Of a stretch of DNA of 34,167 nucleotides, positions 1-34,167 are shown piece after piece. The DNA is from Pseudomonadota bacterium (lineage in GTDB: Bacteria; Pseudomonadota; Alphaproteobacteria; Acetobacterales; Acetobacteraceae). A model generated the notes under the pieces. The model did no database searches. It was given only the letters and a program-made list of their open reading frames with translations, and had not been told where the DNA came from. The stretch covers positions 1-34,167 of the forward strand of contig JAJZFB010000058.1 of the NCBI GenBank assembly GCA_021805545.1, given 5' to 3'. Numbering within the stretch: the first letter of the stretch is position 1; each line of letters starts with the position of its first letter. The position numbers and the translations under genes were made by a program.

Positions 1-1
1 G

Positions 2-1045
2 GGGTATGTGGGCCGCGATGTGGAGAGCATTGTGCGCGACCTGGTGGAGGCTTCCATAACCATGCTGCGCGAGCAGAACCGCAAGGGCGTGGAGGCCAAG
101 GCCGAGCTTGCCGCCGAGGAGCGGCTGATTACCGCCTTGGTGGGTGACGGGGCCTCCGCCGATACGCGGGTGAAATTCCGCCGCATGCTGCGCGCGGGGG
201 AGCTGGAGGATAAGGAGATTGAGGTCTCGCTGACGGAAAGCTCCGGCACGCCGATTGGTGTGATTGATTTGCCCAACATGCCGCAGGGCGGGGCGATTAA
301 TCTGGGCGATATGATGAAGGGCATGTTCGGCCGCCCCGCCACCAAGAAGAAGATGCTGGTGCCCGAAGCCCGCCGCGCCCTGGCGCGCGAGGAAGCCGAC
401 AAGCTGCTGGATACCGAGGCGCTGACGAAGGACGCGCTGGGCCATGCCGAGCAGAACGGCATTGTGTTTTTGGATGAGATTGACAAGATCTGCGCCCATA
501 CCGAAGGCGGGTTCCGCGGCGGCGATGTTTCACGCGAGGGTGTGCAGCGCGATTTGCTGCCGCTGATTGAGGGCACCACGGTTTCCACCAAATACGGCCC
601 GGTGAAGACGGATTATATCCTGTTTATCGCCTCGGGCGCTTTCCATGTCGCCAAGCCGTCGGACCTGCTGCCCGAGCTGCAGGGGCGCCTGCCCATCCGC
701 GTGGAGCTGAACTCGCTCACGCGTGACGATTTCAGGCGGATCCTCACGGAAACGGAGCATTCGCTGTTGAAGCAATCCACCGCCTTGCTGGGCACGGAGC
801 ATGTGGCGCTGGATTTCACCGATGACGCGGTGGACGCCATCGCGGGTCTGGCGTTCGATATTAACGACCGCATCGAGAATATCGGCGCGCGGCGTCTGGC
901 CACGGTCATCGAGCGGCTGCTGGAGGAGATCAGCTTTGCCGCTTCTGACCGTGCCGGAGATAGCGTGACCATAGACTCGGCCTATGTGCATGAGCGCGTG
1001 GCGCCGCTGGCGGCCAAGGGCGATTTGTCGCGGTTTATCTTGTAA
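2..1045 (+). CDS. hslU: HslU ATPase of the HslUV protease, 5'-truncated by the window edge
   Basis: AAA+ unfoldase that feeds substrates to the HslV peptidase in the cytoplasm. The reading frame is open from base 2, where the codons read G-Y-V-G-R-D-V, so the true start and the Walker A region lie upstream; about 95 residues are missing compared with the usual 435 or so. Visible are Walker B ([10 protein letters not shown]), the conserved block from [20 protein letters not shown] to [19 protein letters not shown], the sensor-2 segment [15 protein letters not shown], and the C-terminal FIL that docks into HslV. hslV would be expected just upstream, outside the window. The identification is very secure. 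Confidence 0.97.
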
Positions 1046-1053
1046 GAGCTAGT

Positions 1054-1081
1054 GTCACCGCCACGCCGCGCTCGCGGTGAC
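1054..1081 (+). terminator. Hairpin after hslU, possible terminator
   Basis: A perfect 8-bp stem, GTCACCGC (1054-1061) with GCGGTGAC (1074-1081), has a 12-nt loop and lies 8 bases after the hslU stop. It has no T-tract, so it may be a weak or Rho-assisted terminator or an mRNA 3'-end stabiliser. Confidence 0.35.
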
Positions 1082-1134
1082 GTGGGCGTATAAGGCGGCT
1101 TTAAGGCGCGGTGGAACTGGGCTATGCCGGTGCC

Positions 1135-1608
1135 ATGACACACCGTCTCGCGGGCTTTGTTACAATGCTGGCGGCGCTTTTGGCGCTGGGCACGGCCTAT
1201 TTCGCGCAATATGTGCTGTTGCTCATGCCGTGCGCGCTGTGCCTGCTGGAACGCTGGCCCTACCGCATTGTGGCCGTGCTGGGGCTGCTGGCCTGGTTCT
1301 CTCGCCCGCGCGCCGCACGCTGGCTGCTGGGGCTGGCTGGTTTTGTGATGCTGGGCGATGTGGCCATAGCCGGGCTGCATGCCGGGGTGGAGTTTGGCTG
1401 GTGGAAATCGCCTCTGCCGGAATGTAACGGCGCGCTCACCCCTGGCCAGGCTTTGCCGCTTACCCCCGCCGTGCCGTGCGGCAGGCCGGTTTATCTCATC
1501 CATGGCCTGCCCATTTCCATGGCGCAGATGGATTTTACCGCCGCGCTGCTGTTTGCGGCGGCGCTGCTGCTTTATGCCGCGCGGGCAAAAATAAGGCGCT
1601 TTAAGTGA
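1135..1608 (+). CDS. dsbB: Disulfide bond formation protein DsbB
   Basis: Inner-membrane quinone reductase that reoxidises periplasmic DsbA. From the ATG at 1135 it is 157 residues with four hydrophobic segments. The first redox pair is C33-A-L-C36 in the family block PCALCLLERWPYR; the second periplasmic pair is C97 (PEC) and C115 (VPCGRP). An in-frame GTG at 1111 would add eight residues, but the protein from MTHRLAGF onward fits the family start better; neither has a clear Shine-Dalgarno. The stop overlaps the coq7 start as GTGA, so the two are translationally coupled. The pairing makes sense because DsbB passes electrons to ubiquinone and Coq7 makes ubiquinone. Confidence 0.92.
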   Translation: MTHRLAGFVTMLAALLALGTAYFAQYVLLLMPCALCLLERWPYRIVAVLGLLAWFSRPRAARWLLGLAGFVMLGDVAIAGLHAGVEFGWWKSPLPECNGALTPGQALPLTPAVPCGRPVYLIHGLPISMAQMDFTAALLFAAALLLYAARAKIRRFK

Positions 1609-2114
1609 GCGAGCAGGTAAAGCGTTTCATCCGTGTGGACCATGCCGGGGAGTATGGCGCGGCGCGCATTTATGCCGGGCAGATTGCCGTGCTGGGGCGC
1701 GGGCCGCACGCGGCGCAGCTTGAGCACATGAAGGCGCAGGAGCAGGTGCATCTGGATGCGTTTTCGGACCTCATTGCCAAGCGCCGCGTGCGCCCCACCG
1801 CGCTGCTGCCGTTTTGGCATGTGGCGGGCTTCGCGCTGGGTGCCGTTACCGCGGCACTTGGCCCCAAGGCCGCCATGGCCTGCACCGTGGCGGTGGAAAA
1901 TGCCATAAACGAGCATTACACCGCCCAGCGCGATGCCTTGGCCGGGGATGAGGCCGCTTTGCGCGAGACGGTGGAGCAATTCCGCCAGGAGGAGCTGGAG
2001 CACCGCGATATTGCCCTGGCCGAGGGTGCCGAGCAGGCACCGGGCTACAGGGTGCTGACCGGGCTTATCGGCGCCGGATGCCGGGCGGCTATACGGCTGA
2101 GCGAGATTATCTGA
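1605..2114 (+). CDS. coq7: Demethoxyubiquinone hydroxylase Coq7
   Basis: Ferritin-like di-iron monooxygenase carrying out the penultimate hydroxylation of ubiquinone biosynthesis at the membrane. The 169-residue product has the six expected iron ligands: E16 (DHAGEYGA), E46-x-x-H49 (QEQVH), E98 (VENAI), and E130-x-x-H133 (EELEH). Length and motif spacing match short bacterial Coq7 proteins. It starts with GTG at 1605, overlapping the dsbB stop by four bases, so it is read by coupled translation. No terminator is visible after the stop. Confidence 0.93.
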   Translation: MSEQVKRFIRVDHAGEYGAARIYAGQIAVLGRGPHAAQLEHMKAQEQVHLDAFSDLIAKRRVRPTALLPFWHVAGFALGAVTAALGPKAAMACTVAVENAINEHYTAQRDALAGDEAALRETVEQFRQEELEHRDIALAEGAEQAPGYRVLTGLIGAGCRAAIRLSEII

Positions 2115-2315
2115 CTGCCTGCGTGTTAGGGCCGGGCTGGTGGCTGGGTTTTGTAGATTTGGGCTGGGTGGCGTTTGGTTTGAATTTTGGGTTTGGGGGA
2201 GACTGCCAAGTAGCTTTGGAGCGTTTTGGCTGGCAAAGCAGGCCTATGCCGTAGGTTTAGGCTGTCGTATGAATTCTGATTTACGCGACATAAGACAACG
2301 TACCGAAGCGGGACA

Positions 2316-2343
2316 TTGATCTTAGCGTTCTCCTTAGTAAATT
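2316..2343 (+). promoter_or_regulatory. Candidate promoter of the Nudix gene, possibly leaderless
   Basis: TTGATC (2316-2321) and TAAATT (2338-2343) are separated by 16 bases. Transcription would start within a few bases of the ATG at 2350, and no Shine-Dalgarno is visible there, which fits a leaderless mRNA. Promoter calls by eye are weak. Confidence 0.3.
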
Positions 2344-2349
2344 TGCGCC

Positions 2350-2763
2350 ATGACAAATGGTACGACTCGAACGATCCGCATCGTTGCTGCTTTGATCGAT
2401 GATGAAAAGGGACGTCTGCTGCTAGTTCGAAAGGCGGGCACGCGATGGTTCATGCAAGCGGGGGGTAAGATTGAAGTGGGCGAAACTCTGCTATCTGCCC
2501 TTGCTCGGGAACTGCAAGAAGAAATCGGCCTATCCCTGGACGGCAACAATACCGTGCGGCACATAGCTCGTTGCTCAGCCCCTGCCGCCAACGAGCCCGG
2601 TCATGTGGTGGAGGCCGAAATTTACCATGTACGGGTTTCTCATGTACCGATTGTCAGTTCAGAGATTGAGGAAGCCATCTGGGTAGATGCCGAACAGGCA
2701 GAAGCAATGCCGTTGGCTCCGTTGACGCGTGATCATATTTTGCCTCTGTCTCGTACGCTCTGA
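2350..2763 (+). CDS. Nudix hydrolase
   Basis: Small pyrophosphatase (137 residues) of the Nudix family, which cleaves nucleoside diphosphate linked to another moiety with Mg2+ or Mn2+. The full signature GX5EX7REUXEEXGU runs from G39 to L61, with E45, R53, E54, E57 and E58 all in place. Substrate cannot be deduced; MutT-like sanitation or nucleotide-sugar hydrolysis are both possible. It stands alone: the flanks (2115-2349 and 2764-2975) hold no other recognisable gene, and base composition is visibly lower in GC with codons such as CGA, CTA and TCA that the neighbours avoid. That suggests recent acquisition. Confidence 0.88.
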   Translation: MTNGTTRTIRIVAALIDDEKGRLLLVRKAGTRWFMQAGGKIEVGETLLSALARELQEEIGLSLDGNNTVRHIARCSAPAANEPGHVVEAEIYHVRVSHVPIVSSEIEEAIWVDAEQAEAMPLAPLTRDHILPLSRTL

Positions 2764-2975
2764 GATTGTCGCATAACTTGTAAATTATGGGGACAATTAG
2801 CACCGACTAGAAAACGAATGATGCTTTCACGTCGCACATCTTTGTTGCTTGATGTGATCTATTGCGGCAAAGACGTGCGGCTGTCAGGAATGGGGGCTAT
2901 TGGATTTTGTTGAAGATGGGGCAAGCATCCGCAAAGGCTCCCAACCCAAAATTCCAACCGGCCCACCACCGTATA
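2764..2975. other. Gene-free lower-GC gap
   Basis: There is no supported gene, RNA or strong terminator here. A short open stretch from 2818 (about 31 codons, beginning MMLSRRTSLLLDV) faintly resembles the start of acyltransferase-3 proteins but breaks off. Base composition matches the Nudix gene rather than the chromosome around it. Confidence 0.5.
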
Positions 2976-5345
2976 TCACCCTTCCCGGCTGAGTAGCGCC
3001 TCGGCGCAGGCGTCCAATATCGCCGCGCAATCTATCTCATATTCCTGGTACAGGCTGGCAATGTCGCCGGATTGGCCGAAGCGGTCTGGCCCCAGCGCCA
3101 TAACACGCTGGCCGCGCACGGCGCCCAGCCAGGCATGGGCTGCCGGGTGGCCGTCCAGCACCGGCACAAGGGCAGCACCCGGTGCCAGCGGGGCGAGCAG
3201 GGTTTCGATATGCGAGCTGGCCTGCGCTCCCTGCCGCCGCGCCCGCTGCGCCGCGCGCCAGCCCGCGTACAGGCGGTTGGGGCTGGTTATGGCCAGCAGC
3301 CCGGCCTCGGGCACATCTTCGCGCAGCATGGCGAAGGCTTTTTCCGCCTCGCCCGCCAGCGCGCCCTGGTAGGCGATGGCGATGCCGGCCCCCGGCGCTG
3401 GCGCATGCACCCAATGCGCGCCCGCGATAACATGCGCCGCGTTCAGCTTACGCTCGGGCTGTGGCAGGGCAAGGTTGGAAAGGCGCAGCCATACGGCGGA
3501 GCCATCGGGCTTTTGCATATGCGCGAAGGCGTGGCGCATTAAAATCGCCAGTTCGTCGCAATAGGCAGGCTCGAAGCTGGCCAGCTTGTCTTGCACAATG
3601 GCCAGAAGCGGCGTGTTGGTGGCCTGGTGCTGCCCGCCCTCGCGCGCCAGGGTAATGCCGGAGGGCGTGGAGACGAGCAGAAAGCGCGCATCCTGGTAGC
3701 AGGCATACGATAGCGCATCGTGTCCGCGATTTACGAACGGGTCGTACACCGTGCCCACGGGCAGCAGCCGCGCGCCGTATAAATCATGCGCCAAACCCGC
3801 TGCGCCAAGCAGCAGAAACAAATTCTGCTCGGCAATGCCAAGCTCTATGTGTTGGCCCGCGGGCGTGGTGCCCCAGCGGTGGGCGCTGGCGATTTTGCCG
3901 GAGCGGAATATATCCTCGCGCTCCTGCCGGTCGAACACGCCGCGCCGGTTGATCCAGGGGCCGAGATTGGTGGAGACGGCGACATCGGGGCTGGTGGTAA
4001 CAATGTGGCGGGAAAGCTCCGCGCTATCGCCCTGGGCGCGGCCGATTTCCGCGAGGATTTCGCCAAACCCGGCCTGGGTGCTCATGCGCCTGCCGGTAAT
4101 GCGCGGCTGCGGCAGGGCAGGGGGAACGGGCACGCTGGCGGCGGGCAAATGCCGCCCTGCGGGAGAGAGCGGCGTGGCATAGGGCACGGTTTTGATGAAG
4201 CGCGCCACGGCGGGCTGGTGCGCCAGCCCTTCCAGCGCATCCCATTCATGGCCTGGACGTATATTGTTATTTATTCGGAATGAATCCATCTGCTCCAGTG
4301 TCATCATGCCGGCGTGGTTGTCTTTATGCCCGGCAAAAGGCAAGCCATTGCCTTTGATGGTATAGGCCAGGAACAGGGTTGGCTGGTCCGATTGCGCGGC
4401 GGCGGAGAATGTTTCCGTCAGCACGCCGAGATCGTGACCGGCGAGATTTGTCATCAGCGCCGCCAGCTCGTCATCGGAAAGCGGGTCGATGATGGCGCGC
4501 GCGCTCTGGCTGCGGCGCATGTCGCGCAGCAGCGCCTCGCGCCATGCCGCGCCGCCCTGGAAGGTGAGGGCGGAGTAGGTGGAGTTGGGGCATTCATCTA
4601 TCCAGCCGCGCAGGCTGCAGCCGCCGGGGCGGGCGAAAGCCTCCTGCAATTTGCGGCCATATTTCAGCGTGACCACTTTCCAGCCCATGTCGCGGAACAG
4701 GCCCTCGAACCGGCCGAACAGCCGGTCTGGCATCACATTGTCCAGGCTCTGGCGGTTATAATCCACCACCCACCACACATCGCGCACATCGTGCTTCCAG
4801 CCTTCCAGCAAGGCTTCGTAGATGTTGCCCTCGTCCAGCTCGGCATCGCCCGCAATGGCGATGTTGCGCCCGCGCGCCAGGCCGGGGGCGGCAAGGGCGT
4901 GGGTTTGCACATAGTCCTGGATGAGCGCGGAAAAGCTGGTGAGCGCGATGCCAAGGCCGACCGAGCCGGTTGAGAAATCAATCTCCGCGCCGTCCTTGCC
5001 GCGGGAAGGATAGGCCTGGGCGCCGCCGAACTGCCGGAAGTTTTGCAAATTTTCCAGCGTTTGCCGCCCGAGCAGATAATTGATGGCATGCAGCACCGGC
5101 CCGGCATGGGGCTTTACCGCCACGCGGTCTTGCGGGCGCAGCGTGCAGAAATACAAGGCGGCCATGATGCTGGCGACCGAGGCGCAGGAGGCCTGGTGCC
5201 CGCCGGTCTTCATGCCGTCGGGGTTGGGGTGGATATGGTTGGCGTGGTGGATGGTCCAGGCGGCAAGCCAGAGCAGCTTGCGCTCGATTTCCGCCAAAAG
5301 GTCCAATTTCCCCAGGCCTTGGGTGAGCGGCCGTATTTGGTTCAT
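2976..5345 (-). CDS. Transketolase-like / homodimeric pyruvate dehydrogenase E1-like TPP enzyme
   Basis: Thiamine-diphosphate enzyme of 789 residues, somewhat shorter than E. coli AceE (about 890). The N-terminal half has the cofactor-binding signature beginning GDAELDEG and ending VVDYNRQSLD. The second half has the pyrimidine domain with the activating Glu in IELGIAEQNL and the AceE-like block WGTTPAGQHIELG. The start MNQIRPLTQGLGKLD is the only reasonable one. No E2 (aceF) or lipoamide dehydrogenase gene adjoins it, so membership of a pyruvate dehydrogenase complex is not shown; it may act as a separate 2-oxoacid decarboxylating or ketol-transfer enzyme. The family is secure, the exact reaction is not. 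Confidence 0.82.
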   Translation of the reverse strand: MNQIRPLTQGLGKLDLLAEIERKLLWLAAWTIHHANHIHPNPDGMKTGGHQASCASVASIMAALYFCTLRPQDRVAVKPHAGPVLHAINYLLGRQTLENLQNFRQFGGAQAYPSRGKDGAEIDFSTGSVGLGIALTSFSALIQDYVQTHALAAPGLARGRNIAIAGDAELDEGNIYEALLEGWKHDVRDVWWVVDYNRQSLDNVMPDRLFGRFEGLFRDMGWKVVTLKYGRKLQEAFARPGGCSLRGWIDECPNSTYSALTFQGGAAWREALLRDMRRSQSARAIIDPLSDDELAALMTNLAGHDLGVLTETFSAAAQSDQPTLFLAYTIKGNGLPFAGHKDNHAGMMTLEQMDSFRINNNIRPGHEWDALEGLAHQPAVARFIKTVPYATPLSPAGRHLPAASVPVPPALPQPRITGRRMSTQAGFGEILAEIGRAQGDSAELSRHIVTTSPDVAVSTNLGPWINRRGVFDRQEREDIFRSGKIASAHRWGTTPAGQHIELGIAEQNLFLLLGAAGLAHDLYGARLLPVGTVYDPFVNRGHDALSYACYQDARFLLVSTPSGITLAREGGQHQATNTPLLAIVQDKLASFEPAYCDELAILMRHAFAHMQKPDGSAVWLRLSNLALPQPERKLNAAHVIAGAHWVHAPAPGAGIAIAYQGALAGEAEKAFAMLREDVPEAGLLAITSPNRLYAGWRAAQRARRQGAQASSHIETLLAPLAPGAALVPVLDGHPAAHAWLGAVRGQRVMALGPDRFGQSGDIASLYQEYEIDCAAILDACAEALLSREG

Positions 5346-5385
5346 GCGGCAAGACTAACCCAAAGCCCCGAGCGAGGAAACGGAG

Positions 5386-6543
5386 CTATTGATTTGGCAT
5401 GAGCATATTTGCGTTGCCTGGCTGTACTGGGGGGCAATCCAGGCTGCGCGTTCCGGCGGCGGCATTCAGCGCGCGCAGCGGTACCAGGTTATCCATAAAG
5501 CGTTCCGCGCAGGCGCGCCAGGAATAGGTTTCCGCGAATGGGCGGCAGGCGGCACGGTCTATGGTCAGGGCGTCCAGGCAGGCTTGGCGGAGGTTTGTGT
5601 TGAGTGCGCCAACCGGGGTGGGGGCTTCAGCCAGTATGTCTTTGGGGCCGGTAACGGGGTAGGCGGCCACGGGCAGGCCAGAGGCCAGGGCTTCGAGGAC
5701 CACCAGGCCGAATGTGTCTGTTTTGGAAGGGAATACGAATACATCGGCCCCGGCATAGGCTTTGGCGAGGTCCGCGCCGTGGCGGGCGCCGAGGAAATGC
5801 GCGGCGGGGAAGTCTTTTTCCAGCGCCTTGCGCTGCGGGCCATCGCCCACGATGAGCTTGGAGCCGGGAAGCTCCAGCTGCAGGAAGGCACGCAGGTTTT
5901 TTTCCACCGCCACGCGGCCCACATAGGCGAAGATGGGGCGGGGATAAGGGAAATCCTCGCTGGGTTCGGGATGAAACGAATCGAGATCGACCCCGCGCGA
6001 CCAGGGGCGGATGTTTTTGAAGCCGCGCGCGGCCAGCTCCTCGCGCAGCGATTGCGTGGCGACCATGGTGGCAGCCCCCGCGGCGTGGAAGCGGCGCAGC
6101 CAGGCATAGGTAAGGAATTCAGGAATGCCTGTGCGGGCCTTGAGGTATTCGGCAAAGCGCGTGTGGAAGGCGGTGGTGAAGGCGAGCTTGTGGCGTTTGG
6201 CGTAGCGGCGCGTGGCCATGCCCAGCGGGCCTTCCGTGGCGATGTGCAGGGCATCGGGCGCGAAATCTTCGATGATGCGGGCGAGCCGGCGGCCGGGGAA
6301 CAAAGCGAGGCGGATTTCCGGGTAGCTGGGCATGGGGATGGTGGTGAAACGGTCCGGCCCCACCACCTCCACAATTTTGCCCATGGCCTGCATTTGCTCC
6401 GCCACGGTACGCAGTGTGCGTACCACCCCGTTGACTTGCGGCGCCCAGGCATCGGACACGATGAGGATACGGGTGAGGCCGGGAAACGGGGGCAGGGGTT
6501 CAGGCTCCGGTGGAAAGCGCACGGCTCTGGCCTGACGCGGCAA
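5386..6543 (-). CDS. GT4-family glycosyltransferase
   Basis: GT-B fold glycosyltransferase related to the MgtA/PimB/SQD2-like group, probably transferring a sugar to a lipid acceptor at the cytoplasmic face of the membrane. The N-terminal Rossmann half starts at ILIVSDAWAPQVNGVVRT. The C-terminal donor-binding half holds the E-x7-E region FPSKTDTFGLVVLEALASG. The longest frame begins with TTG at 6543; a GTG at 6522 is equally credible, and either overlaps the 3' end of the upstream phosphoesterase gene (stop at 6500), implying coupling. The pair is likely one operon reading leftward. Acceptor and donor are unknown. Confidence 0.85.
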   Translation of the reverse strand: MPRQARAVRFPPEPEPLPPFPGLTRILIVSDAWAPQVNGVVRTLRTVAEQMQAMGKIVEVVGPDRFTTIPMPSYPEIRLALFPGRRLARIIEDFAPDALHIATEGPLGMATRRYAKRHKLAFTTAFHTRFAEYLKARTGIPEFLTYAWLRRFHAAGAATMVATQSLREELAARGFKNIRPWSRGVDLDSFHPEPSEDFPYPRPIFAYVGRVAVEKNLRAFLQLELPGSKLIVGDGPQRKALEKDFPAAHFLGARHGADLAKAYAGADVFVFPSKTDTFGLVVLEALASGLPVAAYPVTGPKDILAEAPTPVGALNTNLRQACLDALTIDRAACRPFAETYSWRACAERFMDNLVPLRALNAAAGTRSLDCPPVQPGNANMLMPNQ

Positions 6544-7396
6544 ATTCCGCTGCCACGGCCTGGAGTGCGGGGGATTTTTCGGCCTTTATCTTCGCCGCCG
6601 GTTTGGCCAGCATGGAGAGCTTGTTGCGCGCCACCCAGTCTATCAGCTCCAGGCGGCCATCCATGTGCTCCACCAGGGCGGTGCAGCTTTCCACCCAGTC
6701 GCCATCGTTAAGGTAGAGCACGCCGTTGACCATGCGCATTTCGGCATGGTGGATGTGGCCGCACACCACGCCGTCAAACCCGCGGGCCTTGGCGTCATCG
6801 GCCAGGGCGGTTTCGAAACGGTCTATGGCTTTTACAGCCTCTTTTACCTGCAGCTTGAGCCAGGCGGAGAGCGACCAGTACGGGTAGCCAAGCCGCGTGC
6901 GGACCATGTTGAACCAGCGGTTAAGCTCCAGCGCCAGCGTGTAGGCCCAGTCGCCCAGCAGGGCCAGAATACGGGCATGGCGCACCACGCTGTCGAACAG
7001 ATCGCCATGGGTGATGAGCAGGCGCTTGCCGTCCGCCGTGATGTGCTCCGCTTCCATCTGGATTTTAACCCCGCAGACTTCGACGCCGAGCATGAGGTAT
7101 TTGCGCAGCATTTCGTCGTGGTTGCCGGGCACGTACACAACATTGGTGCCGTTGCGGGCGAATTTGAGGACGCGGCGGAGCACCTTGTCGTGGTATTTAT
7201 CCCAGTACCAGGAGCGCTTGAGGCGCCAGCCATCTATAATGTCGCCCACAAGGTAGAGATTCTCGCAGCTCATGGATTTGAGAAAGCTGGCGAGGAACTC
7301 GGCGCGGCAGCCGCGCGTGCCTAGATGCGTGTCTGAGATGAACACGCTGCGGTAGACGGCCTGGGCGGTGGAGCGGGGGGGCGTCATGGCGTTCAT
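6500..7396 (-). CDS. Calcineurin-like phosphoesterase, UDP-2,3-diacylglucosamine diphosphatase-like
   Basis: Binuclear-metal phosphoesterase of 298 residues. Metal motifs appear in order: D22-x-H24 (SDTHLG), GDxxD (GDIIDGW, 51-57), GNHDE (91-95), THGD (129-132) and GHIHH near residue 209. The combination is typical of the LpxH/YbbF-type family, which can act in lipid A synthesis, but members of this longer subgroup have often only been named by similarity. It is the first gene of a two-gene minus-strand unit with the GT4 enzyme, suggesting a joint envelope-lipid role (inference). Starts at 7396 or 7387 are both possible. Confidence 0.85.
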   Translation of the reverse strand: MNAMTPPRSTAQAVYRSVFISDTHLGTRGCRAEFLASFLKSMSCENLYLVGDIIDGWRLKRSWYWDKYHDKVLRRVLKFARNGTNVVYVPGNHDEMLRKYLMLGVEVCGVKIQMEAEHITADGKRLLITHGDLFDSVVRHARILALLGDWAYTLALELNRWFNMVRTRLGYPYWSLSAWLKLQVKEAVKAIDRFETALADDAKARGFDGVVCGHIHHAEMRMVNGVLYLNDGDWVESCTALVEHMDGRLELIDWVARNKLSMLAKPAAKIKAEKSPALQAVAAEFAASGQSRALSTGA

Positions 7397-7470
7397 GACA
7401 CTCGCAATAGCCGCGTGTTTCGTGTCTGTAACAGTGAAACTTCAATGACGTATACTGCGATTTTTCAAAC

Positions 7471-7476
7471 TATAAT
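7471..7476 (+). promoter_or_regulatory. Candidate -10 element
   Basis: A perfect TATAAT lies in the 170-bp divergent gap, 91 bases before the lipid-kinase-like ORF. No good -35 lies 16-18 bases upstream (ATGACG at 7445-7450 is 20 bases away), so this is only a candidate. Confidence 0.25.
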
Positions 7477-7566
7477 GTCACGGGTCTGCCATTAAAATGC
7501 CATCATGGCGTCATGGCTGGGGTGCTTTTTCTAAAGTTTGTTAGGTAGCGGGCGGAGATTCGCGGA

Positions 7567-8436
7567 ATGCTGGTTGTTTTCAACCCCGTGGCAGGGCGCA
7601 GGCGCGCGGCGGCGCTGTGGAAGGTGCTGGACCTGCTGGTGGAAAATGGTGTGAAGGTGGAGGTGGCCGAGACGCAGCATGCCGGCCATGCAACAATGCT
7701 GGCCCGCGAGGGCGTGGCTTTGGGCGAGATGATGGTGGTGGCGGCAGGCGGTGATGGCACCATTGCCGAGGTGGCGAACGGGCTGATCGGCTCGCACACC
7801 GCCATGGGGGTGATTCCGCTGGGCACGGCTAATGTGCTGGCCAAGGAATACGGGCTTTCCACCAGCGCGCGTGGCATTGCCAGCGCGCTGGCCTATAAGC
7901 GCACCCGCCTGCTCTGGCCGGGGCTGGCGCGGGTGAATGGGCGCGAGCAGTTGTTTGTGCAGATGCTGGGGCTGGGGTTCGATGGGGCGGTGGTGCAGGG
8001 CATCCAGCCGCTGCTGAAACGTGCCATCGGGCGCGGGGCGTATGTTTGGCAGTCGCTGTGGGAGAGTATGGCTTACGGGTTCCCCTGCGTGCGGGTGAAT
8101 ATAGATGGCGTGGCGCATGAGGCGGCGAGCGTGGTGGTGAGCAAGGGGCGGCTTTATGGCGGGCCGTATATGCTGGCCCCGGCCGCCAAGCCCGAGGCGC
8201 CGGGGTTTCAGGTGGCGCTGTTTGAGCAGCCGGGCACGCTGCCGGCGCTGCGCGCGGGGGCGGCGCTGCCGCTGGGGCTGTTGCCGCGCTGCCCCGGCGT
8301 GCGGCTGCTGGCCGCGCGGCATGTGGGGTTTGAAAGCACCGGGCAGATACCCGCCCAGGCCGATGGCGACCGCATGGCGGGCACGCCGTTCGAGGTATGT
8401 GACGCGGCGGCGCCGATTTCGCTGATCGTGGGGTGA
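7567..8436 (+). CDS. Diacylglycerol/sphingosine kinase-like protein
   Basis: Cytoplasmic lipid kinase family protein (289 residues, YegS/DgkB/BmrU type). The catalytic domain shows the N-terminal NPVAG, the glycine-rich ATP motif GGDGTIAEVANG (61-72) and the PLGTANVLA block (84-92), all expected for the fold. The C-terminal beta-sandwich half is complete (GPYMLAP...). Diacylglycerol is the usual substrate in bacteria, but related proteins phosphorylate other lipids or none, so specificity is open. It is divergent from the phosphoesterase/GT4 pair, consistent with a shared lipid-metabolism neighbourhood. An ATG at 7567 with a purine-rich GGCGGAG upstream is used. Confidence 0.85.
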   Translation: MLVVFNPVAGRRRAAALWKVLDLLVENGVKVEVAETQHAGHATMLAREGVALGEMMVVAAGGDGTIAEVANGLIGSHTAMGVIPLGTANVLAKEYGLSTSARGIASALAYKRTRLLWPGLARVNGREQLFVQMLGLGFDGAVVQGIQPLLKRAIGRGAYVWQSLWESMAYGFPCVRVNIDGVAHEAASVVVSKGRLYGGPYMLAPAAKPEAPGFQVALFEQPGTLPALRAGAALPLGLLPRCPGVRLLAARHVGFESTGQIPAQADGDRMAGTPFEVCDAAAPISLIVG

Positions 8437-8500
8437 GCAGGGGTTGACCTGCGCCGATGAAGTTTTAAGGGAGGCCAGTCCACTCAAGGGAGACTGACAC

Positions 8501-9481
8501 ATGAAGACCCCCGTGCGCGTTGCCGTAACCGGTGCGGCTGGCCAGATTGGCTATGCCATCCTCTTCCGTATCGCCAATGGCGACCTTTTGGGGAAAGACC
8601 AGCCGGTCATCCTCAACCTGCTGGACCTGCCGCAGGCGCAGAAGGCGCTGGGCGGCGTTATCATGGAGCTCAATGACTGCGCCTTCCCGCTGCTGGCCGG
8701 CATTGTGCCCACCGACGACCCGCGCGTGGCGTTCAAGGATGTGGACATCGCCATTCTCATCGGCTCGCGCCCGCGCGGCCCCGGCATGGAGCGCCGCGAC
8801 CTGCTGGCCGCCAATGCCGAGATCTTCAAGGTGCAGGGCAAGGCCCTGAACGATGTGGCCAAGCGCGATGTGAAGGTGCTGGTTGTGGGCAACCCGGCCA
8901 ATACCAATGCCTACATCGCCATGAAGTCCGCCCCGGACCTGCCGAAGGAAAACTTCACCGCGATGCTGCGCCTGGACCATAACCGCGCTGTTTCGATGCT
9001 GGCCGAGAAGGCTGGCGTGGCGGTGAAGGATATCGAGAAAGTGGCCGTGTGGGGCAATCATTCCCCCACCATGTATGCCGATTACCGCAATGCCGCCGCC
9101 AACGGTAAGCCGATGCCGCAGGTGATTAACGACGAAGCCTGGTATCGCGATACCTACCTCTCCGCCGTGGGCAAGCGGGGTGCTGCCATTATCGAGGCGC
9201 GCGGGCTGTCTTCCGCAGCCTCCGCCGCCAATGCCGCCATCGACCATGTGCGCGACTGGGTGCTTGGCTCCAATGGCCGCTGGGTTTCCATGGGTATTCC
9301 GTCCGATGGCTCTTATGGCATCCCCGAGGATGTGATGTTCGGCGTGCCCGTGACCACCGAGGGCGGCAAGTATAAGCGCGTGGAAGGCATTGCCATGGAC
9401 GAGTTCTCCAAGGGCCGCATTCAGCACACGCTGAACGAGCTGCTGGAAGAGAAAGACGCCGTGGCCGGGCTGCTGGGCTAA
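8501..9481 (+). CDS. mdh: Malate dehydrogenase
   Basis: NAD-dependent oxidation of malate to oxaloacetate, TCA cycle, cytoplasm. The 326-residue protein belongs to the type-1/cytosolic-like MDH branch. The NAD-binding loop is VTGAAGQIG (9-17), the nicotinamide segment is [10 protein letters not shown], the substrate-binding region is LRLDHNRA, and the catalytic His lies in WGNHSPT. Start ATG 8501 follows an excellent Shine-Dalgarno, AAGGGAG (8486-8492). The gene is monocistronic by context: 64 bases separate it from the upstream stop and a strong terminator follows. Confidence 0.96.
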
Positions 9482-9524
9482 TGCCCCGGGGGTTTTGCCC
9501 CTGAAACCCCGCCTGGGTTAGAAT

Positions 9525-9572
9525 AAAGGGCCATCCCGCGTGCGGAACGCACAGGCTGGGGTGGCCCTTTTT
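9525..9572 (+). terminator. Rho-independent terminator of mdh
   Basis: A 13-bp outer stem (AAAGGGCCATCCC at 9525-9537 with GGGTGGCCCTTT at 9558-9570, one T-G wobble) encloses a 5-bp inner hairpin GTGCG-GAA-CGCAC (9540-9552), and ends in TTTTT (9568-9572). This is a classic intrinsic terminator 43 bases after the stop. Confidence 0.88.
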
Positions 9573-9584
9573 GCGTGCGCGGGG

Positions 9585-9680
9585 CACGCCTAATACCAAC
9601 GGCTATAAAGGATGACTCATCCTTTATAGCCGTTGGTATTAGGCGTGGGGCTGGCGGGGCGGCCACGCGCCAAGCATAAG
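9585..9680 (+). repeat. Palindromic element, copy A (hairpin 1 plus core)
   Basis: Perfect 63-nt palindrome (9585-9647; 31-bp arms, single central C at 9616), followed by a GC-rich core to CATAAG (9680) that is nearly identical to the core in copies B and C. The second hairpin found after the core in copies B and C is absent here. It sits in the 325-base gap between mdh and the amidohydrolase; the rest of the gap holds the mdh terminator and candidate regulatory sites only. Confidence 0.9.
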
Positions 9681-9712
9681 TGCTTGTGCCTTTGCCAAAG
9701 GACCGGACAAGT

Positions 9713-9742
9713 TTGACACATCCCGCTGCCGCCCCCTAAGTT
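9713..9742 (+). promoter_or_regulatory. Candidate promoter of the amidohydrolase operon
   Basis: A perfect -35 hexamer TTGACA (9713-9718) is followed after 18 bases by a poor -10, TAAGTT (9737-9742). The 12-bp palindrome at 9764-9775 lies just downstream, where a repressor would block elongation. Low confidence because of the -10. Confidence 0.3.
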
Positions 9743-9763
9743 CCCTGTATGTCTTGCCCGGAC

Positions 9764-9775
9764 TTTGTATACAAA
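9764..9775. promoter_or_regulatory. Candidate GntR/FadR-type operator
   Basis: Perfect palindrome TTTGTATACAAA, 18 bases before the Shine-Dalgarno of the amidohydrolase. The core TGTATACA fits the T-GT-n-AC-A operator style of FadR-subfamily GntR regulators (family knowledge). A GntR regulator is encoded about 20 kb away at 30022-31242, but a link is speculation. Confidence 0.45.
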
Positions 9776-9806
9776 CGCATAATGGGCGGGTTGGGAGGAA
9801 GGCGTG

Positions 9807-10682
9807 ATGGATATTGTGGATGCACAGCTCCATATGGGCCGTGGAAAAATTGGCGGCACGCTGGCGGCGATGGACGCGCTGGGTATCCGTACCGCGATAC
9901 TGGATGAGCTATGGGGGATGCAGCCGGGTGCGGCGCGTACCCATTATGACCCTGGCCACGCCCTGCCCAATGGCGCCTGGCGCACGGGGTTTCCCACCGC
10001 GCAGGAGGCGGCGCTAACGCACCCGGACCGCTTTGCCTTTCTGGTGCGCATAGACCGGCTGGATACGCAGCTTGAGAGCGTGATGCGCGCCATTGGCTCC
10101 ACAAAAGGGGCTTGCGCGTTCCGCCTGCAACCGGTCTGGACGAAAGAGGAAGCGGAAGCGTTTGCCAAAGGGGCTTATGAGCCTTTACTGGACATTGCCC
10201 AGGATATTGGTCTGCCCGTGTGCTGGTTCGTGCCCGGCTTTGTTGAATTTCTGCGTCCTTATGTGAAGAAATTTCCCCGGTTGAGCTTTGTGATCGACCA
10301 TTGCGGCATGGGGTTTGGCGCCATTCCGGATTGGCAGCCCGAGCCAGAGAGGCGGCAGGCCGCCGCGCCTGCCTATTTCGATCATGTTCTGGGCTTGGCG
10401 GAATTTCCCAACGTGGCGCTGAAATGGAGCCATGCGCAGGACCGGTTTGGGGTGGAGGCTTATCCATACGCGGGGCTGTTCCCGCATCTGCGCCGCGCCA
10501 TTGCGGCGTTTGGGGCGGAACGGCTGATCTGGGCCAGCGACCACACGGTTATTCCCCGCCACCGCTGGGGGGACATGCTCTACTACCTGCGCGATGCGGC
10601 GGATATTTCGCGCGCCGAGAAGGAGTGGATTTTGGGCCGCGCGGCCCGGCGCGTTTTTAGATTGGAAGGTGAACGGGTATGA
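9807..10682 (+). CDS. Amidohydrolase-2 family metal-dependent hydrolase
   Basis: TIM-barrel hydrolase/decarboxylase of the amidohydrolase-2 group (291 residues), a family that hydrolyses lactones and amides or decarboxylates aromatic acids. Features seen: N-terminal DAQLHMG in place of the common D-x-H-x-H, VIDHCGMGF, and the C-terminal metal/catalytic Asp in LIWASDH. The first motif retains only one of the two usual His (DAQLH), so metal binding may differ. ATG 9807 is chosen over GTG 9804 because the Shine-Dalgarno GGGAGGAA (9793-9800) is then six bases away. The stop overlaps the SDR start as ATGA. Neighbours suggest catabolism of a cyclic or aromatic compound (inference). Confidence 0.8.
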   Translation: MDIVDAQLHMGRGKIGGTLAAMDALGIRTAILDELWGMQPGAARTHYDPGHALPNGAWRTGFPTAQEAALTHPDRFAFLVRIDRLDTQLESVMRAIGSTKGACAFRLQPVWTKEEAEAFAKGAYEPLLDIAQDIGLPVCWFVPGFVEFLRPYVKKFPRLSFVIDHCGMGFGAIPDWQPEPERRQAAAPAYFDHVLGLAEFPNVALKWSHAQDRFGVEAYPYAGLFPHLRRAIAAFGAERLIWASDHTVIPRHRWGDMLYYLRDAADISRAEKEWILGRAARRVFRLEGERV

Positions 10683-11428
10683 GCAAGAAGGTTGCGTTGG
10701 TAACGGGGGCGGCGGCGGGCATCGGGCGGGCGATTGCGCTGCGTCTGGCGCGGGATGGCATTGCCATCGGCGTGCTGGATTTGAAGAAGGAAGCCTGCGC
10801 GCCGGTGGTTGATGAAATTCGCGCGGCGGGCGGCAAGGCTGTGGCGCTTGCGGGCGACATTGCCAGCCGCGCCTCCGTCCAGGCGGCTGCCGATGAGCTG
10901 CGCGCGGCATTCGGACCCATTAATATCGTGGTGAACAATGCCGGCATTACCGGGTTTGTGCCCTTTATGGAGCTGACCGACGCGCAATGGGACAGGATGA
11001 TGGAGGTCAACCTGAAAGGCGCTTTCATTGTCACCCAGATTGTTCTGCCAGACATGCTGGCGCAGGGCTGGGGGCGGATTGTGAATATCTCCTCCTCCTC
11101 CGCGCAGTCCGGCGCGGCCACCATGGCGCATTATTCCGCGGCCAAGGGCGGTATTATCGCGCTCACCAAAACCCTGGCGCAGGAATTCGGGCCGCACGGC
11201 ATTACCGCCAATAATATTCCGCCGCGCTTTGTGATGAACACGGTGATGTCGGAGGAATCCTTCAAGCATCTGGGCCAGGATGTGCGCGATACCTGGACGA
11301 ATAACGGGCCGATCCGCCGCCAGGGCGAGCCGAAGGATATTGCCGGGGCCTGCGCCTGGCTGGCGTCGGACGAGGCGGGGTATGTGACGGGCCAGACCAT
11401 TGGCGTGAATGGCGGGCGGTATATCTGA
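10679..11428 (+). CDS. Short-chain dehydrogenase/reductase (SDR)
   Basis: Classical NAD(P)-dependent oxidoreductase of 249 residues. The cofactor loop TGAAAGIG (9-16), the structural NNAG (86-89), N111, S139/S140, and the catalytic Y152-SAA-K156 are all present. A C-terminal VTGQTIGVNGG closes the fold. The Asp at the end of the second strand (VLDLKKE) points to NAD preference. It begins within the amidohydrolase stop (ATGA) and is followed after 13 bases by the EthD gene, so it belongs to one operon. The alcohol/ketone substrate is unknown. Confidence 0.9.
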   Translation: MSKKVALVTGAAAGIGRAIALRLARDGIAIGVLDLKKEACAPVVDEIRAAGGKAVALAGDIASRASVQAAADELRAAFGPINIVVNNAGITGFVPFMELTDAQWDRMMEVNLKGAFIVTQIVLPDMLAQGWGRIVNISSSSAQSGAATMAHYSAAKGGIIALTKTLAQEFGPHGITANNIPPRFVMNTVMSEESFKHLGQDVRDTWTNNGPIRRQGEPKDIAGACAWLASDEAGYVTGQTIGVNGGRYI

Positions 11429-11441
11429 GCGGAGGCAGGGC

Positions 11442-11822
11442 ATGGACGACAAGAAAATTCACAAGATACTACTGTTCATGAAGCGCAAGCCGGGCATGAG
11501 CATGGAGGCGTTCATCGAGTATTACGAGACGCGCCATGCGCCCCTTTGCGCCAAATACAGCACTAATTTGCAGCGCTATATGCGCCGCTTCATCACCCCG
11601 CAGACCCACCCCGAGACCGGGCCGGGCGGGGAGATGGCGTTTGATGTGATTACCGAGCTGTGGTGCAAGGATGAGGCGGCGTTCAACGGGCTGCTGGCGT
11701 ACCTTACCAGCGCGGTGATGCCGGATTTCATCGTGGAGGATGAGAAGAATTTGTTCGACCGCGCCTCCTTCAAAATTACCACCGTGGTGGAATACGAGAC
11801 TGATCTTTCCGCGGCTGGCTGA
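11442..11822 (+). CDS. EthD-domain protein
   Basis: Dimeric alpha+beta-barrel protein of 126 residues in the EthD family, whose members assist oxidative degradation of ethers or act as small isomerases/monooxygenase helpers. The N-terminal FMKRKPGMSMEAFIEYYE followed by HAPL is the family hallmark. Start ATG 11442 is preceded by the Shine-Dalgarno-rich GGAGGCAGGG (11431-11440). It is the third gene of the amidohydrolase-SDR-EthD unit, and only 32 bases separate it from the first hyf-like gene, so transcription could continue into that cluster. The specific role is not deducible. Confidence 0.82.
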   Translation: MDDKKIHKILLFMKRKPGMSMEAFIEYYETRHAPLCAKYSTNLQRYMRRFITPQTHPETGPGGEMAFDVITELWCKDEAAFNGLLAYLTSAVMPDFIVEDEKNLFDRASFKITTVVEYETDLSAAG

Positions 11823-11854
11823 CGACTCCGGCGGCGGGGTGCTAGCCTGCCCCT

Positions 11855-13519
11855 GTGGATAGTCATTTGGCGCTGATGGTGGGCTTGCCAGGGCAGGGGA
11901 TGCATTTGCAGCCCGATGCGCTCTCGTGGCTGTTTTTGGGCATTTTACTGCCGCAAGTGGTGGCCAGCGCGGTGGCGGGCATGCGCGGCTCGGTCACCTT
12001 TTGGGTGTTTGGGCTGGGCATGGCGCTGGCGCTGCTGGCGGGGGATGCGTTCACGCTCATCTTCGGGTTCGAGCTGATGAGCGCGGCTTCCTGGCTGCTG
12101 GTGTTGCGCGGGGATGAGCGGCCCGCCACGTTTTATGTGACCATGGCGATATTCTCCGGGGCCTGCCTGATTCCGGCGGTGTTTCTGCCGGCAAGCTCCG
12201 TGGCGTTCGTGCTGATTTTGCTGGGCACCGGGGCCAAGGCGGGCTTGGCGCCGCTGCATGCCTGGCTGCCCAAGGCGCACCCCGCGCCGCCCGCCGGGGT
12301 TTCCGCGCTTATGTCCGGCGGCATGGTGAAGGTGGCGCTTTATGTGCTCATCCGTTACGCCTTCATTATTTTGGCCCCGGCGGCGCAACCCTGGTGGGGG
12401 GTGGTGCTTATCGCGGCGGGGCTGGCCTCGGTGCTTATTGGCGCGCTGCGGGCCATGCTGGAGGTGGAGCTGAAGACCGTGCTGGCCTGCTCCACGGTGG
12501 AGCATGTGGGGCTTATCGCGGTGGGGCTGGGTGTGGCGCTGCGGGCCAAGGCCATGGGCGATGAAACGCTGGAAGGGCTGGGGCTGCAGGCAGCTTTGCT
12601 GTGTATTGTGGCCCATGCGCTGTTCAAACCGCTGCTGTTTTTGGGCGCGGGCGAGGTGAAGCATGCGGTGGGCACAACGTCGCTGAACTGGCTGGGCGGG
12701 CTGGTGCGCGGCATGCCGCGCTTGGGCGGGCTGATGCTGCTGGGCGCGGCTTGCATGGCCGCGCTGCCGCTGGGGGCGGGGTTCGCGCCGGAATTTTTGC
12801 TGCTGCATGCCATCATTGGCGCCGCCGCCACGGGCGGGATTCTGGCGCGGCTGTTTTTTACCGCGGCTTTGGCCATTCTGGGGCTGGGTGCTGCTTTGGC
12901 GCTGGGGGCGGCGGTCAGGCTGTTCGGCATGGGGTTTCTGGGCCGGCCGCGCAGCCTGCAGGCGGCGGCGGCTGACGATATTCGTGGCGCCCCGCTTATG
13001 GCCATGGGGCTGCTGGCAGTGCTGATACTGCCTGTGGCGCTGCTGCCGGGGCTGGTGCTGGGCACGATGACGCCGGTGCTGCTGCTGCTGGCGCCGCAGG
13101 CCGCGCTGCCGCCTTTGGCTTATGCCCCGCTCTCGCTAGCAGTGCTGGCGCTTTTGTTGGCCGCGGCGCTTGGGTTTGTGCTGCAGCGCTGGGGCGTGCG
13201 CGGCACGCGTGAGGTGGCGGGGTGGAATGGCGGTTTTGGCGCGCCGCCGCCCTGGCTGCCCTTTGGCGACCCCGCCACCCAGCCCAGCGCCACCGGCCTG
13301 GCCGAACCTGTGGCGCGGGCCATAGGGCGCGGCGTGCTGGCGCGGGATATGGCGGACCCCACGGAAGCCTGGCTGGTGGCGCCATTGCTGCAACTTTACC
13401 GCCGCCTGGTGCGGCTGGCCGAGCGCATACGCCGCGCCACCATACGCGAGCGCCTGGCCTTTGTGTTTGGCGCTTTGGTGGTATTTCTGCTGGCGCTGGG
13501 GCTGGGGGAGGGCGGCTGA
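11855..13519 (+). CDS. hyfB: HyfB-like proton-translocating membrane subunit
   Basis: Antiporter-like subunit related to hydrogenase-4 HyfB and complex I NuoL/M, 554 residues against about 670 for E. coli HyfB, with around 14 hydrophobic segments. Ion-path residues of the family are kept: E73 in FGFELMSAASW, K128 (GTGAKAG), H135 (PLHAWLP), K159 (GGMVKVALY), and a later KTVLACSTVEHVGL block. It uses a GTG start at 11855 without a strong Shine-Dalgarno. The stop shares one base with the hyfC start (TGATG). As the first gene of hyfBCEFGI it supplies one of the two pump modules. The function of the whole complex is discussed under hyfG. Confidence 0.88.
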   Translation: MDSHLALMVGLPGQGMHLQPDALSWLFLGILLPQVVASAVAGMRGSVTFWVFGLGMALALLAGDAFTLIFGFELMSAASWLLVLRGDERPATFYVTMAIFSGACLIPAVFLPASSVAFVLILLGTGAKAGLAPLHAWLPKAHPAPPAGVSALMSGGMVKVALYVLIRYAFIILAPAAQPWWGVVLIAAGLASVLIGALRAMLEVELKTVLACSTVEHVGLIAVGLGVALRAKAMGDETLEGLGLQAALLCIVAHALFKPLLFLGAGEVKHAVGTTSLNWLGGLVRGMPRLGGLMLLGAACMAALPLGAGFAPEFLLLHAIIGAAATGGILARLFFTAALAILGLGAALALGAAVRLFGMGFLGRPRSLQAAAADDIRGAPLMAMGLLAVLILPVALLPGLVLGTMTPVLLLLAPQAALPPLAYAPLSLAVLALLLAAALGFVLQRWGVRGTREVAGWNGGFGAPPPWLPFGDPATQPSATGLAEPVARAIGRGVLARDMADPTEAWLVAPLLQLYRRLVRLAERIRRATIRERLAFVFGALVVFLLALGLGEGG

Positions 13520-14481
13520 TGCTGGGATTTGCCCTTGGCCTGATTGCCACATTGCTGCATGCGGCCTTGGTGTTTGCCGCGGCCCCCTTGGTGGCGGGGG
13601 TGGTGGGTAAAATCCGCGCCTGGGCGCTGGGGCGGCGCGGCGCGCCTGTGTGGCAGCCTTATTTGCAGCTTTATAAATTGCTGCGGAAATCCACGCTGGT
13701 GCCGGAGACGGCGACGGAGCTGTTCGCGCTTTGGCCGGTGGCGTGCTTTCTGGCCACTGCCGTTGCAATGCTGCTGGTGCCTTCGTTCTGCACGGGTATG
13801 CTTACCGCCCCGCTGGGGGATTTCATTACGCTAATCGGGCTGTTCGCCATTGCGCGCGCGGCCACCATGCTGGGCGGCATGGAGACGGGGTTTGGCTTTG
13901 GCGGCGCGGGGGCGGGGCGCGAGGTTTTGTTCTCGATTTTTGCCGAGGCTGCTTTGCTTGTGGCGCTGCTGTGCTTTGTGCTGCTGGCGCATGGGGCCAC
14001 GGTGGATGGCATCGCCGTGGCGTTTGACACGCAGCATATCGGTATTTCCGTTTCTCTGGGCTTTGCGCTGGCCGCCTTGCTGGCGGTGGCGCTGACGGAA
14101 ACGGGGCGGATTCCCACCGATAACCCTTCCGGGCACCTGGAACTGGCCATGGTGCATGAGGCGATGCTGCTGGAATATTCCGGACGGTTTCTGCTGCTGT
14201 TCGAATATGCCGCCATGCTGCGGCTGCTGCTATGGATGGATTTGATCGGCGCGATTTTCATCCCCTTCCGGCTGGGGCAGGCGGGGGATGTGTTTTCCTG
14301 GCCTGGCGGGCTGCTGTTATGGGTGTTGAAGATTGGCGCGATGGCGGTGGTGTTGCCATTGTTCGAGGTGTCCACGGCCAAGATGCGCGTGTTCCGCGTG
14401 CCGGAATTTCTGGGCGCGGCCATGCTGCTTGGGTTTCTGGCCAGCGTGTTTTTGTTTGTGGCGGCGAGGATCGGCTCATGA
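13519..14481 (+). CDS. hyfC: HyfC-like subunit (NuoH/HycD family)
   Basis: Membrane subunit linking the catalytic arm to the pump modules, 320 residues, counterpart of complex I NuoH and formate hydrogenlyase HycD. The family stretch ETGRIPTDNPSGHLE then MVHEAMLLEYSGR is intact, as are the N-terminal VGKIRAWALGRRG and the GFGFGGAGAGREVLFS block. The ATG at 13519 overlaps the hyfB stop by one base; a much longer open frame exists upstream, but it only shadows hyfB. The stop overlaps the hyfE start (ATGA). Confidence 0.92.
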   Translation: MLGFALGLIATLLHAALVFAAAPLVAGVVGKIRAWALGRRGAPVWQPYLQLYKLLRKSTLVPETATELFALWPVACFLATAVAMLLVPSFCTGMLTAPLGDFITLIGLFAIARAATMLGGMETGFGFGGAGAGREVLFSIFAEAALLVALLCFVLLAHGATVDGIAVAFDTQHIGISVSLGFALAALLAVALTETGRIPTDNPSGHLELAMVHEAMLLEYSGRFLLLFEYAAMLRLLLWMDLIGAIFIPFRLGQAGDVFSWPGGLLLWVLKIGAMAVVLPLFEVSTAKMRVFRVPEFLGAAMLLGFLASVFLFVAARIGS

Positions 14482-15137
14482 GCCTGACCTTCTCGCTCGC
14501 GCATCTCATGGGCGGCATTGTGCTGCTTTGCGGGTTTCTGCTGCTCTCGCAACGGCGGCTGGCGGCGATGATTACGCTGTACCAGATACAGGCCTGCGTG
14601 CTGGCGGCGGCCGCGTTCTGGCAGGGCTGGGCGCAGCATGAGCTTAATTTATATCTCACCGGTATTATCACGCTGGCGCTGAAGGGGCTGCTGCTGCCTT
14701 ACGGGCTGCGCCAGATTGTGTTGCGCTTTAATCTGCGCCGCGCGGTGGAGAGCGGGATGGGCATGGCGCTGTCGCTTATTTTAGGTGTGGGGCTGATTGG
14801 CATTGCCGTGCTGGTGGTGCTGCCGAGCACGATGCGCGCTGTTTCGCTCACGCGCGAGGATCTGGCCATTGCGCTCTCGGTGGTGTTGCTGGGGCTGCTG
14901 GTGATGGTGAGCCGGCGCAGCGCGCTGGCGCAGATTATCGGCTTTCTCTCGACCGAAAACGGGCTGGTGCTGGCGGCTATTGGTATGCCGGGCATGCCAT
15001 TCGTGGCGGAGTTTTCCGTGGCGCTGCTGGTGCTGCTGGCGTTTCTGGTGGTGGGGGTGTTCCTGCTGCGCATCAGGGAGCATTTCGACACGCTGGATGT
15101 GACCGGCATAGAAGCGATTGAGAGGCGCGGGCGATGA
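14478..15137 (+). CDS. hyfE: HyfE-like membrane subunit
   Basis: Small membrane subunit of 219 residues with about six or seven hydrophobic segments, related to HyfE and distantly to NuoK. Recognised from the N-terminal HLMGGIVLLCGFLLLSQRRL, the central LYLTGIITLALKGLLLPYGL and the C-terminal IIGFLSTENGLVLAAIGMPG. ATG 14478 lies in the ATGA overlap with hyfC, and the end overlaps hyfF in the same way, so expression is stoichiometrically coupled. Confidence 0.9.
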   Translation: MSLTFSLAHLMGGIVLLCGFLLLSQRRLAAMITLYQIQACVLAAAAFWQGWAQHELNLYLTGIITLALKGLLLPYGLRQIVLRFNLRRAVESGMGMALSLILGVGLIGIAVLVVLPSTMRAVSLTREDLAIALSVVLLGLLVMVSRRSALAQIIGFLSTENGLVLAAIGMPGMPFVAEFSVALLVLLAFLVVGVFLLRIREHFDTLDVTGIEAIERRGR

Positions 15138-16582
15138 TTCTGCTGCCCATTTTCCTGCCGTTTGCGGGCGCGCTGGCGCTGGGGTTGTGGGGCACGCCGC
15201 GCGTGGGGGCTATTGCCAATGCGGGGCTGAGCTTGGTGGTGTTTCTGCTTACGCTGGCGGTGTTTGCGGCACCTGGGCATGGGCTGATTCATGCCGATGG
15301 GCTGGGGCTGCTGTTTGGCGCGCTTACCGGGTTCATCGGGCTTACAACGTCCCTGGCCAATATAGCCTATGTGCGCGAGGCGGAGGCGCGGCTGCGCCCC
15401 GTGCTGTGGCGGCTATACCATGCGCTGTGTCAGGTGGTGCTGGGGGCCACGCTGCTGGGGCTGTATGCCGATAATATCGGGCTGCTTTGGGCGGCGGTGG
15501 AAGGTGCCACGATCGCCGCCACGCTGGCGGTGAGCCTGCCGCGCACCGCCTCGGCGCTGGAGGCGGCGTGGAAATATTTTATCCTCGGCGGCGTGGGGAT
15601 TGGGCTGGCGTTGTTTGGCACCATGCTGGTGTATCTGGCCGCGCAGCCGGCGCTGGGGCCGGGGTTTCCGGCCATGAGTTTTGCGGCACTTTCGGCCCAT
15701 GCGGCCAAGATGGATGGCTCGCTGCTGACTCTGGCGTTTGTGTTCATTCTGTTCGGGTACGGTACCAAGGCGGCTTTGGTGCCGCTGCATGGCTGGCTGC
15801 CTGATACCTATGCGGAAGGCCCGGCGCCGCTGACAGCGGCATTCTCTGGCCCGCTGCTGAATCTGGCGCTGATCGCCATTTTGCGGTTCCGGCATTTGCT
15901 GCAGGTGAATGTGGCGGCGGGCGGGGCGGCAATGGCGCCAGGGCCGTTTTTGCTCACACTCGGGCTGGCTTCGCTGTTTCTGGCGGGTTTCTCATTCACG
16001 CGGCGGCGCGATGCCAGGCGGTTTTTCGGGTTTTCGTCCATCGAGCATTCCGGCATCGCGGCGTTTGCGTTTGGTATTGGCGGGCCGGCGGCGATATTTG
16101 GCGGGCTGCTGCATATGGTGCTGCAGACGCTGCTGAAATCGGGGTTGTTTATTGCACTGGTGAGCGCGGCGGGGCTGCGCGGCTCGGCGGCCCCGGGGCA
16201 ATATGCGTTTTCGCATCTGCGCGGCATGATTCATTCCAGCAAATATACCGGCTGGATGCTGGGGGGCGCGATGTTCGCCCTGGCGGGGCTGCCGCCATCG
16301 GGCTTATTTGTTTCGGAATTCATCATCATCAGCCAGACGGTGCAGCGTAACCCCTGGGTCTCTCTACCGCTGGGGCTGGGGCTGCTGCTTTGCGCGGCGG
16401 CGATGCTGCGGAATGTGGGGCCGCTGGTTTTCGGCCCCGCGCCGCCGCATACCAAAGCGCATAAGGCGGGGGCAGAGATGCACCTGGTGGCGCTGCATCT
16501 GGCGCTGGTGGCGGGGCTGGCTTTTGCCATGCCGGGGCCGGTGCTGGCGCTGTTTTCATCTGTTTCGGGGGCGCTGCAATGA
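15134..16582 (+). CDS. hyfF: HyfF-like proton-translocating membrane subunit
   Basis: Second antiporter-like pump subunit, 482 residues, about 14 hydrophobic segments. Key family residues remain: E123 (WAAVEGATI), K147 (AWKYFI), K212 (YGTKAALVPLHGWLPD), H219, the SSIEHSGI motif and K in TLLKSGLFI. That suggests the proton path is intact. It overlaps hyfE and hyfG by ATGA at both ends (15134 and 16579). The complex therefore keeps two pump modules like group 4 hydrogenases of the Hyf type. Confidence 0.92.
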   Translation: MILLPIFLPFAGALALGLWGTPRVGAIANAGLSLVVFLLTLAVFAAPGHGLIHADGLGLLFGALTGFIGLTTSLANIAYVREAEARLRPVLWRLYHALCQVVLGATLLGLYADNIGLLWAAVEGATIAATLAVSLPRTASALEAAWKYFILGGVGIGLALFGTMLVYLAAQPALGPGFPAMSFAALSAHAAKMDGSLLTLAFVFILFGYGTKAALVPLHGWLPDTYAEGPAPLTAAFSGPLLNLALIAILRFRHLLQVNVAAGGAAMAPGPFLLTLGLASLFLAGFSFTRRRDARRFFGFSSIEHSGIAAFAFGIGGPAAIFGGLLHMVLQTLLKSGLFIALVSAAGLRGSAAPGQYAFSHLRGMIHSSKYTGWMLGGAMFALAGLPPSGLFVSEFIIISQTVQRNPWVSLPLGLGLLLCAAAMLRNVGPLVFGPAPPHTKAHKAGAEMHLVALHLALVAGLAFAMPGPVLALFSSVSGALQ

Positions 16583-17964
16583 GGCTGCTTTCGCCAGAGG
16601 ATTGGGCCGCGCACCAGGGCAGGTTTGTTGCGCTGTGGACGGATGCGAACCACGCCTACGCGCTGTACCAGCCGCAGGAGCTGGTGGCGGTGGCGCTGGA
16701 TAATGGCGCCTATCCGGCACTGCCGCATAAGGGCGCGGCGTGGTTTCAGCGCCTGGCGTTTGATTTGCATGGGCATTTTGATTTGCATGGGCATAAGGCC
16801 GTGGGCGCGGCGGATACGCGGCCTGCGGTGGAGCACCACCGTGCCGCCGATTTTACCGCGCCCTGGCCGGAATTTGTCTCGCCCGGGGGCGAGGGGGTGT
16901 ATCAGGTGGCGGTGGGGCCGGTGCATGCGGGCATTATCGAGCCGGGGCATTTCCGTTTTTCCGTGCGGGGCGAAGAGGTTTTACGGCTGGAGGTGCGGCT
17001 GGGCTACGCGCATAAGGGCACGCTGGGGCTGATGCGCGGCAAATCGCCGCGTTTGGCGGCGCGTTACGCGGCCAGGGTTTCCGGCGATGCCACGGTGGCG
17101 CATAGCCTGGCGTTTGCGCAGGCGGCGGAAAGCGCGCTGGGGGTAAGCGCACCGGGCCGGGCGGTGTTTCTGCGCGGCATTATGGCGGAGCTGGAGCGGC
17201 TGGCGAACCATACATCGGATATTGGCGCCATTGCCGGGGATGCGGGGTTTGCGTTTTTGGATGCGCGCTTTGCCCTGGCGCGCGAGACGATTTGCGCCGC
17301 CAGCGCCGCCGCGTTTGGCCACAGGCTGATGATGGATATTGTGGTGCCGGGCGGCGTGGCGGGGGATTTGGCCGAGGGGGGGGCAGAGGCGATTCTGGAC
17401 GCGCTGGCGGCGCTGGAGGCGGAGCTGCCCAGCCTGACCCGCGTGTTCGAGGATTATGCCAGTTTGCAGGACCGGGTGATTGGCACAGGCATCATTCCGC
17501 CTGCCCTGGCGGAGGCATTCCATGCGGGCGGGTATGTGGGCCGTGCCTCTGGGCAGCAGCAGGATGCGCGGGTGATGCCAGGGTATCCGCCTTACCAGAG
17601 CATGGCGCTGTATGTGCCGGTGTTTCAGGAAGGCGATGTAGCGGCGCGGATACGCGTGCGGCTGGAGGAAATTCCAGAGAGTATAAGGCTGGTGCGCGAC
17701 ATGCTGGCGGCGCTGCCCGAAGGCCCGCTGGCGCTGGCGCTGCCGCCGGAAAGCGGCATGGGGCTGGGCGTGGCGGAGAGTTTCCGCGGGCCGGTGTGGC
17801 ATTGGCTGAGTATTGAGGGCGGGGCCATTGCCGCCGCTTTTATAGCCGATGCCTCCACCCTGCATTGGCCGCTGCTGGAGCAGGCGGCCACCACAGCGAT
17901 TCTGGCCGATTTTCCGATGATTAATAAGTCGCTCAATGGCTCTTATTCAGGCGTGGATTTGTAG
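16579..17964 (+). CDS. hyfG: HyfG-like large subunit lacking all NiFe cysteines (Ehr-type)
   Basis: Fusion of a NuoC-like N-terminal domain (about 1-100) and a NuoD/NiFe-large-subunit domain, 461 residues. The family block VGPVHAGIIEPGHFRFS (112-128) is clear. Where hydrogenases have C-G-I-C, this protein reads RVSGDATVAHS (166-176): S168 and A171 replace the ligands. At the C-terminus, where hydrogenases have D-P-C-x-x-C, it reads NGSYSGVD: S455 and G458. The only cysteine in the protein is C239. A NiFe centre therefore cannot form in the usual way. This matches energy-converting hydrogenase-related (Ehr) complexes, whose reaction is unknown. A perfect 18-bp duplication encodes FDLHGH twice (61-72). 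Confidence 0.88.
   Translation: MRLLSPEDWAAHQGRFVALWTDANHAYALYQPQELVAVALDNGAYPALPHKGAAWFQRLAFDLHGHFDLHGHKAVGAADTRPAVEHHRAADFTAPWPEFVSPGGEGVYQVAVGPVHAGIIEPGHFRFSVRGEEVLRLEVRLGYAHKGTLGLMRGKSPRLAARYAARVSGDATVAHSLAFAQAAESALGVSAPGRAVFLRGIMAELERLANHTSDIGAIAGDAGFAFLDARFALARETICAASAAAFGHRLMMDIVVPGGVAGDLAEGGAEAILDALAALEAELPSLTRVFEDYASLQDRVIGTGIIPPALAEAFHAGGYVGRASGQQQDARVMPGYPPYQSMALYVPVFQEGDVAARIRVRLEEIPESIRLVRDMLAALPEGPLALALPPESGMGLGVAESFRGPVWHWLSIEGGAIAAAFIADASTLHWPLLEQAATTAILADFPMINKSLNGSYSGVDL
16759..16794 (+). repeat. 18-bp perfect tandem duplication inside hyfG
   Basis: The unit TTTGATTTGCATGGGCAT occurs twice back to back (16759-16776, 16777-16794), adding six residues (FDLHGH) in frame. Identity at every base suggests a recent slippage event, in a region where relatives usually have one copy of the D-L-x-G-H motif (from memory of the family). 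Confidence 0.85.
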
Positions 17965-17966
17965 GG

Positions 17967-18518
17967 ATGGTTTGGAAAACAATTATCTCGCACATAAGTG
18001 TTAAGGCCGCGCCGGGGCTTAAGGCCAGCCCGGAGCAGGTGAAAGAGATGCGCGCCCGGCTGGCGGCGGCGGGCGCGCGCAAGCTGGGCCGGGCGCTGGC
18101 CATCCGGCATGTGGCGGCGGGAAGTTGCAATGGCTGCGAGCTGGAGCTGCGCGCGACGCAGAACTTAATTTACGACCTGACCCAATACGGGCTGAGCTTT
18201 ACCCCCAGCCCCCGCCATGCGGATATTTTGCTGATTACAGGCGCCGCCGGGCGCAACATGATAGATGCCGTCCGGCAGGCCCGTGCCGCCATGCCGGACC
18301 CGGTGCTGGTGGTGGCCTGTGGCGATTGCGCCTTGGATGGCGGGGTGTTCAAAGGCTCGCCCGCTATTGCCGGTGGGGCGGGCGCCATAACCCAAATCGA
18401 CCTGACCATTCCCGGCTGCCCCCCAAGCCCGGCGCAGATCGTGCAGGCCTTGGTCACGCTCCTGGAAGCGCATGGGGAGAGTTTGACGGGGCGGTTACGG
18501 CCGAGGGTGCGGGAGTGA
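17967..18518 (+). CDS. hyfI: HyfI-like Fe-S subunit (NuoB/HycG family)
   Basis: Electron-transfer subunit of 183 residues holding one [4Fe-4S] cluster next to the active-site subunit. Candidate ligands are all kept: C54-N-G-C57, C118 (ACGDC, with C121 also nearby) and C151 in GCPPSP. The extra N-terminal 45 residues are basic and lack a signal. ATG 17967 follows the hyfG stop by two bases. The intact cluster beside a ligand-less large subunit suggests electrons still reach the HyfG/HyfI interface, as in complex I, where quinone rather than NiFe accepts them. No hyfA/hycB ferredoxin-like, hyp maturation or formate dehydrogenase gene is in the window. Confidence 0.9.
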   Translation: MVWKTIISHISVKAAPGLKASPEQVKEMRARLAAAGARKLGRALAIRHVAAGSCNGCELELRATQNLIYDLTQYGLSFTPSPRHADILLITGAAGRNMIDAVRQARAAMPDPVLVVACGDCALDGGVFKGSPAIAGGAGAITQIDLTIPGCPPSPAQIVQALVTLLEAHGESLTGRLRPRVRE

Positions 18519-18539
18519 TTGGCGCCGTCTCATGACGGC

Positions 18540-18567
18540 AAAAAATTATCCCCGCTTGCGCTGGGAT
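18540..18567 (-). terminator. Rho-independent terminator of dksA
   Basis: Read on the minus strand: an 8-bp stem ATCCCAGC with GCGGGGAT (one mismatch), loop GCAA, then AATTTTTT. It lies 20 bases after the dksA stop. A second stem, GCCGTC-TCAT-GACGGC (18524-18539), adjoins it on the hyfI side, without a T-tract on that strand. Confidence 0.75.
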
Positions 18568-18586
18568 GACGGGTGGTCAAGCAGCT

Positions 18587-19003
18587 TCAATCGTCCCGGT
18601 GGATTTTTTCCATCCGCTCGTGACGTTCCTGTGCTTCGATGGAGAGTGTGGCGATGGGGCGGGCTTCCAGGCGCTTCAGGCCGATAGGCTCACCGGTTTC
18701 CTCGCAATAGCCGTAAGAGCCATTTTCGATACGCTGCAATGCCTGGTCGATTTTGCCGATGAGCTTGCGGGCGCGGTCGCGCGTACGCAGCTCAAGGGCG
18801 CGGTCGGTTTCGACCGAGGCGCGGTCGGTGATGTCGGCTTCCAATATGCCGCCTTCGCCGAGTGAGGCGAGCGTGCCGTTGGCTTCCTTCACCAACTCGC
18901 CGCGCCAGCGAAGGAGCTTGTGGCGGAAATACTCGGTTTGCATCGGATTCATGAATTCTTCGCCGTCCGATGGGCGGTAGTCGGGTGGCAACGAGATGAG
19001 CAT
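18587..19003 (-). CDS. dksA: RNA polymerase-binding regulator DksA, Cys-poor alphaproteobacterial form
   Basis: 138-residue secondary-channel regulator that works with ppGpp on rRNA and amino-acid promoters. The coiled-coil tip residues appear in ADITDRAS (56-63). The zinc-finger region has one of four cysteines: C100 remains, while the other positions are T103, S121 and A124. That pattern is known for zinc-independent DksA of alphaproteobacteria such as Rhodobacter (family knowledge). The start MLISLPPDYRPS is supported by the common alphaproteobacterial N-terminus and an AAGGA Shine-Dalgarno. It is monocistronic, converging on hyfI. Confidence 0.93.
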   Translation of the reverse strand: MLISLPPDYRPSDGEEFMNPMQTEYFRHKLLRWRGELVKEANGTLASLGEGGILEADITDRASVETDRALELRTRDRARKLIGKIDQALQRIENGSYGYCEETGEPIGLKRLEARPIATLSIEAQERHERMEKIHRDD

Positions 19004-19327
19004 GCCGTCCGTATCCTTACATCTTGAGATGGGGCTGTTTCGAGTCTGCCCCGCCGTGGTTGAGCGGGCTTATAGCGATGCCGCGCCGCCTAGCCAAGGC
19101 CGTTGCGCGAGGATGGGCGCTGGGCAGGGCTGGCAAGGATTCATGGACGCTACTCTGGAAAAGAGACAGGCGGCGTGCCATGTATCGGCCCGCATTATGA
19201 CGGACTGGTGACATGGCGGCTTGGCATTGCGGTTTTTGTATGAGCCGGCGGGGCTTGGCCGCAAAAATCGCATCCTCGGCAAAATTGGGCCACAGATACG
19301 CCTTAATGCGGCGTTTGAGTAAACAAC
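19004..19327. other. Gene-free divergent gap between dksA and the GT2 gene
   Basis: 324 bases that must hold the promoters of both flanking genes. I see no convincing hexamer pair, repeat or RNA. The short open frames here on both strands lack recognisable products and start signals. Confidence 0.5.
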
Positions 19328-20104
19328 ATGAATATTGAACCCTCTTTCCAGACACAGTTTGCCCCCGATGCGGGCGTGCCGCTGATTTCCGTGGTGGTGC
19401 CGGTGCATAATGAGGGGCCGAATATACGCCCGCTGGTGGCCGCCATAAGCGTGGCGCTGGAGGGGGTGGACCACGAGATCGTCTATGTTGACGATGGCAG
19501 TTCCGACGGCAGCCCCAAAATATTGGCGGAGCTGGCGTCGGAACTGCCGAATTTCAGGCGCATCCGCCACAATAAAAGTTGCGGGCAGAGCGGCGCGGTG
19601 ATTACCGGTGTGAAAAAGGCGCGCGGGGCGTTTATCGCCACGCTGGATGGCGACGGGCAGAACGACCCGGCGGATATTCCCGCCATGCTGGCGGCAGCGC
19701 GCGAAGCCGAGGCCGTGGGGCCGAGGCCGGTGCTGATTGCCGGGCACCGCGTGAACCGCAAGGATAGCGGCTCCAAGCGCTGGGGTTCCAAGATTGCCAA
19801 CCGTGTGCGGTCTTACCTGCTGCGGGACGCCACCCCCGATACCGGGTGCGGGTTGAAGCTGTTCCGGCGCGAGGCGTTTTTGGAGCTGCCGCATTTCGAC
19901 CATATCCACCGCTTTTTGCCAGCACTGTTCATTCGCGCGGGTGGGCATGTGGTCTCGGTGCCAGTGCGGCACCATGCACGGGCCTATGGCGCCTCGCATT
20001 ATAACAACTGGCAGCGTTTTAAGGTTGGCGTGGTCGATTTGCTGGGCGTGGCCTGGCTGCAACGGCGCTGGAACGTGCCGCAGATTGAGGCGGCTTCGGA
20101 ATGA
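19328..20104 (+). CDS. GT2-family glycosyltransferase (dolichol-phosphate-mannosyltransferase-like)
   Basis: GT-A fold inverting transferase, 258 residues. Seen in order: SVVVPVHNEGPNI (24-36), the nucleotide-binding VDDGSSDGS (54-62), the D-x-D-type DGDGQNDP, and TGCGLKLFRRE. The protein has no transmembrane tail, unlike the longer ArnC/GtrB group, so it resembles soluble DPM1-type enzymes that charge polyprenyl phosphate with a hexose. It overlaps the next gene by ATGA, and that partner is a VTT membrane protein, a family including phospholipid and undecaprenyl-phosphate translocases; a joint lipid-carrier role is plausible but inferred. Confidence 0.85.
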   Translation: MNIEPSFQTQFAPDAGVPLISVVVPVHNEGPNIRPLVAAISVALEGVDHEIVYVDDGSSDGSPKILAELASELPNFRRIRHNKSCGQSGAVITGVKKARGAFIATLDGDGQNDPADIPAMLAAAREAEAVGPRPVLIAGHRVNRKDSGSKRWGSKIANRVRSYLLRDATPDTGCGLKLFRREAFLELPHFDHIHRFLPALFIRAGGHVVSVPVRHHARAYGASHYNNWQRFKVGVVDLLGVAWLQRRWNVPQIEAASE

Positions 20105-20778
20105 GCGACAGCCTGCCACGCACGCAGGCGGTTGCCATAACCGCCAAGGCGCTGAAGCCGGCCCTGATGGCGGGCGGGCTGGTGGCCATTGCGGCGGCGC
20201 TGCCGCTGCTGAGCCACGGCGGGGCGCAGACCGAGCTGACGGGCATGGTGGCGCAAGGCGGGCTGAAGGGGCAGACGCTGTTTATGCTGCTCTCGACTTT
20301 TTTGGTGGCCATTGGGTTGCCGCGCCAGGTACCCGCTTTTGCGGCGGGTTACGCGTTTGGGCCGGCTTGCGGCACGGTGGTTGCACTGGTGGCGCAGGTG
20401 CTGGCGTGCGGCCTGGATTTTGTGTGGGCGCGCGCGGTGGGGCAAAATTTCGTGCGGCGGCGGCTGGGCGCCCGGTTCGCCAAGATGGACGCCACGCTCT
20501 CGCGCCATACTTTTGTAACGGCGCTGACGCTGCGGCTGATGCCGGTGGGGAATAATCTGCTTCTGAATCTGGCGGCGGGTTTGTCCTCGGTGCGGTTGAT
20601 GCCGTTTCTGGTGGCGTCGGCCATTGGGTTTGTGCCGCAGACGGTTGTGTTTGCCCTGCTGGGCCGTGGCAGCCAGACCAGCCATGTACACATGCTGCTG
20701 CTGGCGGGGGGCATGTTTCTGGCCTCCACGGCTTTGGGCGTGTTTCTGTTTTTCCGGGCGCGCCGCGCCGCTGTTTAA
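20101..20778 (+). CDS. VTT/TVP38-family membrane protein
   Basis: 225-residue inner-membrane protein with about five or six hydrophobic segments in the TVP38/TMEM64/DedA superfamily (VTT domain). The hallmark re-entrant region reads LPRQVPAFAAGYAFGP, and a second conserved part is LTLRLMPVGNNLLLNLAAGL. Superfamily members move lipids or lipid-linked carriers across membranes, but many are uncharacterised. It is coupled by ATGA to the upstream GT2 enzyme. The repeat at 20801 follows. Confidence 0.85.
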   Translation: MSDSLPRTQAVAITAKALKPALMAGGLVAIAAALPLLSHGGAQTELTGMVAQGGLKGQTLFMLLSTFLVAIGLPRQVPAFAAGYAFGPACGTVVALVAQVLACGLDFVWARAVGQNFVRRRLGARFAKMDATLSRHTFVTALTLRLMPVGNNLLLNLAAGLSSVRLMPFLVASAIGFVPQTVVFALLGRGSQTSHVHMLLLAGGMFLASTALGVFLFFRARRAAV

Positions 20779-20800
20779 GGCGGCGGGCCTGGTTTAGCGC

Positions 20801-20870
20801 GATGACTTGAGATGCGCTCGCTTTGCGCGCGATTCGGAAGTCTGAATCACACTAGCTTATTGATTGCTCG
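20801..20870. repeat. Intergenic repeat family 2, copy R1
   Basis: About 66-70 bp, beginning GATGACTTGAGATGCGCTCG and ending TTATTGATTG. It matches 25913-25980 at most positions with a 2-base indel. Internal partial dyad GATTC...GAATC. Both copies are followed by a separate stem-loop. Confidence 0.85.
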
Positions 20871-20882
20871 CCCAAGCAAATT

Positions 20883-20915
20883 TAGAGCGTTTCCGATTGA
20901 TCGGAAAATGCTCTA
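20883..20915. repeat. Stem-loop over the 3' end of the ABC/phosphatase-like gene
   Basis: TAGAGC-G-TTTCCGA (20883-20896) pairs with TCGGAAA-AT-GCTCTA (20901-20915) around a TTGA loop, with one bulge. The stop codon of the minus-strand gene (20913-20915) is part of the stem. It may act as terminator or repeat-derived 3' end; similar AGAGC...GCTCT stems occur between genes in other alphaproteobacteria, as far as I recall. Confidence 0.6.
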
Positions 20916-23321
20916 GCGCAGCAGCTTGGGGCCTTGGCCGGTGGCGCGGTGGTGCAGCACGGTTTGCTCCTGCTGCACCTCGAATTCCATGAGGAAATCT
21001 TCCTGCTCATCGGTCTGCACAAATTGCTGGTTGAAGCGGCGGATCTGGCTGAGCGCGGCCTGGGCGGAGAGGCCTTGTTCCTTGACCATGTAGGCGGCCA
21101 GGATGGTGCCGGTGCGGCCCAGGCTGGCATGGCTATGCACGGCCAGAACCTCGCCCTGGTTGAGCAGCTCGTTCATGTGGGCGATGAGCAGATTGGCGGC
21201 ATCCGTTGCGGGGGCGTTCTGCTCGGCGATGGGGAAATACACATTGCGCAGCCCATGGCTTGCCAGCAAATCTTGTGAAAGGTCTTGCTCCGTGAGGGTG
21301 ATGAGCATGGTGATGCCAGCGGCTTTCAGCAGGGCGAGATCGGTCTCGATGGGGGCAGAAAAACCGGGTGCGGGGGTGGCGGCAAGGCGGCCTTCCTCGA
21401 TCCAGACAAAACCACGAGGGCCGGGGGCATTGCTGCCAGGATGGCGGAACACGGCGGCGTTCTCGTAACGCTGCGGGTCCGCCGCCGGGGCTGACATTTG
21501 CGCCGCTGCCGCGCGTGGCGGCAAGGGCACGGATTGCACCATGTTGGCGCTGAGTGCGATGGGGGGCAGGTCGTCTGGCGCGGCAATGTCTTGCAGTTCC
21601 GCCGCCTCGTGCTCCATTTCGATGGTGACGGGCGTGGCGGGGCTGGCATTGAAGTTTACCGGCGCGGTGAGGCGCTCGGCTTCGTCGAGGCCGGGCGTGC
21701 CGGCGTCCTGGGTGAAGACGGGGGCTCCGGCTACTGGCTCTGCGGGCGGGATGGCGGCTGCGGGCTCAAGCGTTTCTTCCAGCTCAAGCGTTTCTTCCTG
21801 GGCCGCGCCCTCCCAGGCTTGCGGCACAGCTTCGTCCGGGGCTTCTGGCATGGTTTCGTCAACGGTGTGCGCGGGCGTCTCGGGTGCGGCTTCGTCCAGC
21901 TCGGCGGCCAGCGTGTTGCGGATTTCGTCCTTTATGGCGGCCAGGGTATCCGGGGTAAGTGGCGTGGGGGTGGCTTGGCCCGCTGAGGGGTGGGATGTGA
22001 TGTCCTCCGCGCCTGGTGGGGTGGCTTGCTCAGGGGCAAAGGCTTCCGGCGCGGGTTCGGAAGCGGGTAGCCCGGGGTGCGGCGCGGTGGCGGGTGCTTC
22101 TGGCTCTGGCGGGGCCCAGGCGGCGGAAAACAGCGGCATGACCGCCGGGATGGGACCAAGCTGGCGGATGGCGCTGGCATCGGGTGCTGGAACATCGCAA
22201 CTGCCGGTGCCGATGAATTGTTCCACGATGGCATTAGGTGGCGCATCGAAAAATTCCGCCGTGCCGCAGGCGGCCTGCACCTGCCCGCCGGCGATGAGGA
22301 GAATCCGGTCTGAGATGCGGCGCGCGTGCTTATGATTTTGCAGTACCAGCAGCAGCGGGGTGAACCCTGCCAGGCTTTGCAGCAGGGCGAGCAGGGTGGA
22401 GGCCTCGGCCTCGTTCAGCCCTTGGGCGGGCTCGTCCAGCAGCAGCAGGGCGGGTTCGGCCGCAGCTTCGCGCAGGATGGTGACGATGCGTTGCGACAAC
22501 GGATCCAGCGCCATGAAGGGCTGGTCGAGCTGTCCGGCAAGATGCCCGGCCCCGGCCTGGCTCAGCCAGCCAGCGGCCCATTGGCGCTGTTTGTCCTCGG
22601 CCATGTGCCCGGTACGGCCGCGCAGATGGAATAAGAGGTTTTCCAGCACCGTGCTTTGGACCAGCGGGGCGCGCTGGGTGACGAGCAGCGGGCGGTTTTC
22701 CGCCGTGAGCGGCGCGCCGCGGAACCAGGCATGGCCCCATTCGTGGAACAGCCCGCTTTGCCCGAGCGCGCCGCCCAGGGCGCGCAGCAAGGTGGACCTG
22801 CCGGAATTGGCCGGACCCATGATCGTGGTAATGCCGTGGTCCGGCACGGCGAAGCTCATATCAGTGAGCACCAGCTTGGGGCCGAATGCGGCGCCGTAAC
22901 CGTTGCAGAGCAGAATGGGACGAATGGCCGCGAAAGCCGGGGCGCTAAAGGCGGGGGCGATGAAAACGGGCTCGGGAATTTCCGCGGCTGGGGGGTGCTG
23001 GGGAATGAGGGCGGCGTCTCCGGTTGTTTCCAGCGGGGCGGCGCCCATGGCGGTGGCTTCCGTGGGCGCTGCTTCCGGGCGGGTAGCTTCCGCCATCATG
23101 GGGGCAGGGGTTTCCTCCAGCGCGGGGGCTTCTTGCGGCTGCTGGAAGCGTGACGTATCGATCGGCTGGTTTTGTGCCTCAATCCGGCGGCTGTTGCGGC
23201 GCACCACGCCAAGCGCGATGAGGACGATGCCCAGAAGGAACACGCCCAATGCCGCGTACAGAACGATCGTTTCTTGGGTCAAGGTGCGGGTTGCCCCGAG
23301 AATTGTGAACATTGGCCTCAT
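20913..23321 (-). CDS. Membrane-anchored fusion of a degenerate PstB-like ABC ATPase and a Cys-less dual-specificity phosphatase domain
   Basis: 802 residues. One transmembrane helix (17-40) is followed by RRNSRR, placing the rest in the cytoplasm; then a Pro/Ala/Glu linker, a PstB-like ATPase domain (about 133-375), a long acidic Pro/Ala-rich linker (376-630) and a phosphatase domain (about 635-785). The Walker A is GPANSGRST (169-177) with R175 for Lys; the signature LSGGQ is LDPLS; the switch His is Q328; Walker B LLLLDEP with D296/E297 and the Q-loop remain. The phosphatase loop is HSHASLGRTG: S730 replaces the catalytic Cys of H-C-x5-R, while R736 is kept. Both domains look inactive or altered. 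ATG 23312 is an alternative start with GAGG upstream. Confidence 0.85.
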   Translation of the reverse strand: MRPMFTILGATRTLTQETIVLYAALGVFLLGIVLIALGVVRRNSRRIEAQNQPIDTSRFQQPQEAPALEETPAPMMAEATRPEAAPTEATAMGAAPLETTGDAALIPQHPPAAEIPEPVFIAPAFSAPAFAAIRPILLCNGYGAAFGPKLVLTDMSFAVPDHGITTIMGPANSGRSTLLRALGGALGQSGLFHEWGHAWFRGAPLTAENRPLLVTQRAPLVQSTVLENLLFHLRGRTGHMAEDKQRQWAAGWLSQAGAGHLAGQLDQPFMALDPLSQRIVTILREAAAEPALLLLDEPAQGLNEAEASTLLALLQSLAGFTPLLLVLQNHKHARRISDRILLIAGGQVQAACGTAEFFDAPPNAIVEQFIGTGSCDVPAPDASAIRQLGPIPAVMPLFSAAWAPPEPEAPATAPHPGLPASEPAPEAFAPEQATPPGAEDITSHPSAGQATPTPLTPDTLAAIKDEIRNTLAAELDEAAPETPAHTVDETMPEAPDEAVPQAWEGAAQEETLELEETLEPAAAIPPAEPVAGAPVFTQDAGTPGLDEAERLTAPVNFNASPATPVTIEMEHEAAELQDIAAPDDLPPIALSANMVQSVPLPPRAAAAQMSAPAADPQRYENAAVFRHPGSNAPGPRGFVWIEEGRLAATPAPGFSAPIETDLALLKAAGITMLITLTEQDLSQDLLASHGLRNVYFPIAEQNAPATDAANLLIAHMNELLNQGEVLAVHSHASLGRTGTILAAYMVKEQGLSAQAALSQIRRFNQQFVQTDEQEDFLMEFEVQQEQTVLHHRATGQGPKLLR

Positions 23322-23602
23322 TTGCCGCTAAAAATTGACGTGAAGCAACTGGAAACAGGCCTTTGCCTGGCGCCCGCGCGGCGAACTTATCCGCTGCTCA
23401 GGCCCTTGAGAAGGGTGGTATGGCGGATTGGCGGTATAAAATTCCCGGGTGGGGGCGCTACGATGTATACTACGATTCCGTGACGAGACCGTTGCCTAAG
23501 CGCGGATGCCCGGCTTATTCTCGGAGGTATTATTAGCTCCGGGCTGTTGCCCGTGCCTGGCTGGCGGTTTTGCCAACGGCGCGCTTCTGGGAGGAATGAG
23601 CC
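23322..23602. other. Divergent gap between the fusion gene and the CYTH-like gene
   Basis: 281 bases. TATAAA (23435-23440) and TATACT (23466-23471) are -10-like on the plus strand, but neither has a good -35 at proper spacing. No gene or strong hairpin is seen. Confidence 0.4.
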
Positions 23603-24634
23603 ATGGGCAAGACGAAGACAAAAGAAAACAAGAAAGACGATAAGGACAATAAGGCGGCGGAGGGCAAGAACGCCAGAAAGAAGGACAAGCCCAACGGCAA
23701 ACCCAAGGCTGGCATGAAGGCCAGGCCGCCGGAGCCCGAGGCGCTTTCCGCCCCGGACGCCGCGCGCCTTTATGCCGACGGCACGCCGTTCGACCGCGTG
23801 CAATATCTGGAAGCCAAGCTCATTTTGAAACCGGAGCGCTTTACCTCCGTGCAGAGTTTCCGCAGCTTTGGCAAAATTGTGCAGCGCACCGCCAGGCGCC
23901 TTGGGGTTGGTTTTATGGATGATCCCAAAGCCGGTTTGCGGCCCGAAATCCGCGAGGTGACATTTTTCGATACGCCTGATTTCGCACTTTATAATAACGC
24001 CTTCATTCTGCGGCGGCGTATTTCTTATGTGGATGGCTTTCCCGTTGGCGACCCCGAAATTGTATGCAAATTCCGCCACCCGGACGAGACGCTGGCCGCG
24101 GCGATGGATATGCGCCCCAAGATTCAGGGTACCTACCGCATCAAGTTCAAATCCGAGGTGCTGCCGCTGAAGAATGAGATTGGCGGTTTTCGCCGGCTAT
24201 TCTCGCATAATTGCCAGTTTGGCCTCAGCCAGACGCGCGATGGCGACAGAACCTCGCTGGCCGCGCTGAGCCGCGCCTTCCCCGGTATCGCCATGCTCAA
24301 CCGCCCCGGGACCGAGCATGTTAGGCTGGTGAATGAGGGGATTGTGGAGGAGGTGCTGCTGCCGCTGGGCAGGCTGGATTTTGGCCAGGGCGCCGTTGGT
24401 AAATGCGATGTCTCGCTCTGGCGCACGCGCGGCGAGCATAAGCCGCTTGTCGGCGAGTTTGCCTTCCAGGTGAAGTTCGCCCGCCGCGAGGATATTGGCT
24501 CTCCACCGCGCAAACTTGGTGCCCAGTTTTACGCCGTATTGCAGCACGAGGTTGCCGATTGGCTGCTGCTGGGCATGACCAAAACGGCGATGGTCTACCG
24601 CCTTAACGGCATATTGCCGTCCAGCCATGAGTGA
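23603..24634 (+). CDS. CYTH-like (triphosphate tunnel metalloenzyme-type) protein with Lys-rich tail
   Basis: 343 residues, not firmly recognised. The first 45 or so residues are extremely Lys/Asp/Asn-rich (KTKTKENKKDDKDNK), likely disordered. From about 65 on, the pattern resembles a CYTH/VTC beta-tunnel: YLEAKLILK (68-76) like the E-x-E-x-K start, FFDTPDFALYNNAFILRRR (121-139) like the 'Y-D-T-x-x-x-L' and Arg strands, EIVCKFR (152-158), and later VGEFAFQVKF. Such domains hydrolyse triphosphates, cAMP precursors or polyphosphate. A strong Shine-Dalgarno GGGAGGAA (23589-23596) supports the start. It overlaps the chromate-transporter gene by 8 bases. The assignment is tentative. Confidence 0.5.
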   Translation: MGKTKTKENKKDDKDNKAAEGKNARKKDKPNGKPKAGMKARPPEPEALSAPDAARLYADGTPFDRVQYLEAKLILKPERFTSVQSFRSFGKIVQRTARRLGVGFMDDPKAGLRPEIREVTFFDTPDFALYNNAFILRRRISYVDGFPVGDPEIVCKFRHPDETLAAAMDMRPKIQGTYRIKFKSEVLPLKNEIGGFRRLFSHNCQFGLSQTRDGDRTSLAALSRAFPGIAMLNRPGTEHVRLVNEGIVEEVLLPLGRLDFGQGAVGKCDVSLWRTRGEHKPLVGEFAFQVKFARREDIGSPPRKLGAQFYAVLQHEVADWLLLGMTKTAMVYRLNGILPSSHE

Positions 24635-25205
24635 GCCTTTGCCCGCGCCGGCGCGCGGCCCGTTGCGTGTCTCGCTCGCGCAGGTATTTCTGCAATTCTT
24701 TATTATTGGCCTCACCAGTTTTGGCGGCCCCGTGCCTTATTTGCGCGGGCGCCTTGTAACAAAATTGCAATGGCTTGATGACAGGGAATTTGTCGAGCTG
24801 CTTTCCATCAGCCAAAGCCTGCCCGGGTTGAATGCGACCAATCTCGCTGTTTTGGTGGGAGAGCGGTTGCGTGGCCCGGCGGGTGCCGCCGCCGCCATTA
24901 TCGCCATTTGCCTGCCAGGCGGGCTGTATATGTTCGGTGCCGGTATTTTCTACCGCATTCATGGCGATCATGCCTGGGTTACAGCGGCGCTGAAAGGCAT
25001 TGCCGCCGCCTCGATCGGGCTTGTTCTCGCCACCGTCGTGCAGCTTGCCGAGCGTTCGCTCAGCGGGCGGGCGGATTTTATTTTCATCGCGCTTACCGTG
25101 CTGGCCGTTAACCGGTTTCATTTCTCGGTGCCGGAGGCGCTGATCGGTGTTGGGCTGACGGCCATCATCTGGCACCGCCCGCGCCGGGCGGCACCCACCG
25201 AATGA
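24627..25205 (+). CDS. Chromate transporter family protein, first half
   Basis: 192-residue membrane protein of the CHR family, short form with one CHR domain. The family start reads FLQFFIIGLTSFGGPVPYLRG, and the signature near 61-72 is ISQSLPGLNATN. Short CHR proteins work as pairs with opposite topology, and the second half follows at 25234. Chromate efflux is known for some members; others may move sulfate-like anions. It overlaps the CYTH-like gene end, so the three genes form an operon. Confidence 0.85.
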   Translation: MSEPLPAPARGPLRVSLAQVFLQFFIIGLTSFGGPVPYLRGRLVTKLQWLDDREFVELLSISQSLPGLNATNLAVLVGERLRGPAGAAAAIIAICLPGGLYMFGAGIFYRIHGDHAWVTAALKGIAAASIGLVLATVVQLAERSLSGRADFIFIALTVLAVNRFHFSVPEALIGVGLTAIIWHRPRRAAPTE

Positions 25206-25233
25206 GCAAGCGCGGCAGTTTAAGCAAAGGCTG

Positions 25234-25758
25234 ATGGATATGGACCAAATCTTCGCGGTTATCCGTGTTTTCGCCTATCTCTCGCTACTGACCGTGGGCG
25301 GCGGCATGGCCGCTTTTCCGGAGATGAAAGCGCAGGTGGTGGGAATTCACCACTGGATGGATTTCACCCAGCTCATCCATTTCTATTCGCTTGGCCAGAT
25401 GGTGCCAGGCCCGAACATGATGATGATTGTGCCCATTGGCGATTGGGCGGCAGGGCCGCTTGGCGCGGTGGCCGCCGTGGCGGCGTTTTTTGGCCCCACG
25501 GCCCTGTTGACCTATGTGGCTGGGCGGTTATGGACGCGCCTGGAAGCCTGGCCGTGGCGGGCCTCCATACAAAAGGGCCTCGCGCCTGTTTCGGTTGGGC
25601 TGCTGCTGGCGGGGTGTTTTACCATGGCGAAAGGCACGATCTCGGGCGTTGAAACGGCGTCCATTTCGGCCGGTGTGCTGTTGATTTTGTTGCAGTATAA
25701 AGTCAATCCCGCTTTGCTTGTGATTGGCGGGGGGATTGTTGGCCTGCTCTCGTTTTGA
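25234..25758 (+). CDS. Chromate transporter family protein, second half
   Basis: 174-residue partner CHR-domain membrane protein. Family landmarks: LTVGGGMAAFPEM (18-30), the signature FYSLGQMVPGPNMMMI (50-65) and FFGPTALLTYVAGRLW. The gene begins 28 bases after its partner; ATG 25234 or 25240 are both possible (M-D-M). A terminator follows at 25790. With the first half it would form a heterodimeric anion transporter in the inner membrane. Confidence 0.86.
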   Translation: MDMDQIFAVIRVFAYLSLLTVGGGMAAFPEMKAQVVGIHHWMDFTQLIHFYSLGQMVPGPNMMMIVPIGDWAAGPLGAVAAVAAFFGPTALLTYVAGRLWTRLEAWPWRASIQKGLAPVSVGLLLAGCFTMAKGTISGVETASISAGVLLILLQYKVNPALLVIGGGIVGLLSF

Positions 25759-25789
25759 TGGCTTGGGCGGGGAGTGGAAACGTGACAGG

Positions 25790-25816
25790 ATCCCCGGCGG
25801 CGCGGGGATGATTTTT
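25790..25816 (+). terminator. Terminator of the chromate-transporter operon
   Basis: Stem ATCCCCG (25790-25796) with CGGGGAT (25803-25809), 6-nt loop, then GATTTTT. It lies 32 bases after the stop. Confidence 0.65.
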
Positions 25817-25826
25817 GCGGCAAGAT

Positions 25827-25904
25827 CGCGCGTGGGGCTGGCGGGGCGGCCACGCGCCAGGCATAAGCCTAATACCAACGGTCATGCTCAATGACCGTTG
25901 GTAT
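25827..25904 (+). repeat. Palindromic element, copy B (core plus hairpin 2)
   Basis: The GC-rich 43-bp core (25827-25869) is identical base for base to the reverse complement of the core in copy C. It is followed by hairpin 2: ATACCAACGGTCAT (25872-25885), loop GCTCA, ATGACCGTTGGTAT (25891-25904). Hairpin 1 is missing. This half copy complements copy A, which has hairpin 1 but not hairpin 2. Confidence 0.9.
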
Positions 25905-25912
25905 CAGAAGGT

Positions 25913-25983
25913 GATGACTCGAGATGCGCTCACTTTGCGCGCGGTTCGAAAGTCTGAATCGCGCTCTGCTTCATTGATTGAGG
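25913..25983. repeat. Intergenic repeat family 2, copy R2
   Basis: Same sequence family as 20801-20870, starting GATGACTCGAGATGCGCTCA. It begins eight bases after element copy B and is followed by a different stem-loop at 26004. Confidence 0.85.
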
Positions 25984-26003
25984 GCCGGATTCAGATTCCA
26001 GGC

Positions 26004-26022
26004 CGGATCACAACGTGATCCG
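26004..26022. repeat. Stem-loop between the chromate operon and dienelactone hydrolase gene
   Basis: Perfect 8-bp stem CGGATCAC-AAC-GTGATCCG, 28 bases after the minus-strand hydrolase stop, without a T-tract on either strand. It may belong to the R2 repeat unit or act as a transcript 3' end. Confidence 0.5.
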
Positions 26023-26049
26023 ATCTAAAATCATCCGGCTCTAAGGCGC

Positions 26050-26793
26050 TTAGCCCAGTGTTTCCTTGAAGAGTTTCAGCAGTACATCCCAATGGCGGGC
26101 GGCGGCTTCTGGTTTATAGGCGGGCAGGTCGCGCACGGCGAAACCGTGATGCGCCCCTGTGTATATTTCAAACTCATAATCCACCTTGGCGGTGTCCAGC
26201 GCCTGTTTCAACCGGGCTTCCTGCTCCACGGGGAAGGTGGGGTCTTCCACCGCCGCGCCAATATAAAGCCGTGCCTTGATGGCGCTGGCGAATTGGTGCG
26301 GGCTGTCGGGCGTATCGGCGCCAAGATAGCCGCCATGGAACGAGGCGGCGGCGGCGAAGCTGGCGGGGAAGGCGCCGGCGGCGGTAATGGCGGCATGGCC
26401 GCCCATGCAATAGCCGGTGGCACCAAATTGCTGCCCCTTAACCTCGGGCCGTGTGGCGATGAATTTAAGATAGGCTTGCGTATCCGCCACTTTGCGGGCG
26501 CGGGTGAGGCTGCCGACCCATTCCATCAGCTTGGCCCGGCGCGCCTCATCGGCGAACACGGCGGGCGGGTCCATGGGCGGGTAGGCGCCAAAGCGGTAAT
26601 AGGCATCGGGCAGCAGCACGGTATAACCGGCATCGGCCAGTTTCTGGCCCATCTCCCACATCGCGGGGCGGATGCCGAGGCCATCCATGAAAAAAATGAC
26701 GCCAGGCCAGGGGCCGGTGCCAGTGGAGGGGGTGAAGAGAGAGGCGGGGCAGGTGCCGTCGCTGGTTGCAATTGTTACGTCTTGGCGGGGCAT
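26050..26793 (-). CDS. Dienelactone hydrolase family protein
   Basis: Alpha/beta hydrolase of 247 residues. The nucleophile elbow is GYCMGG with C129, followed by D184 (VEDPTFP) and H216 in AHHGF, the Cys-Asp-His triad of dienelactone hydrolases that open the lactone ring in chlorocatechol degradation; many homologues are general esterases. The N-terminus MPRQDVTIATSDG at 26793 matches the family. The open frame continues upstream to 27117 but only shadows the DUF805 gene on the same strand, so that extension is discarded. It lies 97 bases after the DUF805 gene. Confidence 0.88.
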   Translation of the reverse strand: MPRQDVTIATSDGTCPASLFTPSTGTGPWPGVIFFMDGLGIRPAMWEMGQKLADAGYTVLLPDAYYRFGAYPPMDPPAVFADEARRAKLMEWVGSLTRARKVADTQAYLKFIATRPEVKGQQFGATGYCMGGHAAITAAGAFPASFAAAASFHGGYLGADTPDSPHQFASAIKARLYIGAAVEDPTFPVEQEARLKQALDTAKVDYEFEIYTGAHHGFAVRDLPAYKPEAAARHWDVLLKLFKETLG

Positions 26794-26890
26794 GGGCGTT
26801 ATCCGTTCACAGTGGTTTGCGGCAGGTTTAAGGGGCGCGCGGCGGCGGTGCAAATATTGGCCCGCGCGGAATTTGGCCCGGTATTGCCGG

Positions 26891-27502
26891 TTAAAACGCG
26901 GCGTGGCGCGGCTGGCCGTATTTGTTGTTGGAGACGCTGCCAGGCCGGATGAGCGACAGGATGAACGGCACGGCCAGAGGCAGGCCCAACGCGAAAAAAG
27001 CGGCATAGGCGAGCCGGGGCAGGAACGGGTTGGTGGCCACAAGCCCGCCAACCCCGCCCAAAACGAGAGAGCAGCCCAGCCCGCCCGGCAGGGTCCACCA
27101 GCCGGAGCGGCCAACATCGTGCAGGCGCCGGACCTGCACCGAAAAAAGCGGCGTGACGGCGCTGAAGAAGACGAGATGCACCAGCAGGGCGAGAAAGAGT
27201 AATATGAAGGCTGGCAGCACGGATGCTCCCAGCGCTTGCGCGGCGCTTTGCAGAAGAGCGGCTTTTAGCGCGGGCAGATTGATGGGATTGGTTATGATCT
27301 GGCTGAGATTAAGGGCTTGCACCCCCTGTGCCGGAACTGCTCCCTGATGCTTCAGGGCGGTGCCGGCGATGTTCAACCCCTTGCCCAGCAGTTTGGTTAG
27401 CCCGGTGAACAGCCAGAACAGCCAGTATTCCGCCCGGGTGGCGCGGCCGGAGGTATGGAAATATCTTTTATAACCCACGGCAATCGCCTCGCCGAACCGC
27501 AT
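26891..27502 (-). CDS. DUF805 membrane protein
   Basis: 203-residue inner-membrane protein with four hydrophobic segments. The two DUF805 hallmarks are clear: [18 protein letters not shown] near the N-terminus and [13 protein letters not shown] before the third segment. An insertion of about 60 residues after the first helix makes it longer than the usual 110-150. The frame is open to 27559, but ATG 27502 ([15 protein letters not shown]) fits the family and has AGAGGG upstream. The function of DUF805 proteins is unknown. It is divergent from lepA. Confidence 0.87.
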
Positions 27503-27617
27503 TCCACCCTCTTGCTGGTCATCCTGGCTACACCAGCCCAGTCTGCCTGCGCCTGTCAAACCCGTTTTGCAAAACCCTTATCGACGCCGCCCCCCGTTTT
27601 CGCGTAAAGCACCCGCC

Positions 27618-29423
27618 ATGACTGGCACACCGCTCGAACTCATCCGCAATTTTTCCATTATCGCGCATATCGATCATGGCAAATCCACCCTGGCTGACAG
27701 GCTGATCCAGCATTGCGGGGGGCTGACCGCGCGCGAGATGACCGAGCAGGTGCTCGATAACATGGATATCGAGAAAGAGCGCGGCATTACCATCAAGGCG
27801 CAGACGGTGCGGCTGGAATACCCGGCGGCGGATGGGAAAACCTATGTTCTCAACCTGATGGACACGCCCGGCCATGTGGATTTTGCCTATGAGGTGAGCC
27901 GCAGCCTGGCCGCGTGCGAGGGCTCGCTGCTGGTGGTGGATGCCAGCCAGGGTGTGGAGGCGCAGACCCTGGCCAATGTGTATCAGGCCATAGACGCCCA
28001 CCACGAGATTGTGCCGGTGCTGAACAAGATTGACCTGCCAGCCGCCGACGTGCCGAGGGTAAAGCAGCAGATTGAGGATGTGATTGGCATTGATGCCTCT
28101 GACGCGGTGGAGATTTCTGCCAAGACGGGGCTGAACATAGAGGGTGTGCTGGAGGCGCTGGTAACGCGCCTGCCGCCGCCCAAGGGGAATGAAAGCGCCG
28201 AGCTGCAGGCGCTGCTGGTGGATAGCTGGTACGACCAGTATCTGGGCGTGGTGATTCTGGTGCGCGTGAAAAATGGCGTGCTGAAGCGCGGGCAGAAGAT
28301 CCGCATGATGTCCACCGGGGCGGTGCACCCGGTGGAGCAGCTTGGGGTGTTTACGCCCAAGATGCGCGCGGTGGACCAGCTTGGGCCGGGCGAGATGGGG
28401 TATATTACCGCCGCCATTAAAACCGTGGCGGACTGCAATGTGGGCGACACCATCACCGATGACCGGCGCCCCGCCGCCGAGCCGCTGCCGGGCTTCAAGC
28501 CCTCGGTGCCCGTGGTGTGGTGCGGGCTGTTCCCCGTGGATGCCGATGATTTCGAGAAGCTGCGCGAGAGCCTGGCCAAGCTGCGGCTGAATGATGCCAG
28601 CTTCCATTACGAGGCGGAAAGCTCGGCGGCGCTGGGGTTTGGCTTCCGCTGCGGCTTCCTCGGGCTGCTGCATCTGGAGATCATCCAGGAGCGGCTGAGC
28701 CGCGAGTTCGACCTGAATTTGATCGCGACCGCGCCCTCGGTGGTGTACCATATTTACAAGACCAACGGGGAGATGGAGGAGCTGCACAACCCGGCGGACA
28801 TGCCGGATGGCTCGATTATCGACCATATCGAGGAGCCGTGGATTAAGGCGACCATCATGGTGCCGGATGATTATCTGGGGTCCATCCTCACGCTGTGCTC
28901 TGAACGGCGCGGGCAGCAGGTGGATTTGACCTATGTGGGCAACCGCGCCATGGCCGTGTACCGGCTGCCGCTGAACGAGGTGGTGTTCGATTTCTACGAC
29001 CGGCTGAAATCGGTGAGCCGCGGCTATGCCAGCTTTGACTACCAGTTGGAGGATTATGCGGAGGCTGACCTGGTGAAGATTTCCATTCTGGTGAACCAGG
29101 AGCCGGTGGATGCGCTGTCCTTTATTGCCCACCGCAGCCAGGCGGAGACGCGCGGGCGGGCCATTTGCGGCAAGCTGAAGGATTTGATCCCCAAGCAGCT
29201 TTTCAAGATTGCCATCCAGGCTGCCATTGGCGGGCGGGTGGTGGCGCGCGAAACCATCTCGGCGCTTTCCAAGGATGTGACGGCCAAGTGCTATGGCGGC
29301 GATATTAGCCGCAAGCGCAAGCTGCTGGAAAAGCAGAAAGAGGGCAAAAAGCGCATGCGCCAGTTTGGCAAGGTGGAGATACCGCAAAGCGCGTTTTTGG
29401 CGGCGCTGAAGATGGATGCTTGA
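27618..29423 (+). CDS. lepA: Elongation factor 4 (LepA)
   Basis: Ribosomal GTPase that acts on translocation/initiation under stress. 601 residues from ATG 27618, matching the usual length of about 600. G1 [10 protein letters not shown]3 DTPGHVDF, G4 NKIDLP and the LepA-specific C-terminus [20 protein letters not shown] are present. The open frame extends 17 codons upstream, but those residues ([13 protein letters not shown]) are not part of the family. It is followed by tRNA-Ser after 55 bases; a stem GCTTCC-GTTAT-GGAAGC (29451-29467) lies between. Confidence 0.97.
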
Positions 29424-29478
29424 GCGGCTGAGCCCTTGTTTGTCGCGTGCGCTTCCGTTATGGAAGCCAGCCTGCGCG

Positions 29479-29569
29479 GGAGAGATGGCCGAGCGGCTTA
29501 AGGCGCACGCTTGGAAAGCGTGTGTACGTTAATAGCGTACCCAGGGTTCGAATCCCTGTCTCTCCGCCA
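29479..29569 (+). tRNA. tRNA-Ser (anticodon GGA)
   Basis: 91-nt class II tRNA. Acceptor GGAGAGA (29479-29485) pairs with TCTCTCC (29559-29565), followed by G and encoded CCA (29567-29569). The anticodon stem is CACGC/GCGTG with loop TTGGAAA, reading GGA. The long variable arm TGTACGTTAATAGCGTACC is typical of serine tRNAs, and the T-arm is CAGGGTTCGAATCCCTG. Confidence 0.97.
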
Positions 29570-29771
29570 CAGATACACATCAAATCTCTGAAATTCCTCG
29601 TAAAATAATCGTTTTGGTTTGTTCGGTCTACGCCTGGGTGTGCATCCGCGAGCTGGATTGACGCGAACGGGAACGGACGGACACCCGGTAAGCAGGCAGC
29701 CGGCTTCATGCTTGGCACCGGGCCGACCCAGAGCAAGGCCGCGTGAGAGTCGTATTTGACGAAAACAGGCT
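29570..29771. other. Gene-free spacer after tRNA-Ser
   Basis: About 200 bases, AT-richer at first. Open frames here on the minus strand are antisense readings of the tRNA. No duplicated tRNA 3' end (att repeat) or integrase is visible in the window. Confidence 0.5.
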
Positions 29772-29899
29772 CTTATACCAACGGTCACTGAGCATGACCG
29801 TTGGTATAAGGCTTATGCCTGGCGCGTGGCCGCCCCGCCAGCCCCACGCGCGATACCAACGGCTATAAAGGATGAGTCATCCTTTATAGCCGTTGGTAT
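29772..29899 (-). repeat. Palindromic element, copy C (complete: hairpin 2, core, hairpin 1)
   Basis: The only full copy, inverted relative to A and B. Hairpin 2 is CTTATACCAACGGTCA (29772-29787), 7-nt loop, and its exact complement 29795-29810. The core (29810-29852) has its own stem GCGCGTGG/CCACGCGC (29822-29829, 29844-29851). Hairpin 1 has 23-bp perfect arms (29853-29875, 29877-29899) around a single base. Both ends carry ATACCAACGG as terminal inverted repeats. Confidence 0.92.
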
Positions 29900-29958
29900 G
29901 ACGCATTTTTGCTGTTGTTTAGGGGTATGCTTTGGCCACGTTATTGGGAGGATCTGAC

Positions 29959-30087
29959 ATGCACGGCCGATTTGGCCCGATTGGTTGGCGTGACATGAGA
30001 ACGCGCCTCAGCAAAAATGGGTCAGAAGCAAAAACGGGTCAGAGCCGGAATGGGACGCGATTTTACAGGGCAATTGAGCGCCCATGA
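29959..30087 (+). pseudogene. Possible 5' remnant of a truncated gene
   Basis: A 42-codon frame starting ATG 29959, six bases after an excellent Shine-Dalgarno GGGAGGA (29946-29952). The product starts MHGRFGPIGWRDMRTRL and is not recognised; it runs into a short imperfect direct repeat (AAAAATGGGTCAGA / AAAAACGGGTCAGA) and then into the antisense of the GntR gene end. The strong start signal without a real gene behind it suggests a truncated coding region. Confidence 0.25.
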
Positions 30088-31242
30088 AATATGGTCATGC
30101 ATGTTTTGGTGCAGGCGCTCGGCCTCCGCGGCGTTTCCGTCCCGAAGGGCTTGGACAAGCTCGCTCCCCGCGGCAAGTAATGCGGCATCGATCTCGTTCC
30201 ATCGCGTGATGGCCGCGTTCCAGCTTTCATCCGTCTGGTTGAGGCGGGCGAGGTAGTAAGTGAAGCTTTCTGCCAATATGCTGATAAATTTATTGCCGCA
30301 AACGCGGTCTAGCTCCCCCTGCAGACGAAACCAGCGTACAGGTTCTGAATATTGGTGAAGCACAGATGCGATCTCGCCGCAGCGTAGCTGCCGTGTTTGG
30401 TCATCCAGCAACTGCAAATTGCGCATGGCCAGGCGCAGACGGATAAGGTAGAGGCCAAACACCGAGGGCATGAGATCCGCCAATGTTAGATGGCGTGACG
30501 CGAACAAGCCAAATAGCCGGCGAATCATGGCATCTGGTGAGGGCTGCACCAGAGAAAACCCGCCGCCGCGGCCACGCCGCACGGTCAGAATCGAAAGGTC
30601 GCCGAGAAGCCTGAGCGCCTCACGCAATGCCGGGCGGGTGCAGCCAAGCTGCTCGCAGAGCAAGGCTTCATTCCCCAGAAAAATGCCATTTTCCGGCGGG
30701 GGGCCATGGCTTTCGAGCAGGCGCGATGAGATGTTCATGGCACGATTAGCATTTGCCGTGCCAGGTGTTTTGCCGGTGGAGAAGAGAGCAGCGGTCTGCC
30801 GGTAGAGGGTAACAAAAAGCTCCTCATCGCCCAGCATGGCAAGAACCGGTTCGCCAGCAGAGACCGCGCTGCGCAAGGCCGCCTGGGTGAGGTTGTGCGC
30901 CTGCAGATAAGCCGCAAGCGCGGCAGCCATATCTTCGGTACGTGGCCTTAAAAGCTGCAAGCCACCCCTGCGGCCGCGTTGCATCTGCATTGACCCGCGC
31001 GCCTCCACGATACGTATGGCCTCGCGTAACGTGTCCCGGCTTATATTGAATTGCTCCATCAACTCGCGTTCAGTGCCCAGAAACGGGCCCTCCTGCCAGC
31101 CACTCTGCAGCGCGGCGTCTTCCAGCATCCATGCAACCAGCACCGGCCGTCTGGCAAGGTCTGCGTCTACCTTGTTGATGCGGGTGAATATATCCGTGAA
31201 CGGGTAGGCCCGCGCGATGAGATGGCTATTTTTGAGGCCCAT
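30022..31242 (-). CDS. GntR-family regulator with two HTH domains and an FCD-like domain
   Basis: 406-residue transcription factor. The first winged helix spans about 33-102 (GTERELMEQFNISRDTLREA, then the wing MQRGRRGGLQLL). A short helical remnant follows (105-160). A second winged helix spans about 165-235 (LGNEALLCEQLGCTRPALRE, wing VRRGRGGGFSLV), and a C-terminal helical FCD-like ligand domain covers about 255-395. Normal FadR/FCD regulators have one HTH and about 230 residues, so this looks like an internal duplication with partial loss of the first FCD. The last 12 residues may be junction-derived. There is no Shine-Dalgarno before ATG 31242. The ligand is unknown. Confidence 0.85.
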   Translation of the reverse strand: MGLKNSHLIARAYPFTDIFTRINKVDADLARRPVLVAWMLEDAALQSGWQEGPFLGTERELMEQFNISRDTLREAIRIVEARGSMQMQRGRRGGLQLLRPRTEDMAAALAAYLQAHNLTQAALRSAVSAGEPVLAMLGDEELFVTLYRQTAALFSTGKTPGTANANRAMNISSRLLESHGPPPENGIFLGNEALLCEQLGCTRPALREALRLLGDLSILTVRRGRGGGFSLVQPSPDAMIRRLFGLFASRHLTLADLMPSVFGLYLIRLRLAMRNLQLLDDQTRQLRCGEIASVLHQYSEPVRWFRLQGELDRVCGNKFISILAESFTYYLARLNQTDESWNAAITRWNEIDAALLAAGSELVQALRDGNAAEAERLHQNMHDHISWALNCPVKSRPIPALTRFCF

Positions 31243-31253
31243 GACATTTTTTA

Positions 31254-31275
31254 TGTATCAAACCGTTTATATACA
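31254..31275. promoter_or_regulatory. Candidate autoregulatory site of the GntR gene
   Basis: Half-sites TGTAT (31254-31258) and ATACA (31271-31275) form an interrupted dyad 12 bases before the start codon. The same TGTAT/ATACA halves, fused without spacer, make the palindrome TTTGTATACAAA at 9764. A -10-like TATAAA on the minus strand lies between the halves (31265-31270). Confidence 0.35.
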
Positions 31276-31320
31276 CACCCGCGGCAAATACGCGCAATGC
31301 TTTTACCGCCAGGGCAAGCG

Positions 31321-31373
31321 CTTATACCAGCGGGCATAAAGGATGACTCATCCTTTATGCCCGCTGGTATAAG
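31321..31373 (+). repeat. Palindromic element, copy D (solitary hairpin 1)
   Basis: Perfect 53-nt palindrome with 26-bp arms and a single central C (31347). It differs from hairpin 1 of copies A and C at three positions of the left arm (A-G, C-G, T-C), and each is matched by the complementary change in the right arm. No core or hairpin 2 is attached. Confidence 0.9.
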
Positions 31374-31387
31374 TGCGGCCGCAACAT

Positions 31388-31423
31388 AACGGCTGATATG
31401 TTGGCAACAACATATCAGCCGTT
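31388..31423. repeat. Perfect 16-bp stem with GCAA tetraloop
   Basis: AACGGCTGATATGTTG (31388-31403), GCAA, CAACATATCAGCCGTT (31408-31423). Unrelated in sequence to copy D, 14 bases away. It lies between the end of the minus-strand secreted-protein gene and the GntR gene, and could terminate the former, but has no long T-tract. Confidence 0.85.
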
Positions 31424-31443
31424 TCTGCGAGTTGTGCCGGGCT

Positions 31444-31481
31444 TGTCAGGCCCAAAAATGTCAGGCCCAAAAATGTCAGGC
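31444..31481. repeat. 15-bp tandem repeat, 2.5 copies
   Basis: The unit TGTCAGGCCCAAAAA occurs at 31444-31458 and 31459-31473, followed by TGTCAGGC. On the minus strand, just after the secreted-protein gene, this provides two T5 runs after a small hairpin (GCACG-CAA-CGTGC), so it may contribute to termination. Confidence 0.75.
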
Positions 31482-31500
31482 AACGCACGTTGCGTGCTGC

Positions 31501-32133
31501 TTACATAGGCGGCGTCATGCCGTTTTTGCCAACATTGATGCGGCTGGTGGTAAAACTGCCGGCGGCGGCAGATGTGGGGAAAAAGATGACATGAGCGCCC
31601 GGGGATAAATCCGCGATGCTGCCCGGCGCATAGGTGACCACGGGAACGCCATCTGGAATCAAGATGGTCTTGCTGCCGCTGCCGTCATTCACATGCAGGG
31701 TCAGGTTGCCAGATCCGCTAAGCGCTCCGACGGTTCCCCGCGTTTGGGAGATGGCTCCAACGGTGCCGTTCGTCATCGTGCTGTGCGGCGCCAGGTTCCA
31801 TTTGCGCGTGCCTAGACCGATACCGCGCATGCTATCGGGAAAGACCTGCAGCTCCATCGCCCGGTAGATGCCGTCCGGCTGCTTCACTGCCGCCGTGCCG
31901 ACATAGGTGCCGACTTTGACATCCGCGCGTGAGCCGGGAATGACTTCGGTAATTATAGCATCAGGGGCCAGCGTGACGTAAGCCTTGGTGCCGGCGGTCT
32001 CAGTCACCGAAAGCACGCGGCCGTTCACCGCATCGATCGTGCCGCGAACCGGCATGGGCGGTGCAGCTGCCAGTGCCACTCCCCCGCCGGCCAGCATGAA
32101 TATGGACAGTGCAAGGGATATCATCCTTTTCAT
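31501..32133 (-). CDS. Secreted small beta-rich protein, DUF5666-like
   Basis: 210 residues with a clear signal peptide: MKRM, then hydrophobic ISLALSIFMLAGGGVALAA, cleaved probably after ALA-A near residue 23. The mature part is Gly/Thr/Val-rich with alternating beta pattern (VRGTIDAVNGRVLSV; GAHVIFFPTSAAAGSF), reminiscent of OB-like DUF5666 proteins, which I cannot confirm. ATG 32133 is preferred over the longer frame (32154) because AGGAAAGG sits at proper distance. Likely periplasmic. Function unknown. Confidence 0.75.
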   Translation of the reverse strand: MKRMISLALSIFMLAGGGVALAAAPPMPVRGTIDAVNGRVLSVTETAGTKAYVTLAPDAIITEVIPGSRADVKVGTYVGTAAVKQPDGIYRAMELQVFPDSMRGIGLGTRKWNLAPHSTMTNGTVGAISQTRGTVGALSGSGNLTLHVNDGSGSKTILIPDGVPVVTYAPGSIADLSPGAHVIFFPTSAAAGSFTTSRINVGKNGMTPPM

Positions 32134-32180
32134 TGGGTATCCTTTCCTGATCATCTCCCCGCCGGAGGCCGGCTGGGAGG

Positions 32181-32206
32181 CATGCTACAACTACATGCTA
32201 CAACTA
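32181..32206. repeat. 13-bp perfect tandem repeat upstream of the secreted-protein gene
   Basis: CATGCTACAACTA occurs twice back to back, 48 to 73 bases before the start codon on the minus strand. On that strand a -10-like TATAGT overlaps it. Possibly a regulator-binding direct repeat or a slippage product. Confidence 0.6.
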
Positions 32207-32287
32207 TAAGCCAGTCCCGGCCCCTGCGAGCCGGCGCCTATGCCAGGGGCAGAACCCTGGCCTGTCTTTCCCCCGCAACTTAGCCCC

Positions 32288-32914
32288 TTATTTCTCGTTA
32301 GGCTTGAGTGCCGGTGCCGGCGTCTTGCCGGAAGCGGTTTTGAGGTCGTAGCCGATTTTGTCGGCGTGTTTTTCGAGCTGCACGCCGAAGCTGTTGAGAG
32401 CGCCGGTCAGCATGACGTAGTTACCGATGGTAAAGAGTAGATCCATCATCTGCTTCTGGCTGAAATATTTGCCGAGCGTGGCCCAGGTCTCATCGCTGAG
32501 CCGGGCACCGTTGATGAATTCATCTGTGGCGCGCAGCACCGCGCGGTCTTCCTCGTTCCAGCTAGGGGCATCCGGCCCCGTACAGATGGCGGCGATCTCT
32601 TCCAGGCTCATGCCGAGATTGAGCGCATAGCCGACATGATAATGCCACTCATAATCGCCTTTCAGCAGATAGCTTGCGCGCAGTGTCAGCAGTTCGCGCG
32701 GGCGCAAGGGCAGGGTGGAGTTCACCATCACATGCTTGCCGAAATTATAATAGGCGAGTGCCAGGTCAGGATGGTGGGCCAGCGTCATGGAGATATGGGT
32801 GGCGGAGCCGTTTTCCCAGCGCTCCTGTTCGCCCCAGAAATCGAAAACCTTATGCGCCTCGGCGGGCGCGTCCTTCTTTTGCAAAGGCGCGATGCGTGTT
32901 GTTGTTCCTGTCAT
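32288..32914 (-). CDS. Carboxymuconolactone decarboxylase family protein
   Basis: 208-residue all-helical protein of the CMD/AhpD-like superfamily. The conserved block is LPLRPRELLTLRASYLLKGDYEWHYH and the following YALNLGMSLEEIAAI. It lacks the C-x-x-C of AhpD peroxidases, so a decarboxylase-like or unknown role is more likely than peroxide reduction. ATG 32914 with GAGGAAC just upstream is preferred; the frame extends to a TTG at 32923. Dienelactone hydrolase at 26050 acts in the same beta-ketoadipate-type chemistry in other bacteria, but the two are not adjacent. Confidence 0.85.
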   Translation of the reverse strand: MTGTTTRIAPLQKKDAPAEAHKVFDFWGEQERWENGSATHISMTLAHHPDLALAYYNFGKHVMVNSTLPLRPRELLTLRASYLLKGDYEWHYHVGYALNLGMSLEEIAAICTGPDAPSWNEEDRAVLRATDEFINGARLSDETWATLGKYFSQKQMMDLLFTIGNYVMLTGALNSFGVQLEKHADKIGYDLKTASGKTPAPALKPNEK

Positions 32915-32923
32915 GTTCCTCAA

Positions 32924-33198
32924 TCTCGTTTTCGATTCCGAATTTCTCGAACATTATTGTCGAGTTCCAATCGGCAATCGCCTCTTGGAGACCTGGGTTT
33001 TTTATGACGGTTTGACCCGCCTTGCCAAGCAATCTTCCGGCTCACAGTGCCGAGGTGCCGAACTGACGCCCGCTATTCACGCCCACATTATGCTTTGCCA
33101 GCCAGGCCTCTCCAAAGCAGGCTATCCGTTACCCCCAACCCAGACACTACCTTTTCATCCGCGCCGCACAGGCTCAGGGAGCAAAGCTCCCTCAAACC
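32924..33198. other. Gap between glpX and the CMD-family gene
   Basis: 275 bases without a supported gene. An interrupted dyad CTCGA (32946-32950) / TCGAG (32960-32964), 32 bases upstream of the CMD start, could be an operator. The remainder shows nothing I can name. Confidence 0.4.
33176..33192 (-). terminator. Hairpin after glpX
   Basis: Perfect 7-bp stem AGGGAGC-AAA-GCTCCCT, six bases after the glpX stop on the minus strand. There is no T-tract, so it may be only a stabilising 3' stem or a Rho-dependent site. Confidence 0.4.
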
Positions 33199-34167
33199 TC
33201 ACTCCACAATCTGCTTCTTCGCGAAATTATGGTGCCCCTCAATATACCGCACCGTGCCGGACTTGCTCCGCATCACGATGGAGTGCGTCACCGCCCCCAG
33301 CCCCTCGCGCCGCACGCCGTTCAGCATGGCGCCCGAGGTCACGCCCGTGGCGGCGAACATCACATCGCCCTTGGCCATTTCCTCAATCGAATAAATCCGC
33401 TTCGGGTCCGTAATGCCCATGGTCAGGGCGCGGGCAATTTGCGCCTCGTCCTCAAACATCAACTGCCCCTGCATCTGCCCGCCAATGCAGCGCAACGCCG
33501 CCGCCGCCAGCACGCCTTCAGGCGCGCCGCCCGAGCCTAAATACATATCCACGCCGGTATTCGGCTGGCTGGCGGCAATCACCCCCGCCACGTCGCCATC
33601 GCCAAGCAGCATAATGCGCGCCCCGGCCTCGCGGATTTTGGCAATCTTCTCCGCGTGGCGGTCGCGGTCCAGCATGCACACCATCAAATCGGCAATATCC
33701 ACGCCCTTGGCCAGCGCCAGATTCTTCAAATTCTCCTTCACCGACGCTTCCAGATGCACAACACCCTCAGGCAGTCCGCCGCCCACGGCAATCTTCTCCA
33801 TGTAAATATCCGGCGCGTGCAAAAAATTGCCGCGCTCGGCCAGCGCCACCGTGGCAATGGCATTCGGCCCGCCCTTGGCGGTTATGGAGGTGCCTTCCAG
33901 CGGGTCCACGGCAATATCCATCTCCGGCCCGCCGCAGCCCACTTTCTCGCCAATATACAGCATTGGCGCTTCGTCCATCTCGCCTTCGCCAATCACCACC
34001 GTGCCGTTAATGGCCACGGTGTCGAAGGCCTTGCGCATCGCCTCCACGGCGGCGCCGTCGGCATCGTTTTTCTTGCCGCGCCCAATCCAGCGGGCGGCGG
34101 CAATGGCGGCGGCTTCGGTCACGCGCACCAGTTCAAGCGCCAGATTGCGGTCAGAAACGTCACCAAG
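33199..34167 (-). CDS. glpX: Class II fructose-1,6-bisphosphatase GlpX, start outside the window
   Basis: Gluconeogenic phosphatase converting fructose 1,6-bisphosphate to fructose 6-phosphate; some homologues also act on sedoheptulose 1,7-bisphosphate. The frame is open to the last base (codons read L-G-D-V-S-D-R-N-L-A-L-E-L), so only a few N-terminal residues are missing. Metal/substrate motifs are GEGEMDEAPMLYIGE, DPLEGTS, and MLDRDRH, plus GDGDVAGVI and YLGSGGAPEGVLAAAAL. About 323 codons are visible against a usual 320-340. Confidence 0.96.
   Translation of the reverse strand, partial: LGDVSDRNLALELVRVTEAAAIAAARWIGRGKKNDADGAAVEAMRKAFDTVAINGTVVIGEGEMDEAPMLYIGEKVGCGGPEMDIAVDPLEGTSITAKGGPNAIATVALAERGNFLHAPDIYMEKIAVGGGLPEGVVHLEASVKENLKNLALAKGVDIADLMVCMLDRDRHAEKIAKIREAGARIMLLGDGDVAGVIAASQPNTGVDMYLGSGGAPEGVLAAAALRCIGGQMQGQLMFEDEAQIARALTMGITDPKRIYSIEEMAKGDVMFAATGVTSGAMLNGVRREGLGAVTHSIVMRSKSGTVRYIEGHHNFAKKQIVE

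Follow-up and report, generated by a model that had tools for sequence, protein, structure and literature searches.

A membrane-anchored ABC ATPase-phosphatase fusion with both active sites altered: a double pseudoenzyme, by sequence, in one lineage of Acetobacteraceae

The window analyzed here, the whole 34,167-nucleotide stretch of contig JAJZFB010000058.1, carries on its minus strand an 802-amino-acid open reading frame (positions 20913-23321) in which an ABC ATPase domain and a dual-specificity phosphatase (DSP) domain are joined in one chain and which, judged from its sequence, is a genuine, maintained double pseudoenzyme. The explanation that we favor, and to which we give somewhat better than even chances, is that this gene belongs to a family of ABC-DSP fusions, that both of its sites lost their function on a single ancestral branch, and that the product was kept as a non-catalytic protein. 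Genomes are referred to by labels: G000 is the window genome, and G017, represented by contig JAKBCX010000059.1 (L001) of the metagenome-assembled genome (MAG) ZJ7.bin6, is a second assembly from a different species, which encodes a full-length relative 75-80% identical to the G000 fusion with the same Arg and Ser at the two altered sites. The features of the G000 gene are as follows.

20913-23321, minus strand: whole open reading frame, comprising a transmembrane helix, an ABC domain, a long Pro/Ala/Glu-rich linker and a DSP-type phosphatase domain
23211-23267, minus strand: predicted transmembrane helix (aa 19-37) with an Arg-rich C-terminal flank, from hydropathy
22206-22919, minus strand: ABC ATPase domain (aa about 135-372), PstB-like by best score
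22791-22817, minus strand: Walker A, GPANSGRST (aa 169-177), Arg175 replacing Lys
22488-22508, minus strand: signature position, LDPLSQR (aa 272-278), with LDPLS (272-276) where LSGGQ is expected
22338-22340, minus strand: Gln328 (CAA) at the switch His
20976-21419, minus strand: DSP/PTP-SAK phosphatase domain (aa 635-782), from Pfam and PDB sequence matches
21222-21224, minus strand: Glu700 (GAG) at the general-acid Asp position, from alignment to 25xa and 2img
21108-21140, minus strand: DSP P-loop, VHSHASLGRTG (aa 728-738), Ser730 replacing the catalytic Cys
20913-20915, minus strand: stop codon

Matching starts in G017, G022, G025, and G026 suggest that translation would begin at Met4 (about 23312) rather than at Met1. 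The membrane tether proposed in the initial annotation is borne out by the predicted helix at aa 19-37, which is the most hydrophobic stretch of the protein (mean hydropathy 2.89), a second and marginal stretch lying near aa 309 within the ABC domain. By the same measure a helix is present in all 12 fusions of the genus, weakly in G031, and none exceeds the threshold in the ABC-only protein of G005 or in the more distant fusions of G890, G993, and G896. Both domains score above the Pfam cut-offs: the ABC domain matches ABC_tran (PF00005; 36.7 bits against 25, best stretch aa 152-299), and the DSP domain matches PTP-SAK (PF22784; 54.5 against 27) and DSPc (PF00782; 37.7 against 33.5), its nearest solved chains by sequence being 25xa and DUSP23 (2img, 4erc). 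No Pfam or NCBIfam model among the matches listed covers the whole fusion.

Key residues were tabulated across 16 ABC and 15 DSP domains of the family, with the Walker A Lys, LSGGQ, and switch His assigned by alignment with the canonical PstB of the same genome. The codons and this alignment confirmed the substitutions called earlier from the single sequence, namely Arg175 for the Walker A Lys (AGG, 22797-22799, minus strand), LDPLS for LSGGQ, and Gln328 for the switch His in the ABC domain, and Ser730 for the catalytic Cys (AGC, 21132-21134, minus strand) in the DSP domain, where HSHASLGR stands in place of the HCX5R motif. Tabulating positions 175, 328, and 730 in homologs with the same domain order, the check that the initial annotation had proposed, placed Arg and Ser in G000 and G017 only. 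The Walker A Lys is retained in 14 of the 16 ABC domains, and the catalytic Cys in 13 of the 15 DSP domains; the Asp that aligns with Glu700 in 25xa and DUSP23, which we take to be the general acid, is likewise found in 13 of 15, with Glu confined to the same two genomes. Since Arg, Ser, and Glu occur nowhere else, the losses of Lys, Cys, and Asp are placed on one branch. Two more Walker A residues are changed in these two proteins: residue 172 is Asn instead of the Gly of the 14 others, and residue 173 is Ser instead of Thr, a Ser that one intact member shares. Other elements are preserved: the Walker B Asp-Glu pair (LLLLDEPA in G000) in 16/16 ABC domains, and His729, Arg736, Thr737, and Gly738 of the P-loop in 15/15 DSP domains. 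The G000 phosphatase domain is thus of the DUSP23-like/PTP-SAK kind by sequence (PF22784, PF22785; 25xa, 2img) but lacks the Cys and acid Asp that are both intact in 13 of the 15 family members read.

The ABC changes differ in age. LSGGQ was found in none of the 16 ABC domains read, the nearest approaches being LSTVQ in G890 and LSPVQ in G993, in which L, S, and Q are retained. The switch His is present in ten ABC domains and replaced by Gln in six (G000, G017, G022, G025, G026, and G005), so that Gln328 is common to three full-length relatives with intact Lys and Cys and to the ABC-only protein of G005. On this distribution, the ABC domain, as read, is unconventional family-wide and the Gln predates the window lineage; it is the change of Lys to Arg and of Cys to Ser, together with Asp to Glu, that is special to the window lineage.

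The fusion family is narrowly distributed. In a sample of 38 genomes of the genus, 13 including G000 matched the G000 fusion at E 1e-20, and 12 of them contain both domains, although in G015 these lie on two contigs and were not seen in one open reading frame. The thirteenth, G005, has only a 362-codon ABC part (L031:9339-10424), in which the Walker A Lys is kept and the Q-loop Gln is changed to Pro; it sits on a long branch and is likely decaying or shortened. The other 25 genomes gave no match at E 1e-20, some of these assemblies being incomplete. In the family sample, 3 of 150 genomes matched at E 1e-30, each of them a member of the window's genus. A DSP profile at E 1e-20 matched 8 of 395 genomes of the order sample, all from the window's genus, and 1 of 385 of the class sample, the window's own genome. 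With a profile built from alignment A1 and E 1e-12, 9 of 398 genomes of the phylum sample matched: the window's own, five in which the open frame is short (166-215 aa; two were read), and three with new ABC-DSP fusions of 492-538 aa and intact Cys and Lys (G890, G993, and G896), which carry the same phylum label and are taken to belong to another class. Whole-protein tblastn against plasmids matched two records, in the DSP part only; the G890 fusion as query gave hits in 2267 plasmid records, though never across 80% or more of its length, and no fusion match was found in viral contigs. The architecture, for which the initial annotation knew of no described system, is not unique, given the intact fusions in the genus and in another class, but appears undescribed in the open-access PMC literature, where we found no account of an ABC-DSP fusion. 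An active paralog as the regulated target was considered and set aside: the two further PTP-SAK matches in the G000 genome are weak and below the cut-off, and come from unrelated phosphatase-like proteins with no ABC part in the frames read.

In many members, the fusion gene is accompanied by a small partner gene (product of about 140 aa) located directly downstream, as in G003, G014, G015, G020, G030, G031, G890, G993, and G896, that is, in 9 of 13 intact fusions or 9 of 15 fusion genomes. The genus search at E 1e-8 found no partner in G000, G017, G022, G025, or G026, and in G018 it matched only elsewhere in the genome; partners or paralogs occur in 7 of the 38 genus genomes. Seven of the eight other copies are 58-96% identical to the G020 copy, the G993 copy having been compared by BLAST only, and the protein has no match in Pfam, NCBIfam, or PDB. 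Members of this unannotated family, which adjoins ABC-DSP fusions and has paralogs elsewhere too, lie at L030:8583-9074, L037:8489-8911, L141:8745-9164, and L143:10139-10624. A Roadblock-type identity for the partner was rejected, the likeness being by eye and finding nothing in Pfam, NCBIfam, or PDB; profile comparison of the partner with a candidate Roadblock-like neighbor gave a probability of 3.5. The small proteins that do resemble Roadblock/LC7 by eye (L148:9467-9832 and L152:9216-9626) stand beside a partner paralog, and one of them has only a weak LAMTOR5 match in Pfam. A distant relative of the partner (about 37% identity) occurs in five Ruegeria plasmid records, two of which were opened: in one, it sits within a group of dynamin-family genes, after which come genes for a Ser/Thr kinase and an FHA protein and one with a PP2C annotation; the other has the same dynamin genes and a kinase ahead of the end of the stretch. 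The kinase and FHA assignments are backed by Pfam, and this context suggests, by association only, a link of the partner with phospho-signaling.

The G000 fusion is flanked by a convergent VTT-domain gene and a divergent, unannotated 343-aa open reading frame (23603-24634, plus strand) that has no Pfam or PDB match and resembles CYTH-type enzymes by eye. The lepA gene lies 0.3 to 4.5 kb upstream of the fusion in the same direction in G003, G014, G020, and G031, and 4.3 kb upstream in the opposite direction in G000. The window also contains a split-type chromate transporter pair (24627-25758, plus strand; the first half assigned by Pfam, the second by position and eye) and a run of open reading frames resembling, by eye, a hydrogenase-4/NADH-dehydrogenase-like membrane complex (about 14232-18518, plus strand), part of which is found upstream of the fusion in G017 too. 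FUSC/HlyD efflux genes near several relatives are probably a separate unit, a FUSC homolog being located elsewhere in the window genome (C17:81445-83439).

In the fusion gene tree, G000 and G017 are placed beside G025 and G026, and then G022, with supports of 98 to 100; trees of the single-domain proteins also unite G000 with G017 (100), their neighbors being less resolved (55 to 76). A lepA tree of 29 of the 38 genomes, rooted at the midpoint and with G017 and G018 among the nine absent, groups the fusion genomes in one subclade together with G001, G011, G012, G029, G033, and G034, none of which gave a fusion match in the genus search at E 1e-20. The presence of fusionless genomes inside this subclade suggests several losses, some of the genomes concerned being incomplete. 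Unlike in the fusion tree, G000 is not beside G025 and G026 in the lepA tree, where the nodes around it are weak (56 to 83).

The G000-G017 pair provides a direct view of evolution after the residue losses. Its dN/dS (Nei-Gojobori) is 0.141 for the ABC domain (dS 0.40) and 0.114 for the DSP domain (dS 0.45). Intact pairs gave, for ABC and DSP, respectively, 0.146 and 0.118 (G003-G030), 0.168 and 0.058 (G015-G020), 0.266 and 0.377 (G025-G026), 0.302 and 0.192 (G022-G026), and 0.270 and 0.159 (G003-G014), the last three being more distant pairs, below which the G000-G017 values fall (0.27-0.30 for ABC, 0.16-0.38 for DSP). The linkers are looser, with dN of 0.24 and 0.29 versus 0.05 in each domain, which raises dN of the whole protein to 0.12 (dS 0.55); dN is 0.016-0.036 for four neighboring genes compared between these two genomes, so the fusion gene still evolves faster than its neighbors. 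On the branch ancestral to G000 and G017, 14 of 88 otherwise-invariant ABC positions and 13 of 104 such DSP positions changed, compared with 0-4 for eight other tips or pairs, a rough count in which G005 was left out, the reference sets for the other clades contained G000 and G017, and branch lengths differ. Within motif stretches, which were picked after viewing the alignment, fell 9 of the 14 ABC changes (Fisher one-sided p 0.009) and 5 of the 13 DSP changes (p 0.020). The pN/pS ratios of G000 and G017 against G022, G025, and G026 are 0.47-0.60 for ABC and 0.39-0.57 for DSP, versus 0.36-0.47 and 0.28-0.43 among the latter three; the higher ratios are as compatible with an earlier period of relaxed constraint as with a shift in function. 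Taken together, branch counts, pN/pS, and dN/dS indicate that the ancestral branch was fast and that later evolution was constrained.

These data bear on the strongest rival, early pseudogenization, in which the G000 locus would be decaying after the loss of its partner and its use. The absence of the partner gene, a neighborhood unlike that of the relatives, the many genus members in which the fusion was not found, its reduction in G005, and the faster ancestral branch all fit such a course. We nevertheless consider it unlikely: neither the G000 nor the G017 copy has an internal stop, the domains are much better kept than the linkers, and dN/dS of 0.11-0.14 at dS 0.40-0.45 is no higher than in intact pairs, except for the DSP domain of G015-G020 (0.06). 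Intact close relatives had been named at the outset as the sign of merely local decay; such relatives are indeed present, but the dN/dS values contradict decay. Counting against a maintained binding protein, in turn, the 25 of 38 genus genomes with no match make the gene dispensable in the genus, and the altered state is seen in two genomes only.

It is improbable, though less so than a transport role, that the protein is still an enzyme of altered chemistry, with Ser730 or another nucleophile acting with Glu700 as the acid, or with ATPase activity through Arg175. Cys-to-Ser protein tyrosine phosphatases (PTPs) are standard dead substrate traps, and the nucleophile, the acid, and Walker A have all changed together, which argues against catalysis; the retention of Walker B Asp-Glu and, in the P-loop, of His729 and Arg736 speaks for it, as does the point, made in a review, that catalytic residues may have migrated in some pseudoenzymes (PMC10211241).

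An ABC transporter ATPase subunit, for example for phosphate, is very improbable. PstB is the best curated family for the ABC domain among the matches listed, and the two can be aligned over Walker A, Q-loop, Walker B, and H-loop, so that "PstB-like" holds as a best-scoring label; the domain, however, reaches only 76 bits against the TIGR00972 cut-off of 343.2, is without LSGGQ like all 16 members, has Arg for Lys, and is fused to a phosphatase. A genuine PstB of the window genome, above the cut-off, is encoded at C17:63055-63795, and nothing therefore ties the G000 fusion to phosphate uptake. The dedicated permease partner that had been sought did not materialize, there being no ABC permease among the five window neighbors scanned. 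Sequencing or assembly error at the key codons has a negligible probability, for although G017 is a MAG and the window genome a draft of 96 contigs, the two different species share Arg, Ser, and Glu, their Arg codons differ (AGG and AGA), and many changes are linked; the full-length G017 relative at 75-80% identity also disposes of a chance open reading frame.

Under the favored explanation, of a fusion kept as a non-catalytic protein, conservation after the joint residue losses favors a binding role, and the G000 protein, as far as its sequence tells, probably binds rather than cuts its targets. With Cys and the acid Asp gone, the DSP domain would not hydrolyze phosphate esters, and with Walker A changed from GTGK to NSGR, the ABC domain would have little or no affinity for ATP. 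The phosphate-gripping P-loop, which retains its Arg, may still allow the DSP domain to bind a small ligand or a phosphorylated protein at the inner membrane face, in the manner of STYX, and the fusion could thereby shield, sequester, or scaffold what it holds. In the intact relatives, the ABC domain may be an unconventional nucleotide-sensing element controlling the attached phosphatase; both sites would then have failed together because ATP control is useless once the phosphatase is dead. The joint loss, the separate PstB, and the lack of LSGGQ in any member suggest that the role of the ABC domain, perhaps that of a nucleotide switch, is tied to the phosphatase and not to a transporter. The membrane scaffold for phosphate or phosphoproteins, neither transporter nor enzyme, that the initial annotation envisaged is thus partly supported, by domains devoid of textbook catalytic residues, a predicted anchor, and a protein that was kept.

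Known pseudophosphatases of the DSP fold sequester or shield phosphoproteins (PMC10211241, PMC3507883). STYX, a pseudophosphatase of the dual-specificity kind, sequesters ERK2 and is a competitor of DUSP4 (PMC10211241), and inactive PTP domains act as phosphotyrosine readers (PMC3507883). The G000 fusion resembles STYX and other Cys-less DSP pseudophosphatases of eukaryotes in its DSP fold by sequence, the retained Arg of HCX5R, the lost Cys, and the intact family around it, and, with a Cys-less phosphatase domain under purifying selection, would belong to the STYX-like class. It differs in being bacterial, membrane-anchored by prediction, and fused to an ABC domain whose Walker A Lys was lost on the same branch, and its binding is presumed. 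The substitutions differ as well, with Cys to Ser and Asp to Glu in G000 as opposed to Gly in STYX (PMC10211241, PMC3507883). Bacterial Ser/Thr pseudokinases (PMC12599244) are likewise pseudoenzymes of bacterial phospho-signaling, but have a kinase fold rather than a phosphatase joined to an ABC domain.

A more specific history, based on the fusion tree, is possible, and we offer it tentatively: a bacterial phospho-switch composed of a signature-less ABC domain, a DSP domain, and a small partner may have been turned stepwise into a membrane-tethered double pseudoenzyme that now reads and holds phosphoproteins. In this order, LSGGQ would have disappeared at the outset, the partner and the switch His next, and Lys, Cys, and Asp last, on one branch. 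To our knowledge, few proteins have two unrelated enzyme domains of one chain that lost catalysis on the same branch. Since the genus has fusions in every state, from intact through partly to fully altered, and another class has intact ones, the order of loss is testable with natural proteins. The pseudophosphatases in the literature that we found are eukaryotic, and the G000 fusion would add a bacterial case. Together with its conserved small partner, the intact fusion is an unannotated candidate signaling module, and, if the stepwise reading is true, the natural intermediates would allow a direct test of how two linked active sites can be lost jointly from a protein that remains useful.
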